From IMG/VR virus record IMGVR_UViG_3300045125_000031, positions 37,242 through 101,241 of that record: a stretch of 64,000 nucleotides of DNA; one strand, written 5' to 3'. This DNA is from a virus. The notes beneath the pieces are model-generated. The model was not told where the DNA came from. It searched no databases and saw only the letters and a list, made by a program, of their open reading frames with translations. The first letter of the stretch is position 1, and each line of letters starts with the position of its first letter. Below are positions 1 to 64,000 of this stretch, one piece after another. The position numbers and the translations under genes are program-made.

Positions 1-34
1 ACATCTGCCAATTCCTTAACACCTCTTTATTTAT

Positions 35-370
35 TTATTTTACTAGTACCAGATACAACTGAGCATCTGCATTCTGGATTAACCAGATGCTGCATCAATT
101 ATTTGATAAACTGTAGGAAGATCTAGAAGTATCCTCTAAGTTGATCTCTGTCTTCTGCCAATTCTGGCTTGTATTGTTTCATTGCAATTTGAACACAGTC
201 CATTAAAATATCCATTGACTTTTCGTTGTCTTCTGCTACTGAAGTTAACTCATCGAACTTTAGCATGAATGGTCTTAAAAGAGATAATCTTCAAGTGCTC
301 TTACTTGAATCTCTGTATTATCGATTAATGTAATTGATTTCTTATTTTCTTTATGGCTTGTCGTAGCCAT
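35..370 (-). CDS. Tail assembly chaperone (second copy), frameshifted
   Basis: The rejoined frames read as a lambda G-like tail assembly chaperone, a protein that coats the tape measure during tail building. It starts MATTSHKENKKSITLID, continues RPFMLKFDEL and ends with LPTVYQIIDAASG, the family's C-terminal signature. The start at 370 follows AGGAGGAAAA. At least two 1-nt shifts break it, probably sequencing errors. It is a short paralogue of the next gene to the right. A TTG at 11 behind GAGGTG may begin the tape measure, outside the window. Confidence 0.6.
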
Positions 371-414
371 TTTTCCTCCTTAAGGTATTGAATTAATTAT
401 ACCATAGTGAGCCT

Positions 415-1124
415 TTATTTTTGTGTAAGATCCTCGTAATCTAAGACCCATTCCAATTCCAAACCCTGCCTTTTGTGCATTTATATCCCTGTAATGCAGT
501 AACATCGTTAGGGTCATTTGTTGCTACCTCTACTAAATACTCTAGCCTTCATCTCTTCCCACTCTATCTGACCTTTTATTGTTATTTGCTTTATCTAAAT
601 CTACACCCTGCATTGCAGCCAAGAACTTCTTTCTGGGAATAGTCTAAGTTCTCTACTTGTTTCTAATGTTGCCATTAATTCTGGCATTGATAATGATGAT
701 TCTAATTCTTGATAATCTTTCCAAATACCCAGCAAAAATACTTCTGACTCTAGTTTTGCTAAGATCTAATTCATCCCACTGTAGATCCGCTTTCTGTGCT
801 TGATCTTTTACTGTTTCTTCTAGACTTTTTATTAATTTTAATTCCAGCAGCAATATCTAAAATTTTATATATTGTTGGCAAATCAATATTATCTTCTAAC
901 TCTTCTATAGTGTTGATATTTCTGGATAGTACTGCTTCATTGCTATATCTAGTACATTCTACAAAAGCATCTATAGCCTCATCATCGTTGGTTTGCAGTT
1001 TTAATATTTTGCAAATGCTTCCATAAATTCACGTAAGATACTTTATTTTAAGTGGATTAATATCAGTTCTGTTACCATCTAATAAGTTCTAATATGTTTC
1101 ACTTTTATATACAGTAGTTGCCAT
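415..1124 (-). CDS. Tail assembly chaperone (first copy), frameshifted
   Basis: Rejoined pieces begin MATTVYKSETYELIDG and carry LPTIYKILDIAAGI, the same signature as the smaller neighbour, then an extended C-terminal part (LDYEDLTQK at the end). That length fits a G-T type chaperone that works with the tape measure. A TATAAT at 1130-1135 (minus) ends only 5 nt before the ATG, so the mRNA may be nearly leaderless. Several shifts make the exact frame uncertain. Confidence 0.55.
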
Positions 1125-1201
1125 AGCCTATTATATCTATTATACCATAACAACAAAGCCCACCTCCGAAGAGATGGGCTAAGTCGTATAATTATATTAA
1201 A

Positions 1202-1857
1202 TTATGATGCTGGTGTGAATGTACGATCTACGATCTTACCGTATGAACCAGATGTGTCCTCTGGAAGCAGACGGAATGAAACTTCAAACATTGATGCCTC
1301 ATCACGCTTTGCAGATACTGTTACATTCTCAATTGAGAGTGCACGGTATGCTGTGTAAACACGTTCTACTGTATGCAGAATCATACACAGTCACCTGTTC
1401 CTGGACCAACTGCAACGATACCACGCTCAACTGGACATTCTCCAATGTCACCTGCTGAAAGGTTAAGTGCTGCGTTACCTGCAGACTGTTGTACCAGATA
1501 TCTTTGATCTTTGACTATGCCAAAGACAATAAGAAGATTTTCTAGTGTTGCTTCTGCAAATGCAGTAGCAAGGTTTACCTGCATGCCCTGCTTGTAAAGT
1601 TTAGCAACGTCAAGAACCTGGTCAACCTGCAACTTCACCGAAGTCTGGCTGGAACTGTAGTTCCAAGACCATTCATTGTGTAACCTACGTTACGGATAAC
1701 CTGCCTCATCGGAAAGAGTTGTCTTGTATGATACGACCTGCAGTTAGTATCCTAGAATGCTGTACACCTGCTTCTGGTAGAACACCATCTGTCGTATGTG
1801 AAGCAGTGCTGCTGCACCAACGATGATATTATTGCTAGTACCACGTGTATATGCCAT
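1202..1857 (-). CDS. Major tail (tube) protein, frameshifted
   Basis: The protein starts MAYTRGTSN behind GAGGTGAAATAC and ends FEVSFRLLPEDTSGSYGKIVDRTF. Its size (about 215 residues when rejoined) and position between the tail-completion genes and the chaperones fit the tail-tube subunit. Frames break near 1385, 1640 and 1700. Assignment rests on position and on resemblance to actinophage tail proteins. Confidence 0.55.
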
Positions 1858-1911
1858 GTATTTCACCTCTTCCTTGTATAGTAAATATAAAAGTTTGGCG
1901 ATGTTTCCTCA

Positions 1912-2560
1912 TTGATAATTATACAGCCTTTTTATTAGTTTATATGAGTCTATTACGTCTTGCATTTGATGGTAATCGTAGTCTATGATGATCTTGTTCC
2001 CCGCATAAGTTCGGGCTGTTGCCGAAGTCGACTATAGTCTCTTGCCTCTTCTAACTGATAGACTTTAATAGTTATGGAAGTAGAACTTACACAACATGCC
2101 ACCAATACCACCTGCGTCACTCTTGATTTGGCCCATGCGTGTTAACTCTTGAGCTGTTTCATCTCCACGATCTAAGTATCTCAGTACTATTTCTTGTAGT
2201 TATGTATCATTGTTTGGTACTGGATTAGCTGCCTGTGCATAAATAATAATATAAAACCTGTTCACATTTAATGATGTGGAAATGGCCTGTCTACGCATTC
2301 TAAATCATTCTGTCCCATTAACAGCCATGACTCTTGAGTTTCTGGAAATGATGTATTAGAAGTGCCTCAAGACTAGAAGGGCCTGTTGGGAATAATGGAA
2401 ATATTAATAATGAGATTTCCTGTATTATCTGGATCTACAATCTGGCTTAAGTTTTTCTTGCAGGTATGTGTTAATCCATAGCACTGGTGTATTTAATACT
2501 GATGTATTGATTCTGTCATTTAATTGCCCACCGCATTATGCTACCCATCTGATATCCAGC
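1912..2560 (-). CDS. Probable tail terminator or minor tail protein, heavily frameshifted
   Basis: No long open frame survives, but coding pieces are visible on the minus strand, including GDETAQELTRMGQ and a stretch like SISITIKVYQLEEARDYSRL. Position between a gp10-like gene and the tail tube suggests a tail terminator. The number of shifts prevents a reliable product or exact ends. Confidence 0.3.
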
Positions 2561-3206
2561 CTTAAGTCCTACAGATGCTACCGCCACGCTTTCCTGCATT
2601 CTGAAGTTTTTTGCTATAAACCTTTGGATTACTTAAAGTATTGTCCAAGGCCACTTGATCTCTAAGAATGATTGTCTAAAATATACTTCAAAGAAGTTCA
2701 GAAATAACATTTTGCAAAAGTGTCCCTCTGTCTGTCCTCCAGGATTCTTTACAGCTAACTTCTCTTGAAGTAAATACTTCTTCTCCGTTTATTTCAAACC
2801 TTAGTGCCTAGTGCTTTTGTTGGTTTAATTGTTACGGCAATACCTATTTCCATAACTTCTTGCTTTATTATAAAATGGAACATTAGATCCATTGTTTAAT
2901 TGATGTAGATTGTTTTAATGATGATCTAAATGTTAAACCAATATTACTAATTGTATAGTCAATATCAAATAATCTTGCTTCTGGACTTCCAGTTTTATGC
3001 CATTCATACACATGGTGCAATAACTCTGGAGATACTCTTGCGTTAGCATCTATAAACTGTCCTGCTAATTCTGATATCTGTGGTCCTAATGCTGTGTACA
3101 TAGCCCTCTTGCCACGATTAACTCCTTCTATAAAGCCAGTGGAGTAGTTCATTATATTATTCATTTCTTTTTCAAACTGTTTGCTATTAAATTTTACTCT
3201 TAACAT
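2560..3206 (-). CDS. Tail completion protein, HK97 gp10-like, frameshifted
   Basis: The intact N-terminal 107 residues (MLRVKFNSKQFEKEMNNIM) read like the gp10 family that joins head connector and tail. The frame then shifts and continues with VPFYNKAR and VTIKPTKALG, giving about 215 residues. It overlaps the upstream head-closure gene at 3206. The left boundary is approximate. Confidence 0.5.
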
Positions 3207-3655
3207 TAAACATCTACCGCCTGATTTTCAGATCTACGAATAATCAATTTATAATATTCTACACTTCCAAACGGACCAGTGAATGGATCCTGTGCTGCTA
3301 TTTCAAATATTGTAGATTTTCCTGCACGAGGACCTGAAGTTTCTAGATATATTTCGTTGCAATTTTTATCACGAATGTTTGTAATGATAACGTTAGTAAT
3401 TGAATTACGAGCCTCTAAACTTGAAATTCTAATATCAGTTTTAGCACGTCCAAGCAATGTTTTATCTTGTGTTATATTTATATTTGGAATAACTTCTTCT
3501 TTAAATGCTGTACCTGCTGGAGCAAAAGAACATGCAATTGTTCTATCTAATATCCAAGTCTTTTTAACTTCTCCATAAATACCTTGCTCAACTATTGGAT
3601 GATAAACATCTGCTTGCATTGGGAATGCGAAGTCTGTAGTTTCGCATATTGTCAT
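3206..3655 (-). CDS. Head closure (stopper) protein
   Basis: Intact 149-residue protein (MTICETTDFAFPMQADVYHP) with beta-rich, hydrophilic sequence and no membrane segment. Size and placement between the connector and the gp10-like gene match head-closure proteins. Start and stop overlap both neighbours by one to a few bases, as expected for a translationally coupled structural operon. Function is inferred mainly from order. Confidence 0.5.
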   Translation of the reverse strand: MTICETTDFAFPMQADVYHPIVEQGIYGEVKKTWILDRTIACSFAPAGTAFKEEVIPNINITQDKTLLGRAKTDIRISSLEARNSITNVIITNIRDKNCNEIYLETSGPRAGKSTIFEIAAQDPFTGPFGSVEYYKLIIRRSENQAVDV

Positions 3656-4537
3656 TATAGTACTCCGACAAAATTGATAGGCTTTTCATACTTAGAAAGT
3701 ATCTTGTCTACAATTAAATTACCAGTTCCACTAAATAATGCTTTATCAAATTGAATTCTAAACTGATCTGTATTATATGAACCAATATATCTTTTATAAT
3801 AATCTAATCTGCCACAATCAATATCGTGTATTAATAACTCTGTTGCTCTCTTAATATCTGATGGAACTTTATTATAACCAACTTCTAAAACTATTTGATA
3901 ATTCCAACCCATTGGAAATCCTCTTTGAGAAAAATTAAAATCTATATAGTCTGTTGGGGATCCAGGATATAGTATTGGTGCTGATTCATTCTTATTTATT
4001 AAACCTGCATATGTCATTGTCAATGCAGAACCGTCTCCAGTTATTTCAAATTTTACTAAAGAATTTTCTATATCATCAGCATCATACAACAAAACATTAT
4101 TTTCATAAACTTTTAAAATATTTTTTGCATTAACCTATAGTGGGATGTAATCTAATCCTAAACCTGTTGTTTCAATTACCTTTTTCTTATAATAAAATTC
4201 TTGATCTGGCAAATATGCATCAATAATTGCTCTTGCCAATTCTTCATTTTTCTTATATGACTCTATCTCTGTAGCAGTTGATCCATTATCATTTGGGTTT
4301 GAGTATGGTCTTACTACATCTACATATGTATCTTCTCCATCTACCGTGATTTTATATTGATTATCATATTTTGAAGATAGTGGAATAGTTATTTTGCCTG
4401 ATGCATTAGATGTAACTTCTCCTGTGAGTTTCTGAAGAGTCCGCCATATCAGTAATAGCGTATTCATACTCTGTAGTTGCTAAAGCAACATCAAGCATAA
4501 CGCTTAAATTATATGGCGGAACTCTTAGAATTTCCAT
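3655..4537 (-). CDS. Head-to-tail connector (adaptor) with an internal TAG
   Basis: Two adjacent frames make one protein of about 293 residues: MEILRVPPYNLSVM, then NGSTATEIESYKKNEELARAI, then, after the break, KNILKVYENNVLLYDADDIE and DIDCGRLDYYKRYIGSYNTDQF. Actinophage adaptors have the same order. The second half lies in frame behind a TAG at 4135-4137, where relatives, as I recall them, have Trp (TGG), so this is a G-to-A change or an indel-compensated error. A second 1-nt shift is near 4440. Confidence 0.6.
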
Positions 4538-4998
4538 CTAGTTGCCAAACTCCTTGGCTACTTCTTCTGGTGTAGCAAGTCTAACGTGGCTACGTGTTAA
4601 CCACTTTTCAGCCTGATCTGGTGTAACGATGTTATATCCACGATATACCTTACCAACTGAACTCCAACTTACATTCTTTGTAGAATAGATTGCTACTGTC
4701 TTCTTTGGCTTCGCTGAAGAAGCTATTAACAACCTGCTTGACTGGACGTGGTGTTTCAGCAACACCAATAACGCCATTTTCTATTGATCCTACAGCCTGA
4801 ACTGTATCACTTGAAGATGCGCTAAGATCTGCTGTTGTAATAGCATCAGAAGACTCTGGTACTTCAGAAACTGATGCCTCAACATTATTTTTCTTGAGCA
4901 ACCGCTTCAACATTAGTTGATGGCTGATTGTTTTCTAACTTGTATTTTTCCCAAGCGTTTAATTCCTGGGGTTGTTCTGCATTATTGTTTTCTTCCAT
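4538..4998 (-). CDS. Small head-associated protein, frameshifted
   Basis: Starts MEENNNAEQPQELNAWEKY behind AAGGAGGTAAATA. An acidic, Ser/Val-rich low-complexity middle is followed by a compact C-terminal part (YRGYNIVTPDQAEKWLTRSH, then ATPEEVAKEFG). It sits between major capsid and connector. That is a usual place for a decoration or connector-associated protein, but I do not recognise the family. Two frames rejoin around 4900 and 4700. Confidence 0.45.
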
Positions 4999-5094
4999 TA
5001 TTTACCTCCTTGTGACTATTATAACAGAATAATAAAAGTTAAGAGGGGGAGGAGAATTAACCCCTTCCCCCTCTCAAAGGTTACTGCTTACAGA

Positions 5095-6233
5095 TTACTC
5101 TGCTGCAGAGTCTGCCCATGCGATTGCATCTTCTTCTTCCCATTGGATACCGAAGCGAACGAATACAGTATATTCAATTGTATCCTTCTTCGCAACGTAT
5201 TCACGGTTTACGATGATATCACGCTGGAAGCCCCAAACACGGTTCTGTGGGAATGTCAAGTCGACATAACCTGCAGGGTAGTAAGGAACTTCTTGGACAT
5301 CGATACCTAGAACACGAGTTGTACGTGCTCCACCGAATGTCTGACCAGCACCGTCTAAGTAAGACTGTGTGTTGGCGTATGTATTACCATTCTTGCCAAG
5401 TGCTTCAGCGATAGCATCTGAAAGAGTACCGTTATTCTTAACGATACCTGCGAATGCATCTGTACCTACATAGAACTTAAGATTATTCTTAAGTGCACGG
5501 TACTTGCGTGGCATAGCGAGAATGATGTCCTGCATTACTGCAGGTGTCCAAGCATTGTCAGCAACAGTGATTGCTGCTTCATGCGAGTCTCCATTATCCT
5601 TGTGCTTCTTGATGAAGCCAGGCATAATTGAAAGGAAGTGGCGCTGTTGCACCATCACCGTTGATAGCAAGATCTTCAATGTCATTTGCGAATGCATTTG
5701 TCATCAAGCGAACGAGATGATCTTCTAATGCACCACCTTCGACATTGTCTTCTAGTGCTTCAGCAGATACTTCCCAATCTAGACGAATCTTCTTGGTTGT
5801 AAGTTCTACCTTTGTAGAATGTCGCACCAGTGTTTGTATAGTTTCCAACTGCTTGAGCAGCAGCACGAATTACACGCTCACCAACGTTGATCTTCTCAAG
5901 TTCCATGGTGTTTGCTCTCATCGTCACACGACGACCATCTTGAGCGAGAACTGTAGCATCCCAAACGTAGTCAATAAAACGACGTGCCTGTTCAGGGCGT
6001 AGGATTCCGCTTGCAGCATCACCCGAAGGGTTTACGGCATTAGGACCAGTGGTAACACCAAGGTTAGCGTTAGGAATATTTCCTAGTGCGCCACCATCAG
6101 TATAATTGCCAGGGATGTTTGATCCTGCTTCAGAACCTGATGCGAATGCACCTTGTCCCTGATATAAACCTGGTGTTGTTCCACCGAGTTGGCCTGATTC
6201 TCCTGGCTGGTTTTTCTTAATTTCTTCCGACAT
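5095..6233 (-). CDS. Major capsid protein, HK97-like, frameshifted
   Basis: The start at 6233 follows AGGAGGTGACAAT. After a Gly/Asn-rich N-terminal arm come RPEQARRFIDYVWDATVL, LTTKKIRLDWEVSAEALEDN and DLTFPQNRVWGFQRDIIVN, the pattern of HK97-fold capsid proteins of actinophages. Rejoined length is about 379 residues. Breaks near 5825 and 5660 are single-base shifts. It forms the icosahedral shell and lies directly downstream of the protease gene, the canonical order. Confidence 0.75.
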
Positions 6234-6261
6234 ATTGTCACCTCCTAAGTGATTCTGCTTA

Positions 6262-7597
6262 TTAATTACTAAATAAGTCGGCTGTTTTGAGGAAACGTCC
6301 GCCCCATAGGGATTTTTCAACCATTTCTGGTCGATCCTGTACGATCTCGCCTAGATCTCCAGACTTTCGGAAAGCAGTATCTGCTTCTACTGCATCTACT
6401 CTCTTTCCAAACTTATCAACATGTTCAACTGTTGCAGCAATGTCTTTGGCGACTGCATCAAGTGAACTCTTTACTGCTGCTGTATCGACCTTTGTAGACT
6501 TAAGCATTTCTACTTCTGCCTGCAAAGACTTTACAGTTTCAACTAAATCGCTAAAGGCTGATGTAATTGTACTCTTGATTTCTGCAACTGCTTCAACAAT
6601 TGCTTCATCTGACTTAGATACTTCTGTTGCAACTTCTGCTGCTGGTGCTTCAACTGATTCTTCAGCCTTTGCAACTTCTTCTGCTGGAGTCTCTTCAGAC
6701 TTTTCAACAGTATCTTCTGCTACTTCAACCTCTTCAGATTTTTCAGTAACTTCTGCAACAGTAGTTTCAACTACGGCATCTGCCTCTGGAGCGATTTCTT
6801 CTGACTTAGTAACTTCGGTTTCTTCAACCTTTGTCTTTTTTGCCATAGGATTATCCTCCTTCTTAATCTTAGCATCAATGCCTTTAGCACTATCTACTAA
6901 GAATTTGACTATATCCATTTTTTCATTATCCGTTTTTTCAACGAACCCTATATTTTTCATTTCATTTCCGTTAACTGGACTTGTTACAGATTCCTCTTCT
7001 GACACCATAACCAAACCAGACTCTTCATCATAAAAAACATTTTCTAATGCAACATCTTGTCCCTTAACAACATCTACTCCATCCACCTTTTCAACTTGCA
7101 TAATGTTTGCAAACTGATTTGCTGGAGAATCAACTAATGACAACTCAACAAGATCATAATCTTTAATAATTCTAATTGTGGAATCTGACTTCTCATCGTA
7201 ACCGTCATCCCACTTATTCATACGACCACCAATAGAGAATCCTGTTAGTGTACCGTCCAAAACTTTTTCCCATGTATCTTGTGCACCCTTTGAAACATAT
7301 GCTGAAACAAAAACACCAGAATAAAACTTTTTAGATTCTGGATCAAAGTATCTATCTTCTTTAAAATTAACCATTTTACCAACAGCAAGTGGCTGGTGCA
7401 TTTCACGAATGTTTCCACGGAATTTTGAAAATGCTTTTAGTGATGCTTCTGCTGTAACTATATCGTCCTTGCTTATCAACATTATCAAGAGATGCAAAAC
7501 CAGAGACGATACGTCGCTCCTTATCAACCTTCGCAAATGGAAGGGAAAGTCTTACTGAGTCGCCAGTGGTATCCCAATGGGCTTTAGATATAGTCAT
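6262..7597 (-). CDS. Prohead protease fused to a scaffold-like tail
   Basis: The N-terminal part (about residues 1-190) is an XkdF/HK97-type protease: a His in REMHQPLAVGK, a Ser in LTGFSIGGRM, then DLVELSLVDSPANQFA. Residues 210-350 are Glu/Val/Ala-rich repeats (EEVAKAEESVEAP and similar) and then a helical region ending EKSLWGGRFLKTADLFSN, the usual scaffold-like extension. Start 7597 (MTISKAHWD) is chosen over the longer frame because homology begins there. One shift lies near 7470. Confidence 0.7.
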
Positions 7598-7636
7598 ACT
7601 AGAATATATTATAGAGCCTTTTTTGCGATATCTCAA

Positions 7637-9252
7637 TTACTGAGATGATCGACCTTCACCCTTTGGATTTCTTCCAGTAATTGTGGCTGACCCATCGGAC
7701 TGATTATTTGTTCTTTCTGCATCCCGTGCTCTATCAGCATTATCGTTTGCTGCTTGCTCTGGCTTTAGGATTGAAATGGCTCATCTCCATCCTTCCCTTT
7801 GAGGAAGTCCTAGTGCAGTTCATTAGCTTCATTTGGAAGCATTACCTGAGTCTTTACATATCTTTCAAGAATCTGAGACTGAGCAATTTCATCTGTAAGA
7901 GTTAGTTCCTTAAACTTAAGTTCTAAAATATCAGTCTTTTCTTTAATTATCTTATTAATTATTTTCTCAATTTCTTTTGTGCTGGTCTTGCTACCTGCTC
8001 TTTAAATGTACGATCTTGAGCAAGTGCTGCTGCAATTGAACCTGCATCTGCACCACCTAGTCTTTGAAAGTAGGAACTTGATGAGCAATCAAAATATCAT
8101 CACGATTTTGCTTTACGATACTCTTTCAAATGAACCTTCTTGAATACCGTTTTCAATTGGCTCCATCTTAAATTCAACCTTGTTATTATCTGTATCTCCA
8201 GGAAGTGGGATATAAAGAGTTCTGTGTGATTGAGACTTTAAGACCTGTCTGTAAGAATCTAAACATTTTATCTTCTGCATCTAGCTGATAGTTGTAGCAC
8301 CCTTTAGGGTCATAATATATCTTGGGACAGCCTTATTTTCAAAATAATCAATGTTATATTGTGACGCTAAGCTGGTCTCCATGAGCAAGTTGGCATTGCC
8401 GACAATAATATCTGGAACACCATAAAATGTATTTAATGGAGAGTATTGTTTAAAGTGTATTATTTCATTTGGTCTTGGATCCGCTGTAACTGGATTCGGA
8501 TTTTTTGCACCAAAATTTCTAAAATAGACAACCTTATTTCCGATTATCTGAACGTAGCCATCTCGCAATCTACGAACACGCATTGTAGTTGCTGGTATAT
8601 GTCCTACATATCCAATCTCTCCACGAGTGGTTCGTCCAATTTCAAGATACCCGTTTCCAGTTGCTTGTACATCTGTGTAAACCTTCATCATTGTTGTTGT
8701 AAAAGAATCATCATCATTTAATGACTCTAGCCATTCATGCATTTCAATCTTTACACGTTCAATTCTATTTACGTGCTCTTGACACTTGATCCTGTATCAT
8801 TATTTGATTCTAGCCTAAGCATTGTGCTTGGTGCAACTTCAAAATCGATAACCTAAACCAACAATGTTTTCTACCTTTGCATCAATGGCAGCATGGTTAG
8901 CAAAAGATGTATCGTAATAATTTGCAAGTTCATAAACATTGTATGGCGGTGTAATTACATCAAACAGTCCATAGCCATTTCTGTATACTGTTCCAGGATT
9001 AATCTCTTTTGACTTTGCATCTCCAAGTCCGTGTTGCTCTGCTCTTGCGCTATCGATATAACCTTGTCCTGGATCGTTTGCTGACTTTTCCATAAAACGT
9101 GATGTTCTTCTTTTAAAGTTATTATCCAAACCAGAGTATGACTTTAATTCTGTCCATGTCTTATTAAAAGGATCTGATGTTTTAAAAGAGTCAGTTGGCT
9201 CTATAATATTATCAATACTTGCTCTAAGAATATAATCTTGATCTTCTGACAT
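7637..9252 (-). CDS. Portal protein, frameshifted
   Basis: About 538 residues when rejoined. It begins MSEDQDYILRASIDNIIEP, carries VENIVGLGY, VYTDVQATGNGYLEIGR and NEIIHFKQYSPLNTFYGVPD, all typical of PBSX-type portals, and ends GRNPKGEGRSSQ. The portal is the dodecameric DNA gate at one capsid vertex. At least five shifts fall between 7690 and 8280. Its ATG overlaps the previous stop (TAATG). Confidence 0.75.
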
Positions 9253-9653
9253 TATTCTTCGTCTCCATACTTTGCAATAGTATCTTTTGCTGCTTGTACT
9301 GCTCCAAGGTCATTTAAGTTAGGAATTAATCCAGCCTTCATTCTATCTACTTGTTCACTGTACTCTTCGTCAGTAACTCTTCCCATACCCGCAAAAATAT
9401 GGCTCCCCATCTGGCTCTCCATAATATGCTGCTGCTTGTTTTAATTCTGCAATTCTTGCAAGATCACCCTTCATTGATGGAATGTTTAATATGTTTCCAT
9501 TTCCATCAGTAAACCACTTACCGTTAGACTTTTCCAAACATAGATACCCCAGTCATACTGCTTGTCGATTAGTGTAACCTTGGTTTCGCCTATCTGGCCA
9601 GGCATTCTTGGCTTGCCTTTTTTGTCAAAAAGTGGCTGATCTTTGTGTTTCAT
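9252..9653 (-). CDS. Uncharacterised protein upstream of the portal, frameshifted
   Basis: Starts MKHKDQPLFDKKGKPRMPG, has a Trp/Tyr-rich middle and ends QAAKDTIAKYGDEE; about 133 residues after two shifts are repaired. Product unknown. TATACT at 9661-9666 (minus) lies 7 nt before the ATG, so this operon segment may have its own leaderless start. Confidence 0.5.
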
Positions 9654-9671
9654 AACCACCAGTATACCATA

Positions 9672-12600
9672 TCATACTGCAGATGAGGTAGACTGTTGCC
9701 ATAAAACGTCTTGGTAGATATTGTACTCACATTCACCAATACCAAAAACCTTATCTGTACCAGTTATTATTTTATTTGTTCCTACGTAACTCTTATATAC
9801 ATCTTCTGGGTCTACACCATAATAACTAATTGAAGACTGTACTAGAACACCGTTCCATAGGAAGAACTCTGGTACCCAATACTCCCAATCTAAGGTCAAA
9901 GGCCCAGATCTCTTTACCTGGAACCAAGGTCGCTTAGAAACCTTTTGAACTTCCTGTAAGTTGGTAGATTGATAATAAGATATATTGTTAAATAACAATG
10001 GTCCGTTTAATTTTATAGATCCAAATACTCCAGAAATATCAAGAAGGTTGAAGAAAAAGAAATACCAAGGAACGCCCACTGTTTAATGGTTAGGACTGGG
10101 TCCTTAACAATCTTGCCATTGAGATAAAATGCTATTCCATTTTCTATTCTTCCAGTTAATGCATTAACTCCGTAGATCTTTCCTCTTCGTCCAGTTTGAT
10201 CATTTGCAACTATATAAAATCTTAATGTATGAATTTTTGCTTCGTGATTTCAAATATTTGTTGAGGCGCATATGGGAAGTAGTCTTCATCAAATCTAACT
10301 GCAAGTTGCATAGCCATAATCTTATCGAAGTCTGAAGTTTGATTTTCATTTATTGGAATCAGCAAACCTCTATTGATTAAAGGATCTTGCTTACCTCTAA
10401 TTTGAATACCACTTGTTCTTGTCATATATAAATATGGCGATGTATTTTTATAAATACTGTAAGGATTTTTTCCTTTGTAGTTATAATAAATGCCAGATTT
10501 TTTATACGGATACATCTTTACATAAGGACTTGTTCCTATAGGGTTGCTATTATTATTAAAAGCCTGAGAACAATATTCTAGTTTCTTAAGTTTAACTTTT
10601 GTTTCTTAAAATATTTTTTACTTTAAATTCTAGGTGAGTAACCAAAGAAAAGTTCATTAAAGTCTACGTTAGAGGGAGGATAAATAATCATATTATCTAT
10701 AACTTCGTACTTACTACTTACCCAGTTGTTTCCTGGTTCTACAGTTCCTTCTTTTGCTGCTGGTTCAATATGTGTAAAGAAAGAACTGCTTTGAGTTGCT
10801 CCTGCCTTAGTGTATTGAAAACTTACAAAAGATCTTACAAGAGATTCACTAGTGTCATATTTATATGTTCTGGTTACATTATATTGTAAATCTTCATAAT
10901 CTCGATATCCAGTAAACAAAAAATTATCCAAAGAGTCGTATGTTCTTTTTTTAGGATAATTAAACTTATTATAAAGTTCTGCATAACTCCATTCTGTTGG
11001 GTCTGTTTCTATTTCAAAAAACTTAGATGGTGCTGGATAGTTTATGTTAAACTGCAAGAAGTCTAGGTCATATACCCTGTCTCCTTCTGCATCATCAACA
11101 AATTGTGCATAATATGTTAGTGGTTGATAATCTTCCCAATATCCAACTGTATCTATATCAAGTTGATATTCATCAAAATATCGTGAAGCAACTAATGTAT
11201 AACTAGCAGTATGATCTAATATTTTATCAAAAGCATTAATCCAGCAGTACCGCCATCCAAAATATAATCCCAGAGTTGTTGATTGTACAGCCCACCGTCC
11301 AAAGTAATAGAATGTATATAATCTTCAATTGTGTCATAATCTGATGGAAGTCCATCTGCACCAAATGCTGGTGCAATTAAAGAATGATTCCTGGCATTTG
11401 AAAGTCCAACCTTATAAATATTCCCATCAAACCATGAAGCAAAATTTTCATCATTTCCAATGTAAAGTTTGCACTGTGAAATATTTCCAAGGATCGCTGC
11501 TACCTCTCCTCCATACCATCTAATTAAATTTTCAATATGGAATCCAGCATAAAACTTTTCACCAGTTATTATTTCTATACTTTCATGCTCAATTTCTGTA
11601 GGTAGATTATCTCCAAACTTTTACAACATATGTAATCTTTTTTGCATCTTGATAAAGATATATGAAAATAATTTGATTAGGATCTATAACTTTAAATAAA
11701 GTCATAGGCTGCTCAACACCATTAATATACTTGCAGATCCAGTTTTCTTGAAATACACCGTAGATACTTTTAACTTCTTGTGCTAAGAAATTTAAATTAT
11801 TAAAATATAGTTGGGCACAGTAGTCAGAGTTTGGCCTTACCTTAAAATATTCATCTCCTAATTCTGAAGGTAACTGAGAGTTTATGGATAGCCAGTCGTT
11901 ATAATATAAACTACTATTTGCTCCTTGATAATTAATTAAAAACTCTGAAGGTTATAGTCTGGCGTAGAAAGCATATTATTTTCATAATTTAAATTATCAT
12001 TTATTCCTTGATTCCAATTTCCTATATCTGGATAAGAATAGTTATTTGAATAGTCAGCAAATGCATAATCAATAAGCAAAGACTGTCCACTATATGCTGT
12101 ATTTATATTATCTGGTGCTTGAACACCCTGTCCAAAAACTAGTCTTCTTTGGCTACAATATTAGAAACTTTATATGGGTATATCCCCACACAATCTATTT
12201 CTATTGGTGACACATCTTCGTATGACCAGAACCCAAGCCATTCTTTTGTAGAGTTAAACTCTAAATCAGCAGTTTTATATGATAAAGACAATACCTCTTC
12301 GCCATTTATATAAAGTTTTGAAGAGTTGTCTAAATATAAAATATGAACAAGCATTGGTCTTGTCCACTCCCAATGTAATGTGATGCTGACTTATTACCTA
12401 TCTTTAAAACTAAAAATGGACCATCTACATATAAACCGCTGTCATTTACTAAACTTCCAAATATCTTTTTAGGTTCTGTAGCATTACAATTTATTCTTAG
12501 CCACATTTCAACTGTATATGTTCTATACTTTCCATTATCATTTAAAAATCCTTCAGATGGAAGAATTAAAGATGGTTTGCCATCGTTTGGAGTTATAACT

Positions 12601-13369
12601 GTACAATTTTCTGTTCCATAAACCATTGGCGCTCCAACATTTTTAGCAACAAGAGAATTTTTCTTAATAAGATAGTACCCAGTGTTTTCTTCTAATCCAT
12701 AAGATCTTGCTGGATATCCGTACTCGGTTTCATCAAATATTCCAGTAGGTATTTGTACTGGAGTAATTCCTAAAGATGTTGACGCAAACTCTTCTGACCA
12801 TTGTCCAAGTGTTAAACCATTTACTAAAATTGTGTTTTCTTCAGAATCAGAATACCCGCCAAGAAAGTTTGCTTTAAATACTAATCTCATTTCACCACTA
12901 ATATTCGGTACAGTAAATGAATTAGAAAGGAACATCCACTTTTCCATTATTGTTGTATTAAATATTTTTGTCTTTTTACCCAGTCACCTAGTGGTACATC
13001 GTAATATTCATAACCAATTTCATAACTAGTTATATAAGCACTATTTGAATAGACATAAACACCTATACAAAAAGTTCCTAAATCTTTATTAATATCAGAG
13101 AAATCTAAAATGCTTGAACTAACGCATGAGAAAGAACCGCTATCAGATGATATTACATTACCAGATATTTTAGTTACACTAGAATTTGTAAAAGGTTCTC
13201 CAATTATCCCTAATGCTTCTTCAATTGAACATCCTTCTGTAGCAACTATAAATGTTTCTATCAGCGTCAGATATTAATGATAAATAGTCTGCGCTATCAT
13301 CTAAAGACCAAAGAGCGATTGATGAATTGCGAATGCTTTTTCTGCATATAGGTTAGATTGGATAGACAT
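9672..13369 (-). CDS. Large LamG/concanavalin-like tail protein, frameshifted
   Basis: About 1,230 residues when rejoined. It opens MSIQSNLYAEKAF followed by an IALWSLDD-like stretch. The middle has TYTVEMWLRINCNA, GPFLVLKIGNKS and SSKLYINGEEVLSLSY, the strands of a LamG-type jelly roll. Remaining pieces are Tyr/Asn-rich beta sequence. Such proteins are minor tail or fibre components that bind surface glycans. Breaks are frequent at 11060-12140, where no long frame survives. Confidence 0.6.
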
Positions 13370-13389
13370 TATGAGTCTATTTTATCACA

Positions 13390-15439
13390 CTACGAGATTT
13401 TTATTTCGCAAGCATCTGTAGTACAGTACATTTCTCCCTGTGCCTCGAGATTTTCCGCTCCGTCATAAATAGCAGACCAGTCAATCTTTTTGATATTGCT
13501 CCAATATAACTGAGTCATATTCTTCTTTAGTAATTTGAGTGTATGGCTGTTGAGGATATGTATGATTTCCCATTGGCAAGAATGAAACAGCCTTTAGTTG
13601 TCCTTCGTACATATGAAGTGCTGGAGCAACATGCTTTGACTCAGTTTCTTTGTCAAATGAAAGCGTTACAGAAACACCATTATCAGACCAGTATTTTTGA
13701 GCAGTAGCAGCAAGCGCAATCTTCTCAAATAATGTTACATCCTTTTCAGATCTTGGATGTCCAGAATGAACTGGGAAATAAACTACAGATGTATTTGCAG
13801 ATACGAGGTCTGCTTCAATCTTATATCCCGCTGCTTTAAACAAATGCAATCATTGGATCTGTATTCCCAAAACGAATTGCACGCAAGAAATAATCTCCTC
13901 CTGGTGCCCAGTGAACTCCTGGGGTTGCACCAGAAAGAATTGATACTGATCCTGATGGCTTAACAGTTGTTACACGAATTGATTCACGAACACATAGCCA
14001 TTCAGAATATGAGTGATCATATTTACGAATAGTTTTATATCCTTCATCCATCCATTCACGAACTACTGGCAAGCCATATTTATCTGCAGAATGATGCAAT
14101 ACCTGTAAGAGATGTTCCAATACGACGATTACGTTGCATGATTCCATTTGTCTGTTGCCAATGTGTTGGAATTAATGTAACAGTCTTTCCATAAAGATAA
14201 GCAAACTTGAGTGTCTGCAGGAAGTCCTCCTTAGATTCATGACGATTCAAATGTACTTCGACTAGAGTACATAATTCGTATGACTTCTAATGGCTGCTCC
14301 GCACATGGATTGAAGCCCATAACACGATAATCTTTGCCATCTGCTGGATCTGCAAGACGACCATAATTACGAGCAACATCAAGCCAGATAAATCCTGGCT
14401 CTCCGTTATCTACAATTAGATCTACATAGTCTTCATACTTTGTGCCTACTGTTGCAGAAATAGAATTATTAGACATCCATGCCCAACCTGGATTTTCTGG
14501 ATCATATGAATTACGCTCTGGAAATACTTCTGCATTCTTTAAGATTAATAAAATCTTCATCTCCTGCAGCACCCAAGTGCAAGGGTGGCAGAACGACGAA
14601 CATTTCCTGAAACAACACAGGTACCAATAAGATTTACGATATCTACAATTGCTCGTGAATCAAGTGTTTCTCCTGCTCTACCGCCAATTACAGTCACGAA
14701 TGCGTGTATGTGAAGGTCAATAAGTGGCTGCTGGACCGCTTGCAACGCCTCCAAAGCCCTTAATAGGGGCTCCTAGAGGACGGATAAGGTCATAGTTAAA
14801 CTCTTGAATTGCTTGATTTGGCTTTAAGTATGAATTAATAACATTCTTACAGACTCTACCCAACCTTCACGAGTATCTGGAATTTCATAAATAGATGCTG
14901 GTTCTGTTGGAGCATAAATAGGCAAATTGCTTTTCTTGTCCAACAGTATCAAATCCAACTCCAATACCAAGCATTAATGCATCCATAACCCAAGCAAATA
15001 GTGCTCCTGGATCATTTTTGATCAATGATCTCTTGTAGATACCATTGCACAATTTTGAAGGGCAGCAGAATTTTTCTTCTCCATAGTCATAGGAGTACCA
15101 AATGCCCACAGGCCACGTCCTGGTGGAGTCCACTTTAAATTCAAACATTCTTTGAAATGCTTCTTGTGCAGATTTCTGAGCCTTATTGTCATTCCATGGT
15201 AGACGATTTTCTTTAGCATGATTCTTCTGTACTGAGTACATACCCTCGATTACACGACTGACAAACCTCATGCCAGCGTTCTTTAGTTCCATCTTCCTTC
15301 ACACGAGAGTAGGTACGAATAAATGTAATCTCTCCCAAGTGAATTGCCTCCAGCATCCGTAAATCCGAATGGTGGCTCTTTGTCTTTATACTTATTTACG
15401 AACTCTTCTAGACAAACGAAAACTAAAAAAATCAGACAC
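13390..15439 (-). CDS. nrdJ: Adenosylcobalamin-dependent ribonucleotide reductase (class II)
   Basis: Reduces ribonucleotides to deoxyribonucleotides using B12. Fragments give a complete monomeric RTPR-type enzyme: PPFGFTDAGGNSLGEITFIR, PGRGLWAFGTPM, GFNPCAEQPLEVIR with the catalytic-loop Cys and Glu, VKPSGSVSILSGATPGVH, and a C-terminal redox pair CTTDAC just before the stop. The GTG start at 15439 follows GGAG. About six shifts break the frame, all in places where neighbouring frames rejoin, so I read it as one functional gene. Confidence 0.8.
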
Positions 15440-15527
15440 TGTTATTCTCCTTAAGAAACTGTAATTATTAAAGTATACCAGAGTTTTTAATTTTGACAAA
15501 CTCTAATGCTATTATTTAGGTTGATAG

Positions 15528-16109
15528 TTATAGAGTTTGCCAATGTAGGTATTCTCTAAAATATCCATGCTGCATTACTGTTGGGTCTACCCACCAATCT
15601 TCATTGTAAGATCTTTGAACAAGGGCATATCCAAATGAATCAAGTATCTCTCTTTGTACATCTCTAATTTTACTATTTCTCCAATACATGTCCGAATCGT
15701 GTTCAAATGTAATTACGCTAAATCTGTATGTATTTAATGGCATTGCTATAAGACCTTGCAGCGTCAAATGACTATTCCCAACTGGCCTTCCTGCCATATC
15801 ATATCCAGCGTCTATGTCTAATTGCAAATAGTCTATTTGTTTTGGAAAGTTATTTTTTTCAAAATAATCCATATAGTTAAATGATAGGGCATCTCCCATG
15901 CATGGATTCTTTCTATTAGCATTAAACTCTTCTTTCATAGAGTCTATTATTTCAAAAGATACTCCAGTCCAATCATACTCATTTTCTAGCAAGTATGTAT
16001 TATTACCATTGCTGTAGTGTGCTGCCCCAAGTTCTACATAGTATCCATTCTTTTTACCATTTAAAATATTAATAATAAATTCTTCTTGCTTTGTAGTCAT
16101 GTGTGTCAT
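15528..16109 (-). CDS. FkbM-family methyltransferase
   Basis: The SAM-binding motif is GYYVELGAAHYSNGNNTYLLE at the N-terminus, followed by DYLQLDIDAGYD and YRFSVITFEHD, the FkbM/NoeI pattern of sugar or peptide O-methyltransferases. I place the start at 16109 (MTHMTTKQEEF) behind AAAGGAG rather than at the upstream in-frame ATG. The 193-residue protein is intact. It directly follows an oxygenase gene, suggesting a role in the same modification pathway. Confidence 0.65.
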   Translation of the reverse strand: MTHMTTKQEEFIINILNGKKNGYYVELGAAHYSNGNNTYLLENEYDWTGVSFEIIDSMKEEFNANRKNPCMGDALSFNYMDYFEKNNFPKQIDYLQLDIDAGYDMAGRPVGNSHLTLQGLIAMPLNTYRFSVITFEHDSDMYWRNSKIRDVQREILDSFGYALVQRSYNEDWWVDPTVMQHGYFREYLHWQTL

Positions 16110-16125
16110 TGAAATAAATCTCCTT

Positions 16126-16670
16126 TTAGTCTTGTCGGTTTTTTTCTGTTCCATGGATAAAAACGGTAGAGAAGTATCTTATTGTATCATCTAAAACTGG
16201 AAGAGATCCGTGAACAATGTGCCCTCCATGTATATATAAAGAATTAGATTTTGGCTTAACCGTAATATTAATATCTGGATAGTCTAACTCTCCACCAGTA
16301 TATTCATCATTATAATATAAACAAAAGCCATATCCAATATAATAGTCTATATCTGTTCTCCATTGATCTGCATGATGCGTTATAAAATCTCCTTTTTTAT
16401 ATCTCTGTAAATGCAGTTTATCTGGATAATAAGAATATGACTCAAATAAATTTTTCATTTTTTCATTTATATCGTCAAAAATATTTTTGTCTTTAAAGCA
16501 TAAAGTTTTTCCAAACCAAAAATCTGGAATATTTTGTTCTTTTTTCATTTCTTCATCAAGCCATTTATCTTCTGAAGTATTTTTATAATTTTATTAACTT
16601 CAAACATTTCTTCATCAGTAAGAAAGTTATTAATTTCATACACATCATCATATAGTTTATTAATTTTCAT
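16126..16670 (-). CDS. 2OG-Fe(II) oxygenase, prolyl 4-hydroxylase-like (1)
   Basis: Shows the double-stranded beta-helix metal site: HAD in DFITHHADQW, the family strand YYNDEYTGGELDYP, then HGGHIVHGSLPV and RYFSTVFIHG for the second His and the 2OG-binding Arg. The N-terminal 40 residues (MKINKLYDDVYEINNFL) rejoin after one shift near 16550. The substrate is unknown; see the findings for the proline-rich fibre hypothesis. Confidence 0.7.
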
Positions 16671-16675
16671 TTTAG

Positions 16676-17345
16676 TTACATATACTTATTGTTAAATATA
16701 TGACTTACCTCCAAGTGATTTATATTCATATGTTTTGGCAATGAGGCCACCCACCTAATTGTTTCAGCCATGTCGTTAGCAGTAAGGGCATTATCTTTTT
16801 TCTATTTGTGTGTCAATTGTCCCTGGACATATTTCTGTTATCTTTATTCCATATTCAGGAAATTCCATACGCATTGTATCTATTAACGCCATTTGATCCT
16901 CGTTTGGCATTACTATAATTGCCTCCGCCTCTAAATGGAACTTTTCCACATAAAGATGTTATAAAGATAATTGTTGCAGACTCTGATTTTTTCATAGATG
17001 GAGCAAATAACTGAGACAAGTACATTGGCCCAGAAACATTAATATCATATGCTATTCTAAAATTTTCCATAGTTTCATTAATAATATGTGTTGGTCCAGA
17101 ACCTCCGCCAGCATTATTAACTAATAAGTCTAATGTTATGTTTTTATATTTTTCAAAAAAAGTATTTAATTTCATTCTCTTTTGTTATATCTAATTTATA
17201 AATTTCTACCATTATCAGATAATAATCCAGACATTTTATCAACATCTCTCGAAACAGCAATAACCTTATATCCGTTTTCAGATAAAAGTTTAACGGTTGC
17301 ATAACCTACACCTTTACTTGCACCAGTAACGATGGCTGTTTTCAC
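16676..17345 (-). CDS. Short-chain dehydrogenase/reductase (SDR), frameshifted
   Basis: Rossmann nucleotide motif TAIVTGASKGVGYATVKLL at the start, LLVNNAGGGSG in the middle, the catalytic ITSLCGK and YSNAKRG (Ser, Tyr-X3-Lys), then ITEICPGTIDT. The GTG start at 17345 overlaps the preceding TAG (TAGTG). Three shifts. An NAD(P)-dependent oxidoreductase of unknown substrate. Confidence 0.65.
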
Positions 17346-18076
17346 TACATGCCTTGCTGCTGGTTAAGTTGCATATTGTTATGTATCCAATGACCTGGGA
17401 CCATATACTTAACACCAGACTTTACTGTATGTGCCGTATGAAAATATGGCGCTTCTGCTGGGAAAATAATAACGCTATTTGCTTTTGGTTTTATTCCGAA
17501 ATCTATTGCATTGTTTGCAACAGCATCATCATAATCTAAATTAACTGGTGGAGCACCATGAACCCATCCATCTTTGCTATTCCATCCACCATCATAATTT
17601 TTTAATTGAAAGGATATCTCTCCACCATCGCAGTCATCATTTAAATACATGACTAGAGAGTATCTCAAAGTCTTATCGCCATCTAATTGATCGAAGTGTG
17701 CACCCATTGCCATTCCAGTATAATATTTCTTAATATTAAATGTTGGGAATAGCCTTGGCTCGTCAAAATCACCTAGTGACTCTGCATAATCCTTACATAC
17801 ATTATATAGGGTTGTCATGACTGAATCATAAATATATTTGCTTTTTTCTCCAACTATACCGCCAGACTTTGAGATGGCATCTATATCAAAAGTCTTTGTT
17901 TCTCCATAAATAAAATCTTTGTCATTAGAAGATGTCCACTTTTGCCAAAGATTAACCTTTGTATCATCATAAAACTCCATGGTATCTAACTCACTTAAAG
18001 TTTTTAAAAACACATCAAAGTTATCTATTGCGTCTGTATAATAATATACTTTTGGATCAAGAATTTCTCTATTCAT
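17345..18076 (-). CDS. 2OG-Fe(II) oxygenase, prolyl 4-hydroxylase-like (2)
   Basis: Intact, 243 residues. Metal ligands are predicted at H127 and D129 (AHFD) and H216 (HTVKSGVKYMV), with K223 as a possible 2-oxoglutarate anchor. The signature YLNDDCDGGEISF lies at about 144-156. An inserted GGWNSKDGWVHGAPP segment lengthens the loop after that strand. This is one of the best-preserved copies and suits expression tests of the family. Confidence 0.8.
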   Translation of the reverse strand: MNREILDPKVYYYTDAIDNFDVFLKTLSELDTMEFYDDTKVNLWQKWTSSNDKDFIYGETKTFDIDAISKSGGIVGEKSKYIYDSVMTTLYNVCKDYAESLGDFDEPRLFPTFNIKKYYTGMAMGAHFDQLDGDKTLRYSLVMYLNDDCDGGEISFQLKNYDGGWNSKDGWVHGAPPVNLDYDDAVANNAIDFGIKPKANSVIIFPAEAPYFHTAHTVKSGVKYMVPGHWIHNNMQLNQQQGM

Positions 18077-18077
18077 T

Positions 18078-18735
18078 TTAATACCTATTTCTTTCGTAAT
18101 GACCTATTTCTTTTATAAAGCCGACTATAACATATCTTATTGGCCCATCCCCTACATGCTTTACACCATGCTCTATACTCTTCATTTCCTGGAAAAAACA
18201 ATAAGTCTCCTGGTTTTGGCCTCAATGATATATCTTTATTTGGAAAGAATAATTCTCCATCTACGTAGTCATCATTAATGTATATTATTGTTGCATAGTG
18301 TATAGATGGATCTGTATGCTGATCAGTATGTGATTTCAGTTCTACTCCCTTTTGCATTCTTTGAATAGTGGCAAGCCCACTAAGTTCAAGTCCTGGGAAA
18401 GAAGGGTGAATTATATTTGCTAGTCTTCCGTAAAAACATTTTGTTCTGGGTGATGCTTAATATTTAAATTTTTATCTACCCAATTTTGAGTAATTTCAAA
18501 TTTCCCTTCAGCGACTAAGTTGTCAACATCTTCTCTGCCAAACTTTTCTAAACAAAATCTTTTTAGATTTCCCATATACTCTACTTCCCAATCTTCTTGA
18601 GACGCACCATTAATTATATTCCAAATAAAATCTAATTCTTCTTTTGTCAAAAAGTCTTTAATCCAAAGTAGTTCTGGAGTTACTTCTTCAAACTCTAAGT
18701 TATTATTTTTAAATTTTCTTTCAAAGAATCCATCA
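18078..18735 (-). CDS. 2OG-Fe(II) oxygenase, prolyl 4-hydroxylase-like (3), frameshifted
   Basis: An N-terminal helical part (LDFIWNIINGASQEDWEVEY) joins a core with HTD in ELKSHTDQHTD, the strand YINDDYVDGELFF and, after a shift, HGVKHVGDGPIRYVIVGF for the second His and Arg. The stop is 1 nt from the next start. The GG of the usual signature is replaced by DG. The start is uncertain because of an indel near 18735. Confidence 0.6.
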
Positions 18736-18737
18736 TA

Positions 18738-19490
18738 TTAAACAGCATCTCCTTTAAATAGATATTTATTGCCATCTTCATCTATTTTATATCCATCTTT
18801 TAGAAGTTCTTGCCATTCTGCTCTTTCAACTTCTTGCTTGGCTCTAGTCTCTTTCATTTCTTGCGCCCAAGCGTCTCTTAGTTCCTGTGGATATGCATCT
18901 TCTTCACGATCATCCCAGAATGAACCTATTGTATATCTAACTCCACTAGTTATAAGAGTTACCTCATGCATATTGTTGAATCCCCCGTCAAAAGCAGCAA
19001 GCATTCCAACTTTAGGCTTTATGCTTATTTGTTGATCTGGGAAATGCAAAAGTCCTCCATCAAAGTTATCATTCAAATATAAAAATGCAGCATATCTACT
19101 TCTAGTAAATGCTCCAGAGTTTCCGTGTTCATCTGTATTATCAGAATGCTTTCTAGCATAAGCCCCTGGTTCCCATTTCTGAGTATGATATCCAATTTGA
19201 GATATTATCTTTGAATCTAAATCATGAACGCTGGCAACTGCTTCTACAATACCCTTTTTAATTGTGTAAAAATATCAGAAGGTAAACCTTCGGCAATTAC
19301 ATGCTCGTCGTTATCTTGTGGCAAAACAGAAGAATAAGATTCATAAAACGATATAGGCATCCAACTAATGGTCCCTATTTCTGCATGTTTATCTAAAACT
19401 TTTATAAGTTTATCGGCAGTTTTCAGAATCAATAAAGTTTTCATAAACAACTATATCTTTTGTTAGTCTAACTTTATTTTCTAAGTTCAT
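18738..19490 (-). CDS. 2OG-Fe(II) oxygenase, prolyl 4-hydroxylase-like (4), frameshifted
   Basis: Starts MNLENKVRLTKDIVVYENF. The core has HSD in ARKHSDNTDEHGN, the strand YLNDNFDGGLLHFP and HEVTLITSGVRYTIGSFW. A charged C-terminal helix (EMKETRAKQEVERAEWQELL) follows the fold. This copy is closest in signature (NDNFDGG) to the plus-strand oxygenase at 59478. Two shifts, near 19090 and 19260. Confidence 0.65.
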
Positions 19491-19621
19491 CTAATTCTAA
19501 CTCCTTCGATTGAATCTTTATTTGCAGCATATTTGCCTATCATCTCTTTATGTAATTTAGACCAACTTTCAGTACCAAGTTCTTTTTCTTTATCAAACCA
19601 CTCCTGATCACCTATCTCCAT
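19487..19621 (-). CDS. Small uncharacterised protein, 44 residues
   Basis: Charged peptide MEIGDQEWFDKEKELGTESW continuing to EGVRIR. Its stop overlaps the next ATG (ATGA) and its start overlaps the end of oxygenase 5, so it lies inside a coupled operon. No recognisable domain. It could also be the detached tail of the upstream gene, but the tight coupling on both sides favours a real gene. Confidence 0.45.
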   Translation of the reverse strand: MEIGDQEWFDKEKELGTESWSKLHKEMIGKYAANKDSIEGVRIR

Positions 19622-20363
19622 ATTTTTTCAAATAGTTTCTTATTAAGTATTTTTCTGTTTTAAAAGATGGGAAAACGCCATGTAAGTAAGGTTGATTATT
19701 TTTATTTAAAACATCTGGGTGTCCACTAGGGAAAACTACCCAATCACCTGCAACTGGTTTATACTTTATTAGATTACCATCTATATAAAAGTCAAGTTCT
19801 CCTCCATCATAATCATCATTAAAATAATAATTAGCAGTTATTGCAAACTTATAGCCTGGACTTTTTACTGGCTCTCTTACATAATCAGAATGATATCGCA
19901 TTGACATTACAGTATCTATATTTTTATTATATCTGCATATAGAAGGTCCTTCTTTTTTCCATAAAGGCAAATAATTTCCATCATGGTCTTTTGTTATTTC
20001 TTCTTCATTATAATTAAACATGTCTTTATATTTAGAAATATATGCGTCCATAGTTTTATTAAAACCATTACTTATTTCTAACAAAAGATATTTTTGATCT
20101 TCTTGTATTTTACTATTAGTTTTTAAGTCATTTATCAATTGAGAATTAAATTCAGCAGGCTTTCCTGTTTTTGGATTTAATTTAGAAAGTTCTGGAAAAG
20201 CAGTCTGAATATAACGACCAAAACCTTGCCAATCAGACCATTCTCCTAAAATTCTATCTGAATTATTGTTAGCAGATTCTTTAACTATCTCATATAATCT
20301 TTCTGGTTGATCATTAACATTTTTATATATCATTATGTTTTCATATAATTCTATCTCTTCCAT
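19608..20363 (-). CDS. 2OG-Fe(II) oxygenase, prolyl 4-hydroxylase-like (5)
   Basis: Intact, 251 residues from the ATG at 20363, chosen because AAGGAG lies directly upstream. Ligands are predicted at H158 and D160 (RYHSD) and H228 (LHGVFPSFKTEKYLIR). The signature YFNDDYDGGELDF is at about 180-192. The long N-terminal helical region (about 140 residues) is unlike the shorter copies. Confidence 0.8.
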   Translation of the reverse strand: MEEIELYENIMIYKNVNDQPERLYEIVKESANNNSDRILGEWSDWQGFGRYIQTAFPELSKLNPKTGKPAEFNSQLINDLKTNSKIQEDQKYLLLEISNGFNKTMDAYISKYKDMFNYNEEEITKDHDGNYLPLWKKEGPSICRYNKNIDTVMSMRYHSDYVREPVKSPGYKFAITANYYFNDDYDGGELDFYIDGNLIKYKPVAGDWVVFPSGHPDVLNKNNQPYLHGVFPSFKTEKYLIRNYLKKYGDR

Positions 20364-20365
20364 TA

Positions 20366-21123
20366 TTATCTCCTTATTCCTTTTTTTGGATCCCAAGACT
20401 TTACTTCTTCTTCTGTAGGAAAAATTCTATGGTACTTTGTATTTGGGTCTGGTTTTACATCTCCAGTATGCTCTAAAATTTCCCAGAAAAACGGACATGT
20501 ATATCTTAAAGATTTTGTGACTTCTGTTACTCCATGTACATAGTTCATGTCTCCTGGGAAAAAATATGCCGAACCACGTTTTGGTTTAAATTGAACTTTT
20601 TGATATGGAAAGTATAACTCTCCACCCTCATAATCATCATTGATGTAAAATAAACTTGAAATATCATAATATGGAAAATCGTTTGGTAATCCAGCATCTG
20701 ATCCAAAATGCAATTCTTTGTCTGCGTGAGGCATTTGGAACTGTCCTGGATTCCACTTAACAATTGTTTGTCCTGTAGACTGTACTTTGACCTTAAAAAA
20801 ATCTTCAATAATTGGTTGAAGTCTACTAAATAATCCTACTAAAACTGGAAGAATTTTTGGATCATTTGCATTTAAAGATGGCGCAGTTGCAACTCTATCT
20901 TTCCAATAACTTGAATCATAAATAACAGTTCCATTTTTCATTTATATGGCTTTGAGTAACATCCCAGATAGTTATGTTTCTTGCTGCTTTTTCTAAAAAA
21001 TCAACTTCTTCTTCAGTCATAAAATTTTTCTAACTCAACTATATTTTCAGCACCATAGCCAAAAAACCCAGATGGGGTGATTGATGGATGTCTTATTACT
21101 TTTACTGCATCTTCTGGTATCAT
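20366..21123 (-). CDS. 2OG-Fe(II) oxygenase, prolyl 4-hydroxylase-like (6)
   Basis: The main frame is 191 residues with HAD in QMPHADKEL, YINDDYEGGELYFP and VHGVTEVTKSLRYTCPFFW. The N-terminus lies in another frame (MIPEDAVKVIRHPSITPSG, then EEVDFLEKAARNITIWD), so the true start is 21123. One or two shifts near 21030 and 20940. The C-terminal extension ends WDPKKGIRR. Confidence 0.75.
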
Positions 21124-21135
21124 ATTATTATTATA

Positions 21136-21842
21136 TCATCCTATAGTATTATCTTTTACGTATAATTTTAGGGTTTTTACTTCATGAGACCCTACAGATT
21201 CATTCTTTTCATTTACCGCATTTCTATACCAATCGGTCCAGTTGCCAGATGAATTAAGCACTTGTGCTGCTTCTCCGTAGGCAATGTTTGCATTTGTTCT
21301 AGAACGATCTACATCTTTATATTCTACAATCTCAATTGATGTATTATTTAAATTTGTTAAAGATATTGGAATAATTGTTGCAATAGGAGTTCCTGCTTTT
21401 ATAATAGTTTCTACGTTAGCCTTTTTGCCTTAAGAGCAAGAGGCAACGGGTTATCATAAAATGAAGTACTTATTACACTAGACATAGTTTCAAAGTCATC
21501 ATTAAAATAATTAACTGGATGTATTGTCCAAATACTAACATCTGGATCTGTTCTAAAAACCAAAGAAGTGTTTAAACTTATTGAAGATTGACCTCTTCCA
21601 GAGTATGAACCTGATGGACTTACAATCTTTATATGCTGGTCTGTCTGATCATTTATTCCATCCCACGTAAAAACTATATCTTCTGAACATGAAAGATACC
21701 AACCTATAACATTTGACTGAGTTACTGGAAAACATCTATATGCGTGGTTTTCAGACGTTAAGTCCATCCAATCTCTTTTAATTGACATTGGTTCGATGTT
21801 AAAAATACATCCCTGCATTTTTTCAACAGTAATATTAAACAT
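21136..21842 (-). CDS. DUF6065-like protein
   Basis: Begins MFNITVEKMQGCIFNIEPM and has DWMDLTSENHAYRCFPVTQ and GWYLSCSEDIVFTWDG, a pattern I associate with DUF6065. A shift at about 21415 joins the C-terminal part (TNANIAYGEAAQVLNSSGNW). Function unknown. Its start overlaps the stop of oxygenase 7. Proteins of this type often sit beside 2OG oxygenases in aquatic phages, which suggests a partner role. Confidence 0.55.
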
Positions 21843-22525
21843 TATTCATTTGCCCACTTTGGATCATACATATCTGGTGTATGATATTTTTACCTGTAAT
21901 CTAACATTGTTACAATTGAATATTTAGTTCCAGAGTGTACTGGCATTGCTTGATGTGGATACATAAAATTTGACGGGAAAACATATAGATCTCCAGCCTT
22001 TGGTTTTATATTTAGATTTTGCAGTCTAAAGTATAACTCTCCACCATCGTAGTCGTCATTAATATAGGCAACTAAGGAAACGGTACAGTTATAAGAGAAT
22101 CCATGGTCATGGTGTTCTTTGAAGTGTTGGCCTGGTCCATACTTGATAAAGTTAAGGCTTCCCAATATTTTAACGGCATAATGTTGTAATCTCTACGATA
22201 ATCATCTACTGCTGCTGCCTGTGCATCATATACATCTTGCCAAATTCCCTGAAGCAATAAAGAGTCCTTGCTTGGATCTGATTCAATATCAGTTTTCTTA
22301 AACTTAAAGTCATAGCAGTCACGATAGTCTGGCATTAATTGTTGATATCCTACATATGCTGGTAGCCAGTGATAAGGCTTACCCTCTGGAGATAATTCCG
22401 CCCCATGGTGCTGGAGAACCCAAAATATTTTCTAATCTTTCTATAATATTTAGTTCTGGCTTAATGACACCTCTATAGCAAGTAATTCCAAACCCTAATG
22501 TTTCTTTTTCTGTCCAAGTTGACAT
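21842..22525 (-). CDS. 2OG-Fe(II) oxygenase, prolyl 4-hydroxylase-like (7), frameshifted
   Basis: Starts MSTWTEKETLGFGITCYRGV behind AAGGAGATATC. The core has HHD in FKEHHDHGFSYNC, YINDDYDGGELYF, KPKAGDLYVFPS and YPHQAMPVHSGTKYSIVTML, a textbook P4H-type site. Shifts lie near 22400, 22160 and 21893. Confidence 0.75.
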
Positions 22526-22536
22526 GATATCTCCTT

Positions 22537-23313
22537 TTACCTATACTCTCTTCTTGTCCAAACTTTATCTTTATATACCCCGCCATCTGGTTGACGATAA
22601 ATATTTGCGTTATCTACTATTTTAGCATATACCGTTGATGAATCAAGAATATCAAGTTCGTGTCTCCCAATTTTCTCTTTTAAATGGGAGTATCTGCAAG
22701 TATGGTGTTCCTGCTGGTATAGTTCCCTCCCAACCTTCAATAATAAAAATGGAAAACTACCTAATAATTCAACTTTATCTGAATCTACTACGCCAGTAGT
22801 ATTCATAAAAGGTAGATCAAACCTATTCATAGGTGTCATAAATAATGCACTATAGCCTTCTGGTAACTTCATGCCCCAGTCTGGCATCCAGGCAAAATGA
22901 TCTTTGTAATATCCTTGAGGATGTTCAAATTGTGCCATTGGTGGTCTAGATGTACAAAAATCTCGATACATTTGATTTCTATTTTAAAATCTAAAGATCC
23001 TTTATTATTTTTAGTAAATGTAATGTCAGTTGAGTTCTAAATACATATCCAGTTATAAAGGCATCCATGATTGCTGGACATGCTTTCTCATGTAGGAATC
23101 ATTCCATAATCATCTGTAGTTCCAGATTTTGGAAATGGACAAACCTCTTTGGGGCCTTATAGTATTCTCCATTAATTGGATTTTTAGCAAACCTATCAGC
23201 ATCCTTATACCATTGAGGTATTTCTTTTTGTGTAGGAGTTGGGGCAGATTTGCTTTCTTTGTTAGCCAAGGACGGTATGTCTTAAAAGAGACACTTTTTA
23301 TATCATCGGACAT
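22537..23313 (-). CDS. Conserved phage protein of unknown function, frameshifted
   Basis: Begins MSDDIKSVSFKTYRPW, includes IPQWYKDADRFAKNP, a WKACPAIMDAFITGYVF-like stretch, and an intact C-terminal 144 residues (CTSRPPMAQFEHPQGYYKDH through SFPFL) ending KDKVWTRREYR. I recognise the pattern from cyanophage and other aquatic phage proteins related in layout to DUF6065, but not its function. Start and stop overlap oxygenases 7 and 8. Confidence 0.5.
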
Positions 23314-24026
23314 GCTGATGACCTAACTCATTAATATCAGTCATGATTACGACACAATACTTTGTACCGCTCTTCATAGGAAGAGACGCATGCTCATAAA
23401 TGTAGTTAGATGGGAATACAGCAATATCTCCAACCTTTGGTGTAAGAGTATAGCCGTCTAATCTTGGAAATTGTATTTCTCCGCCTTCGTAGTCATCATT
23501 GATATAGATAACAGCAGAGACAGTTGCATTATATGCTGGACCATGATCTGCGTGAATATTAAAGTGTTTTCCTTCGCCTTCATATTTTACAAAATTAAAT
23601 GCTTCATAATAAATAACATTAATTCCCCAATAACGTGCATAATCATCTATACAAAACTTTAATTTTTGATAAATTTCTTCATGTAGGTCATAAGTTCTCC
23701 ATTAAATCTCATCTCTGGGGCCAAGATTTTCTTGCTTGTATTTAAAATCTACAGCATCTCTTGCTCTTTTAATTGGTGTTGTAGAGTTTGTAACCTGTGC
23801 TTCTGACCATTTGTATCTTTTTGTTCCATCTAAATTTGATTCAAGTATTTTAATATATCTGTCAGCATCATCTTTACTAAAAACATTTCTATAGACGTTT
23901 AACCCAAGTCCAGGATTTTCTACAACTATACCATTTGGTAAAGTTTTTGTTGGATATCTTGTTTGATGCAGTTTCTGAACGATCTTTAGTAAACCAAGGA
24001 TTCTGGTTTTCATCATAAATTTCCAT
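23303..24026 (-). CDS. 2OG-Fe(II) oxygenase, prolyl 4-hydroxylase-like (8), frameshifted
   Basis: Rejoined core: EGKHFNIHADHGPAYNATVS (HAD), YINDDYEGGEIQFPRL, then YEHASLPMKSGTKYCVVIM for the second His and basic residue. The N-terminal region includes NVYRNVFSKDDADRYIKILE. The last codons overlap the next ATG (ATGTCCGATGA). Three or more shifts between 23330 and 23990. Confidence 0.7.
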
Positions 24027-24051
24027 ACTGACTAACCTTTCAAAGTTAAAG

Positions 24052-24490
24052 TTATGCTACTGTGCTAAAAGAGGTTCCGTCCCTGTTGTATGTTTGTCCA
24101 ACATATACAGTTTGTCTTTCTGGAATCTTTGCTAAGATCATACCTGCAGCATTTGCAGCAGCAAACATCTCTGCCTTTGGACCTTCTGACGGTACTGCCA
24201 TTCTTGCAACAACAACATTGTTAGATAAGAATGCATACAAATTAAAAGAATCTAATTGCTCTTGTGTAGCATTTAATAGATTAGGGACCTGCAGTTCCTC
24301 CAGAAAATGATGAGCCATTGAAAGTTGCTCCATGAAGTGCTGTTTGCTTATATGCACTTGCATCAATTGCTGAAATAGTTGCTCCAGTTTCATAAACTGT
24401 ATCAAGATTATCCATTACCTCTGGCTTATTGCTTGAATATATTCCAATAACATCATAAGCATCATTGTTTTCTACTAATATTGCGTACAT
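24052..24490 (-). CDS. Small virion-like protein, frameshifted once
   Basis: Starts MYAILVENNDAYDVIGIYSS behind AAGGAGATTATTA. After one shift it continues NLLNATQEQLDSFNLYAFLS to NRDGTSFSTVA, about 145 residues. The Gly/Ser/Thr-rich beta character resembles small tail-associated proteins, but no family is recognised. Confidence 0.45.
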
Positions 24491-24566
24491 TAATAATCTC
24501 CTTTAGTACTTTTATTATAGCATATGTTATTTAGTAGGGGCATATCTTCATATACCCCCACTAATT

Positions 24567-25539
24567 TTAACAACCGCATGATCTTCCTGGACAGCATACG
24601 CTACATCTCCAACAATATCCACAGAAGCAACTTCCGCCTCCGCCACCAGATGGTGGTGGTGAGAAACTTGGTGGGAAGAATGGGAAGAACGGGAAGAATG
24701 GGAAGAACGGTGGGAAGAATGGGAAGTAAGGGAAGTAAGGGAAGAACGGTGGGAAGAATGGGAAGTAAGGGAAGAATGGGAAGAACGGTGGGAAGAACGG
24801 GAAGAATGGGAAGAATGGGAAGAATGGTGGGAAGAATGGGAAGAACGGAAAGAATGGAAGAATGGTGGGAAGAATGGGAAGAACGGGAAGAATGGGAAAA
24901 ACGGCGGGAAGAACGGGAAGAATGGTGGCGTGGTATTAACACTATTTGTAGTTACACCAGTTGACTCTCCACATGCATTTGTAAGATAAATTGTATAAGT
25001 TTGAGAACCTGGGATACTCCAGGGTCGTTAGCAGTATATGATGTGCAGAACCAGATATACCAGTATAACTTGATCCATCCGAACCAGTGATTCTGATTGA
25101 TGTTGATTGCAGTACCTCCAGTTGCTGATCCTGCTGGAAGAGTCCATGATATTGTGTTTGTGTTAGCAGATGTAGCAGATGCTGAAACACCTGTAGGATT
25201 GTTTGGTCTTGTTGTAACTGTTACGGAAGATGAAGCAGATGATGCTGCTGATGTTCCAGAAGCATTAGTTGCTGTTACTGTAAAAGTAGGTGTTGTTCCT
25301 GCAGCAATTCCAGTCACAGTAATTGGAGATGATGCTCCAGTTCCTGTTTGACCAGTGCTTGCTGTAACTGTATAAGATGTTGCTGGAGGAGAACCTGCGG
25401 TAATTCAAATGGCAACTGACACAGCACCATCGTTGTATGCTCTACCACTACATGTTTGTTGGAACAACACTTAATTGGTGGCTTTGGCTCCAAGAAGTCA
25501 TTTGCTGCTGTGACTTTCTACCTACTTTTTAGTTGCCAT
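24567..25539 (-). CDS. Fn3-type fibre protein with FFP repeats and Cys-rich C-terminus
   Basis: Two fibronectin-III-like modules (TGIAAGTTPTFTVTATNASG; GVSASATSANTNTISWTLP) lead into a stretch of roughly twenty FFP or YFP units (about 24665-24925). The end is GGGGGSCFCGYCWRCSVCC followed by PGRSCGC. This Cys-rich end is nearly identical to that of the Pro-rich protein at 37473. At least four shifts break the frame. Probably an extracellular fibre; the Cys end may be a disulfide or metal knot. Confidence 0.6.
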
Positions 25540-25562
25540 TATTTATTCCCCTTTACTGTAAA

Positions 25563-27617
25563 TTACTTAAGATCTCCGTAAACAATCCAGGTATTTGCTG
25601 CTCTCTTCAATAGAGTTGCAGATGACCATTGTGTACGTAGAGTTAATCCTGGAGTAGCATTTACAGTTACTCCTGCGCCTGCTGCAATTGCAACTGCGCC
25701 TGTATTTGTCTGAAGAACATCTGATAGAAGTTCCTATTGGGAAATTCGAGGTCGACTGCAGGAATTGTAACGTTTACTGCTGAACCACCAGTGTGAGAAA
25801 CCTCAATAAGTGAATCTCTTTCGAGTAATGCTCGCAAGAGTACTACGCTGTTTTTCTGAATAATTGGTGTTCGTGAAGGTACACCTTCCTTTGTTTGTGT
25901 TCCGTCTCGTAAATGCAACACCGCTTGCTGCAACGGTTACTGTTCCAGTAAATGTTGGTTTTGCAAGTGGTGCTTTTGCTGCAAGAGAAGTTGTTGCAGT
26001 TGTAGCAAAGTTTGCATCGTCACCAAGTGCTGCTGCAAGTTCATCAAGAGTGTTGAGTGCTGCTGGAGCAGATGCGATTACTGCATTTATTGAGATGTTG
26101 CATCTGCAATTGCTTCTACTTTGCAGTTGCGATTGCTGTTGACTTGTGCTATTGATACTGGCTTATTTGGCATCTGATGTGTTGTCAACATTGCCAAGAC
26201 CTACCATTGACTTTGTAACACCAGATACTGTTCCAGTAAATGTTGGTGATTCAAGATCTGCCTTTGCAGCAAAGACTTGTTGAAAGTCCATCAATCTTGA
26301 CTGTGCAATTGCTGCTGAAGCATTAATATCAGCATTTACAATTGTGTCCGTTTTCAATCTTTGCAGATGTAACGGCTCCATCAACAATCTTTGATGTTGT
26401 TCACAGAGTCTCCGCAAGTTTGTCTGCGGTTACGTTGGAGTCAACAATCTTTGCAGTTGTAACTGTATTATCTGTTGGTGTTCTTGTATCTGATAAACGA
26501 GCATCGTCTGTAAGCACAAGATCTGCAGTATCTAAAATTCCATGTATGTTTGTTGTGTCTGCTCTGTATGATCTTCAATTTCTGAAGACAAGGCCAATGC
26601 TGATGTATCGTCAATTCCATGTACATTAGTTGTATATGATCCATGTGTTGAAATAGCATCAGTTACATAAGATTCTGTTGCAAGTTCACCTGTATCTAAA
26701 ATTCCGTGAACATTTTGTGTAAGTAAGTTATGAGTTCCTACTTCACCAACTGCTGCGGTTCCTGCTGCAGTATCTGCATAGTCCTTAGTTGCAAGATCAC
26801 CTATGTTAGAAATTCCGTGTATATTTTGTGTTAAATCATTGTGGCTGCTAACTAAATTATCTGCATATCCCTTTGTTGCTGCATGAAGAGGTTCTGTTGG
26901 TGTACCAGATAAGGTAAGAACACCTGTCATTGTATCCCCATCCTTTGCAACCTTTTCTCCAACAAGACCAGTTATAGTTACTGCAAAATCTTCATCATCA
27001 GCAATAGCAGCAGAAAGTTCACTTAATGTGTTTAATAATTCTGGTGCTCCTGCAATAAGTGATGAAATTCTTCCTTGTACAAATTCTTGTTGTAGCAATC
27101 TTTGTTGTATTATCAGTACCATTTTGAGTTGTTGCTACTGAGTTTGAGCCAAGATCTGCTGAGACTAATGTCTTATTCGTTAACTCTTGAGTACCTGTTA
27201 ATGTAACAACAGTATTATCAATATCAAACTGACTTGTGCCAGCGTTCCAATCAATGCCTTCACCAGCAAGTGTTGACTGATTTACTTCTGCGTTAGAAAT
27301 TGCATCTGCAAGATCATCTAAAGTTGCAAGGTTTGCTGTGTTTGCAATACCGTGAACATTTGTGGTAGCGCTTACGTGATTAGAGATACTGTGGGTCATC
27401 ACCAAGTGCTGCTGCAAGTTCTATTAAGTGTGTCCAATAACTCTGGAGCACCGCTTGCGTCTGTAAAATACTTAAGGGCAGACCATGCTGATGATCCATT
27501 ACCTATCTTAAATGCGCCTGTGTCGGTTTCAAAACCGATTTCACCTGCTGCTAAAATTGGGTTTGCGCTGGTCCACTGTGCTGCAGTACCTCTACGCTGT
27601 TGCATTCTTGTTGCCAT
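25563..27617 (-). CDS. Tail fibre with Mtd-like N-terminal domain, frameshifted
   Basis: Starts RMQQRRGTAAQWTSANPILA, then GEIGFETDTGAFKIGNGSSAW, the N-terminal module of Mtd-type and many phage fibres, behind AAGGAGAGATAA. Repeats such as LTQNVHGI and LATKDYAD follow, then PTFTGTVSGVTKSMVGLGNV. The end is SSATLLKRAANTWIVYGDLK. About 685 residues when rejoined. Probable host-binding fibre. Confidence 0.65.
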
Positions 27618-27676
27618 TTATCTCTCCTTGTGGTATTTCTACCGTTTTATTTCTGTGCTTATTATAACATCAGTTT

Positions 27677-28132
27677 TTAGTTGAAATTATCTACTGCACT
27701 ACCGCCATCGTAAACCAAAGTCCACGAGTTGGTGTTATAGGATCCGCCATCTACTGGAGAACCTTGTGGATCATTAAAACTACCGCCAGTGACAAACTGA
27801 GATACTATGAAACCAGTTCCATCAATTGCGGTATCGTGAATATGCTGGGTAGATTTAATGTGTCATCAATTGATGCCATTGTCATCCATGAACCAGAATA
27901 ATAGAACATTAACTCTGATGTTAATGTATCAAACCATAAATCACCATTTTCTGGTGTAGAGGGAGCGGTAGATCCGACAACCATGCCACTAGCCAATGAA
28001 TCGACATATGCCTTAGTAGCAGCATGTGTATCTAATGTAGGTGTTCCTACTGATACCGTTCCTCCGGAACTCACCGCCACCAGTGACGATAAGTCCATTT
28101 TTAACCTTGAAGTCCTTGTTGACTGTTGCCAA
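27677..28132 (-). CDS. Short tail-fibre-like protein
   Basis: Begins ATVNKDFKVKNGLIV with a probable TTG start at 28132 behind GGGAG. It has THAATKAYVDSLASGMVVG and DLWFDTLTSELMFYYSGSW and ends YDGGSAVDNFN. The first 15 residues match the start of the larger fibre at 29791, so the two are paralogues that share an attachment motif. Shifts lie near 28060 and 27845. Confidence 0.55.
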
Positions 28133-28165
28133 GATTACCACTCCCTCTTTTGTTTAATTTTTTTA

Positions 28166-29791
28166 TTACTTTAAAAGTGTTCCAACAACAGCCACTGTTG
28201 AGGTTGTTGTTAAGAGTTGCTACACGAAGGCGTACATCTGAACCATTGACATCTGCTGAAACAGATCCAAGTGAACCATTTGTTCCTACCATCGCATATT
28301 CTGTGATTGCCACATTGTCAGAAGTATCAAGAGTCAAGATAAGCTTTTGAAACCTCAGTATGTGAACCTTGAGCAATCTTTACAAGGAATTCAGCAGACT
28401 TGTAATCTGCCTTAGCCCATGAGACTGCTGTGCTTGTGCTTGCAGTTGCAACTTAGAAGCCTCTGCTGCTACCTGCTTTGCAATGCTTGCAATTTCTACT
28501 GCAGGGAAGTCGGGTGACTGCCTCAAGAGCAGATACTGCACGAGCATTTGTAAGTGTAGGTTTGTTGAACCTTCTTCAAGATCATCAGTATCAGAATCTG
28601 CAACACCGTTTTCTGCGGTAATTGTAAGATTGTCTGATCCATCCTTTGTAATTATAATGTTAGTCTTTGTTGCATTAGCGAGAAGCGTTGCTGCTTCAGC
28701 CTTTGCACGAGCAGCAGTGTAATAAAGGTTTGAGCCTTCTGCAACATCGTCTGTATCAAGGTTATCAATACGAGTATTTGTTGCTGAGTCAAGACCATCT
28801 GCATAAGACTGTGCTGCTGTCTGTGCTGCTGAAGCAGATTTACCTGCTGCGTCATAGTTTACTGCAAGACCATCTGCATAATCTTCTGCTGCTGATTGAG
28901 CATTGTTTGTTGCGGTTGTAGCAAATGATTCTGCATTTGAGCTGTGCTGCATTTGCATAACCGTTGTGCTGCTGAATCTACATCAGAAATTTCTGAATCA
29001 ACATAAGTTGTGTCAGCCTTTGTTGCAACCAAGTTAGCAACATCAGTTGCATAGTTTGGATTATCAGCAATTGCTGCAGCCAACTCATTAAGTGTATCGA
29101 GAAGAGCAGGTGCAGAATCTACAAGATCTGATACCTTTTCATCTGTATATGAGTTAGCATCTGAAAGTGCTTGTGAAGCAGCACCAAGGGCATCATCATG
29201 TACTCAGCAAGATTTAGTGCTGTAATAGCATTATCTGTATAGGTGTTTGCATCTGTTTCTGCATCTGCAATTTGACCCTCAAGATCTGTTACTGCTGAAG
29301 AAAGAGCATTAGACGCTGTAAGTTCTGCTGCTGCTTGGGCTGCATTAGCCTTTGTAGTAGCATCTGCTGCTGCATCTGAAATTGCTTCTCCTTAGCGGTA
29401 GCAACTTCTGCATCTGTTGCAAAAGAACCATCTAGGGTTGTTGAAATTGTGTACATTTTGTGAACCATTGAATGATACAGAACTCTGTAACATCTCCAGT
29501 AAGTTCAATTGTACGAGAAGTTCAAGTGTAGTTGCTGTATCTGCATTACCAGTTACATCACCAGTAAGATCTGCTGTAATTATTCCTGCAGCAAAATTGC
29601 CTGAGCCATCACGCTTAACAACTGTATCTGCTGTCATTTGCTGATGTGGCTGTTCCACCAATTAAGATTGACGATATAATCTTGATCGTCTGTTTTCTTT
29701 GTAAGAATGTCATGGTTGTTGATGGTACCTGTTGTGCCTTCAACAATCAGACCATTCTTTAACTTTAAAGTCTTTTGTTGACTGTTGCCAT
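28166..29791 (-). CDS. Ala-rich tail fibre, frameshifted
   Basis: Starts ATVNKDFKVKNGLIVEG behind AAGGAGATAAAAA. Most of the protein is Ala-rich heptad-like sequence (DAAADATTKANAAQAAAEL; AQTAAQSYADGLDSATNTRI), probably a trimeric coiled-coil shaft. The end is a beta region (VAITEYAMVGTNGSLGSV) closing with VAVVGTLLK. Around ten shifts. Confidence 0.55.
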
Positions 29792-29806
29792 TTTTTATCT
29801 CCTTAT

Positions 29807-30259
29807 TTACGCCTTAAGTCCAATACGTGCATAATCGTACTGTGACTGGCGTTAATTCCAGGATACTGGAGTAACAGTTAAATTTACTGTGATCCCCACC
29901 TTAGAGACGCTAATGGTGCCAATATTCCCATCATTGTCTATCGTGCCATATTCAGCTGACATTTACATTTGTACCGTCAACCAAGATGGTCAATTCTGTT
30001 GCGTAGAATTTATTGTCTCCTGCTGATGTCTTTAGCAATTGAAACAATATATTTAACCATTCGCCATTCTGTTGCATCAAAATTATCAATTACTGTGGCA
30101 TTTTCAATACCAGTAATTGTATTTTCATTATTACCCATATGTACCTAAGTCTGTGGATTGGGCTGAGGTTGAATCAATTAAATCTTCATAGTCTTGCTGA
30201 GTAGGACGATCACCAGTTTGAAACTTGGTCTTTAGTGTTGGGATTGAGATTTTTGCCAT
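29807..30259 (-). CDS. Virion-like protein, leaderless start, frameshifted
   Basis: Starts MAKISIPTLKTKFQTGDRPT, then QQDYEDLIDSTSAQSTD, a pattern found in cyanophage-type virion proteins. It ends SQYDYARIGLKA, about 150 residues. TATAAT at 30266-30271 (minus) lies exactly 6 nt before the ATG, so the transcript is predicted to begin at the start codon. Confidence 0.5.
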
Positions 30260-30288
30260 GTGCTTATTATAACATCCTTTTATAATAT

Positions 30289-30510
30289 TTAAAGAATCCA
30301 GTTACTAAAACCAATAACCTGCAGTGGAATTGGCTGGGGATTAGATGGACCGTATCCTTCAATTTGTATAGATTTAAATCTTACCCTAAATGGTAAGTCA
30401 TGCTTAATTGTAACTGTTGGGTTAATTAATGTTATTTGTTTTACAGAGTAGTCAATTGGCTTTATATATTTGGTTTTATGTTGTATGTTTGATAGTGTTG
30501 CTCTTGCCAT
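30289..30510 (-). CDS. Small basic beta-type protein, 73 residues
   Basis: Intact MARATLSNIQHKTKYIKPID to QVIGFSNWIL. No recognised domain; alternating hydrophobic residues suggest a small beta protein. The start overlaps the stop of the upstream gene at 30510, so it belongs to the 30916-30289 operon. Confidence 0.5.
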   Translation of the reverse strand: MARATLSNIQHKTKYIKPIDYSVKQITLINPTVTIKHDLPFRVRFKSIQIEGYGPSNPQPIPLQVIGFSNWIL

Positions 30511-30916
30511 TAATCAGTTACATCTTCAAGAATCTTCATGCTACCCTGGCAAACTGTCCAAACTCTTGTAGGGTCAGATAACTGAATATCAAAGATGTCT
30601 CCTGTTTCTAAAATAAAAGATTCTGCAGAAGTTAGCCAAACAGTAAACTCTCCAACCAAATCATCTGCGTCTGCTTCTGGGTTTAACTCCATGACCAATG
30701 TTGCAGTTATCTGTAATTACACTCCAAGTCTGCTGAATTATTAGGTCTTTTAATTTTCATATTAATATCCCAATCTGGAATAATTAATGGATCGCCAGCA
30801 TCATCAACAACATAAACTTTAAAACCAGATGTGTCTCCACGAACTACAGTCCAAATAACTGTTGGTGGTTTTTCACCTATATCATATGAAGAAGCGGATC
30901 CACGAAAATTTGCCAT
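30510..30916 (-). CDS. Ig-like baseplate or tail protein, leaderless start, frameshifted
   Basis: Two pieces rejoin: GEKPPTVIWTVVRGDTSGFK and GEFTVWLTSAESFILETGD ending KILEDVTD. It is paralogous to the gene at 41765 (WRVVRGDSATLKIEF) and similar in layout to BppU-type N-terminal domains. TATAAT at 30923-30928 (minus) is 6 nt before the ATG. Confidence 0.5.
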
Positions 30917-30933
30917 GTGTTGATTATATCATA

Positions 30934-31476
30934 TTAGGCTAATCCAGCCTTTAATGCTCCCCATGTGCCGTTGCCTTTTGCCTCAACAATAATTACACCA
31001 TTTGTGGCATGTGCATATCCAACAATACCTACTGCACCTGAACCTTCTGCTGGTCTTATCTTTGTCAAACCACCATCTGGTCTGCCTACGTATAGGACAT
31101 CTCCTGTAACAAAAGACGATGTATTTACATTTGCAAGAACTCCAGCAACAACAACCTTTCCAATTGCATTATTATTTAATGATGTTTTTAATAAACCTAG
31201 TACTGGCTTTACTGAACCAGATGACCATAAATCTTCTGTATAATGTTTTATTCCAGGTACGGTGTCTGAATAATTAAATATATAAACTGGAGTGCCTGCA
31301 GGTAATGTCAAACCACTAATATTTTTAACATCTATTTGTATAATTGAAACATCTATAGATTCTAGTGATTCTTTTACATCTCCCGCTAATTGTTCTAAGT
31401 CTCCGTGTACGTTTACTGGGTCTGTAGACCTTGGAAATGCTATCTGAAATTGACCTGATGTCTGATTAGTTGCCAT
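30934..31476 (-). CDS. Virion structural protein, intact, 180 residues
   Basis: MATNQTSGQFQIAFPRSTDP, then GLTLPAGTPVYIFNYSDT and GDVLYVGRPDGGLTKIRPAE. The last region resembles beta-barrel capsid-decoration or fibre-head modules that carry a reversible Gly/Val-rich core. No frameshift. A TATAAT lies 9 nt upstream of the ATG. Confidence 0.5.
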   Translation of the reverse strand: MATNQTSGQFQIAFPRSTDPVNVHGDLEQLAGDVKESLESIDVSIIQIDVKNISGLTLPAGTPVYIFNYSDTVPGIKHYTEDLWSSGSVKPVLGLLKTSLNNNAIGKVVVAGVLANVNTSSFVTGDVLYVGRPDGGLTKIRPAEGSGAVGIVGYAHATNGVIIVEAKGNGTWGALKAGLA

Positions 31477-31506
31477 AATATACTTATTATACCACTTTTA
31501 AGATAT

Positions 31507-31536
31507 TTGACATGGGTCTGAAATCCATGTTATACT
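31507..31536 (+). promoter_or_regulatory. Promoter of the lysozyme gene
   Basis: TTGACA at 31507-31512, 18 nt, TATACT at 31531-31536. It faces away from the minus-strand structural genes and serves the only plus-strand gene between 1 and 43 kb. Confidence 0.7.
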
Positions 31537-31547
31537 AGGAAGTAACA

Positions 31548-31570
31548 TGACACCCTTTAACAAGGTGTCA
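31548..31570 (+). promoter_or_regulatory. Perfect inverted repeat in the lysozyme leader
   Basis: TGACACC (31548-31554) and GGTGTCA (31564-31570) form a 7-bp stem with a 9-nt loop between the promoter and the ribosome site (AAGGAGGAAACT). The place fits an operator or an attenuating hairpin that delays lysis. It has no U-tract, so it is not a simple terminator. Confidence 0.5.
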
Positions 31571-31592
31571 TTCCGTTTCTAAGGAGGAAACT

Positions 31593-32159
31593 ATGATTAC
31601 TTTTATGAATAATAACAAGAACATCATTGGCACACTCAGCATATTGGCTATGTTTGGAGTTTATTCAAATGTGGCTAATGCTTCTGAAAACCGATTAGAC
31701 GATAGTAAAACTATCGTGCTTGAAGAGACTATTGAGGCCACGAAAGTGGCCAAAAGTGTTTCTAGGGCTAAAGAAGATCAGTTAGAAAAATACAAAAATG
31801 CTGTAAATCTATCTCGACAAAGATCTTAAAAAATCTACTTAGATTAGTAGGTTTTGAAGGTCAACAACTAAGGGAGGCTTGGGCTATTGCTAAGAAAGAA
31901 TCTGGCGGTAGACCGATGGCATTAAACCTTAGCAAAAGAACTGGAGATAGTTCTTATGGCTTATTTCAAATAAATATGATTGGCGACCTTGGTCCTGAGC
32001 GTAGAGATAAGTTTAATTTAACATTCAAACTATGAGTTATTTAATCCAGTATTAAATGCTCAAGTTGCGTTCCACATGTCTAACGGTGGAGAAAATTGGA
32101 TTGCCTGGAAGGGCATTACTCCAAGAACAAAACAATTAATGGGTGGATTCCCACAATAA
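31593..32159 (+). CDS. Secreted lysozyme/transglycosylase-like endolysin, frameshifted
   Basis: An N-terminal signal-like segment (NIIGTLSILAMFGVYSNVANA) precedes a charged linker and an SLT-like core: AWAIAKKESGGRPMALN with the catalytic Glu, GDSSYGLFQINMIG, then NPVLNAQVAFHMSNGGENW. It cleaves peptidoglycan. The signal peptide suggests host export rather than holin-only release. Shifts lie near 31825 and 32030. The end overlaps the convergent gene by about 24 bp. Confidence 0.7.
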
Positions 32160-33035
32160 AACACCAGATGGGTCCAGGGCTGCTACTTTATTCTTAAAGT
32201 GGTTATGCCTTGGATCCATTCCGTGTTTTGCAGGCATACCAATAACACTATTTATAGATAAGAGTCCAGCAGATTGACTAAATGCAGAATTTCCAACTAT
32301 TAAGACCTTTGGCAGTTAACATAAAAATAAATGAACTATATGTGTCCATATCATTTCTTATTATTATATTTGGATATGCCTTTTTGAGCAAATCAAAGTT
32401 AATGCTTGTATGCTCATATTCTCCAGACTCATTTTGATATAAGTGTGGCTGTCTCCACATACGCTCTTGGTCATGTCCCTTTGGAGTAAAAGTACTAGTG
32501 TCAGAATCAGTACAAATAATAACATCTGGGTTATCCATTTTACATTTATCTATAATTTCTGGTATTTGTAATAAAACCCTTTCATAAAATTCATCCTCGA
32601 CATACCTTGGATTTTCTGGTATAGCATTTCCTCTTCTAATGTGTATAACTATAGAATTGTGAGTTTGACCAGTAAATTTATTAAAATGTATTGCTTCTTT
32701 TAAAAATCAATATCGTCGTTTGTAGTTGCAAAACCTGGAGCGTCTGCACCTGCGCCAACATTTTTACATAAACTTTTATATGGTATATCATCAAAATTAA
32801 TATTTTGCCATGGGTTATACAAAACATTATTAAATTTATCCATTAAATCTTTATATTTTGGATCATCTTCTCCATCAATACCATCAGATTTATGAATTAA
32901 AAACCAATCGATTGGTGTATCTTTAAATATTTTTTTATGGTACTTGGCATATGACATAGCATATATTTTTTTCCATAGCATTGCACCTAATCCATCCATG
33001 GTTTTAAATTCTTTGACAATATCTGTCATAACCAT
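32136..33035 (-). CDS. Glycosyltransferase, GT11/fucosyltransferase-like, frameshifted
   Basis: The N-terminus has GLGAMLWKKIYAMSYAKYH, resembling the GLGNQLFQ motif of alpha-1,2-fucosyltransferases. NSIVIHIRRGNAIPENPRY carries the HxRRG nucleotide-sugar motif and DVIICTDSD follows. GDP-L-fucose or a related GDP-L-sugar is the likely donor. One shift near 32700 and one near 32290. Confidence 0.55.
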
Positions 33036-33981
33036 CCCCTGGATGTTAATTCATTATAATACATATCCTTCCAATGGAGTTGTCTATGTATTCCAGGATG
33101 TGGTCTATTTGATCCTGGACCCCATGGCCCAGCAAACTTATGATAGTCATAAGCCATATCAAAAATATCCATATGGTTATCAAAATATTCTTTATGGCAT
33201 TCAATAGAATCCCAATTTATCATTTTATATTGTGGTAGTAACTTATCTGTTGTATCTCCATAAATGTCAAATTCAAAATTTGTAGGAAACTGTGCTCTAG
33301 TCGTATCTTGAAAATAATTTTTAAAATTATTTTTTAAAAATGCTTCATCAGAATCTGTTAATGCATTTGACCATGTACTCCAAATAAGTTTAATTCCTTG
33401 TGAGTTACAAAATGTTTCTAACATTTTTATATGATCTAAATTTTGATAATACACCCACTCATAAGGCAAAATTTCTTGATAGTTCCACGGTGCTGTAACC
33501 TTGGCTTTCTTTGGTGAATAATTAATATACCAATCTTGCATGTATTCTGCATTTGGAGAAACAAAGTAAAATCTTTCAAAGTTTGCAAAATTACAAACAA
33601 CAACTTCTGGAACATATTCGTATTTATTTATTAATCCAAAAAACTAGAAACTAATTTATTTACTGCTGCTCCACTATATGATATATTTCCTATTAGATGT
33701 TTACTATATCCTAATTCTTCTTGCAGTAAATTAGACCATCTTAGATTTTCTGGAAGTCCTTGACCTAAAGTTAAGGAACAACCTAAAGCAATTATGTTTG
33801 GCTTTTGTGCAAAGTCTATAGACCTTAGTCCATCCTCATTCCACTGATAACTATATTCTGGTCTAGGTATTTCTGCATGTGCTGCAATGATTGGATCATT
33901 AACTTTATATTTTCTGTTCTTAGTATTTTTATTATATCCAACATGTGGTATTGGACCAGGGATATATAGGTCATCAAACAT
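33026..33981 (-). CDS. SGNH/GDSL-type hydrolase
   Basis: IIALGCSLTLGQGLPENLRW is the nucleophile block (Ser in GCSLT). GNISYSGAAVNKLVSSF follows and the C-terminal block is SNRPHPGIHRQLHW, with His as the catalytic base. About 318 residues after one shift near 33640. SGNH enzymes often remove or add acyl groups on glycans, consistent with the neighbouring glycosyltransferases. Confidence 0.6.
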
Positions 33982-34060
33982 AAAAACTAGTATATCAGAT
34001 TAGACTTTTTTATCTTTCTATACTTTTTCCACATTCTGTATCTTAGAATTAATCTTTTTA

Positions 34061-35095
34061 TCATTTTAACTTAGACTCCTCCCATTCTCTCCACCACATC
34101 TTTCTACCGCCTTCTAATGGATATCCTACCCAAGAATAAGGAACTCCTGTTGCTTTTGGTGGGTTATCAAAAAAGTCCCACGTCTCTATACCTCTTTGAT
34201 TTCGTACTCTATGTATGTAGGCTGAATAAGTACTTCCAGAAGTACCAACAAAGTTTATAGAATCATGTAAAACTAGGTTACAAATTAAACCAAAAATAAC
34301 CTCATCTTGAAATGGCAACGACATAAATTCATCTCTAAAATTATTGACAACATACTCATCAAGCAATATAAATCTATGCTTGTTATCTTGTATCATTTTA
34401 TTTCCTGGTTCACAAGTAGATACAACTATTGGTAAATTATTATTTTCATATATGCTTAGCCAAGACTCAAACATATCTTGTGTTGTATTAAACATTTTAA
34501 TATGATCTGAAAGTCTTAAATGCATTCCCTGGAAAGAACCTAAAGAGTTAGATATTTTTTTTGCTAAGTCTACATATACATCTTTAAATCTTACGGACCT
34601 TAAAGCATTATCTAGTTCTTGACTTCTGTTGTAAAAAAATCTACTATACCAACCAAGTGTTTTTTTAAGATGAAGATTCTTATCTAATGGAATTCTTTGT
34701 CTTCCTTCAGCAAATAAGAATTCATTTTCAGATATTTCATTTTCCTTGCTATAATAATATCCATTAAGAGTATCATCAATTACAAACTCTTCTTGTTTAA
34801 AAAAATCAATCTTCGTATCTATAAAAGTTAAATTTTCATTAAAGTTCATTAAATCTAAAAGATGTGGAAACTGATCTGGATTTGTAAAGTCTTTTCGTTG
34901 TTCATTATGCCATCTACTTGGTGTAAATATTGGAACATTTCGAGAATTGTATAAATCATCTCCTGTATTACTTACATAGTGAACAATCAAATCTTTTTTT
35001 GTTTCGTGTGCAAGTCCTACAGCCAACTCTAAACTCATGACCTGATTTATCATTCCTGTAGGATTATATAGTTGAAAAAAAATTTTATTTGACAT
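34061..35095 (-). CDS. Fucosyltransferase-like glycosyltransferase
   Basis: Intact, 344 residues. GMHLRLSDHIKMF is an HxRxxD-type GDP-sugar motif. The C-terminal NFVGTSGSTYSAYIHRVRNQ resembles the motif-III region of O- and alpha-1,6-fucosyltransferases. Its start overlaps the end of the epimerase gene by 11 nt, so donor synthesis and transfer are probably coupled. Confidence 0.6.
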   Translation of the reverse strand: MSNKIFFQLYNPTGMINQVMSLELAVGLAHETKKDLIVHYVSNTGDDLYNSRNVPIFTPSRWHNEQRKDFTNPDQFPHLLDLMNFNENLTFIDTKIDFFKQEEFVIDDTLNGYYYSKENEISENEFLFAEGRQRIPLDKNLHLKKTLGWYSRFFYNRSQELDNALRSVRFKDVYVDLAKKISNSLGSFQGMHLRLSDHIKMFNTTQDMFESWLSIYENNNLPIVVSTCEPGNKMIQDNKHRFILLDEYVVNNFRDEFMSLPFQDEVIFGLICNLVLHDSINFVGTSGSTYSAYIHRVRNQRGIETWDFFDNPPKATGVPYSWVGYPLEGGRKMWWREWEESKLK

Positions 35096-36051
35096 TATTA
35101 ATTTGACTGCTTATCCATTTGTATGTTTCATTCATTCCATACTCTAAATCTTCGCTTGGTCTATACCCTAAAACCTTTGTTATTAAATCATTGTGAGATG
35201 TTCTAGCATGTACGCCTAATGGTCCAGGAACATATTTTTTGTTAAGTTTTTTATTAGCAATAGTACAAACTATATCAACCAACTCATTGATAGAAACATT
35301 TCTTTCAGATCCTATGTTTATTGGCTCAAAGTAATTTTCTTCTCTATAAAAATCTATTGTAGCCTTAACCGCTTCATCTATATATAAGAATGAACGATGT
35401 TGTTCTCCGTTGCCCCATATCTCTATTTCATCTGTTGCCTTTGCTACCTTGCGACAAATTGCTGCTGGTGCCTTTTCTTTACCACCATCCCATGTGCCAT
35501 ATGGCCCATATACATTGTGATATCTTCCTATCTTATTTTTCATACCATAATTTCTATTATATGCAAGATATAAGCGCTCACTAAAAGTTTTTCCCAGCCG
35601 TACTCTGTGTCTGGTGCTGCTGGATAAACAGAATCTTCTTTTGTATTTATACTTTCTGGGTCCATCTGATTATACTCTGGATAGACACAAGCGGTAGATG
35701 AAAAAAATATAGATCTAACTCTTACTTTTTCTGCCTGTTTTAAAACATTAACATTTATTAATATTGAGTTACCCATAACTTCGGCATCATTATCGCCAGA
35801 GTTAATATATCCTGCTCCACCCATATCAGCAGCCAATTGATAGACTTCATCAAATCTTATTGGCATTACTTTTTCTACAACGTGTGGGTCTCTTAAATCT
35901 CCAATTACAAAATCATCAGCATATGTCTTCCAGTGTTCTGGATATTTGAGGTCTACACCACGAACCCAAAGCCCTCTTCTTTAAGTTTCTTAACAAGATG
36001 ACTTCCAATAAATCCTCCTGCGCCAAATACTATTGCTGTCTTTGATTCCAT
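35085..36051 (-). CDS. GDP-mannose 3,5-epimerase-like NAD-dependent enzyme
   Basis: FGAGGFIGSHLVKKL binds NAD. AADMGGAGYI, SSTACVYPEYNQ, YGWEKLL (catalytic Tyr-X3-Lys) and YHNVYGPYGTWDGGKEKAPA are close to plant and bacterial GME, which converts GDP-mannose to GDP-L-galactose. Two shifts, near 35960 and 35570. The start follows GGAGGAACA. It could instead be another GDP-sugar epimerase, but the KEKAPAAICRK stretch favours GME. Confidence 0.7.
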
Positions 36052-36595
36052 TGTTCCTCCGTTATAGTGTTACGAATTACATCTAAATACCCTGGACCTT
36101 TTTGTACCCACCAGTGATCTGGCTCAACAAAATGAAAAAATATCATTGCTACATTTCCAGAATCTGGGTTTGGAAATTTTTCTCTCCAGTGCAACTGTTC
36201 ATTTCCATAATAGGCAAGGGCTTGATTTGGATATAATGTATATGCTTTATCTTTTACAAATAAATCCCATGGCTCTGTTTGATAAACACAAAAATCTATA
36301 GTGTATGTACAAGCGTTATCATCTATATGCTTATATAGATTTGCTTGCTGTCCTTCGTAATGTGCAAAAAGAGAATATGATGGAATAAGTGTTTCACTAT
36401 CAAACTTCTTTCTAGCAATTGGTATTAATTTTTCTGCATAAGAATCTATTAGCGAATCATTGAAACAATATCTTCCAAAACCAGCAGAATAGTCTTCTGG
36501 ATTTTTTGGTTTATTTTTTAAATAACTGCTAAGTTCATTATATTCTTCTTCAGAAAAACCTTATCCATAATGACTGGATCTTTAACGTGTATCAT
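36030..36595 (-). CDS. Divergent 2OG-Fe(II) oxygenase-like protein, frameshifted
   Basis: Has NLYKHIDDNACTYTIDFCVY with a candidate HxD and LHWREKFPNPDSGNVAMIFF with the second His, but lacks the NDDYxGGE signature of the other copies. About 185 residues, overlapping both neighbours. Probably a distant oxygenase of the same fold. Confidence 0.5.
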
Positions 36596-37193
36596 CTTAA
36601 CCAACTTACTACTGCATATCTTGTTCCACTAGTTACTGGAAGTACAGAATGATTATACATATATGTTGATGGGAAAATAATTAATTCATTTTTTCTGGTT
36701 TATGACTTACATTAAACCTTGGAAACTCTATCTCTCCACCTTCATACTCATCATTCATATAAAATATTGTAGACATTCTTCTATGATGATTTGTGTGGTC
36801 ATCTATATGATTAGTGAATTTTTGACCAACACCATACTTTAAAATACCATAGTCATCGTGCCAAGTGGTTTCAAATGAAAACATTGATCTATAGTCTATT
36901 TCTCTAGGATTAAATGCTTCAAAAAATATATTAGACAAGTTTCCATAAAATGCATCACTAACAGTCATAAAATCATCAACTATATGGCCTTTATATGGTA
37001 CACCTATAATTGCTGTATCTCTAGCATTAGTATCTACTTCGATACCGTCTTTGTTTTGTACTAGAGATTTATTCCATTCTACATTTAACGATGCAGCGCC
37101 TTCTTCAATATCATTTATTAAAGTAGATATAATGTTATCGTCTAGCACATTTTTATAAGAAACAATACCTGGAGCAATTTCATTTTTAAGCAT
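36592..37193 (-). CDS. 2OG-Fe(II) oxygenase, prolyl 4-hydroxylase-like (9)
   Basis: FTNHIDDHTNHHRRMSTIFY gives HID, then YMNDEYEGGEIEFPRF. After a shift near 36690, IFPSTYMYNHSVLPVTSGTR and YAVVSWLR give the second His and Arg. The TGA overlaps the next ATG (ATGA). It is separated from the main oxygenase cluster but sits next to the sugar enzymes. Confidence 0.75.
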
Positions 37194-37194
37194 A

Positions 37195-37434
37195 TTACCA
37201 CTTTTCTAGTGGACAGGTTGCATTTAATAATTTAGTTTTAGCAAACATAAAACATCCACACTTTTTACATTGCTTTGTCAGTTTAATTAGTTCTGGGCAA
37301 GATTGACAAATAGAATATCTTTCTTCCGCTACCTCTTTTGATGCCCATTCTGTTTCAGGGTTAACTAGATCCCATGGTCTAGTATCTCCAAGGCTTTCTT
37401 TATATTTTTGCCATACTGATTTTTCTTCTGACAT
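37195..37434 (-). CDS. Small zinc-ribbon protein, DUF6171-like
   Basis: 79 residues, with CQSCP, CKKCGCF and a final CPLEKW: six Cys arranged as CxxC...CxxCxC...C. A paralogue lies on the plus strand at 43686 (CNTCEHFNRRMVKCKKCGCF). The family is common in actinophages and of unknown role; DNA or protein binding is a guess. Confidence 0.6.
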   Translation of the reverse strand: MSEEKSVWQKYKESLGDTRPWDLVNPETEWASKEVAEERYSICQSCPELIKLTKQCKKCGCFMFAKTKLLNATCPLEKW

Positions 37435-37472
37435 TTTTCCCTACTTTTGTATAGTTATTTATACATTATACA

Positions 37473-39353
37473 CTAACAAGCACAGGTTTGTCCAGGACAA
37501 CATACATTACATCTCCAGCAATATCCACAAGTACATCCTGAACCTCCGCCAGTTGGTAAAGCAACAGGTGCTGCTGGGCTAGGTGCTACAGGTGCTGCTG
37601 GGCTAGGTGCTACAGGTGCTGCTGGGCTAGGTGCTACAGGTGCTGCTGGGCTAGGTGCTACAGGTGCTGCTGGGCTAGGTGCTACAGGTGCTGCTGGGCT
37701 AGGTGCTACAGGTGCTGCTGGGCTAGGTGCAACAGGTGCGGGTGCTGGTGATGGTGCAGCAGGTGAAGGTGCTACTGGAGCAGGGGATGCCCATGGCTCT
37801 GAAGAACACTCGCCAAAGTTGGTGCTCCAATAATATCCACATGACTGACACTTAGACTGGTTATATGACCAAGCCAAGTTTACATCACATGATGCGACAG
37901 GTGCAGGTGTAGGCGCTACAGGTGCTGGTGCTGGGGCAGGTGAAGGTGCTACAGGACTTGGCGCTACAGGTGAAGGTGCTACAGGACTTGGTGCTACTGG
38001 TGCTGGAGCAGGTGATGGAGCAGAAGGTGAAGGTGCTACAGGACTTGGCGCTGCTGGGGCAGGTGATGTCCATGGGGTTGTAGAACATTCACCAAATGTA
38101 TCTGAGTAGTAGTATCCGCAAGCCTGGCACATAGACTTAGTGTATGACCAAGCATCTGCAGGATTACATGATGCTGCAACTGGTGCTGCTGGTGCAGGTG
38201 CAGGTGATGGTGCTGGAGATGGTGCTGGAGATGGTGCTACAGGAGCAGGTGCAGGTGCTGGACTTGCACCGCAACTTGGTGTTCCGCTTTGAGGAGTTGA
38301 TCCACATACCCAACCTATTGGTGGATAACCATTTGCATTTTCTTGAGCAGCGTATGCATCTGCACAAGTTGCTGATGTTGCAAAAGGACCGTTAGGACTA
38401 TTTGTTAAATCACAATATCCAAAGTAATTTGTTGCTGCTACTGGTGCTGGGGCAGGTGCTGGGGCAGGTGCAGGACTTGGAGCAACTGGTGCAACAGGTG
38501 CGGGTGCAACAGGACTTGGTGCAACAGGACTTGGAGCAACTGGTGCAACTGGTGAAGGCGCTACAGGACTTGGAGCAACTGGTGCAACTGGTGAAGGCGC
38601 TACAGGACTTGGAGCAACTGGGCTAGGTGATACAGGAGCAGGTGCAGCAGGTGCAGGTGCTACAGGAGCAGGTGCTACAGGAGCAGGTGATGGTGCAACT
38701 GGTGAAGGCGCTACAGGAGCGGGAGAAGGAGTTGATCCTTCATATACATCGCCAGTAACTAACCAAGTATTAGTATCTAGTTTTATAACAGTAACTCTGC
38801 CGTATTGAGAATCAATATATGCTGCACTAGGATTTTTGCTAAGAACTGTTGCAGATGAACTAATAACTACTGTACCAGTTCCTAATCTAACCACATCAAA
38901 CTTAAAACCATTTGCTATTGGTAACTCTGCATTTGTTGGCAGGGCAATTGTAGAAGCAGAAGAACTGTCTACAGTAATTACTTTCCCAGCATCATTTAAA
39001 TCAATACTATAAGAGCCTAACTTTGATACAACATTTGAATACCCTGATACATTCTTCCATCCATTATGATAATACTGCAATTGATTTATTACAGTGCCAC
39101 CAGTTGTAGACTGTCTTACAAAACAAACTGATCCATCTACTGGGTTTGGTATAGCAATGTCACGAGTTTCTGGAGACTGGAAATTATTAATGCCTGCTCT
39201 TGATATTAAAACTTCTTCAAAAGTAACGGGGGATGCGAAGGTTTGTGAGGCAGTCCAAGTATAGGAAGCATTAGTATTAATAGCACCACTGATGGCATAC
39301 CATGTGCCATCTTTATAAATGTATGCTACTTTACCGTCACTATTAATTGGCAT
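37473..39353 (-). CDS. Pro/Ala/Val/Ser-rich fibre with Cys modules
   Basis: Intact, 626 residues. Residues 1-205 are a beta head (KVAYIYKDGTWYAISGAINT to NTWLVTGDVYEG). The rest is dominated by PVAPSP, SPAP and APAP repeats, interrupted by two related Cys modules (NPADAWSYTKSMCQACGYYY; DVNLAWSYNQSKCQSCGYYW) and one longer Cys segment. The end is GCTCGYCWRCNVCCPGQTCA plus a final Cys. The SP/AP repeats resemble plant hydroxyproline-rich glycoproteins. Probably an extended surface fibre and the best candidate substrate for the oxygenases. Confidence 0.65.
   Translation of the reverse strand: MPINSDGKVAYIYKDGTWYAISGAINTNASYTWTASQTFASPVTFEEVLISRAGINNFQSPETRDIAIPNPVDGSVCFVRQSTTGGTVINQLQYYHNGWKNVSGYSNVVSKLGSYSIDLNDAGKVITVDSSSASTIALPTNAELPIANGFKFDVVRLGTGTVVISSSATVLSKNPSAAYIDSQYGRVTVIKLDTNTWLVTGDVYEGSTPSPAPVAPSPVAPSPAPVAPAPVAPAPAAPAPVSPSPVAPSPVAPSPVAPVAPSPVAPSPVAPVAPSPVAPSPVAPAPVAPVAPSPAPAPAPAPAPVAATNYFGYCDLTNSPNGPFATSATCADAYAAQENANGYPPIGWVCGSTPQSGTPSCGASPAPAPAPVAPSPAPSPAPSPAPAPAAPVAASCNPADAWSYTKSMCQACGYYYSDTFGECSTTPWTSPAPAAPSPVAPSPSAPSPAPAPVAPSPVAPSPVAPSPVAPSPAPAPAPVAPTPAPVASCDVNLAWSYNQSKCQSCGYYWSTNFGECSSEPWASPAPVAPSPAAPSPAPAPVAPSPAAPVAPSPAAPVAPSPAAPVAPSPAAPVAPSPAAPVAPSPAAPVAPSPAAPVALPTGGGSGCTCGYCWRCNVCCPGQTCAC
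37565..37735. repeat. 24-bp minisatellite coding for APVAPSPA units
   Basis: About seven tandem, nearly identical copies of a 24-base unit (GCTGGGCTAGGTGCTACAGG plus four bases on the plus strand). Near identity at DNA level implies recent expansion and length variability between relatives. Confidence 0.85.
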
Positions 39354-39459
39354 CTGATGTCAACCCCAATGAACGCAACTCTGCTTCTGTTAAGCCCAAA
39401 GCAACTAATTTTGCTATGGCTCTTTCTTTTAGTATTTGATTGGTTTGTTCGTTAGACAT
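39343..39459 (-). CDS. Small helical protein, 38 residues
   Basis: MSNEQTNQILKERAIAKLVA then GLTEAELRSLGLTSDAN. Its stop overlaps the ATG of the Pro-rich fibre and its start abuts the previous stop. The ALGLTEAELRSLGL end resembles the short helical peptides often found before phage fibre genes. Probably a chaperone or linker. Confidence 0.45.
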   Translation of the reverse strand: MSNEQTNQILKERAIAKLVALGLTEAELRSLGLTSDAN

Positions 39460-39893
39460 TATTCACCAATCACCCGCCATTCAAGTCCAGACCATACATA
39501 TAATTTTAATGGAGAAGAGTCTGAATCTACCCATAAAGTTCCAGATGTTAAATTTTCTGTTGGAGCGGTTGTTGAGTATGTTGCTGTTCCATATGTTGGA
39601 GCATTTCCAGTAACAGAATCTCCATCTACCCAAATATACCCATTAACTAACAGAGATCCTGATGGTTCGTCATTAGACAATGCTGATCTGGCTGGATCTG
39701 ATTCTATAACATCTAATCTTGTATCTAATGCTTTTATGTGTCCTGCTGTAGAGTTTGCTATTAATTCTGACTCTGTTGCTGGTACTGTAGTTGTTCCATA
39801 ATGATATAAACGAAGGGCAGCCTGAATATCAGCAGCATCCTCATAACCTGGGATCTGCGTCTTATAAACATTACCAATATCTTCAGAAGCCAC
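39459..39893 (-). CDS. Virion protein with GTLWVDSD motif
   Basis: Intact, 144 residues, GTG start behind AAGGTGGTGAT. The C-terminus, TSGTLWVDSDSSPLKLYVW, is a frequent module in phage fibre proteins (sample text in the smaller fibre at 27677: GDLWFDTLTSELMFYYSGSW). Likely tail-associated. Confidence 0.5.
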   Translation of the reverse strand: MASEDIGNVYKTQIPGYEDAADIQAALRLYHYGTTTVPATESELIANSTAGHIKALDTRLDVIESDPARSALSNDEPSGSLLVNGYIWVDGDSVTGNAPTYGTATYSTTAPTENLTSGTLWVDSDSSPLKLYVWSGLEWRVIGE

Positions 39894-39912
39894 CTAACAT
39901 CACCACCTTAGA

Positions 39913-40509
39913 TTATACCACTCGTATATCGAAGTGTACGGTTCTTGTTCCAGTATCTCCATCTGAAGATCCCAACGGTATCCAAGAGTTATCCTTATAC
40001 TCCAACGCCTTTATTACTATTACTAAATTAATGAACTCTGTTTCTTCATCTACTACAACCGATATAGAGTCTATGGATGACGCTACTGGGTTTTGGTTTT
40101 CTACACTGTATGTTATATTAAAGTTTTCTGATTCTACTGTTGAAACTAATGACAATGGAAGAATGTCTGTTACGTTAATTACCTTTGTTGCAGTTCCCTC
40201 TATAAAACTTAATGCATAGTTTTTCTTTAATTCGTTTGGAAAAATTTTAAATACCTTTACCCAAGTACCTCCAATAACTGGAACAGATACATACTGGTAT
40301 ACATTTAGGTATTCGCTATCTAGTGGATTTAAATTAAAAAATAAATCATATGGTAATGGTGTTCCTTCAAAAACTTCTGAAGGTTTTCCCATATCTAAAA
40401 ATATCTGACTTCCACGTTGACCTTTTGCACCTAAGTCTAAATCAACAGTTATTTCTGTTGGTGGACCTATAACTAAAAGATCGTCTGTAGAAAGTAAAAC
40501 CTCACTCAT
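39913..40509 (-). CDS. Structural protein, 198 residues
   Basis: VLLSTDDLLVIGPPTEITVD, then GAKGQRGSQIFLDMGKPSEV. The segment KGQRGSQIFLD is a collagen-like/short-fibre junction that I have seen in phage tail proteins. The remainder is beta-rich. Its start overlaps the end of the next upstream gene (40506). Confidence 0.45.
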   Translation of the reverse strand: MSEVLLSTDDLLVIGPPTEITVDLDLGAKGQRGSQIFLDMGKPSEVFEGTPLPYDLFFNLNPLDSEYLNVYQYVSVPVIGGTWVKVFKIFPNELKKNYALSFIEGTATKVINVTDILPLSLVSTVESENFNITYSVENQNPVASSIDSISVVVDEETEFINLVIVIKALEYKDNSWIPLGSSDGDTGTRTVHFDIRVV

Positions 40510-40877
40510 GCTGGCCTACTCACCTGATCAGTAACAGAAACAGTTCCAGTAAGCAAAGTGTAAATATATGGATATGGAGTGGATGATTTCTTTACTTCAA
40601 CGTCATAATAATATGTTTTAGTTGGATCTAGTTGTTCTCCTGCTGCTGGTGTAATAGCACACTTTACATAGTTAGGAAAATCTTCGCCTCCAGTTAAAGT
40701 TGGAATTACCGAATAACATTCAATAAGGGTTGTTGTTCCTCTTGATTCACCAATTTTAAATTGAACCGTATAGTCAGTTAGGTCCATAGCAGAGCCTCCT
40801 GCTAGTTTAGGGTATATGTTAAACTCGTAGGTGTCACCCTTATAATAATTTATATTTAATTCTCCTGGAAATGCCAT
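40506..40877 (-). CDS. BppU-like Ig-domain protein
   Basis: YYKGDTYEFNIYPKLAGGSA and MDLTDYTVQFKIGE resemble the N-terminal Ig-like domain of baseplate upper proteins. 123 residues. The ATG follows GAGGAGGAACC, and TATAAT is seen just upstream. Probable baseplate or fibre attachment. Confidence 0.5.
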   Translation of the reverse strand: MAFPGELNINYYKGDTYEFNIYPKLAGGSAMDLTDYTVQFKIGESRGTTTLIECYSVIPTLTGGEDFPNYVKCAITPAAGEQLDPTKTYYYDVEVKKSSTPYPYIYTLLTGTVSVTDQVSRPA

Positions 40878-40893
40878 GGTTCCTCCTCGTAAA

Positions 40894-41622
40894 TTATACC
40901 ACGCCGATGTATATAGAATTCAAAATTACAGAAGAGTCGTAGTCTGTTCTAATCTGGGGTATAGCACCAGAATTCCACATCTCCTCATTCTCTATAAAAA
41001 AGTGCTGAGTAACATACATATTATAGACATATTGATATTTTAGTGATGCTACAAACTGAGATATTTCGGTGGTAGATTTAGGGAAAAGAGTCCTAATCCA
41101 AACCTCAGTATTATTATATTCAGTAGTTAGTTCAAAGTTATAAGTTACAAAAACCTGTGACCCCACCTTTAAGCCATGGAAGTTAAGCATTCTCTGTTCT
41201 GCATTCCAAAGACTTGTACATCCTTCTGGTATATATTTTTCATTGGTATCTTTACCTTTTGAATCTACCCAAAGGCTTACCCACCCTTCGTCACCGTAAC
41301 TTACTCCTAAATTTATTGGTTTTTTATTTAAGTTAAAGTATGCTGCCCAACCAGCCTGTTGTCCAGATGAGGATAAAGAACTTTTTCCATCATTACCGTC
41401 TTTACCAGTTGCACCTTTTTCGCCTTTGGGACCCTGGCTACCGTCTTTTCCAGCAGGTCCTTGGGGTCCAACAGGCCCAGCCACTCCTGCAGGCCCCTGT
41501 GGCCCAGGAACGGGTATATAGTTGATTAATGTATCAGATCCTGTTGTTTGTGTTTGTACTACTTGATCTGCGTAAGTTGATTTTTTTGCACCAGGAAAAT
41601 CCATAGACTTAGATACAGGCAT
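40894..41622 (-). CDS. Collagen-like fibre protein
   Basis: Intact, 242 residues. After about 35 residues comes an uninterrupted run of Gly-X-Y triplets (GPQGPAGVAGPVGPQGPAG, then KDGSQGPKGEKGATGKDGND). A globular beta C-terminus follows (GVSYGDEGWVSLWVDSKGKD). Forms a collagen triple helix in related phage fibres. GATAAT at 41629-41634 lies 6 nt from the ATG. Proline in the Y position is the residue hydroxylated in animal collagen. Confidence 0.65.
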   Translation of the reverse strand: MPVSKSMDFPGAKKSTYADQVVQTQTTGSDTLINYIPVPGPQGPAGVAGPVGPQGPAGKDGSQGPKGEKGATGKDGNDGKSSLSSSGQQAGWAAYFNLNKKPINLGVSYGDEGWVSLWVDSKGKDTNEKYIPEGCTSLWNAEQRMLNFHGLKVGSQVFVTYNFELTTEYNNTEVWIRTLFPKSTTEISQFVASLKYQYVYNMYVTQHFFIENEEMWNSGAIPQIRTDYDSSVILNSIYIGVV

Positions 41623-41681
41623 GTAGACATTATCTCACAATATTATTGACAGATATATAAAAAAGACATATTAATTATTTA

Positions 41682-41765
41682 CTATTTAACCTTGTAGGTT
41701 TTTCCATTTATTTTTATTACTGATGGAATATTATCTTTCTTATCGCTTACCTTAATAACTGGCAT
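41682..41765 (-). CDS. Tiny peptide, 27 residues
   Basis: MPVIKVSDKKDNIPSVIKIN followed by GKTYKVK. The start overlaps the stop of the upstream gene (TAATG). Short beta-like peptide; real translation is supported only by coupling. Confidence 0.4.
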   Translation of the reverse strand: MPVIKVSDKKDNIPSVIKINGKTYKVK

Positions 41766-42163
41766 TATAGACTGCCTCCAGGAGTTACATCTCCAAGTAC
41801 ATAAATTGTACCTATAACTGGAGTCCAGATAATATCATCCTGATCATCTGGAATCTTTACCTGTAAATCAAATGGCAGTTCTGCAACTGTTGACGAATAT
41901 TTAGTTCCCCAATTTTCTGTTACTGAAGGAAGAGCGGTAACTGTAACGTATCCGTCTGAGGCGTTGCAATCTAATGCATCTAATACATCTCCAGACTGAT
42001 CATATGCTGTTGCTTTATAAGTCCATCCTTCAGTACTGTAATATGTAGTTTCATCATTTTCAAAAAATTCTATTTTTAATGTTGCGCTATCTCCACGAAC
42101 AACTCTCCATTGAAGTGACACTGGGTCAGCACCAAAAATTTCGGGAGAGCATAAGTTAGCCAT
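41765..42163 (-). CDS. Ig-like tail protein, paralogue of 30510
   Basis: Start at 42163 (MANLCSPEIFG) is chosen because WRVVRGDSATLKIEF aligns with the paralogue from there. 132 residues with a C-terminal WTPVIGTIYVLGDVTP. TATAAT at 42173-42178 lies 9 nt upstream. Confidence 0.5.
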   Translation of the reverse strand: MANLCSPEIFGADPVSLQWRVVRGDSATLKIEFFENDETTYYSTEGWTYKATAYDQSGDVLDALDCNASDGYVTVTALPSVTENWGTKYSSTVAELPFDLQVKIPDDQDDIIWTPVIGTIYVLGDVTPGGSL

Positions 42164-42179
42164 AATAGAAAGATTATAC

Positions 42180-42440
42180 CATGAAATATGGACTTGCCCC
42201 AAGATCGGTGGGTATGAGAGACAGATCAGGGGGCAAGCAATTAAAAGTATATCATAAGAGACAAAACGGACATCTATGTTTGCATCAGAAAAAACTTTGT
42301 GGTATAGTATTTACAGGGTTTGTGGGGGACTTTGCACTAGAGATACACTCACTTCTCACCATTAGATGTAATAAAAAATCTATGGGGGGAGGGGGGACTT
42401 TCCCTCAGAGATACTTATTACTTATATATAATATATAGAG
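42180..42440. other. Intergenic region with G-rich direct repeats
   Basis: No convincing gene. Two imperfect copies of a G-rich unit occur: GGGGGACTTTGCACTAGAGA near 42325-42344 and GGGGGACTTTCCCTCAGAGA near 42390-42410, about 66 bp apart. A 79-residue plus frame across it has no ribosome site and overlaps the repeats. It may mark the boundary between two minus operons. Confidence 0.35.
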
Positions 42441-42468
42441 AATTACTTGCTATTCTTTGCTACAAAAT

Positions 42469-42741
42469 CTAAAAAATTTCATACATATGATCAAGTTTTT
42501 TTTGCATATTATTTTGCTTAATTTCTTCTTTTAACATATGGTCTTTAAGATGTGATACATCTGACTCTAATCTAGTAACTGCATCTTTTAAACTCGATCC
42601 GCTATTTGGTTTAAACTCTGCTTTTATTTCGGCAAAATAATGTTTTACGAGCCACTTGATTGAAATGGCAATACCAGACAAAATGGTAAACACACCGATT
42701 ATAATTTCGAGTAGTAGGGCTGTGCCTTCGGAAGCGAACAT
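42469..42741 (-). CDS. Membrane protein with coiled coil, holin-like or DUF2746-like
   Basis: 90 residues. One N-terminal membrane segment (LLEIIIGVFTILSGIAISI) and then an acidic-basic coiled coil (AVTRLESDVSHLKDHMLKEE). This topology is typical of actinophage DUF2746 and small holin proteins. Lysis function is unproven. TATAAT at 9 nt upstream. Confidence 0.5.
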   Translation of the reverse strand: MFASEGTALLLEIIIGVFTILSGIAISIKWLVKHYFAEIKAEFKPNSGSSLKDAVTRLESDVSHLKDHMLKEEIKQNNMQKKLDHMYEIF

Positions 42742-42887
42742 AACAGGAAAATTATAACACGGTGTTTTTAAAAAATAAAACTAAGTTCGGCGGGTGGCAC
42801 TACAGTTCGAAATTTTTAACATCGGCGACAGAGATAATACGCATTACCTATGCTGCTCACGCAGCAAATATATGCGAAGTTATCAGA
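42742..42887. other. Short gap, no clear feature
   Basis: No supported reading frame. Contains GCTGCTCACGCAGC, a short palindrome-like stretch, without a T-run. Confidence 0.3.
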
Positions 42888-43647
42888 TTAAGATGTTATA
42901 AGGTTTTTCTTTATTTCCTCTAATATCTGGTTTTGGCTATCTCTGCCTTCTGCTATTTCATAACGTTCTTCTAGAGTTAATCCTGGACCATCTCTTTTAA
43001 TGGATCTTAAAAATGATTGAGCCATTTCTCTAATTGTGTCAGTCATCATAAACTTTTGGAAAACTATTTTATTGTCTGTCAATGCTTGGAAATAAAATAA
43101 GTCATCTCCTTCATTAATTGTAAACTCAGTATTGTCGATAGGAACAAACCAATTTAATACAGCAGGGCGATACCATCTACCAATGTCAAACTCTCCGCTA
43201 ATTAACATAGCATTTTTTGACGGGGAAGATGGAGGGTAGTTAGGAGTCGACATCCTAATGGTTAATGGCTTATCGGCAAACATAACATAGTTAACATCAT
43301 ATATAAGATCTACATAACCATTTATGGCTGGTTTGCGAGATTGTCTGATAGTTACATTATTGCCGTAGTTGTCTAATTCTCCTACGCCTCTATGTGCAAT
43401 AGATTTTAAATACCCTTCGGGCCAAACACATTTATCGGATTTATTGGCTTTGAAGGTAAAAAGGTTTTTGAGATAAGCACCAGAGGCTGGACATCCGAAA
43501 AACCCCATATCGGCATCATCTTTGTTTTCTGGTATATTATTTACGAAATAATTCTTTACTGGCTCAGGGCTCTTTGAGAAACCATGTATCTGGGCTAGAT
43601 GGGTTTCTTAGGGATGATGACCAATAGATAGTTGTTATTTCCTTCAT
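42888..43647 (-). CDS. Uncharacterised protein (DUF6065-related layout), leaderless
   Basis: Rejoined from 43647 (MKEITTIYWSSSLRNPSSPD) and the 206-residue frame (MGFFGCPASGAYLKNLFTFK...). The segments FADKPLTIRMSTPNYPP, FDIGRWYRPAVLNWFVPIDN and INEGDDLFYFQALTD recall the DUF6065-like proteins in the oxygenase block. TATAAT at 43654-43659 (minus) is 6 nt from the ATG. Confidence 0.45.
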
Positions 43648-43650
43648 ATA

Positions 43651-43679
43651 TTGATTATAGCATTTGGCTGTGATAGAAT
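43651..43679. promoter_or_regulatory. Divergent overlapping leaderless promoters
   Basis: Plus: TTGATT 43651-43656, 17 nt, TAGAAT 43674-43679, 6 nt to ATG 43686, with TG one base before the -10. Minus: TATAAT 43654-43659, 6 nt to ATG 43647. The minus -10 overlaps the plus -35, so only one polymerase can be seated at a time. Confidence 0.7.
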
Positions 43680-43685
43680 ATATAT

Positions 43686-43886
43686 ATGGGAGACGATGTT
43701 AAGTTTAGTGACTTGTTTGATCCTAATCAGCCAAGAAGTGATAGAGATTTAATTGAGTCCCGCCTTGAAATATGCAATACGTGCGAACACTTTAATCGTC
43801 GTATGGTAAAATGTAAGAAATGTGGTTGTTTTATGAAACTTAAGACAACTTTAAGATCGGCTAAATGCCCTATAGGAAAGTGGTGA
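43686..43886 (+). CDS. Small zinc-ribbon protein, DUF6171-like, leaderless
   Basis: 66 residues with CNTCEHFNRRMVKCKKCGCF and a final CPIGKW, the same Cys spacing as the minus-strand paralogue at 37195. The transcript is predicted to begin at the ATG. It is followed 3 nt later by a second gene. Confidence 0.6.
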   Translation: MGDDVKFSDLFDPNQPRSDRDLIESRLEICNTCEHFNRRMVKCKKCGCFMKLKTTLRSAKCPIGKW

Positions 43887-43889
43887 GAG

Positions 43890-44075
43890 ATGAATAAGGA
43901 AGAAGTTATTAAGTTAATGCTTGATAGCATGAATACTGACAATAGAGAGTTGTGCAAGCAGGCTGGAATTAGTGAGTCAGATGCAGAAACACAAATTTCA
44001 CAAAGTCAACCAACCCTAATCTTTATGTTTGGTAATATATACGACAAACTAAAGACTAATGGCGTTATTGCTTAA
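43890..44075 (+). CDS. Small acidic protein, 61 residues
   Basis: MNKEEVIKLMLDSMNTDNRE to FMFGNIYDKLKTNGVIA. Helical, no membrane segment or known motif. GGTGAGAG upstream gives a weak ribosome site. Ends before a bidirectional terminator. Confidence 0.5.
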   Translation: MNKEEVIKLMLDSMNTDNRELCKQAGISESDAETQISQSQPTLIFMFGNIYDKLKTNGVIA

Positions 44076-44098
44076 TCTATTGTTTTAAAAAATAAAAA

Positions 44099-44129
44099 AT
44101 ACTCCAATAGTTATATTCTACTGGAGTAT
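44099..44129. terminator. Bidirectional intrinsic terminator
   Basis: ATACTCCA (44099-44106) pairs with TGGAGTAT (44122-44129) around a 15-nt loop, with A-rich and T-rich flanks on the two sides. It separates convergent genes ending at 44075 (+) and 44138 (-). Confidence 0.8.
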
Positions 44130-44137
44130 TATTTTAT

Positions 44138-44944
44138 TTATGCTAGTGAAATTGATTGTGAAGAAGATAACTGCTGCAATTCTGTATCAACGTTTGGGTT
44201 GATTGAAGCCTTTGCACCAGCAAGTAATTCTTCGATATGTTGGCAAACCACTGCAAACTCTTCTTCGAAAATCTTTTGAGATCTTCCAAGTCCCATTCCA
44301 GCAGTAGGTTGGTTTTCCTTTAGTGTTGCTTCGATATCATAGTTAAGAGTTGTGCACTGATAGTGTTTTGCAACATAACCATCCTTGTCAACTAAATACT
44401 TTTCAAAGTTACCGCCCATCCAGTCACCATTGTCAAAACCTAGGTTAAGCCAATGTGAGTAATAGTCTTGAGACTCTGTTGGTGTGTTTTCAGCAATATT
44501 TTTTGCCTTAAATTGTCTTTGATGATCTTGTATTGTTAGATATAGATCATGTGGAGGAAGGTTTTCTTTTCCTAATCCATTGATACCAGGAGTTTCGCTA
44601 ACCTTGTCATGTGGGACAGATCCTACCATTTCAGAAAAACCAAATGTTGTTCCATAAACATCTTTTCCATATGCCTGTGAGTCAGCACCACATGTAATAC
44701 CTTCTGACCACTTACCCTTTGTAATTCCAGGACCACAGTAATCATTTGTTGGGATAGCAATTACTTGGAATCCTTGATCACCATATTTGTCCTGAAGCAT
44801 TTGTAAAACTTCCATTTGATTTGCGTTACCGCAGCCAACTGTTGTGTTAGCGATTAGGGTTACTTTACCCTTATATTGATTTAGAAACCCAGGAGTACCT
44901 TCTGCTGAATTTAAGTCAATGTCGTATATAGATTTTAGTGTCAT
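44138..44944 (-). CDS. Glutathione peroxidase-like protein
   Basis: Intact, 268 residues. VTLIANTTVGCGNANQMEVL carries the peroxidatic Cys. VIAIPTNDYCGPG and NFEKYLVDKDGYVAKHY are the other GPx landmarks. It is much longer than the usual 160-180 residues because of a mid-protein insertion (about residues 85-170) and a C-terminal helical tail. It reduces peroxides using thiol donors. Start behind GAGGGGGG. Confidence 0.75.
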   Translation of the reverse strand: MTLKSIYDIDLNSAEGTPGFLNQYKGKVTLIANTTVGCGNANQMEVLQMLQDKYGDQGFQVIAIPTNDYCGPGITKGKWSEGITCGADSQAYGKDVYGTTFGFSEMVGSVPHDKVSETPGINGLGKENLPPHDLYLTIQDHQRQFKAKNIAENTPTESQDYYSHWLNLGFDNGDWMGGNFEKYLVDKDGYVAKHYQCTTLNYDIEATLKENQPTAGMGLGRSQKIFEEEFAVVCQHIEELLAGAKASINPNVDTELQQLSSSQSISLA

Positions 44945-44965
44945 TTATGACCCCCCTCATTTTTA

Positions 44966-45085
44966 TTAAGATTCTTGTACATTTACTTCAGGCTGTGCTT
45001 CTGCCGAAGTATCTGGCTTTGATCTATGAGGATCTGTACATGTGCAGCCAGCGCAGCACTTCTGTTCTAATGATAATTCTGTCAT
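44966..45085 (-). CDS. Cys-rich small protein, leaderless or SD-led
   Basis: 39 residues, MTELSLEQKCCAGCTCTDPH, with a CCxxCxC cluster. TATAAT at 45092-45097 is 6 nt before the ATG, yet AGGAG is also present just upstream. It lies before the peroxidase-like gene and could share a redox or metal role. Confidence 0.45.
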   Translation of the reverse strand: MTELSLEQKCCAGCTCTDPHRSKPDTSAEAQPEVNVQES

Positions 45086-45112
45086 GATCGTATTATATCT
45101 CCTTATTTTGAT

Positions 45113-45292
45113 TTAGGAGCATTCAGTACAACACTCCTCTTTGAATAGTTTGAGTGCCAAACCATCATTTTCGGGTCTGCCTAAGTCTTCCCAGAATTTC
45201 TCTCTGCTCATGGCATCAGTTTCTACTATCTTGCCTGATTCAAAGTTTGCCTCATTATCCCAGGCGTTTTCTAGATTATCTAAGATTCCCAT
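45113..45292 (-). CDS. Small acidic protein with C-terminal Cys, leaderless
   Basis: 59 residues, MGILDNLENAWDNEANFESG to LFKEECCTECS. TATAAT at 45300-45305 lies 7 nt before the ATG. The terminal CCxxC echoes the downstream Cys-rich peptide. Confidence 0.5.
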   Translation of the reverse strand: MGILDNLENAWDNEANFESGKIVETDAMSREKFWEDLGRPENDGLALKLFKEECCTECS

Positions 45293-45407
45293 GCTATTTA
45301 TTATACACTAAATCTGAAAAATTTTTTAAATTCCGTTTTCAGGAAAATCTGAATATTTTGCTAAAGTGTATGATACGGAAAATAAAAAGAATAATAACAA
45401 AATAATA

Positions 45408-45427
45408 GTGAGCACATTTTTGCCCAC
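45408..45427 (-). terminator. Probable terminator of the 46098-45449 operon
   Basis: TGCCCAC and GTGAGCA pair over 7 bp with one wobble. On the minus strand the hairpin is followed by a T-rich stretch. Confidence 0.5.
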
Positions 45428-45448
45428 GATCTTTTTGTTACATTGAGT

Positions 45449-45645
45449 TTATTCTAACTCATGCCTTGGCTTCTTGCCTACTATCCACCCATTGTGTATT
45501 CCTACAAGGGGTGCGTCAATACATACAGCAACCCCTCCGTCAATTGTGTTGGAAAGAAACCGATAAACTTATCTACCGCTTGCTTGCTATAAAACGGGAT
45601 AGTCTTGCTCTCACCCGTTACTGTTGTTAGTTTTACTTGTATCAT
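45449..45645 (-). CDS. Small protein, paralogue of 46723, frameshifted
   Basis: MIQVKLTTVTGESKTIPFYS, then KQAVDKFIGFFPTQL; after a shift it reads GVAVCIDAPLVGIHNGWIV. The first half matches the plus-strand gene at 46723 (MITLTLTSYNGNTKKMPFYT), so the two divergent operons share a gene. Behind TAGGAGAAAATAACA. Confidence 0.5.
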
Positions 45646-45772
45646 TGTTATTTTCTCCTAATTCTATTCTATCATTTATTTTGCCGTAATGTGAGCGGTC
45701 ATAGTTAGCAATAGTGCCTCCACTCAATAGGTGAGCCTTTCTCCTTAGTTGCTCCTCGCTATACCCCGCCAC
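45611..45772 (-). CDS. Small protein, 53 residues, GTG start
   Basis: AGYSEEQLRRKAHLLSGGTI continuing to NDTSKTNNSNG. The GTG overlaps the previous TAG (TAGTG), and the last 35 bases overlap the next gene. No recognised domain. Confidence 0.4.
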   Translation of the reverse strand: MAGYSEEQLRRKAHLLSGGTIANYDRSHYGKINDRIELGENNNDTSKTNNSNG

Positions 45773-45882
45773 TATAACACGCACTCGCAAGGTTCGATAG
45801 CGTAATCTTCGTTATCGCCATAAAAAATAATTCCTCTGCCTGAGCAGGTATCGCAGTCTATAATTTGTAGTGAGTTTATCAT
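45772..45882 (-). CDS. Mini zinc-finger protein, 36 residues
   Basis: LQIIDCDTCSGRGIIFYGDN then AIEPCECVL. CxxCxGRG with a distant CxC is like a single DnaJ-type zinc finger half. It is analogous to the CKLCSGIGYEG protein at 49293 on the other strand. Confidence 0.45.
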   Translation of the reverse strand: MINSLQIIDCDTCSGRGIIFYGDNEDYAIEPCECVL

Positions 45883-45967
45883 TTGATAACCTTCTTCTTT
45901 TTTTATCTAATAATTCTATTCTATACTATGGGACTGACAAAAAGAGGGTCTATTTGCCAATGTCTGA

Positions 45968-45983
45968 TGTGACTTAGGTCACG
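45968..45983. promoter_or_regulatory. Crp/GlxR-like palindrome
   Basis: TGTGA-N6-TCACG overlapping the stop of the 39-residue membrane gene and upstream of the 45882 gene. A clear -35/-10 pair behind it is not obvious. Confidence 0.5.
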
Positions 45984-46098
45984 CTCCAAAGATGAAGCAT
46001 AGGGTAATCGCTAAGCCTACGCCTATAAAGGCTCCAATAGGTCCCGCTACATCTGCGTATGTGTCTAACCAGTCGATGATTGCTGTAAATGGATTCAT
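45979..46098 (-). CDS. Small membrane protein, 39 residues
   Basis: PFTAIIDWLDTYADVAGPIG leads into AFIGVGLAITLCFIFGA, one hydrophobic helix. Behind GAAAGGG. First gene of the leftward small-gene operon. Confidence 0.5.
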   Translation of the reverse strand: MNPFTAIIDWLDTYADVAGPIGAFIGVGLAITLCFIFGA

Positions 46099-46147
46099 TT
46101 TGTATCCCTTTCGTTTAGTAGTTATACTTTAACTATCTAATACTGGA

Positions 46148-46342
46148 AGTATAACAGATAGGACTGACAAAATCAACTCTCAGCACGGCGTGTCGTATGT
46201 GATTTAGCCCACATTGCCTAGGAAAAAGTTATCCACAGGTCAGACCATTCATGTGTGGATAACTTATGTGACCTTTATCACAAAAATAGTTTTCCGACAC
46301 GCCCGAAAAACAGGCAAAAATGTCAGACCCCTGTGTTAGACT
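46148..46342. promoter_or_regulatory. Divergent early promoter region
   Basis: Minus promoter TATACT 46148-46153, 17 nt, TTGATT 46171-46176. Plus -10 TAGACT 46337-46342 with a poor -35. Between them are Crp-like palindromes at 46198-46213 and a perfect TGTGA-N6-TCACA at 46267-46282, CCTAGG at 46217-46222, DnaA boxes in opposite orientation at 46229-46237 and 46254-46262, and GGCGTGTCG at 46187 (+) and 46295 (-). Confidence 0.65.
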
Positions 46343-46378
46343 TACAGAGTAAGATAAACAAAAGAAAGGTGGTCTAAA

Positions 46379-46559
46379 ATGACTACACTAACAAATAACA
46401 ATGTGCCGAGAGCACAACCCTATGAAATCTGCTATCTCAGAAATCGGAGATGAGCAATTTACTTTCTGTCAAGATTGTGAAAATAACATTGAGCGTTGGT
46501 ATGACGATACTGACCCTGAGCGTCTACCTATGTGGACAGATTGGAAAGTGTCTAAATGA
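46379..46559 (+). CDS. Small zinc-like protein, frameshifted once
   Basis: MTTLTNNNVPRAQP joins, after one shift, to EIGDEQFTFCQDCENNIERW and ends MWTDWKVSK. One CxxC. Behind AAGAAAGGTGG. First gene of a rightward operon of six coupled genes. Confidence 0.5.
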
Positions 46560-46723
46560 TAACACAATACATTGACCAAAACGAGTTTTATCTTATCAAA
46601 GATGAACAGCGTTTCTGTTGTGGCGAAAGCCAATTCCGCTATGTGTGTAAAGCGCATGGTGAGGCAATGGGTTGCTACTATTGCGAGTTTAACTATGATG
46701 AGAATTGCGAGGAACAACACTAA
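46556..46723 (+). CDS. Cys-rich protein, 55 residues
   Basis: DQNEFYLIKDEQRFCCGESQ to GCYYCEFNYDENCEEQH. CC and CxxC/His residues suggest a small zinc site. Overlaps both neighbours (ATGA, TAATG). Confidence 0.5.
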   Translation: MITQYIDQNEFYLIKDEQRFCCGESQFRYVCKAHGEAMGCYYCEFNYDENCEEQH

Positions 46724-46899
46724 TGATAACTCTTACACTTACCTCCTATAATGGCAATACTAAGAAAATGCCTTTCTATACAGAAAAGCAAGTGCGTAGT
46801 TTTATTTCTGCGCTACCCTCACACCTTAACAAAACAACTTCGCTAAAAGTAGAGTGTGACCTATTAGCAATTAGCGGAACAATTAGAGGAGAAAACTAA
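46723..46899 (+). CDS. Small protein, paralogue of 45449
   Basis: 58 residues from the ATG at 46723, chosen over the upstream in-frame ATG because of the TAATG coupling. ITLTLTSYNGNTKKMPFYTE, then KQVRSFISALPSHL. See the minus-strand copy at 45449-45645. Confidence 0.55.
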   Translation: MITLTLTSYNGNTKKMPFYTEKQVRSFISALPSHLNKTTSLKVECDLLAISGTIRGEN

Positions 46900-47060
46900 T
46901 GATAACTAACTATGAAATGACACAAGAGATAAAGTCTCTTGCTACTAAGCACTATGGTGACAATGACCTTGCATGGATGTGGGGATGTGCTCAAGCACTA
47001 CTTACCGCAACACAATTAGAGTTAATTCTTGGAATACTAAAAGATAAGGAGGTTCAGTAA
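46899..47060 (+). CDS. Small helical protein, 53 residues
   Basis: MITNYEMTQEIKSLATKHYG to LELILGILKDKEVQ. Hydrophobic and acidic helices, no motif recognised. Coupled by TAATG at both ends. Confidence 0.5.
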   Translation: MITNYEMTQEIKSLATKHYGDNDLAWMWGCAQALLTATQLELILGILKDKEVQ

Positions 47061-47197
47061 TGCAAAAGTTTATTTATTCTATTGCCGTTGAGGTAATTGC
47101 TGAGGATCAAGATGAAGCAACTTGGCGTATCTATAATACAAATCTAAGCGAACTAAAAACAGATTGCTTTGAGATTGAAATTGAGGAAATTGACTAA
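47060..47197 (+). CDS. Small acidic protein, 45 residues
   Basis: MQKFIYSIAVEVIAEDQDEA then TWRIYNTNLSELKTD. A ferredoxin-like beta-alpha pattern is possible. TAATG coupling on both sides; GGAGGTTCAGTA upstream. Confidence 0.5.
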   Translation: MQKFIYSIAVEVIAEDQDEATWRIYNTNLSELKTDCFEIEIEEID

Positions 47198-47283
47198 TGA
47201 AAACACTTCAAGAAAAATTAGACGAAGTTGCAAAAGAATTAGAGCCAATACTTTGGGATCTACTTGATGAAATTGAAAAATAA
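47197..47283 (+). CDS. Very small acidic protein, 28 residues
   Basis: TLQEKLDEVAKELEPILWDL, a single amphipathic helix. Last gene of the operon, coupled by TAATG. Confidence 0.45.
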   Translation: MKTLQEKLDEVAKELEPILWDLLDEIEK

Positions 47284-47297
47284 AAATAAATAAAAAG

Positions 47298-47324
47298 TTT
47301 TTTGCAAAATAAAATTGCAAAAAA
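47298..47324 (+). terminator. Intrinsic terminator
   Basis: TTTTTTGCAA and TTGCAAAAAA are a perfect 10-bp inverted repeat with a 7-nt loop, symmetric enough to act in both directions. It follows the last gene of the 46379 operon. Confidence 0.65.
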
Positions 47325-47326
47325 TT

Positions 47327-47449
47327 CCTAGGCAATTTTCCTAGCGTGTCGTCCACAGGCTGTGGATAACTAATGTGTTTAAGGTCACACTTTTATTTCC
47401 CCGAAATACGGCGTGTCGATTTGACTTTTTGAGATTTTTGTGTTAAACT
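47327..47449 (+). promoter_or_regulatory. Modular promoter cassette
   Basis: CCTAGG 47327-47332, DnaA box 47361-47369, Crp-like palindrome 47374-47389 (TGTGT-N6-TCACA), GGCGTGTCG 47410-47418, then TTGACT 47421-47426, 17 nt, TAAACT 47444-47449. The palindrome centre is about 75 nt upstream of the expected start. Confidence 0.75.
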
Positions 47450-47485
47450 ATCCATAGTTAAAAAATAAAGAAAGGATAACTAAAA

Positions 47486-47575
47486 ATGGACTATTTAGAC
47501 TATTTAGACGAAATCTACGAGGAATTAGTAGATGAATTCGGTCATGAAATCGAATCAAATTGTATCCATGAGTGA
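47486..47575 (+). CDS. Very small acidic protein, 29 residues
   Basis: MDYLDYLDEIYEELVDEFGH then EIESNCIHE, behind AAAGGATAAC. Its stop lies in the next Crp-like palindrome. Strong acidity could suggest a DNA mimic or peptide regulator, but this is speculation. Confidence 0.45.
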   Translation: MDYLDYLDEIYEELVDEFGHEIESNCIHE

Positions 47576-47656
47576 TACAAATCACACGCCCTGAGCGTCT
47601 CATTATTTGAGAATACTCGTGGGTAACTTGAAAAAATAACAAAAAAATGAAATAAT
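47571..47656 (+). promoter_or_regulatory. Crp-like palindrome and promoter
   Basis: AGTGA-N6-TCACA at 47571-47586, then TTGAAA 47628-47633, 17 nt, AATAAT 47651-47656. The centre of the palindrome is about 85 nt from the expected start. Confidence 0.5.
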
Positions 47657-47688
47657 AGAATTATTAGAAACTAAGAAAGGTGGCAACT

Positions 47689-47890
47689 ATGTCAGCCAAT
47701 TTATACACTATCGAAAACCTACTCGTAGGAAAAATCTATCGCTCAAAAATCTTTGACGGGTGAAATCGTTTCAGCAGAGCCACACCCTGAAGCCGTATGG
47801 TATGACGGCGCAGAGGCTTATCGTGTAGAGGTAAGAAATGAAAATGGCGGTTATACCTATCGCTCAGTAGCAGTAAAGGTTGGTGACTAA
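47689..47890 (+). CDS. Small beta (KOW/SH3-like) protein, frameshifted once
   Basis: SANLYTIENLLVGKIYRSK, then after a shift TGEIVSAEPHPEAVWYDGAE and YTYRSVAVKVGD. Layout matches the paralogous proteins at 51469 and 52255 (YxxGDLxTSxKxxVTGxI). Confidence 0.45.
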
Positions 47891-48006
47891 TGAAACTACA
47901 TGAATTTCAAGAATTAGTAAAGTCGCAACGCCAAGCGCAACAATTGACAAACTTAGAGAAAATCGCTAAAATTGTAGAAACAACAAAAGAAAAGGAAATT
48001 AACTAA
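47890..48006 (+). CDS. Small helical protein, 38 residues
   Basis: MKLHEFQELVKSQRQAQQLT then NLEKIAKIVETTKEKEIN, a basic amphipathic helix pair. TAATG coupling. Confidence 0.5.
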   Translation: MKLHEFQELVKSQRQAQQLTNLEKIAKIVETTKEKEIN

Positions 48007-48254
48007 TGACTACATACACAGACTACCCATTCAATGCTCAAGGAATAAATTTTATTTCACGAGTACATACAGACTCACCATTCGCACGACAGATTGCTGA
48101 TTTGCCAGCAGGCGTATTTGAAACAATGAACATTCAAGCAGTTTCAGATTTAATGAATTTATCAACTTTCACACTTGATGAAATTAAATCAGAATTGGAC
48201 CGAGTAAATGAGGGCGGAACTCATGCGTTTATTTTGTTAGGAGAAAATAACTAA
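48006..48254 (+). CDS. Uncharacterised protein, 82 residues
   Basis: MTTYTDYPFNAQGINFISRV, then LMNLSTFTLDEIKSELDRVN. Intact; no domain recognised. TAATG coupling at both ends. Confidence 0.5.
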   Translation: MTTYTDYPFNAQGINFISRVHTDSPFARQIADLPAGVFETMNIQAVSDLMNLSTFTLDEIKSELDRVNEGGTHAFILLGENN

Positions 48255-48446
48255 TGATGACACGAAAAGACTATGTCCAAACTTCAAACATTCTAAAAGG
48301 ATTTAGCGAGGAAATTCATCCCGCAGTCTTTGAGGATTTAGTAGAGGAATTCTCTCAATACTTTCAAGCAGATAACGAGCGATTTGATAAAGCAAAATTC
48401 GAAAAAGGCTTGCGGTGTTGATGAGTTAGGATTGATAGACGCATGA
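48254..48446 (+). CDS. Small helical protein, frameshifted near its end
   Basis: MMTRKDYVQTSNILKGFSEE, then VFEDLVEEFSQYFQADNERF. After a shift near 48410 it ends ACGVDELGLIDA. The layout resembles small actinophage proteins of unknown role. Confidence 0.5.
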
Positions 48447-48538
48447 ACAGATTTTTAACTTCCCTTGTTCAATTATTTTTGTGGCTTCCAATTTTATTTA
48501 TAATTTATTCAGAAATAAAATCAAGAAAACAAAACTAA
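48443..48538 (+). CDS. Single-pass membrane peptide, 31 residues
   Basis: FLTSLVQLFLWLPILFIIYS followed by a basic tail. Overlaps the previous stop (ATGA). Membrane location is predicted; function unknown. Confidence 0.45.
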   Translation: MNRFLTSLVQLFLWLPILFIIYSEIKSRKQN

Positions 48539-48544
48539 AAAAAT

Positions 48545-48696
48545 CCTGAGCATGATCTAAAACTGCTCAAATTTTTCCTAGGCCGTTTTCCACAAGGTCA
48601 GACTAAGTTATCCACAGGTCATTTAAGATGTGATCAAAAACACACCCAGATTTTACGGCGTGTCGTTTTGATTTTGTCAGTACAAAATGATAGACT
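48545..48696 (+). promoter_or_regulatory. Full modular cassette: hairpin, CCTAGG, DnaA box, palindrome, promoter
   Basis: Covarying hairpin GAGCA...TGCTC within 48545-48582, CCTAGG 48577-48582, DnaA box 48608-48616, Crp-like palindrome 48629-48644, GGCGTGTCG 48657-48665, TTGATT 48668-48673, 17 nt, TAGACT 48691-48696. This is the most complete example of the repeated intergenic design. Confidence 0.75.
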
Positions 48697-48727
48697 TACG
48701 GAGTAAGAATAAAGAAAGGAAACTCAA

Positions 48728-49226
48728 ATGGGTTTAGACATGTATCTTAGTGCTAAGAAGCACTTTGCCAAGATTAATTGGCAAGCATTACAGGCTAATG
48801 ATGAACTATCTTATAATTCACCTGAAGCCGTTTTCCGTCAATTTAATGATTTAATGGAATTGACACAATTATCCTAATGTTGCAACAGACATCTATGGAG
48901 CAACAGTAGAAGTCACTTGTGCTTATTGGCGCAAGGCTAATCAAATTCATGCTTGGTTTGTAAGAGAAATACAAAAGGGTAATGATAACTGCGGTGAATA
49001 CTATGTATCACAAGACCAACTAAAGCAATTGCGTGACCTATGCCAAAAGGCATTGGATAATCGTGACCCTAATCTATTGCCACCACAAGAAGGATTTTTC
49101 TTTGGTGGAACAGACATTGACGAATGGTATTGGCAAGACCTAAAGAATACTATTGCCCAATTGGACAGGATTTTTGCCCTGCCTCAATTGTCCGATTTGT
49201 CCTTTTCCTACAGTTCTTCATGGTAG
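48728..49226 (+). CDS. Phage protein of the GLDMYL type, frameshifted once
   Basis: MGLDMYLSAKKHFAKINWQA, then EVTCAYWRKANQIHAWFVRE, with PNLLPPQEGFFFGGTDIDEW and YYWQDLKNTI-like sequence near the end. The GLDMYL start is shared by many phage proteins of unknown function. About 165 residues; shift near 48870. Confidence 0.6.
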
Positions 49227-49239
49227 GGAGCGTGTCGGG

Positions 49240-49268
49240 TTGAAAATGTCAGCCCGACATGATAGGAT
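49240..49268 (+). promoter_or_regulatory. Promoter with GGCGTGTCG-type box
   Basis: AGCGTGTCG at 49229-49237, 2 nt, TTGAAA 49240-49245, 17 nt, TAGGAT 49263-49268. The 2-nt gap between box and -35 is the same as in the cassettes at 47410 and 48657. Confidence 0.65.
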
Positions 49269-49292
49269 TTATTTATAAAGAAAGGAAATAAT

Positions 49293-49586
49293 ATGAATAA
49301 GAAAAAAGCACTTGAAACTATTGCTAATTGTAAATTATGTAGTGGTATTGGCTATGAAGGTTGGGCGCATGGCGAGGATTTTGATATTGAGTGGTGTGAT
49401 TGTAACCCTGAACAACTAACACCAGAATTAGGATATACCTATCCTGAAAGAGATACTTGTATCGGTTGTAATGAAAATGGAGTATCGTGGGACGAACTCT
49501 ATTGCTACACTTGCTATCTTGCTAATAATGCTGAGATAGATTATACTCAGATTGACCAATTATTTATAACACAGGAGGCTAACTAA
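49293..49586 (+). CDS. Zinc-finger protein with DnaJ-like Cys motifs
   Basis: 97 residues. NCKLCSGIGYEGWAHGEDFD, EWCDCNPEQ, CIGCNENGVSWDELYCYTCY: four CxxC or CxC pairs, enough for two zinc ions. Behind AAAGGAAATAAT. Possibly a regulator or chaperone-type adaptor. Confidence 0.55.
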   Translation: MNKKKALETIANCKLCSGIGYEGWAHGEDFDIEWCDCNPEQLTPELGYTYPERDTCIGCNENGVSWDELYCYTCYLANNAEIDYTQIDQLFITQEAN

Positions 49587-49885
49587 TGGGAAGCAATATG
49601 GCAACAGAAATGGCAGATGGTACTCTAAGCGATTTAGGTATTAACTTAACTATTGAACAACAGATAGGGATACACCTATCGTCTAATCACTACCCGCCCG
49701 TACCCGCTATCATGATACCTGCTTGTATTGAGGCTATCGATGCCGTTAATGACGCAGGGCTGTGGGATTTAGATATTCAGATGCCTGAAGGCGTATCTTA
49801 TAAGGGTTTGACTACTGCCCCAGCATGGGCTATTATTGAACAACACCACCTAAATGCTTGGATTATCGAAAGAGAGGAATACTAA
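49586..49885 (+). CDS. Uncharacterised protein, 99 residues
   Basis: NMATEMADGTLSDLGINLTI, then HYPPVPAIMIPACIEAIDAV. The pattern (class I holdase-like, small molecule or partner unknown) is seen in other phages beside zinc-finger genes. TAATG coupling. Confidence 0.5.
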   Translation: MGSNMATEMADGTLSDLGINLTIEQQIGIHLSSNHYPPVPAIMIPACIEAIDAVNDAGLWDLDIQMPEGVSYKGLTTAPAWAIIEQHHLNAWIIEREEY

Positions 49886-49886
49886 G

Positions 49887-50102
49887 ATGGAATACTTATA
49901 CTCAGTAACTTGTACCTATGACGGAGAGGCTACACCTCGTTGGATTGGTAGATTTAGCGATTGTCTATCTGCCGTTGAAAGTTATCAAAAGTTTGTTGAT
50001 TGGGGAACTGCCGTAGAATACTCAACAATTAACTTATCAGAACCTAATGGCAAAATGCACACTAAGGTATTTAATAAAAATGGAAATGTAAGTATGCGTT
50101 AA
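49887..50102 (+). CDS. Uncharacterised protein, 71 residues
   Basis: MEYLYSVTCTYDGEATPRWI then GRFSDCLSAVESYQKFVDWG. The ATG at 49887 is preferred to the longer frame because it follows the previous stop by two bases. Confidence 0.5.
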   Translation: MEYLYSVTCTYDGEATPRWIGRFSDCLSAVESYQKFVDWGTAVEYSTINLSEPNGKMHTKVFNKNGNVSMR

Positions 50103-50333
50103 ATGTCTGATACAATGTTGAATATGGAAGACTTCACTGCTGTAGATATTCTCAATGCCGACCAGTTAGAAGTAGGAGATCTAATTGGTATCGGTGGAGA
50201 GATTGTAAAGGTGCTTGCAATTTCACCACTTCACTATGGATTTAATCTTGCTATAGAAAATAATTTTGGCGAAAAAGATTTTGTTGATGTAAGTGAAGAT
50301 GATAATTTTAAATTGTATATAGAAAACTTCTAA
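50103..50333 (+). CDS. Small beta protein, 76 residues
   Basis: LNADQLEVGDLIGIGGEIVK, then NFGEKDFVDVSEDDNFKLYI. A compact SH3- or Hedgehog/intein-like beta barrel is possible from VGDLIxIGGEIVKV. The start abuts the previous stop. Confidence 0.5.
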   Translation: MSDTMLNMEDFTAVDILNADQLEVGDLIGIGGEIVKVLAISPLHYGFNLAIENNFGEKDFVDVSEDDNFKLYIENF

Positions 50334-50340
50334 AAACCGG

Positions 50341-50397
50341 CCTAGGCAATTCGGACATATTCGGACATTTGCATTTTTGTTATTTTTATGATAAGAT
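50341..50397 (+). promoter_or_regulatory. CCTAGG site, TTCGGACAT pair and leaderless promoter
   Basis: CCTAGG 50341-50346. Two direct copies of TTCGGACAT at about 50350 and 50360. Then TTGCAT, 17 nt, TAAGAT 50392-50397, 6 nt to ATG 50404. Confidence 0.55.
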
Positions 50398-50403
50398 TAT
50401 TAC

Positions 50404-50535
50404 ATGATGAAAAAAACGGCTGAGGAATTACGCAGACTTATGGAATTACGCAGGTCTAATGCTGCAACTCCATTAAGGAACAAAAAAGCCTACTCCCGTA
50501 AAGTTAAACACAAAAAATTTGACTTATCAAAATAA
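50404..50535 (+). CDS. Basic small protein, leaderless, 43 residues
   Basis: MMKKTAEELRRLMELRRSNA then RNKKAYSRKVKHKKFDLSK. Rich in Lys and Arg, so it may bind nucleic acid. No ribosome site; the -10 ends 6 nt before the ATG. Confidence 0.55.
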   Translation: MMKKTAEELRRLMELRRSNAATPLRNKKAYSRKVKHKKFDLSK

Positions 50536-50567
50536 AAATGTTATAATAAAAATAAAGAAAGGACCCC

Positions 50568-51287
50568 ATGAAACTAAAACGTAGCATGGATAGGAAGGTA
50601 ACTAATGCTGTCTCACCCAACGGAAAAACCCCAACAATTGCCAACACTTTTGGATTGCCTGCTGGTAAGGCTTTCTCGTGCCCTGGTGCCACTAACACTT
50701 GTGAGAGCGTTTGCTACGCAGGAAAACTTGAAAGAGTCTACAAAGGCGTAAAGGCTGTCTTACTTCATAACTGGGAATTACTAAAAGACGCTGACCATGA
50801 CACTATGGAAGCATTGCTCATGGACATGATTGCAGACTTTAGAAAAGATTGTGAAAAGAAAGACGCTCCTATGCTATTCCGTATCCACTGGGACGGTGAT
50901 TTCTTTAGTGATGACTATGCATTTGCATGGAAGACACGTTATTCTTAATAATCCTGATGTAAAGTTCTGGGTCTATACTCGTGTAGCCTCTGCTGCAGAC
51001 ATACTCAAGGGAATTGATAATCTTAGCTTATACTATTCTACGGATAAAGACAACAAAGAGATTGCTATTAGTCTAAATAAGGAAAAGGGTATTCGTTTGG
51101 CATACCTTGCAGATACCTTCGCAATTGGGCAGGCTGATCTAAAGGCAATGATAGGCAAGGTAGGGGCTAAGTGCCCTGAGAATAAAAAGGCTATTCCCTA
51201 ATTGACAAAGAGGGGTCTGCTTGTGTAAAATGTAATTTATGTGTTAGCAACAAGGCTGACATAGTGTTTAGCGCAAAGAAAAAGTGA
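50568..51287 (+). CDS. GP88-like protein, frameshifted
   Basis: FGLPAGKAFSCPGATNTCES and VCYAGKL near the start, RIHWDGDFFSDDYAFAWK, VKFWVYTRV and a final AKCPENK, CVKCNLCVSNKAD. This order matches the phage gene-88-type family, whose Cys clusters look like metal or iron-sulfur ligands. Function unknown. Shifts at about 50930 and 51205. Confidence 0.55.
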
Positions 51288-51290
51288 TAA

Positions 51291-51359
51291 ATGAAAATCC
51301 TATTACTAATCTTGTGGGCTATCTTTATTGGGATAATTTTCTACCCACCCCTAAAGTGA
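51291..51359 (+). CDS. Single-pass membrane peptide, 22 residues
   Basis: ILLLILWAIFIGIIFYPPLK is almost wholly hydrophobic. Its stop lies inside a Crp-like palindrome. Coding status rests on close spacing to the previous gene. Confidence 0.4.
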   Translation: MKILLLILWAIFIGIIFYPPLK

Positions 51360-51440
51360 CCCAAATCACACGAGAGAAATCTCAAAATGTGAGAAAATGT
51401 CAAAAATAACTTGACACGGCAAGAAAAAATGTCATAATAG
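51355..51440 (+). promoter_or_regulatory. Crp-like palindrome and strong promoter
   Basis: AGTGA-N6-TCACA 51355-51370, then TTGACA 51411-51416, 18 nt, TAATAG 51435-51440. The palindrome centre is about 85 nt from the expected start. Confidence 0.65.
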
Positions 51441-51468
51441 TAGTATAACCAACAACAAAGGAGAAAAA

Positions 51469-51636
51469 ATGTCAGTAGCAACCGCAACTTACAAGGTAGG
51501 CGACCTATACACTTCACAGAAGTCAAAGGTCACAGGCACAATTACAGAAATCAAGCCAAATCAAGACGGCTCATCTGTTCGTGTCAAACTTGATGTAAAT
51601 GGCACACCACGCTGGACAACTTGGACAGCAAAGTAA
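51469..51636 (+). CDS. Small KOW/SH3-like protein, 55 residues
   Basis: TYKVGDLYTSQKSKVTGTIT then GSSVRVKLDVNGTPRWTTWT. Same length as the paralogue at 52255, each as a single gene behind its own promoter. Behind AAAGGAGAAAAA. Confidence 0.55.
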   Translation: MSVATATYKVGDLYTSQKSKVTGTITEIKPNQDGSSVRVKLDVNGTPRWTTWTAK

Positions 51637-51655
51637 TTCTCAATACGAGAAAAGT

Positions 51656-51712
51656 CCTGAGTATGACTACTAAAACTGCTCACTTGACTTTCTAACTAAA
51701 AAATGTTAGACT
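51656..51712 (+). promoter_or_regulatory. Covarying hairpin and promoter
   Basis: Hairpin copy GAGTA...TGCTC from 51656, then TTGACT 51684-51689, 17 nt, TAGACT 51707-51712. In this copy the hairpin nearly abuts the -35 and there is no CCTAGG. Confidence 0.65.
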
Positions 51713-51746
51713 TGACATAACCCAAACCCACTAAGAAAGGAAACAA

Positions 51747-52166
51747 ATGGCAAGAGGAAAAGCGATAAATGTAAAAATCGCTACAACTAAGGTTATCAAA
51801 GCCTTAGAAACTAAATTAGCAGAAATCAACAAAGATTTCGCAAATCAAGAAGCAAACGAGGCTAAGTATGATAAGGCTCGTAAAGCATGGGCTAAAGAAG
51901 TAGCAAAACTCGCAGTTGCTCAAATCGCAAAGGCTGAGAACTTCTCTGCTAATAAGCGATACAACAATGAAATCAACATTGACTTCAACATACCTGCTGG
52001 TCTTATTGACCTACCTGCTGAACCTGAGCGTGAGCATAAGACAATGAACGATTGGCAGTATCGTGAAATGGTTGAGGAAATTGAGAACGCAATTCGTATT
52101 CTCAAAATGACAGATGAGGAAGTAGTTTCTACTTCTACTTACAACGCTATCGCAAGATACCTATAA
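51747..52166 (+). CDS. Helical protein, 139 residues
   Basis: VIKALETKLAEINKDFANQE, then AKYDKARKAWAKEVAKLAVA, long coiled-coil-like helices, and a polar C-terminal helix with YREMVEEIENAIRILKM. Intact. Scaffold or nucleic-acid-associated role possible; not recognised. Confidence 0.55.
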   Translation: MARGKAINVKIATTKVIKALETKLAEINKDFANQEANEAKYDKARKAWAKEVAKLAVAQIAKAENFSANKRYNNEINIDFNIPAGLIDLPAEPEREHKTMNDWQYREMVEEIENAIRILKMTDEEVVSTSTYNAIARYL

Positions 52167-52190
52167 TCAAGATGGCGGGTGCGTGGGCTA

Positions 52191-52219
52191 TTGACAACAC
52201 CCGCCAAACTTGGTAAAAT
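52191..52219 (+). promoter_or_regulatory. Consensus-like promoter
   Basis: TTGACA 52191-52196, 17 nt, TAAAAT 52214-52219. No palindrome or hairpin is seen upstream. Confidence 0.7.
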
Positions 52220-52254
52220 AAATACAAGACCCAATAAATAGAAAGGCAAAACAA

Positions 52255-52422
52255 ATGACATTAGGCGGATACACTTACCAAATCGGTGATTTATTCACAA
52301 CAAGCAAAACAGGAGTTACAGGTCGCATTGAAAAGTTTGTTCCACAAACTCGTAATGTAACTAAGGTTATGCTTCGTTTAGCAAATAACCAAACTCGTTT
52401 CGCAATGGTAAAGACTTACTAA
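52255..52422 (+). CDS. Small KOW/SH3-like protein, 55 residues, paralogue of 51469
   Basis: GYTYQIGDLFTTSKTGVTGR then IEKFVPQTRNVTKVMLRLAN. Aligns with 51469 over YxxGDLxT and VTGxI. Its function may be to bind RNA or protein. Confidence 0.55.
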   Translation: MTLGGYTYQIGDLFTTSKTGVTGRIEKFVPQTRNVTKVMLRLANNQTRFAMVKTY

Positions 52423-52434
52423 GAAAGGAATAAC

Positions 52435-52638
52435 ATGCTAAAAAAGTTATTATTGGAATACAGGCACTATTTGTTTTTTTGGTTAGTTGCTGGTGTTGCA
52501 GGTGCAAACTGCGAAGCAGAACAATATCAGGGTGCTTGTGAAGCAGGAACTGGAATTGGTTTGTTTTTAATAATGATGTTATGGGCAATTGTAGATATTA
52601 TTCTATTGCTTATTTGGTTCATTACTCGTAAGAAATAA
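52435..52638 (+). CDS. Membrane protein, 67 residues
   Basis: Two hydrophobic helices (YLFFWLVAGVAGA and GLFLIMMLWAIVDIILLLIW), with CEAEQYQGACEAG between them: a loop with two Cys on one side. Start behind AAGAAAGGAATAAC. Function unknown, possibly holin-like. Confidence 0.5.
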   Translation: MLKKLLLEYRHYLFFWLVAGVAGANCEAEQYQGACEAGTGIGLFLIMMLWAIVDIILLLIWFITRKK

Positions 52639-52706
52639 CTTTCTTTCCTGATAAGCCCCGCTAAAAAATGAAGTGGCGAAAGTCCTTGCGGGTATTCCTG
52701 GAAAGA
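52639..52706 (+). ncRNA. Potential structured RNA after the membrane gene
   Basis: CTTTCC pairs with GGAAAG about 60 nt later, and CCCGC with GCGGG inside it, enclosing AAGTGGCGAAAG. The element sits between a stop codon and the covarying hairpin of the next cassette. It could be a terminator or structured 3' UTR; it has no U-tract. Confidence 0.35.
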
Positions 52707-52710
52707 TCAT

Positions 52711-52831
52711 CCTGAGCATGATGTAAAACTGCTCCACAAAAATCGCCTAGGCGGTGTGATTTAAATCATAGTCCACTATGTGAGATGATTTACGTACTTG
52801 ATTTGATTTTCCCCCATAAAAATGCTATGAT
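52711..52831 (+). promoter_or_regulatory. Modular cassette: hairpin, CCTAGG, palindrome, promoter
   Basis: Hairpin GAGCA...TGCTC at 52711-52735, CCTAGG 52746-52751, TGTGA-N6-TCATA 52755-52770, TTGATT 52803-52808, 17 nt, TATGAT 52826-52831. The palindrome centre is about 76 nt from the expected start. Confidence 0.7.
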
Positions 52832-52858
52832 TATATTATCTTAAGAAAGGATAATTAA

Positions 52859-53122
52859 ATGATTAGTACCGCAATAGCCCTACAGAATGTAACAAAAGAA
52901 GCAGTTCACGACGAAATAATAATGAATATGGCTCGTGCCATTTATCACACTAAAGACGGCATGTCTCCAGATGAGTTTGCCCAAGCCTTATATATGTATT
53001 CAGGAACGTTGGCTGCTTTAACAACTACATTAGTAACAAGTGTATTATTGACAGAAGCAGAAATAGATGATATGGTTAATACAATTAAAGAAATGGAAAC
53101 AATGGGAAAGGATGTTGAATAA
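52859..53122 (+). CDS. Uncharacterised helical protein, 87 residues
   Basis: STAIALQNVTKEAVHDEIIM, MARAIYHTKDGMSPDEFAQA, then TLAALTTTLVTSVLL. Mixed hydrophobic helices, perhaps membrane-peripheral. Behind AAAGGATAATTAA. Confidence 0.5.
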   Translation: MISTAIALQNVTKEAVHDEIIMNMARAIYHTKDGMSPDEFAQALYMYSGTLAALTTTLVTSVLLTEAEIDDMVNTIKEMETMGKDVE

Positions 53123-53550
53123 TGGAAACTCCATTTAATGCAACAATTAAAGAATATGTAGCAACAGAAGACTTTCTAAAGTCAGAAATTAAAAAGAAGG
53201 ATGAGCGAATCAAGCAACTTGAGGAGCATACTTCTGTAGTAACTCAGCGTTCATACACTGAATCTGCAGAGCGCAATCGCATGCGTAATGAAATGCAGGA
53301 ATGGACCCTGGAGCAATTGGATGAAGATTCAATCACTGAATCACAGGCAGAAGAAATTGCAAGCATTTGTGGTTTTGAATTAGCCAAGGAATTTGAGGCT
53401 GAGGTAACCGTCCAGTACTCAATTACAATTAATGCACGTAATGAAGAGCAGGCACAGAATGCAATCTATGATATTGATTTTGATTCAGTCTCATACAACG
53501 GCGATGCAATTACCTATTTGTCAGGCAGTGTCGACAGAATAGAAATTTAA
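53122..53550 (+). CDS. Coiled-coil protein with beta C-terminus, 142 residues
   Basis: EDFLKSEIKKKDERIKQLEE is a coiled coil. The C-terminal VTVQYSITINARNEEQAQNA, then YLSGSVDRIEI, is a ferredoxin-like or small beta module. TAATG coupling. Confidence 0.5.
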   Translation: METPFNATIKEYVATEDFLKSEIKKKDERIKQLEEHTSVVTQRSYTESAERNRMRNEMQEWTLEQLDEDSITESQAEEIASICGFELAKEFEAEVTVQYSITINARNEEQAQNAIYDIDFDSVSYNGDAITYLSGSVDRIEI

Positions 53551-53786
53551 AAATTTGCAGGGTTCATGAAAGGCCCTGCAATGTATACGGATCCTATCTT
53601 TCATCCTTTCTTAAATAGGACCGTAAGGGACCTGAGCACGTCCATGTAAACTGCTTTATAAATTTCCTAGGCACCTAGCCCGCAAAAATTCAAAATGTCA
53701 AGTATTTAAGATGTGTTTTACGTCACGTCCAATTTATCCCCTTTTACTAAGCCTATTTGACTTTTGTCGGTTGTTTATGCTAAGAT
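53551..53786 (+). promoter_or_regulatory. Terminator-like hairpin and modular cassette
   Basis: TTGCAGGG...CCCTGCAA (about 53564-53590) is a perfect 8-bp stem without a U-run. A CCTAT...ATAGG stem follows. Then the covarying hairpin copy GAGCA...TGCTT from 53631, CCTAGG 53666-53671, TGTGT-N6-TCACG 53712-53727, TTGACT 53757-53762, 18 nt, TAAGAT 53781-53786. Confidence 0.65.
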
Positions 53787-53816
53787 TGTTAAAACACTTA
53801 CAGAAAGGACAAAATA

Positions 53817-54833
53817 ATGGCGCATGAATTAGAAACGCAAAATGGCGTTGCTTCTTTCGCATCATTCCGTGAGCCTGCTTGGCATGGTCTTGGCACAGTA
53901 TTCACGGAAGAAAAAACAACAGCAGAAATGTTATCTGCTGCTAACCTAAACAATTGGAATGTTCGTCTTGAGGACGTAAATGTTCCATCTCACTTATCAT
54001 CAGATAAGAATTATCAATACGTTATCCGTACTAACCCTACAGATAATACACAGACCGACATTCTTGGTGTTGTCGGTGAGCGTTACCATGTTTTACAGAA
54101 TGAAGATTTATTCTCATTCGGTGATAACATTCTTGACGGCGGAGGTCGTTGGGAAACGGCTGGCTCTATTCGTGGAGGTCGTGTCGTATTCGGTTCTCTT
54201 GCTCTTGAGCGTGAGACAATTCTTGACCCTAATGGTGTTGCCGATAAGGTAAAAACTTATTTGCTTATCAACACATCACATGATGGTTCTATCGCTATTC
54301 AAGCAAGCATAACACCTGTTCGTGTTGTGTGCGCTAATACTCTTAACCTTGCTTTAGGTTCTAAGCGTGGAAAAAATGCTATCAAGCAGACATTCAAGAT
54401 ACGCCACACGCAGACCGCAAGTGGTAAGGTACAAGTTGCTCGTGAGACTCTTGGTCTTGCTAATAAGTACATGGACGCTTTTGATGTTATGGCTAAGGCT
54501 ATGATTGAGAAAGAAATCACAGCGCAACAGTTCAATGACATTGTGCTTGCTGCTTATCCAAAGCCTGATGAAGAAAAAAAGGGCGCACTTACTCGTTGGA
54601 CTAATAAGGTTGATGTTATCAATGACATCTACACAGGTGAGTTCAATGGAATGATTGCGGGTAACGCATGGGGTGCTTTCAATGCACTAACTGAACGCCT
54701 TGACTGGCATCGTTCTGCTCGTGGTGGAAATACTGAGGCAATGCTTGCTGCTGCTTCTGGTTTTGACCCATCAATTACAGCAGAAAAAAATCGTTTGCTA
54801 AGTATTGTAAAAAATACTTTAGCGATTGCATAA
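53817..54833 (+). CDS. DUF932 / phage-plasmid TIGR03299-like protein
   Basis: Intact, 338 residues. EPAWHGLGTVFTEEKTTAEM, GERYHVLQNEDLFSFGDNIL and TPVRVVCANTLNLALG are the family landmarks. Widespread in actinophages and plasmids; exact function unknown, possibly DNA-replication or host takeover. Start behind AGAAAGGACAAAATA. Confidence 0.75.
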   Translation: MAHELETQNGVASFASFREPAWHGLGTVFTEEKTTAEMLSAANLNNWNVRLEDVNVPSHLSSDKNYQYVIRTNPTDNTQTDILGVVGERYHVLQNEDLFSFGDNILDGGGRWETAGSIRGGRVVFGSLALERETILDPNGVADKVKTYLLINTSHDGSIAIQASITPVRVVCANTLNLALGSKRGKNAIKQTFKIRHTQTASGKVQVARETLGLANKYMDAFDVMAKAMIEKEITAQQFNDIVLAAYPKPDEEKKGALTRWTNKVDVINDIYTGEFNGMIAGNAWGAFNALTERLDWHRSARGGNTEAMLAAASGFDPSITAEKNRLLSIVKNTLAIA

Positions 54834-54845
54834 GTAATCGCAACT

Positions 54846-55012
54846 CCTGAACATGAGTATAAACTGTTCACTTTTTTATTTTGCAATTGCAGATCATAAA
54901 ATAAAAATAAAAAATTTGCTAGATAAACCAAAATCCACACAAAACGGACATTGTATTTTTGATTTTATTTTATTACGTAGCACTTGATTTTTTTGCTGGA
55001 TTGTGGGACAAT
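54846..55012 (+). promoter_or_regulatory. Covarying hairpin and leaderless promoter
   Basis: Hairpin copy GAACA...TGTTC (54846-54872), in which two stem positions changed together. Further down TTGATT 54984-54989, 17 nt, GACAAT 55007-55012, 6 nt to ATG 55019. Confidence 0.6.
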
Positions 55013-55018
55013 TAATAC

Positions 55019-55237
55019 ATGACCCTAAAAGTAGAAATATATGAAATGGAATATTCCGTATCCCCTGGTGGTGTAGATTGCTGGGAGGTTAATATACAAG
55101 GCTATGGATCAAGTAGATGTATATCTGACTTTGATACTGCTGGTCAGGCTCTTAATTGGGTAGTTGACCAATACCCTGACAAGATGATAGAATTGACAGT
55201 AACATCATTACCTGCCTATGAAAAGGAATATGCATGA
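55019..55237 (+). CDS. Small protein, leaderless, 72 residues
   Basis: MTLKVEIYEMEYSVSPGGVD to ELTVTSLPAYEKEYA. Beta-alpha pattern, no recognised family. The stop overlaps the next ATG. Confidence 0.55.
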   Translation: MTLKVEIYEMEYSVSPGGVDCWEVNIQGYGSSRCISDFDTAGQALNWVVDQYPDKMIELTVTSLPAYEKEYA

Positions 55238-55395
55238 GACAAACCTTTAAACCCTACACAATTGATGAATTAGTTACAACTATCTATGAGGACAATTTAG
55301 ATCATTTTGAGTTCATGGAGAACATGAATGGTGGAGATTGTGACTGTGCTTTACACAATACTATGAATACTATCATTAGGTATTGGGGAGAGTAG
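55234..55395 (+). CDS. Small acidic protein, 53 residues
   Basis: MRQTFKPYTIDELVTTIYED, then MNGGDCDCALHNTMNTI, with CxC and His. Overlaps the previous stop (ATGA). Confidence 0.5.
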   Translation: MRQTFKPYTIDELVTTIYEDNLDHFEFMENMNGGDCDCALHNTMNTIIRYWGE

Positions 55396-55398
55396 GAC

Positions 55399-55427
55399 TT
55401 GACATACCGTTGCATTTTTGCTAAAAT
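55399..55427 (+). promoter_or_regulatory. Consensus-like promoter
   Basis: TTGACA 55399-55404, 17 nt, TAAAAT 55422-55427, followed by an ATTACGAAC box and AAGAAAGGACCCC before the ATG at 55460. Confidence 0.7.
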
Positions 55428-55459
55428 TTAATTACGAACCCACAAGAAAGGACCCCTGA

Positions 55460-56194
55460 ATGCCAAATTGGTGTTACAACTCATTATCTATCGAAGGTAG
55501 CAAGGAAGAAATCTCTGCTATCAAAACACAACTTAACAAACCATTTACCATAATGCATGACCAATGGAACATGGAAACAGGTAAAATGGAGTTAACAGAG
55601 ACAGCCTATTCTAATCCTGTCTTTGCATTTCATAATATATATAATCATACACAGGCTGGTATTAGTGATGAGGAATATATTCAGCAACCTGACCATTCCC
55701 TACCAATTGAGGAAGCCATGAAGTTTAAGGGCAACCATTGGTACGATTTCAATGTTCGTGAGTGGGGTACCAAATGGGATGTAGCCGTTAGAGACGGAGA
55801 AGACTATCCTGAGACTGAACTAATGGAGGAGAGTGATACTTCTCTTGCATACCGTTTCAATACTGCGTGGTCTCCACCTCTACCTGCGATTGAGGCTTTG
55901 TCTGGACAGTACCCTGATGTAGAGTTTAATCTATCTTACGAAGAAGAAACTGGCTGGGGTGGAGAAAATCTATTTATCGACGGTAGCGGAACTGAGATAG
56001 AGGTTTATAACAATAAGTGTAGAGACTGCGATTCATTAGATAGTCTTGAGTATTGTGACAATGGCTGTGGTGAGGTTTGTAATGAATGTCACTACATGGG
56101 CGAGGCAGACCTTGAAGAAGTTGCGGAATGTGAGGACCACAAGATATACTTAGATAACGTACCCGATTATAGAAAGGACCAACTTAATGTCTAA
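55460..56194 (+). CDS. Api92-like protein with C-terminal zinc segment
   Basis: Intact, 244 residues. MPNWCYNSLSIEGSKEEISA and WSPPLPAIEALSGQYPDVEF are hallmarks of the Api92/DUF1281 ferredoxin-like domain. The last 50 residues carry NNKCRDCDSLDSLEYCDNGC and GEVCNECHYMG, a Cys-rich module I do not expect in the family. Function unknown; the extra part may bind zinc. Confidence 0.7.
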   Translation: MPNWCYNSLSIEGSKEEISAIKTQLNKPFTIMHDQWNMETGKMELTETAYSNPVFAFHNIYNHTQAGISDEEYIQQPDHSLPIEEAMKFKGNHWYDFNVREWGTKWDVAVRDGEDYPETELMEESDTSLAYRFNTAWSPPLPAIEALSGQYPDVEFNLSYEEETGWGGENLFIDGSGTEIEVYNNKCRDCDSLDSLEYCDNGCGEVCNECHYMGEADLEEVAECEDHKIYLDNVPDYRKDQLNV

Positions 56195-56390
56195 TTATCT
56201 TATTGAATACATGAAGATACATTTAATTAGTTTAGAACAAGACTTAGAGAACATTGCACAGGAAATGGAATCTCTTGACCCTGAATCTAAGGCTTGTAAA
56301 GAATTAGACTTTGAATATAATTACCTATCAGGACAATCTATTGCTACCCGCCACTTTATACAGATTGGAGAAGAACATGCAAGCAATTAA
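56187..56390 (+). CDS. Helical protein, 67 residues
   Basis: LIEYMKIHLISLEQDLENIA, then QEMESLDPESKACKELDFEY. Overlaps the previous gene by 8 bases. Coiled-coil-like; not recognised. Confidence 0.5.
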   Translation: MSNYLIEYMKIHLISLEQDLENIAQEMESLDPESKACKELDFEYNYLSGQSIATRHFIQIGEEHASN

Positions 56391-56661
56391 TGAGTTAGAC
56401 CCAAGGTTGCAGTTAGCAGTCGATATGCGTATATCTGGTTTGGATATTATGCATGGGGAATTAAAAGTATTATTACTTGAAGCAGAGCGGGAACTGGAAG
56501 AAGCCCAACAGATTGAACAAGATAATGATTACTCAGACGCTATGCAATCCATGGAGCGTAAGTACTGGGAGGGACAGGTAGACGCTCTTGCATATTTATA
56601 CGGGTTGACATATCAACTTTCATTTGCTATTATGGATAAAAACAACAAGGAGACAGAATGA
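56377..56661 (+). CDS. Helical protein, 94 residues
   Basis: MQAINELDPRLQLAVDMRIS, LLLEAERELEEAQQIEQDND. The start at 56377 is chosen because GGAGAAGAAC lies directly upstream and it overlaps the previous gene only slightly. Not recognised. Confidence 0.5.
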   Translation: MQAINELDPRLQLAVDMRISGLDIMHGELKVLLLEAERELEEAQQIEQDNDYSDAMQSMERKYWEGQVDALAYLYGLTYQLSFAIMDKNNKETE

Positions 56662-56999
56662 TTAAAGTAGACAACTTACAACTAATTGGTGAATTCTCAG
56701 TAGATAGCGGACAGGCTATTGTTGGGGACCCGTGCTATTTAGAGGATTGGAAGCCTTGGGACTCAGAGGCTGTAAAGTTTGATGAGCATAAGAATAAGGC
56801 TGGAGAATACGGCTATCTTGGGGCCTGCGAGGCTACCATTAGCAAGGGCTTTGGTCAGTTGGGTGGAGCGAGTGCTGTTGCCTTTAGTACTGGCTATGGT
56901 GACGGTTTGTACCCTGTATATGCCCATATGAATGAGGATGGCAGAGTCGGACTTGTTGTCATTGATTTTACGGGAGAATATAACGTTAGCGATGACTAA
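56658..56999 (+). CDS. Beta protein with IVGDPCYL motif
   Basis: Intact, 113 residues. VDSGQAIVGDPCYLEDWKPW, YGDGLYPVYAHMNEDGRVGL. The QxxIGDPCYL motif recurs in phage proteins of unknown function. ATGA overlap with the previous stop. Confidence 0.55.
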   Translation: MIKVDNLQLIGEFSVDSGQAIVGDPCYLEDWKPWDSEAVKFDEHKNKAGEYGYLGACEATISKGFGQLGGASAVAFSTGYGDGLYPVYAHMNEDGRVGLVVIDFTGEYNVSDD

Positions 57000-57013
57000 T
57001 CGATCCCTGGTTT

Positions 57014-57029
57014 TGTGACGACGGTCACT
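57014..57029. promoter_or_regulatory. Crp-like palindrome downstream of an operon
   Basis: TGTGA-N6-TCACT just after the stop at 56999. No -35/-10 pair is evident between it and the terminator, so it may be a chance match or a remnant. Confidence 0.35.
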
Positions 57030-57068
57030 ACGTAAAGCGGAGGTTGGGTCCCTTCGCTGCAGATAAAA

Positions 57069-57115
57069 GGGGGCAGGCCTGACTGTCTACGGGCTTGCCT
57101 CCCACATCTTTTTTG
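57069..57115 (+). terminator. Strong intrinsic terminator
   Basis: GGGGGCAGGCC (57069-57079) pairs with GGCTTGCCTCCC (57092-57103) with one bulged T, followed by TTTTTT at about 57109-57114. It closes the 55460-56999 operon. Confidence 0.85.
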
Positions 57116-57137
57116 ATACAATCTAATAGGAGGAACT

Positions 57138-57383
57138 ATGGCTTACAGCGTTAGGCGAGCACCACAAAATACAAAAGAAATACAGGTAGCAAGCAGAATA
57201 GCCAAGATTATTAATGAAGACATGGGGCTAAATCTGGAAGCAGTTGGCTATCATCTGGTTCGCAATCACCCACCAATCGTGTGGCACCGCCTTGAGGTTC
57301 TCGCCTTGACAGCGGGGGAAGAACATGATAAACTTATGAGTGACTATTTAGGAGAAGAGCATGTCAATAGACTTTACAGATAA
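57138..57383 (+). CDS. Uncharacterised protein, 81 residues
   Basis: MAYSVRRAPQNTKEIQVASR, then GYHLVRNHPPIVWHRLEVLA. AGGAGGAACT upstream. Helical; not recognised. Confidence 0.5.
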   Translation: MAYSVRRAPQNTKEIQVASRIAKIINEDMGLNLEAVGYHLVRNHPPIVWHRLEVLALTAGEEHDKLMSDYLGEEHVNRLYR

Positions 57384-57651
57384 GTGTGGTATTTTAGGTC
57401 AGTTCTGGTTTGAATACAGAGATGACGAAAAACTTGGAGAGTTCATCTCCTACAACGACATTGGCTTGCCTTTGTCATGGTTTATTTCTACAGGGGTAGT
57501 AACACCAAACCCTATTGCTGAAGACTATGTAAATGAAACCTTTGCGTTATTCTTGGCAGCATTATCGCTAACCGAAGATGATGTTGATGGTTTGGATAAT
57601 CTCAATGATGTCCTTGAGGTTGTTGAATCTAATTTAGAGGACGAAGAGTAA
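57361..57651 (+). CDS. Uncharacterised acidic protein, 96 residues
   Basis: MSIDFTDKCGILGQFWFEYR, LPLSWFISTGVVTPNPIAED. The pattern is known from other actinophage proteins of unknown function. Overlaps the previous gene by 23 bases. Confidence 0.55.
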   Translation: MSIDFTDKCGILGQFWFEYRDDEKLGEFISYNDIGLPLSWFISTGVVTPNPIAEDYVNETFALFLAALSLTEDDVDGLDNLNDVLEVVESNLEDEE

Positions 57652-57918
57652 AAATCTCAGTCCCCCTGCGGGGGCTGCCTAGATCATCATTTAGCATATA
57701 ACAAACCATCAAACCAAATTTGCAAATAGATTACGAACCATTGTAAATTTTTCCCAGAAAGATTACGATCCAAACCATATTTTCCCCAAACCTTATATCA
57801 TAATATTTTTGGTTTGTCAAACCATAGTATCCTAGTGTATAGTTGTATATAGTACTAGGGGTATTACGAAGAGTCTTTTCTATTCCCCGCCGTTTTTAGG
57901 CGGGTATCAAACCAGTGT

Positions 57919-57924
57919 TATAAT
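57919..57924 (+). promoter_or_regulatory. Leaderless extended -10 promoter
   Basis: TG, one base, TATAAT (57919-57924), 6 nt to ATG 57931. No good -35, as expected for an extended -10. Confidence 0.6.
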
Positions 57925-57930
57925 GGTTAT

Positions 57931-58224
57931 ATGAGTCCCCGTCACTTTTCTAAGATGTATCAAAACAAAAACCAACACAGACATGATCAGCAATCTGATT
58001 GGGACTCCTTTACGAAAGACATGACGGTTTTGACGGGTATGTTATATACAATTGCTAAGTGGCCTATCAAACCATTCATCCCTGCATTCTATAAAACAGC
58101 CAAGGAGTATCAAAAGGATTACGAACCTATCTATAATGCTCCACAGGATTGTCCTTGTGGATGCCCGCCCAATAATTGCACCTGCTGCTGCTCAAAGGCA
58201 GAGGGCTGCGGGCACCGCAAATAA
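57931..58224 (+). CDS. Cys-rich small protein within the iteron array
   Basis: 97 residues. A charged N-terminus, a middle YTIAKWPIKPFIPAFYKTAK and a tail CPCGCPPNNCTCCCSKAEGC followed by GHRK, with nine Cys in 22 residues. Two repeat motifs (CAAACCAT and ATTACGAAC) lie inside the coding part. Zinc or disulfide protein; could act at the neighbouring origin. Confidence 0.5.
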   Translation: MSPRHFSKMYQNKNQHRHDQQSDWDSFTKDMTVLTGMLYTIAKWPIKPFIPAFYKTAKEYQKDYEPIYNAPQDCPCGCPPNNCTCCCSKAEGCGHRK

Positions 58225-58602
58225 CGGCGGGTATAAAAAGATTACGATCATACCCTAATTCCCCCTATATATACATATCAAACCATTTTTCCTGGTTTTA
58301 AAACATTTTTAAAAGTATTACGAACTTTCTGGAATTTTTCCCAGAAATTTGGCAATTTTCCTGCATAAAAGATTACGAAGATACTTGACAAACCATGGTT
58401 TTGCAGATATAATGCCCAAACCTTTATATAATGGTTTGACAGATATGATGGTTTGTGGTATAAGATGGCATGATGGTTTGATGGATATATGGTTTTGTGG
58501 TTTGGGATTACGAACGCCATCGTTAAAAGCGTTCCATACACCACTATCCTCCACTTTACTCCACTTTAACCCTATCCAATAATATAATCAGTAAGATTTA
58601 TC

Positions 58603-58654
58603 TGTGGATAACTTGTGGATAACTATACCAAACCATCTATCAACCTGTGGATAA
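58603..58654 (+). promoter_or_regulatory. Three consensus DnaA boxes
   Basis: TGTGGATAA at 58603-58611, 58614-58622 and 58646-58654, all the same strand. The first two are 11 bp apart. A fourth lies inside the next gene (58803-58811). Confidence 0.75.
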
Positions 58655-58687
58655 CTTCGACGGTATATAAACCAATTGACCATATGC

Positions 58688-58693
58688 TACAAT
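58688..58693 (+). promoter_or_regulatory. Leaderless extended -10 promoter
   Basis: TG, one base, TACAAT (58688-58693), 6 nt to ATG 58700. Confidence 0.55.
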
Positions 58694-58699
58694 GAATAT

Positions 58700-58930
58700 A
58701 TGTGGTGGTCATGGGTATTAGCAGTTATAGGCGTAGCAGGTATTTACTTTGTTGGTCGTAAGGACAAATGGGGATGGTTTGTCTTATTGTTCAACGAATG
58801 CCTGTGGATAACTTATGCTCTTATAACAAACCAGTATGGTTTTATATTCTCAGCCTTAGCCTATGCAGCCGTATATATCAGATCATATATCCATTGGTCT
58901 AAAGAACCAGTTAATGAGATACCTCTATAG
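58700..58930 (+). CDS. Membrane protein, leaderless, 76 residues
   Basis: Two to three hydrophobic segments (WSWVLAVIGVAGIYFVGRKD; WGWFVLLFNECLWITYALI; YGFIFSALAYAAVYI). The start at 58700 fits the -10 spacing better than an upstream TTG. It resembles a fragment of PnuC-type permease helices, but this is a weak likeness. Confidence 0.55.
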   Translation: MWWSWVLAVIGVAGIYFVGRKDKWGWFVLLFNECLWITYALITNQYGFIFSALAYAAVYIRSYIHWSKEPVNEIPL

Positions 58931-58958
58931 GTTATATAGGGGATAGTGGGTATATTCT

Positions 58959-59330
58959 CTATACCGTCAGATTTTTGGCTGTGCATGGTTCATCCACTTT
59001 ATGAGCCACATAAGCCCCACAAGGACAAGATGATGTACTACAATGGCAATCCCAAGTTCTTGGTTGTTTATCTACTTTATCAATGCTGCATGGCTCATTC
59101 TTTGGATGGGTAATAAACTCCCCACATGGACAAAAACCAGATGAATCATTGCAAACACTTTCATCCCTATCCCCATAACTATAAAGATGGGTAGGAAATG
59201 GGATCTTGTCTGAGTTATCCTCAGTAACCTGAGTAAAGGTATTATTAGCACATGTATGACATATCAAACCATCATCTGTTTCTGAAGGAATATTGTTACC
59301 ACATTTACCACATCTATAAAGGTTTGTCAT
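58959..59330 (-). CDS. Zinc-ribbon protein with internal repeat, leaderless
   Basis: 123 residues. YRCGKCGNNIPSETDDGLIC, then CHTC, is a zinc ribbon. FCPCGEFITHPKNEPC and SCPCGAYVAHKVDEPC are a duplicated CPCG-x10-C unit. TATACT at 59338-59343 (minus) is 7 nt from the ATG. Confidence 0.55.
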   Translation of the reverse strand: MTNLYRCGKCGNNIPSETDDGLICHTCANNTFTQVTEDNSDKIPFPTHLYSYGDRDESVCNDSSGFCPCGEFITHPKNEPCSIDKVDKQPRTWDCHCSTSSCPCGAYVAHKVDEPCTAKNLTV

Positions 59331-59465
59331 TATTGATAGTATAGCAGACAGGCGATATTTGTTATATTAATCCATAGTGCTCGTTTAGAGCATAGGGGGA
59401 TTTGTATTTCTATTTTCCGCCGAACTTTAACTCCCGTCAAAAAAATCGATTTAAGAACTATATGA

Positions 59466-59471
59466 TATAAT
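59466..59471 (+). promoter_or_regulatory. Leaderless extended -10 promoter
   Basis: TG, one base, TATAAT (59466-59471), 6 nt to ATG 59478. Upstream, near 59380, TGCTC-gttta-GAGCA is a small stem with the same arms as the cassette hairpins in reverse order. Confidence 0.6.
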
Positions 59472-59477
59472 CTTTAT

Positions 59478-60266
59478 ATGCCTAACTACGATTTATTAGA
59501 AGCAAGAGATCCCGACAAACTAAACTCACTAAAAGAGATTTGGGAACCAAAAAAGGAATACATTGAGAAGGATCTATGGGTCATTCGCAACTTCCTATCA
59601 CCAGAAGAAATAGAATGGTTTAATAAGGAAGCCAACGATCCTGAAGGTTGGTATCCAACAATGCGTTCCCCATACGGTGGTAACATTAGAAATAAGTTTC
59701 TTGGCTATGTTCCTGAGTATGGTGATGATGGAGTTTTAATTCCACCGCATCCAAAAAATAATCCAAAGTTTATACCTGTACCTCATTTAGGAAATATTGA
59801 ACAGAGATTAGAGGCAGTCCTACCTAAATATTTTGCAGGTGCTGGAGCATTACAGTCTTTCTTTGAGGTTCCAGAAGATGAGCCTCTTTCTTGGAGTCCA
59901 GACCTTAAGGTAAAAGATATTGATTGGGCCATGGACTTTCATTACGAAAGAGACCACGAGGATTCAGAAGAATATCAGCACACAATAGTTTCAGGTTCAG
60001 ATACTAAAGATGCTGTAATGTCAGAGACTGTTATTACTGCATCATTTAATGTATATTTAAACGATAACTTTGATGGTGGTATCTTAGAGTTTAAAAATAA
60101 AGATTATGTTATCAAACCAGAAGTGGGAATGCTTATAAATATTCCTCTATATAGAGAGTTTGAGCATAGAGTTACCAAGGTTACAAATGGTAATAGACAT
60201 ACTATCTATGGAAGATGCTGGGAAGATATCGATAAGTCTTTCTTATCATCAAGAGAAGATTGTTAG
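59478..60266 (+). CDS. 2OG-Fe(II) oxygenase, prolyl 4-hydroxylase-like (10), leaderless
   Basis: Intact, 262 residues and the only plus-strand copy. Ligands predicted at H160 and D162 (DHED) or H155, and H230 (FEHRVTKVTNGNR), with R240 as the 2OG anchor. The signature YLNDNFDGGILEF is at about 193-205, most like copy 4. Its early-region location and own leaderless promoter suggest different timing from the virion-block copies. Confidence 0.8.
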   Translation: MPNYDLLEARDPDKLNSLKEIWEPKKEYIEKDLWVIRNFLSPEEIEWFNKEANDPEGWYPTMRSPYGGNIRNKFLGYVPEYGDDGVLIPPHPKNNPKFIPVPHLGNIEQRLEAVLPKYFAGAGALQSFFEVPEDEPLSWSPDLKVKDIDWAMDFHYERDHEDSEEYQHTIVSGSDTKDAVMSETVITASFNVYLNDNFDGGILEFKNKDYVIKPEVGMLINIPLYREFEHRVTKVTNGNRHTIYGRCWEDIDKSFLSSREDC

Positions 60267-60508
60267 TGAATAAACGCAAATTAAAAGATGGCACAGAAGT
60301 AGATTCTTTTGACCATCCAATAGATCTTATTATTCATACTAAGGCTCCTGGTAAATGGCTTGTCATAGACTTAGAGACTGGTCAAGAATACATAGGATCT
60401 GAGATAACTCACCCATCATTTGGAGAAACCTTGAGGCAAAAGGTTATGGAATGTAAGATAGGTTCTTGGGTTAAAACAAAAGATAAAAATGGCAAAAATG
60501 TCATATAA
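60266..60508 (+). CDS. Small protein, 80 residues, GTG start
   Basis: NKRKLKDGTEVDSFDHPIDL, then KWLVIDLETGQEYIGSEITH. The pattern is known in phages next to 2OG oxygenases, function unknown. GTG overlaps the previous TAG. Confidence 0.5.
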   Translation: MNKRKLKDGTEVDSFDHPIDLIIHTKAPGKWLVIDLETGQEYIGSEITHPSFGETLRQKVMECKIGSWVKTKDKNGKNVI

Positions 60509-60532
60509 TTGAATTGGTGTATAATGAATAGT

Positions 60533-60754
60533 ATGTTACAAGTTAAAAAGATCTGTTCTCATTGTGGTACTTCCTTTGAGGTAGATATAGATATTGAAGA
60601 TAAGGACTCTCTATGTCCCGCCACAAATTGCTATGGCAAAAAGACTAAATGCATTAAATGTGATGATTTTGCTAAATTTACTCAGCCAGATAAAGATACT
60701 GGTCATATTGTTGATGTGTGCGACAGGCATTTTATTTTTAAATATATGGGGTAG
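60533..60754 (+). CDS. Zinc-ribbon protein, leaderless, 73 residues
   Basis: CSHCGTSFEVDIDIEDKDSL, CPATNCYGKKTKCIKC and CDRHF: about eight metal-type residues. TATAAT at 60520-60525 is 7 nt from the ATG at 60533, which I prefer over two upstream starts. Confidence 0.55.
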   Translation: MLQVKKICSHCGTSFEVDIDIEDKDSLCPATNCYGKKTKCIKCDDFAKFTQPDKDTGHIVDVCDRHFIFKYMG

Positions 60755-60762
60755 CATATTTA

Positions 60763-60930
60763 ATGAAACAATCTAATGAAAATAGATCAGAGACTCAACG
60801 CAAAAGGTCTGAGAAAAATAAAGATAGGCTTGCTGACAAACCACATCTATCTAAGCATGAAAGATGGGAAATAAAAGAAAGACTTCGTATTATATCTGAA
60901 GCATTTTCTGAAGATAACTTTACAAAATAG
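60763..60930 (+). CDS. Basic helical protein, 55 residues
   Basis: MKQSNENRSETQRKRSEKNK, then HLSKHERWEIKERLRII. Strongly charged, possible nucleic-acid binder. Confidence 0.45.
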   Translation: MKQSNENRSETQRKRSEKNKDRLADKPHLSKHERWEIKERLRIISEAFSEDNFTK

Positions 60931-60954
60931 TCCGTTTGCTGTATACTGTAATAT

Positions 60955-61062
60955 ATGACTGGTAAGGTTGTGATTTGTCCCGTGTGCAAAAAAGAAACTG
61001 AAGTGCGTTGGGGTATATTTGCACATGATACACTAAATAGACATATGAAGGAGCATAAATGA
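60955..61062 (+). CDS. Single zinc-finger-like peptide, leaderless, 35 residues
   Basis: TGKVVICPVCKKETEVRWGI followed by HDTLNRHMKEHK. CxxC with H...H spacing like a classical C2H2 finger. TTTACA, 17 nt, TATACT (60942-60947), 7 nt to the ATG. Confidence 0.5.
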   Translation: MTGKVVICPVCKKETEVRWGIFAHDTLNRHMKEHK

Positions 61063-61222
61063 AAACTATAGTTTTCCAGATCCAGATAAAGAAGGGTATG
61101 AGATTGTCATACCTACTGAAGTAGTTAAAGATATTATTCTGCAGTATATGAAAAATACCTTTTATTGGTCTGTAGGATTATTTAGTTTTATCATAGGTAT
61201 CTTAGTAGGAGTGTTGATATGA
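61059..61222 (+). CDS. Tail-anchored membrane peptide, frameshifted
   Basis: After one shift the protein reads PDPDKEGYEIVIPTEVVKDI and ends WSVGLFSFIIGILVGVLI. One C-terminal membrane helix. Overlaps the previous stop. Confidence 0.45.
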
Positions 61223-61378
61223 GCAGGAAGCAAGTAGAGTTTCCAAGAAATTCAAGAAGAGGTACTTGTAACTTTAAGAACAAAGTGTCCAGAAAAATAT
61301 CTCCTCGTTGATAGAGAAAATGGTAATGTATTCGTTGCTAAAGAGACGGGTGAGTGGGAGTTAATTCGTGGTAGATAA
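61219..61378 (+). CDS. Small protein, frameshifted, about 53 residues
   Basis: MSRKQVEFPRNSR, then CPEKYLLVDRENGNVFVAKE and TGEWELIRGR. A small beta protein seen in other phages as an unknown. ATGA overlap. Confidence 0.5.
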
Positions 61379-61633
61379 GATTGTTAATTTTATTTTTAAA
61401 TGGGAAAGACTTAGAGTTGCAATCTTTTTGATGAGGTTAATTTTTATAATTCATTTACTCGCATTCTAAATGATCCAGAGTCTATGAAGACAGCATCTGC
61501 TTTTTGGGATGATGTAGATGGTTGGCGTGGATGGACAATTAAAGATGATGGTAATTACTACTTTCATGATTTGCCAGAAAAATCTTTAGGTGATATACTT
61601 GAGATGATATCAGAGAAAACAGAGGAGAAATAA
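61368..61633 (+). CDS. Small protein, frameshifted, about 87 residues
   Basis: FDEVNFYNSFTRILNDPESM, then GWRGWTIKDDGNYYFHDLPE and LGDILEMISEKTEEK. Probable GTG start at 61368, shift near 61430. Not recognised. Confidence 0.4.
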
Positions 61634-61827
61634 TGAGTATGTGTGGATGTGGTTTTTCAACTGAGTATCCAGTTTGTAATGGTACCCATAAGGTTGTAAA
61701 AGAAATTAAAGATAAAATTATTGCTGAAATAGAAAAAATACCTCTTGAAAGTAATGGTGCACAATTAAATGCTTTAGGTATGAGAATGCTTGTGGTAGAC
61801 GTAATTAAAAAGGCCAAGGGTGTCTAA
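61633..61827 (+). CDS. CDGSH-type iron-sulfur protein
   Basis: 64 residues. MCGCGFSTEYPVCNGTHKVV fits C-x-C-x2-S-x3-P-x-C-(D/N)-G-T-H, the [2Fe-2S] site of CDGSH (mitoNEET-like) proteins, with N in place of D. The rest is helical (EIKDKIIAEIEKIPLESNGA). Electron transfer or redox sensing is expected. Confidence 0.65.
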   Translation: MSMCGCGFSTEYPVCNGTHKVVKEIKDKIIAEIEKIPLESNGAQLNALGMRMLVVDVIKKAKGV

Positions 61828-62046
61828 CTGGGTTTGCCCCTGTAATGGCTGTAAAGGGCACAGAAGGTCGTTATAGACCAGATCATTGAAGAGTATAAGT
61901 CTTGTCCTAATATAGTTGAGGCTGATGGAAAACTATTTTGCTATACATGGTGGAGACATGACGATTGTGTAAGATTGAGGCAATTGCTAAATAAGATTAC
62001 GAACAATGATTTGTATACCCTGCCAGAAATAAAAGCCATCAGTTAA
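61820..62046 (+). CDS. Cys-rich small protein, frameshifted once
   Basis: SNWVCPCNGCK starts the protein; after a shift it reads DQIIEEYKSCPNIVEADGKL and FCYTWWRHDDCVRLRQLL. GTG start overlapping the previous stop region. Confidence 0.4.
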
Positions 62047-62122
62047 AGATGCTATATCAACAATGATGAACGATCCTAATACTGCCGAAATTTTAAGAAG
62101 GATGGAAGATAATGGAATATAA
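62006..62122 (+). CDS. Small protein, frameshifted once
   Basis: MICIPCQK, then SVKDAISTMMNDPNTAEILR followed by RMEDNGI. CIPC at the N-terminus is frequent in short phage zinc proteins. The frame break is near 62030. Confidence 0.35.
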
Positions 62123-62521
62123 TTTTCAATCAGATTCTAAAAAAGCGGAGATGAATTCGAAGATTTTGTTTTAAAAGATTTACAAACTCGTGGTTTTAAT
62201 AAGATAGATAAAAATATTTACATGCCTGGAACTGGATGTGAGGTAGATTTTATTGCTTATGGAGAAAGAGATGAATATGTTGAGTCTAAAGGTGGACGAG
62301 ACGATGCTAAAAAAAGACCAGGGGCACAAAGAACAGATAACGTAAAAGGCTATAGCAAATGGTGCCTTGATTAAGGTTAAATACCCAGATATATATTATG
62401 TTGTTTACTTTTCTGCCAAGCCTATTACAGGTAGTTATTACATGAAATGATTGAGGTAGCGTTGTGTAATAAAATAATTAATGAAGTAAGGTATCTAAAG
62501 TATGAAAATCGAAGAACTTGA
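62112..62521 (+). CDS. PD-(D/E)XK nuclease-like protein, frameshifted
   Basis: GDEFEDFVLKDLQTRGF, then IYMPGTGCEVDFIAYGERDE and YVESKGG. E, the D of EVDF and ExK form the nuclease core. About 135 residues after two or three shifts. Probably acts on DNA; resolvase, Mrr-like or modification-dependent roles are open. Confidence 0.5.
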
Positions 62522-62546
62522 CATTCAACCTATGCTGTTCTATAAT
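62518..62546 (+). promoter_or_regulatory. Perfect consensus promoter
   Basis: TTGACA 62518-62523, 17 nt, TATAAT 62541-62546. Overlaps the end of the nuclease-like gene and serves the membrane-protein pair that follows. Confidence 0.85.
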
Positions 62547-62585
62547 TAATATTGTAAGCACATAAACCTAACAGAAAGATATAGA

Positions 62586-63074
62586 ATGAAAAATATAAGG
62601 ACTGGAGCAAAACAAGCAAGGCTGTTTTTAATGCCCCGCTAATGTTCGGCATTGGCTGGGTAAATGCAGATTTTTTTAATGAAATATTTAACTGGAACTT
62701 AAATCATCTTGCTCTTGCTACAACATTTGGAATTATATTTGGATTGATGGAACTTGCTAAACCAGCAGGTGCTGGATTTTTTGTAAATGAGCCTAAATCT
62801 AAGCAGGAAAAAACACAAGCAAAAGAAAAAGAAAAGAAGTATCAAACTTATATAAAGAACAAAATGGTGTTGGAATATTTCAATCATTAATCTTTCCATT
62901 GATTGTTTGGGTAGGATCTTTTATATATCTTTTATCGTCTAATGTTAGTTTATTTTGGAGTTTTTGTTTATCAGCAATTGGCGCAACATTTTTAATGAAT
63001 TCTGCTCAAAAGGAAGGTCAAAAGAATTGTCAAAGAGAGCAAATTTAAAAATTTTACAGGAAGGAATAAAGTAA
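62586..63074 (+). CDS. Multi-pass membrane protein, frameshifted
   Basis: Rejoined: MKNI...SKAVFNAPLMFGIGW, LALATTFGIIFGLMELAKPA, a Lys/Glu-rich coiled linker (SKQEKTQAKEKEKKYQTYIK), then LIFPLIVWVGSFIYLLSS and FWSFCLSAIGATFLMNSAQK. About four membrane helices. Possibly a holin- or superinfection-type protein. Confidence 0.45.
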
Positions 63075-63577
63075 TGACAGACAATCAACAACCGAAGGTT
63101 TCTGATGTTTTACTTGGCATCTTTGCCATACTTTAGTATTAGCAATACCATTTGGAATATATAAGGCAGTTGATTCTATTTTTTTAAATAAAAATGATAG
63201 CCCTTGTGCAAGTGGAGAATTTTTAGCAATGGTGGAGATTGCATCTCTTGGGATGATCATAATAAAAATACTGAAAAACTATTACAGTCATTAAGAAAAG
63301 AAGTTTCTTTAATGCAAGTGGTAGCGTTAGAGGAACTAAATCAGAATATTTTAGTGAAGGTAATTGGAAAGTGTCTTGGCAAACATATGGAAATTGCTAT
63401 TATGCTGGGATGCTGGAAGGAAATGATATAAGTTATTCAGATGGAAAAGTAATTAGTGCAGATGCGGTTACTTCAGGAACATCATATTTATACAACTTAA
63501 AAGAAGGATATATATATGGATGTAATAATCCACCTAGCACCGTCTTGTGGTTGGGATATTCAGTTTACTCCAATTAA
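63074..63577 (+). CDS. Membrane-anchored secreted protein, frameshifted
   Basis: KVSDVLLGIFAIL then LAIPFGIYKAVDSIFL form a signal anchor. The outside part has ASGEFFSNGGDCISWDDHNK and SWQTYGNCYYAGMLEGNDIS. TAATG coupling with the previous membrane protein. Function unknown. Confidence 0.5.
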
Positions 63578-63588
63578 ATAAGGTTTAA

Positions 63589-63662
63589 GGAGCAGTAGCC
63601 AAGTTGGTCAAGGCCCCGAACTCATAATTCGGCTATCGTAGGTTCAAGTCCTACCTGCTCTA
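63589..63662 (+). tRNA. tRNA with CAT anticodon (Met or Ile2)
   Basis: Acceptor GGAGCAG/CTGCTCT, anticodon stem CCGAA/TTCGG with loop CTCATAA (anticodon CAT at 63623-63625) and T arm GTAGG-TTCAAGT-CCTAC. 74 nt, no encoded CCA. The first pair is G-U. Whether it is Met or lysidine-modified Ile is undecided. Confidence 0.85.
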
Positions 63663-63872
63663 CTAGGCTTATTCAGATTCTACTCAGGATAAGTACGACT
63701 GTTCCGAAACTAACGCCAGGTGGCAGTGTGGCATAACACTTGTAGAGGTGCAAACCATTAACTTGCATCTAGGAATAGAGTTAGCAGTCAAGGCGCAGAA
63801 AGAATGCGAATGGCGTGGTCAACATTTAAAATTGCGTAGAGCAGTCCAGAAGGAAGGGCGCACGAAAAACGA
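63663..63872. other. Region after the tRNA, no supported gene
   Basis: A 72-residue frame from 63748 crosses this region and the direct repeats. It lacks a clear ribosome site and is Lys/Arg-rich without a pattern, so I do not call it. Confidence 0.3.
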
Positions 63873-63970
63873 GCGTTTCACGATAAATGCGAAAACGGTT
63901 AAACACTCGCCGACAATGAAAAAGTGCAGGCAGAAAGCGTTTCACGATAAATGCGAAAACGGTTAAACAC
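63873..63970. repeat. Two-copy 34-bp direct repeat
   Basis: GCGTTTCACGATAAATGCGA plus 14 further identical bases at 63873-63906 and again at 63937-63970, separated by 30 bp. A partial third echo (CCGATAAATGAACG) follows near 63980. CRISPR-like in size but only two copies. Confidence 0.6.
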
Positions 63971-64000
63971 CTGAATTTTCCGATAAATGAACGAAGTACA

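Follow-up and report, generated by a model that had tools for sequence, protein, structure and literature searches.

An array of Crp/GlxR-type sites, palindromes close to TGTGA-N6-TCACA, is genuinely present and shared across a virus family, occurring in the window (the whole stretch of viral DNA analysed here, 64,000 nucleotides in length) and in relatives of the virus, with the sites lying upstream of promoters at whole helical turns. Judging from sequence, these promoters probably depend on the GlxR protein of the host, acting as a class-I activator, and drive a block of small phage genes.

The source record of the window comprises 101,241 bp with 36.4% GC. An Rfam search returned a tRNA and nothing else. 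Up to about 45 kb, structural genes occupy the minus strand, whereas most of the array serves the plus strand. The features are given below in window coordinates, with d denoting the distance in bp between the centre of a site and the base at which the −10 hexamer begins.

45968..45983, minus strand: Crp-like site, 1 mismatch; −10-like TAGAAT at 45918-45923 on the minus strand, d = 52.5; poor −35
46198..46213, minus strand: Crp-like site, 1 mismatch; minus-strand promoter TTGATT-17-TATACT, −10 at 46148-46153, d = 52.5
46267..46282, plus strand: perfect Crp site; −10 TAGACT at 46337-46342, d = 62.5; weak −35
47374..47389, plus strand: Crp-like site, 1 mismatch; promoter TTGACT (47421)-17-TAAACT (47444), d = 62.5
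47571..47586, plus strand: Crp-like site, 1 mismatch; poorly defined promoter with TAATAG at 47653, d about 74.5
48629..48644, plus strand: Crp-like site, 1 mismatch; promoter TTGATT-17-TAGACT (48691), d = 54.5
51355..51370, plus strand: Crp-like site, 1 mismatch; promoter TTGACA (51411) with CATAAT (51433) or TAATAG (51435), d = 70.5-72.5
52755..52770, plus strand: Crp-like site, 1 mismatch; promoter TTGATT (52803)-17-TATGAT (52826), d = 63.5
53712..53727, plus strand: Crp-like site, 2 mismatches; promoter TTGACT (53757)-18-TAAGAT (53781), d = 61.5; upstream of the DUF932 gene
46229..46237, plus strand: DnaA box TTATCCACA, in the interval separating the divergent sites 46198 and 46267
46254..46262, minus strand: DnaA box, 4 bp upstream of site 46267
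47361..47369, minus strand: DnaA box, 4 bp upstream of site 47374
48608..48616, plus strand: DnaA box, 12 bp upstream of site 48629
50568..50948, plus strand: GP88 family gene (PF17338, E 8.6e-32), probably frameshifted in this record, within the controlled block
53817..54833, plus strand: DUF932 gene, the final large one in the controlled block and the query for fetching relatives

The nine palindromes, with the perfect one at 46267-46282, had been claimed by an earlier sequence-only reading of this DNA, and all of them were found. The same reading had placed the centres about 64-85 nt upstream of the expected start, which is close to the range of about −64 to −87 obtained here by taking the −10 element as starting at −12. 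The sites at 45968 and 46198 were best fitted by minus-strand promoters, and the −35 elements belonging to 45968, 46267, and 47571 were poor. A tenth site at 57014-57029, regarded as doubtful from the start, stays doubtful, and the site at 52934 lies inside a gene. The signal in the window is a cluster at 45.9-54 kb and not a whole-window excess. At up to two mismatches, the palindrome count over the whole window (32, with 40 expected) did not exceed chance. At up to one mismatch, 8 of the 12 sites in the window fell within 45900-54000, where 0.34 were expected (500 shuffles, maximum 2), and each of 29 permuted half-site palindromes had 0-2 matches in the same interval.

Relatives were gathered through the DUF932 protein of the window, yielding 80 in IMG/VR and, after dereplication, 61 loci with a total of 1.03 Mb. 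These loci contained 262 perfect TGTGA-N6-TCACA palindromes, compared with a median of 1.5 for permuted half-sites, and half-sites at any spacer other than 6 gave 0-5. The half-site preferences, TGTGA[T/C]..[A/G]TCACA, fit Crp. A comparison of coding and intergenic density, which the sequence-only reading had named as a check, was run on the relatives and placed 246 of the 262 perfect sites (94%) outside open reading frames of at least 80 aa, although such frames cover 51% of the bases. In the whole records with positions listed, nearly all perfect sites were located in one stretch or module per genome, with up to 9 per phage. Since the flanks of the sites are unconserved, the array is not one copied repeat.

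Class-I activators need a position upstream of the −35 element on one face of the helix, as established for E. coli CRP. Sigma70-type promoters were scored downstream of each site, and only 210 of 532 sites had a promoter that passed the score, which leaves a portion of the array with no promoter assigned. In the relatives, the distance d peaked at 41.5, about 52-52.5, 62.5, and 72.5-73.5 bp, which correspond to whole helical turns. Within one group of orthologs of the same gene, ten phages had a distance of 51.5 and ten others one of 73.5, and a series of 52.5, 62.5, and 72.5 within another ortholog group also showed whole-turn jumps. When each combination of group and distance was counted once, the Rayleigh test gave p = 1.8e-4 for all distances and about 1e-7 for those of at most 75 bp; with one value per ortholog group, p was 1e-3. 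The smallest of these values is optimistic, because both the limit of 75 bp and the 10.5 period were examined after the data had been seen. The peaks were repeated in a second locus set, which was fetched by the DnaA-Crp pattern and freed of overlapping contigs as far as these were visible, and they appeared again in a scan for −10-like hexamers without a −35 requirement. No phase was obtained when DnaA boxes and CCTAGG were used as anchors in the same sequences. The class-I activator geometry proposed earlier is thus supported by the position of the sites upstream of −35 on a fixed helix face, and it is strengthened by the helical phasing in the relatives.

The nearest named phages are Streptomyces Stanwilliamsviridae, with about 51% at the amino acid level for DUF932 and up to 55% over half its length for the capsid protease. 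Three relatives (G005, G006, and G008) encode WhiB, which is regarded as a mark of actinophages (PMC10202952). Together, these homologues indicate that the window phage is a Stanwilliamsviridae-like actinophage, and the block of small genes at 46-54 kb is probably early, judging from its resemblance to the terminal region of Streptomyces phage genomes. A DUF932 search of bacterial genome contigs found no relative of the phage. The PstS protein of G008 had 50-57% identity over nearly the full length to PstS of many Nanopelagicales and about 37-47% to that of other Nanopelagicales, and other sampled actinobacteria gave only partial matches of at most 45%. This acquired PstS of one relative and the WhiB of several, rather than the record of the window itself, point indirectly to freshwater Nanopelagicales (acI) as hosts. 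GlxR was present in 92 of 101 Nanopelagicales genomes, usually as the sole strong match; it aligns over its full length with M. tuberculosis CRP and keeps the recognition helix SRETVNKAL of that protein as well as the phosphate-binding cassette. WhiB, PstS, the capsid kinship, and the distribution of GlxR thus back the earlier proposal of an actinobacterial host with GlxR.

The further proposal, that the array ties expression to the cAMP or carbon state of the host, fared differently. No class III adenylate cyclase was found in the 101 Nanopelagicales genomes, and a cyclase supplied by the phage was rejected, since none of class III was found in 16 phage records. In two sampled Nanopelagicales genomes (2 × 400 kb), there were zero noncoding sites at up to one mismatch, and the noncoding count at up to two mismatches equalled that of permutations; use of the palindrome was therefore not visible in these hosts. 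Perfect palindromes were rare in the 101 genomes (0-3 per genome), and across the whole phylum at least one was present in 218 of 396 genomes. Because the palindrome was unenriched in the two genomes and rare in the 101, the host GlxR may prefer another sequence. A few plausible sites were seen in genome G021. An apparent avoidance of the palindrome in host genomes (summed counts of 14 versus 38 for a control) was dropped, as TGA stops occur in the palindrome but not in the control, and an autoregulatory TGTAA-N6-TTACA near several host glxR genes was dropped because it lay within neighbouring coding sequence at the one locus worked through. M. tuberculosis CRP has similar DNA affinity with and without cAMP (PMC8026907), and C. 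glutamicum GlxR binds DNA about 100-fold more tightly with cAMP (PMC7026483). The host GlxR may work ligand-free, or with a nucleotide taken up from outside or produced by a different enzyme. Of the original proposal, the operators, their class-I geometry, and the GlxR-bearing actinobacterial host are supported, while the link to cAMP or carbon state found no support in the genomes covered here.

In the mechanism that we favour, the host Crp-family regulator GlxR would bind the palindromes about 53-85 bp upstream of the start on one helix face and recruit host RNA polymerase to sigma70-type phage promoters by class-I activation, which would drive the block of small and probably early genes between 46 and 54 kb. 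Host DnaA would probably modulate those promoters whose Crp site has a DnaA box next to it. A phage-encoded Crp was rejected, since no cNMP-binding domain was found in 17 phage records and no Crp HTH in the record of the window. Pfam and PHROGs scans of most open reading frames of G008 revealed no palindrome-binding regulator among the families listed; three of the four lists ended at 25 families, so a regulator with a weak match may lie beyond them.

The association of DnaA boxes with the Crp sites was absent from the sequence-only reading and is new here. The box TTATCCACA occurred in 266 copies in the 61 loci, compared with a median of 10 for permuted 9-mers, and 126 of the 266 lay within −70 to +60 bp of a Crp site, a zone that makes up about 7% of the sequence. 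The gaps between box and site formed two clusters, near 13 bp and near 34 bp, which differ by about two turns. When 2.9 million viral contigs were scanned for a DnaA box together with a Crp site, at least 120 stretches were returned; among the 80 loci listed, 53 had DUF932 or GP88, and 78 had 34-42% GC. The same box was found near the putative origin of sampled Nanopelagicales genomes. A tentative extension of the mechanism, possible although we would not expect it to hold, is that the phages run combined GlxR-DnaA promoters, at which host GlxR, ligand-free or with a ligand of some kind, and host DnaA would jointly gate expression, so that the virus would read the replication state of a host whose genome seems to have largely abandoned the palindrome.

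Among the other explanations of the array, the best surviving one is an activator encoded by the phage itself, with an unrecognised fold and a Crp-like specificity, the likeness to GlxR sites being convergent. It would accommodate the apparent disuse of the palindrome by the host and could draw on the many small genes of the region, most of which have no known family, or on a marginal HTH_40 match in G008 (E 0.007). We nevertheless consider it unlikely, given that the motif agrees exactly with the Crp consensus, the N6 spacing included, that no Crp or cNMP protein was found in the phage records searched, and that the families listed for G008 include no palindrome-binding regulator. It is still less probable that the sites are repressor operators silencing the block, in a temperate-like control or through host-mediated repression. 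Crp-family proteins can repress, and the many sites per module resemble multi-operator repression, but the sites are whole-turn phased upstream of −35 and not over the promoter, and no repressor or integrase was recognised among the families listed. Titration of host GlxR off host promoters by a decoy array would be in line with the excess of perfect sites per phage over those per genome in the likely host order (up to 9 versus 0-3); however, a decoy has no need of the promoter phasing that is present, which makes this explanation very improbable. Chance or inheritance, in which an ancestral repeat and shared descent rather than function account for the regular distances, is already disfavoured and scarcely credible: common ancestry of the relatives does make raw counts overstate independence, but flanks are not conserved, distances jump by whole turns inside ortholog groups, the phase persists when these groups are counted once, and other elements of the same spacers are unphased.

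If host-GlxR-dependent promoters of this kind are confirmed, many related viruses that infect very abundant freshwater bacteria would have a gene block dependent on one host regulator, and the regularity of the geometry would allow the mode of activation to be deduced from the sequence itself. The array would also offer a direct route to what GlxR senses in streamlined bacteria without a class III adenylate cyclase. The pairing of DnaA box and Crp site serves as a sequence mark for such phages, as the 80 loci listed were almost only low-GC contigs of this type.

A search of the literature collection used here found no arrays of Crp/GlxR sites in phages. Comparison was made with four known systems. 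The Streptomyces phages Angela (nearest by DUF932) and Tomas (nearest by capsid maturation protease) share the small-gene block around DUF932, but unlike the array phages they have genomes of about 130 kb with a GC content near 50%, and the array was absent from the first 12 kb scanned in each. Class I CRP promoters of E. coli (lac type) likewise have a symmetric TGTGA-N6-TCACA upstream of −35 and distances in one-turn steps, whereas the phase of the array is off from that of lac by about 2 bp, which uncertainty in the start sites may explain. The frequent 41.5-bp class, with its centre at about −53.5, is not known as a usual position in E. coli. The GlxR regulon of Corynebacterium and the CRP regulon of M. 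tuberculosis (PMC7026483, PMC8026907) use the same palindrome class, but here the sites are on phages, and the genomes sampled from the likely host order showed neither a class III cyclase nor a regulon of this kind. The nearest parallel is offered by the arrays of CtrA-binding sites in phages of Alphaproteobacteria (Mascolo et al., 2022, PMC9437464), where CtrA was shown to bind and regulate phage genes (PMC9437464), whereas the present array is known from its sequence. Like those host-regulator arrays, it is focused, promoter-linked, and conserved, with dense candidate sites for a host master regulator in the promoter regions of many phages. It differs from them in the regulator, which is probably of the Crp/GlxR type, in the host phylum, in the whole-turn class-I phasing, and in the adjoining DnaA boxes.

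A strand-specific hairpin, CTGAGCA-[TA]GA...TAAAA-CTGCTC, was observed at gene ends within the controlled block, the group of small, probably early genes preceded by Crp/GlxR-type sites.

Hairpin elements in the window, each at a gene end in the controlled block
48546-48567, hairpin element
51657-51680, hairpin element
52712-52733, hairpin element
53632-53655, hairpin element
about 54847-54869, hairpin element

The pattern search of the 61 dereplicated DUF932-bearing loci from IMG/VR relatives returned 241 occurrences, against a median of 0 for permuted patterns. A stricter scan based on the stems (GAGCA/TGCTC, GAGTA/TGCTC, and GAACA/TGTTC) gave 163 hairpins, all 163 on the gene strand. The element had no Rfam match at the gathering score, and the folding z-scores, taken copy by copy, were unremarkable for most. 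It is possibly a new RNA element or a terminator. The Crp-site spacers at 46210-53680 repeatedly contained CCTAGG and GCGTGTCG; most copies of CCTAGG preceded the centre of the Crp site by 50-70 bp.

The sequence features of window positions 57650-58811 mark a likely replication origin, combining AAACCAT repeats in A+T-rich DNA with six GATTACGA repeats (57729-58506), which adjoin four DnaA boxes.

DnaA boxes within 57650-58811
58603, minus strand, DnaA box
58614, minus strand, DnaA box, 11 bp from the preceding one
58646, minus strand, DnaA box
58803, minus strand, DnaA box

Closely spaced DnaA boxes were also present in the viral relatives G005 and G008.

Several genes appeared frameshifted in this record (at about 47753, 48870, and 50948 of the window, and elsewhere); the GP88 match covered only half of the profile, and the ribonucleotide reductase (RNR) was split in pieces. 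The apparently frameshifted genes read uninterrupted in G008, and the frameshifts are probably sequencing errors. G008 also carried host-like genes for PstS, Hsp20, a short-chain dehydrogenase, a glutathione peroxidase-like protein, and a class II ribonucleotide reductase, and the host-like set included nine 2OG-Fe(II) oxygenase matches. The window contained several oxygenase-like genes and one GSHPx gene.

In the likely host order, Nanopelagicales, a search of 101 genomes found no class III adenylate cyclase. The order nevertheless retains a GlxR in which the residues that form the cAMP pocket in M. tuberculosis CRP are apparently intact.

What the first reader, a model, noticed from the sequence alone, without database searches (positions are those of the whole stretch)
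57690..58670. Iteron-rich candidate origin with three DnaA boxes
Around twenty CAAACCAT/ATGGTTTG motifs in both orientations and three consensus DnaA boxes within 52 bp occupy one kilobase with little coding. This density resembles theta origins and partition sites. No Rep-like gene is visible nearby, so the iteron-binding protein would be elsewhere or novel; the Cys-rich 57931 product is a candidate.
Basis: partly seen in the sequence, partly recalled or inferred. Interest (0 to 1): 0.75.

Follow-up and report, generated by a model that had tools for sequence, protein, structure and literature searches.

The report
Conserved DnaA-type origin in freshwater phages
A one-kilobase stretch of a freshwater bacterial virus carries a short, single-copy DNA element, shared by scores of related viruses, that is built like a bacterial chromosome's replication start site and is probably where the virus begins copying its DNA.

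Summary
Window 57690-58670 holds 10 exact CAAACCAT, 16 CAAACC, 8 same-strand ATTACGA motifs and three consensus DnaA boxes within 52 bp; no 981-bp stretch before 56.5 kb comes close.

The main signal is a ~150-bp module at its right end (58507-58654), not the CAAACCAT array. In order it has a near-consensus sigma-70 promoter reading in (58385-58413), ATTACGAA, three tandem 10-bp repeats (CCACTWTNCT), an AT-rich tract with ATCAGTAA, and tandem DnaA boxes. It recurs in 98 distinct viral sequences. The repeat pair occurs at one place in each of 12 related ~95-120 kb phage genomes.

Beside the boxes runs a period-3 adenine track that meets the published DnaA-trio rule: at least 5 trios at 89% of core boxes, 0 of 86 other boxes, 8% of shuffles. 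It overlaps the least stable DNA within 600 bp. The promoter is conserved but the next gene is not.

Best reading: the phage replication origin, opened by host DnaA and stimulated by transcription. CAAACC boxes look like promoter operators. The Cys-rich ORF is not the general binder. No GC-skew switch was found, some relatives lack the DnaA boxes, and nothing was tested experimentally.

The parts
57702..58505 (.). Array of CAAACC[AT][TC] boxes in both orientations (motif A), probable operators for a sequence-specific regulator
   Evidence: 16 CAAACC in 57690-58670 vs at most 4 per 981 bp in 0-56.5 kb. Overlap the -35 of both promoters. Last two bases vary between relatives (AT/TT/TC); almost absent in 14 relatives that keep the core
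57730..58513 (+). Eight ATTACGA[A/T] boxes (motif B) at 57730, 57762, 57863, 58118, 58241, 58317, 58372 and 58507, all on + strand; the last one begins the conserved core
   Evidence: 8 in region vs at most 1 per 981 bp elsewhere. Retained in relatives whatever the motif A sequence; last copy conserved in nearly all 98 cores
58385..58413 (+). Promoter P1, TTGACA-17-TATAAT (12/12), reading into the core; -35 overlaps CAAACCAT
   Evidence: At least 11/12 consensus in 50 of 58 nonredundant relatives, typically ~100-170 bp upstream of the repeats; 1.4% of shuffles and 15% of sites elsewhere
58436..58464 (+). Promoter P2, TTGACA-17-TATAAG, in tandem with P1; ATGGTTTG boxes overlap its -35 and lie in its spacer
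   Evidence: Sequence and relatives L008 and L017
58541..58570 (+). Three tandem 10-bp repeats CCACTATCCT/CCACTTTACT/CCACTTTAAC, one helical turn apart; candidate binding array of a phage initiator
   Evidence: CTCCACTTNNCTCCACTT (up to 2 mismatches) found at one place in each of 12/12 related genomes, 0 in the reversed-pattern control; conserved in 98 cores
58571..58602 (-). AT-rich unwinding tract with invariant ATCAGTAA (58587-58594) and seven contiguous NAN DnaA-trio-like triplets (58577-58597), 5 bp from the proximal DnaA box
   Evidence: Lowest duplex stability within 600 bp either side in 30 relatives; period-3 A at 83-100%; at least 5 trios at 89% of core boxes vs 0/86 other boxes; tandem-box-only test
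58603..58622 (-). Tandem DnaA boxes TTATCCACA, 11 bp apart, oriented toward the trios
   Evidence: spacing 11 or 12 bp in 75 relatives, 8 bp from ATCAGTAA in 83 of 94
58646..58654 (-). Third DnaA box
   Evidence: a third box occurs in many relatives
58803..58811 (-). Fourth DnaA box, inside ORF 58676-58930
57138..57383 (+). 81-aa helical protein gene just upstream of the element, present in 11/12 related genomes; possible regulator, function unknown
   Evidence: AlphaFold2 mean pLDDT 76.8, all helical, no PDB match
57931..58224 (+). 97-aa Cys-rich-tail ORF within the region; not part of the conserved module
   Evidence: 4 of 12 genomes, N-terminal part only in the other three; no Pfam or PHROG match

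Best explanation
The 58385-58654 segment is the replication origin of a large group of uncultured freshwater phages related to Stanwilliamsviridae. Inferred working: a strong promoter (P1/P2), regulated by a protein binding CAAACC boxes, is fired early and RNA polymerase transcribes into the module. An unidentified phage protein binds the three helically phased CCACTWTNCT repeats. Host DnaA binds the tandem TTATCCACA boxes and extends as a filament onto the adjacent DnaA-trios, opening the AT-rich tract. The phage's own DnaB-type helicase, primase and Pol III alpha then load. Shown here: the sequence architecture, its conservation, its single copy, the low duplex stability, the trio signature, the promoter conservation without a conserved downstream gene, the phage's own replication genes, and the lack of a phage DnaA. 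Not shown: any protein binding, unwinding, transcription or replication initiation.
For: Conserved core in 98 distinct sequences. One place per genome in 12/12 genomes. Conserved promoter pointing in (50/58 at 11/12 or better), but first downstream ORF in 39 families among 46 phages. Transcribed strand less structured than shuffles, z +0.65, which argues against a structured RNA. Lowest duplex stability at the trio tract. DnaA-trio test: 89% vs 0/86 other DnaA boxes, 0/57 on the other side of the same boxes, 8% of shuffles. Less biased version anchored only on tandem boxes: 18 of 20 at the element have at least 5 trios, none of the pairs elsewhere do. Box spacing, spacer length and orientation fit the published rule (PMC8287927; PMC8235120). 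Phage encodes Pol III alpha and RecA, primase and DnaB-like helicase, and no DnaA. The cultured relative NootNoot has its only two DnaA boxes in 25 kb in a noncoding gap beside its terminal repeat.
Against: No GC-skew switch at the element; skew tracks gene orientation. Ten DUF932-anchored relatives lack DnaA boxes there, and six of those keep at least 6 trios, so the track is not clearly tied to the boxes (p = 0.26, in a comparison whose box-less set included two false sites, L027 and L078). Three relatives keep boxes and trios but lack the repeats. The spacer is AT-rich rather than GC-rich. No initiator identified. The position may be near the physical genome end, so a packaging role is not excluded. 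Many of the 98 cores were found with a pattern containing ATCAGTAA and a DnaA box, so box frequency must be read from the DUF932-anchored set.
Confidence: 0.68

Rival explanations
1. A regulatory control region: operator-loaded early promoters whose transcript or downstream genes are controlled by a phage repressor or activator (CAAACC, ATTACGA) and by DnaA acting as a transcription factor; replication starts elsewhere.
For: CAAACC overlaps -35 elements of tandem promoters. Promoter strength and position conserved. Boxes differ between relatives as operators do. Other DnaA boxes in the window lie in promoter cassettes at 46.2-48.7 kb.
Against: First downstream gene not conserved (39 families among 46). 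Most conserved bases lie downstream of the promoters, in the repeats, AT-rich tract and boxes. Trio signature specific to this site. Lowest duplex stability at the tract.
Confidence: 0.17
2. A packaging or terminal-repeat boundary site (pac-like) recognised by terminase, with DnaA boxes incidental.
For: Single copy per genome. In the relative NootNoot the DUF932 gene lies in the 10.8-kb terminal repeat and the DnaA-box gap is 62-92 bp outside its boundary. Several contigs end close to the element, though a shared core also breaks assemblies.
Against: DnaA boxes, trios, AT-rich tract and an inward promoter are not expected of a pac site. Boundary in these phages unknown; no terminase gene seen near the element.
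Confidence: 0.1
3. Partition centromere (parS-like array) of a plasmid-like prophage.
Against: The arrays overlap promoters; the conserved module is DnaA/AT-rich; the CAAACC array is replaced in 14 relatives. No ParA/ParB was identified among the proteins examined, though par families were not searched systematically. Large genome with its own polymerase suggests lytic life.
Confidence: 0.03

Closest known systems
Basal unwinding system (BUS) of bacterial oriC (B. subtilis DnaA boxes 6/7 plus DnaA-trios; PMC6669920, PMC8287927)
   Same: Tandem DnaA boxes 2-3 bp apart, oriented toward at least 5 contiguous NAN triplets a few bp away, followed by AT-rich DNA
   Different: On phage genomes without a dnaA gene; spacer AT-rich, not GC-rich; adjacent 10-bp tandem repeats and an operator-covered promoter; boxes missing in some relatives
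Bacteriophage lambda ori (O iterons, AT-rich DUE, transcriptional activation from pR, DnaA boxes; PMC3985674)
   Same: Iteron-like repeats next to an AT-rich tract, regulated promoter transcribing through, DnaA boxes nearby, helicase loading downstream
   Different: Not inside an initiator gene; no O/P homologue found; 10-bp rather than 19-bp repeats; DnaA boxes with trios directly adjoin the unwinding tract
RNA-based origins of extrachromosomal mycobacterial prophages (PMC7157519)
   Same: Actinobacterial phages without RepA in which a noncoding transcript region is needed for replication
   Different: Those adjoin parABS; that paper's text does not mention DnaA
Stanwilliamsviridae of Streptomyces (NootNoot, BillNye)
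   Same: Related DUF932 (~51%) and Pol III alpha (~55%); NootNoot has a noncoding gap with two DnaA boxes and TCGTAAA repeats near its terminal repeat
   Different: Boxes inverted, no CCACTWTNCT repeats or ATCAGTAA module seen; 53% GC over the 25-kb stretch read

Membership tests
DnaA basal unwinding system (BUS) | One or two DnaA boxes within published mismatch limits, tandem pair with 0-3 bp between | tested here: met
   Exact TTATCCACA pair, 2 bp apart in the window, 2-3 bp in 75 relatives; absent in 10 DUF932-anchored relatives
DnaA basal unwinding system (BUS) | At least three contiguous NAN trios within 0-16 bp of the box | tested here: met
   Seven trios at spacer 5 in the window; at least 5 at 89% of core boxes vs 0/86 other boxes
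DnaA basal unwinding system (BUS) | Box orientation toward trios (5'-TTATCCACA-3' then 5'-CTA-3'-type triplets) | tested here: met
   Sequence; orientation as in PMC8235120
DnaA basal unwinding system (BUS) | GC-rich spacer between box and trios (usual in chromosomal oriC, not part of the published search rule) | tested here: not met
   Spacer GATAA in the window; AT-rich in relatives
DnaA basal unwinding system (BUS) | DnaA-dependent strand opening | not testable with these tools
   Needs purified DnaA or permanganate footprinting
Iteron-type theta origin | Direct repeats phased to the DNA helix next to an AT-rich region | tested here: met
   Three 10-bp repeats next to the least stable tract
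Iteron-type theta origin | Linked rep gene whose product binds the repeats | tested here: not met
   No Rep or DnaA-like match near the element or among the proteins examined; unknown proteins remain
Replication origin in general | Single conserved locus per genome | tested here: met
   12/12 genomes, one place each
Replication origin in general | GC-skew switch or copy-number peak | tested here: inconclusive
   No skew switch, but skew follows gene orientation; read depth not available

The most novel reading that the evidence does not exclude
A widespread uncultured phage group carries a DnaA-trio origin of the chromosomal type on its own genome. The phage would recruit host DnaA for strand opening while supplying its own repeats, promoter control, helicase, primase and polymerase, and some lineages would have shed the DnaA boxes and open the same tract with a phage protein. 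That would be a natural series from host-dependent to phage-only initiation.
Probability: 0.45. Interest if true: 0.78.

Novelty: new variant of a known kind. Interest (0 to 1): 0.62.

Why it matters
If right, this is a compact, very well conserved phage origin in a group of phages probably infecting abundant freshwater actinobacteria (host inferred from WhiB, actinophage relatives and low GC). In the open-access library searched I found no report of DnaA-trios in a phage. The natural losses of boxes or repeats in different lineages give a ready-made set for asking which part of an origin does what, and for testing the BUS model outside chromosomes. The module is also a single-copy marker that identifies these phages in metagenomes.

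Tried and rejected
RNA element: no Rfam match except a tRNA; fold of the transcribed region no better than shuffles; rejected. Conserved downstream gene as the promoter's target: rejected. Cys-rich ORF as binder: rejected. Host oriC as source: exact ATCAGTAA-plus-box pattern found once in the bacterial and archaeal genome collection, in a Bacillota MAG contig, so no copy from a host oriC was seen. Cultured phages: no nucleotide match beyond DnaA boxes. Clean switch of motif A between lineages: rejected, the last two bases shift gradually. Candidate initiators: the 180-aa protein near the DnaB-like gene (11/12 genomes) folds poorly (pLDDT 53) and the 81-aa upstream protein has no PDB relative; neither assigned. 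Contig ends as evidence for a physical terminus: ambiguous. GC skew as an origin signal: uninformative because it follows gene direction.

Full report
What was checked. The window is bases 37242-101241 of a 101,241-bp virus record in IMG/VR. In 57690-58670 there are 10 exact CAAACCAT, 14 CAAACCA, 16 CAAACC and 8 ATTACGA. In 0-56.5 kb no 981-bp stretch holds more than 1, 2, 4 and 1 of these. Three DnaA boxes at 58603-58654 span 52 bp. The cluster is real; the figure of 'around twenty' needs relaxed matching.

Relatives. The DUF932 gene at 53817-54833 pulled out 80 loci from viral contigs. Most carry the same kind of region about 3.5-5 kb downstream. Lining them up shows that the conserved feature is a ~150-bp module. 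Its order is: promoter, ATTACGAA, a GC-richer stretch ending in GCTCCAT or similar, (CTCCACTWTN)x3, an AT-rich tract, ATCAGTAANAT, then TGTGGATAAC twice or three times. With further contigs found by a DNA pattern there are 98 distinct sequences. The repeat pattern CTCCACTTNNCTCCACTT lies at exactly one place in each of 12 related genomes and never in the reversed-pattern control.

Why an origin. First, single copy and conserved place. Second, the promoter: at least 11/12 consensus in 50 of 58 nonredundant phages, usually about 100-170 bp upstream of the repeats and reading in, against 1.4% of shuffles and 15% of comparable stretches elsewhere. The first downstream ORF falls into 39 families among 46 phages, so the promoter does not serve a fixed gene. 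The transcribed strand has no unusual structure. Third, the ATCAGTAA/AT-rich tract is the least stable 40 bp within 600 bp on either side, averaged over 30 relatives. Fourth, the phage has its own Pol III alpha and RecA, primase and DnaB-like helicase, but no DnaA.

DnaA-trios. The published BUS rule asks for a DnaA box (or tandem pair with up to 3 bp between), a spacer of 0-16 bp and at least three NAN triplets (PMC8287927). In the window the proximal box is followed, after GATAA, by seven such triplets on the proper strand. Among 36 nonredundant cores the in-phase A is present at 83-100% at six consecutive period-3 positions, and the extension upstream of ATCAGTAA is longer in phase than out of phase. 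At 57 core boxes the mean run is 6.2 and 89% have at least five. In shuffled flanks 8% do; on the other side of the same boxes and at 86 other DnaA boxes in the same loci, none do. Because many cores were found with a pattern containing ATCAGTAA, the test was repeated on DUF932-derived loci with tandem boxes as the only anchor: 18 of the 20 pairs at the element have at least five trios, and none of the pairs elsewhere do (the 18/20 split by location is my count from that listing).

What speaks against a simple DnaA origin. Ten DUF932-anchored relatives keep the repeats and the AGTAA tract but have no DnaA boxes there, and six of these keep at least six trios. Three (L031, L033, L078) keep boxes and trios but lost the repeats. 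So the parts are exchangeable, and DnaA dependence may not be universal. GC skew does not switch at the element.

The CAAACC boxes. They sit on the -35 elements of P1 (TTGACAAACC) and P2 (GGTTTGACA). Their last two bases shift gradually between relatives (AT, TT, TC), and 14 relatives with the core have almost none. This fits operators of a regulator better than replication iterons. ATTACGA persists through these changes and its role is unknown.

Rivals. A pure control region is possible but leaves the trios, AT-rich tract and lack of a conserved target gene unexplained. A packaging boundary cannot be excluded. In the cultured relative NootNoot the DUF932 gene lies inside a 10,787-bp terminal repeat, and the noncoding gap with its only two TT[AG]TCCACA boxes in 25 kb lies 62-92 bp outside that repeat. 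An origin next to a terminal repeat would fit both facts.

Known and new. It works like a mixture of lambda ori (PMC3985674) and the chromosomal BUS (PMC6669920). By the published sequence rule it is a BUS, apart from the usual GC-rich spacer. No report of DnaA-trios in phages was found in the open-access library, which does not prove there is none.

Shown versus inferred. Shown: sequence features, conservation, statistics and gene content. Inferred: every binding, unwinding, transcription and replication step, and the actinobacterial host.

Noticed in passing
whole record G000, including the window: The window's contig has only 7 ORFs of at least 300 aa, against 23-31 in four related genomes, and helicase and other conserved genes are split by stops or frameshifts. 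It is probably an indel-rich assembly.
   Followed up: partly
window 46160-46370, 47340-47480, 48560-48730: Repeated promoter cassettes before small + strand genes, each with a DnaA box (TTATCCACA, mostly as GTTATCCACAGGTCA), CRP/GlxR-like TGTGA-N6-TCACA palindromes and a GGCGTGTCG motif. Such boxes away from the element lack trios.
   Followed up: partly
G001 (L209:8309-10393 and L209:15577-17121): A related phage encodes a 694-aa peroxidase-family (KatG-like) protein and a 514-aa tryptophan-halogenase-family protein, unusual auxiliary genes.
   Followed up: no
L233:13851-15250 (Streptomyces phage NootNoot): Noncoding gap at the terminal-repeat boundary with an inverted DnaA-box pair, TCGTAAA repeats and CTACTAC-rich 22-bp repeats; possible counterpart of the element in a cultured phage.
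   Followed up: partly
L119, L121, L124, L160, L176: A divergent lineage with two CTCCACTT-type repeats, ATCAGTAAGATTTATCTGTGGATAAC and up to five DnaA boxes but mostly without the ATTACGA/third-repeat part.
   Followed up: no
window 59478-60266 and G001 41204-42642: 2OG-Fe(II) oxygenase-like genes sit next to the element in this phage group.
   Followed up: no
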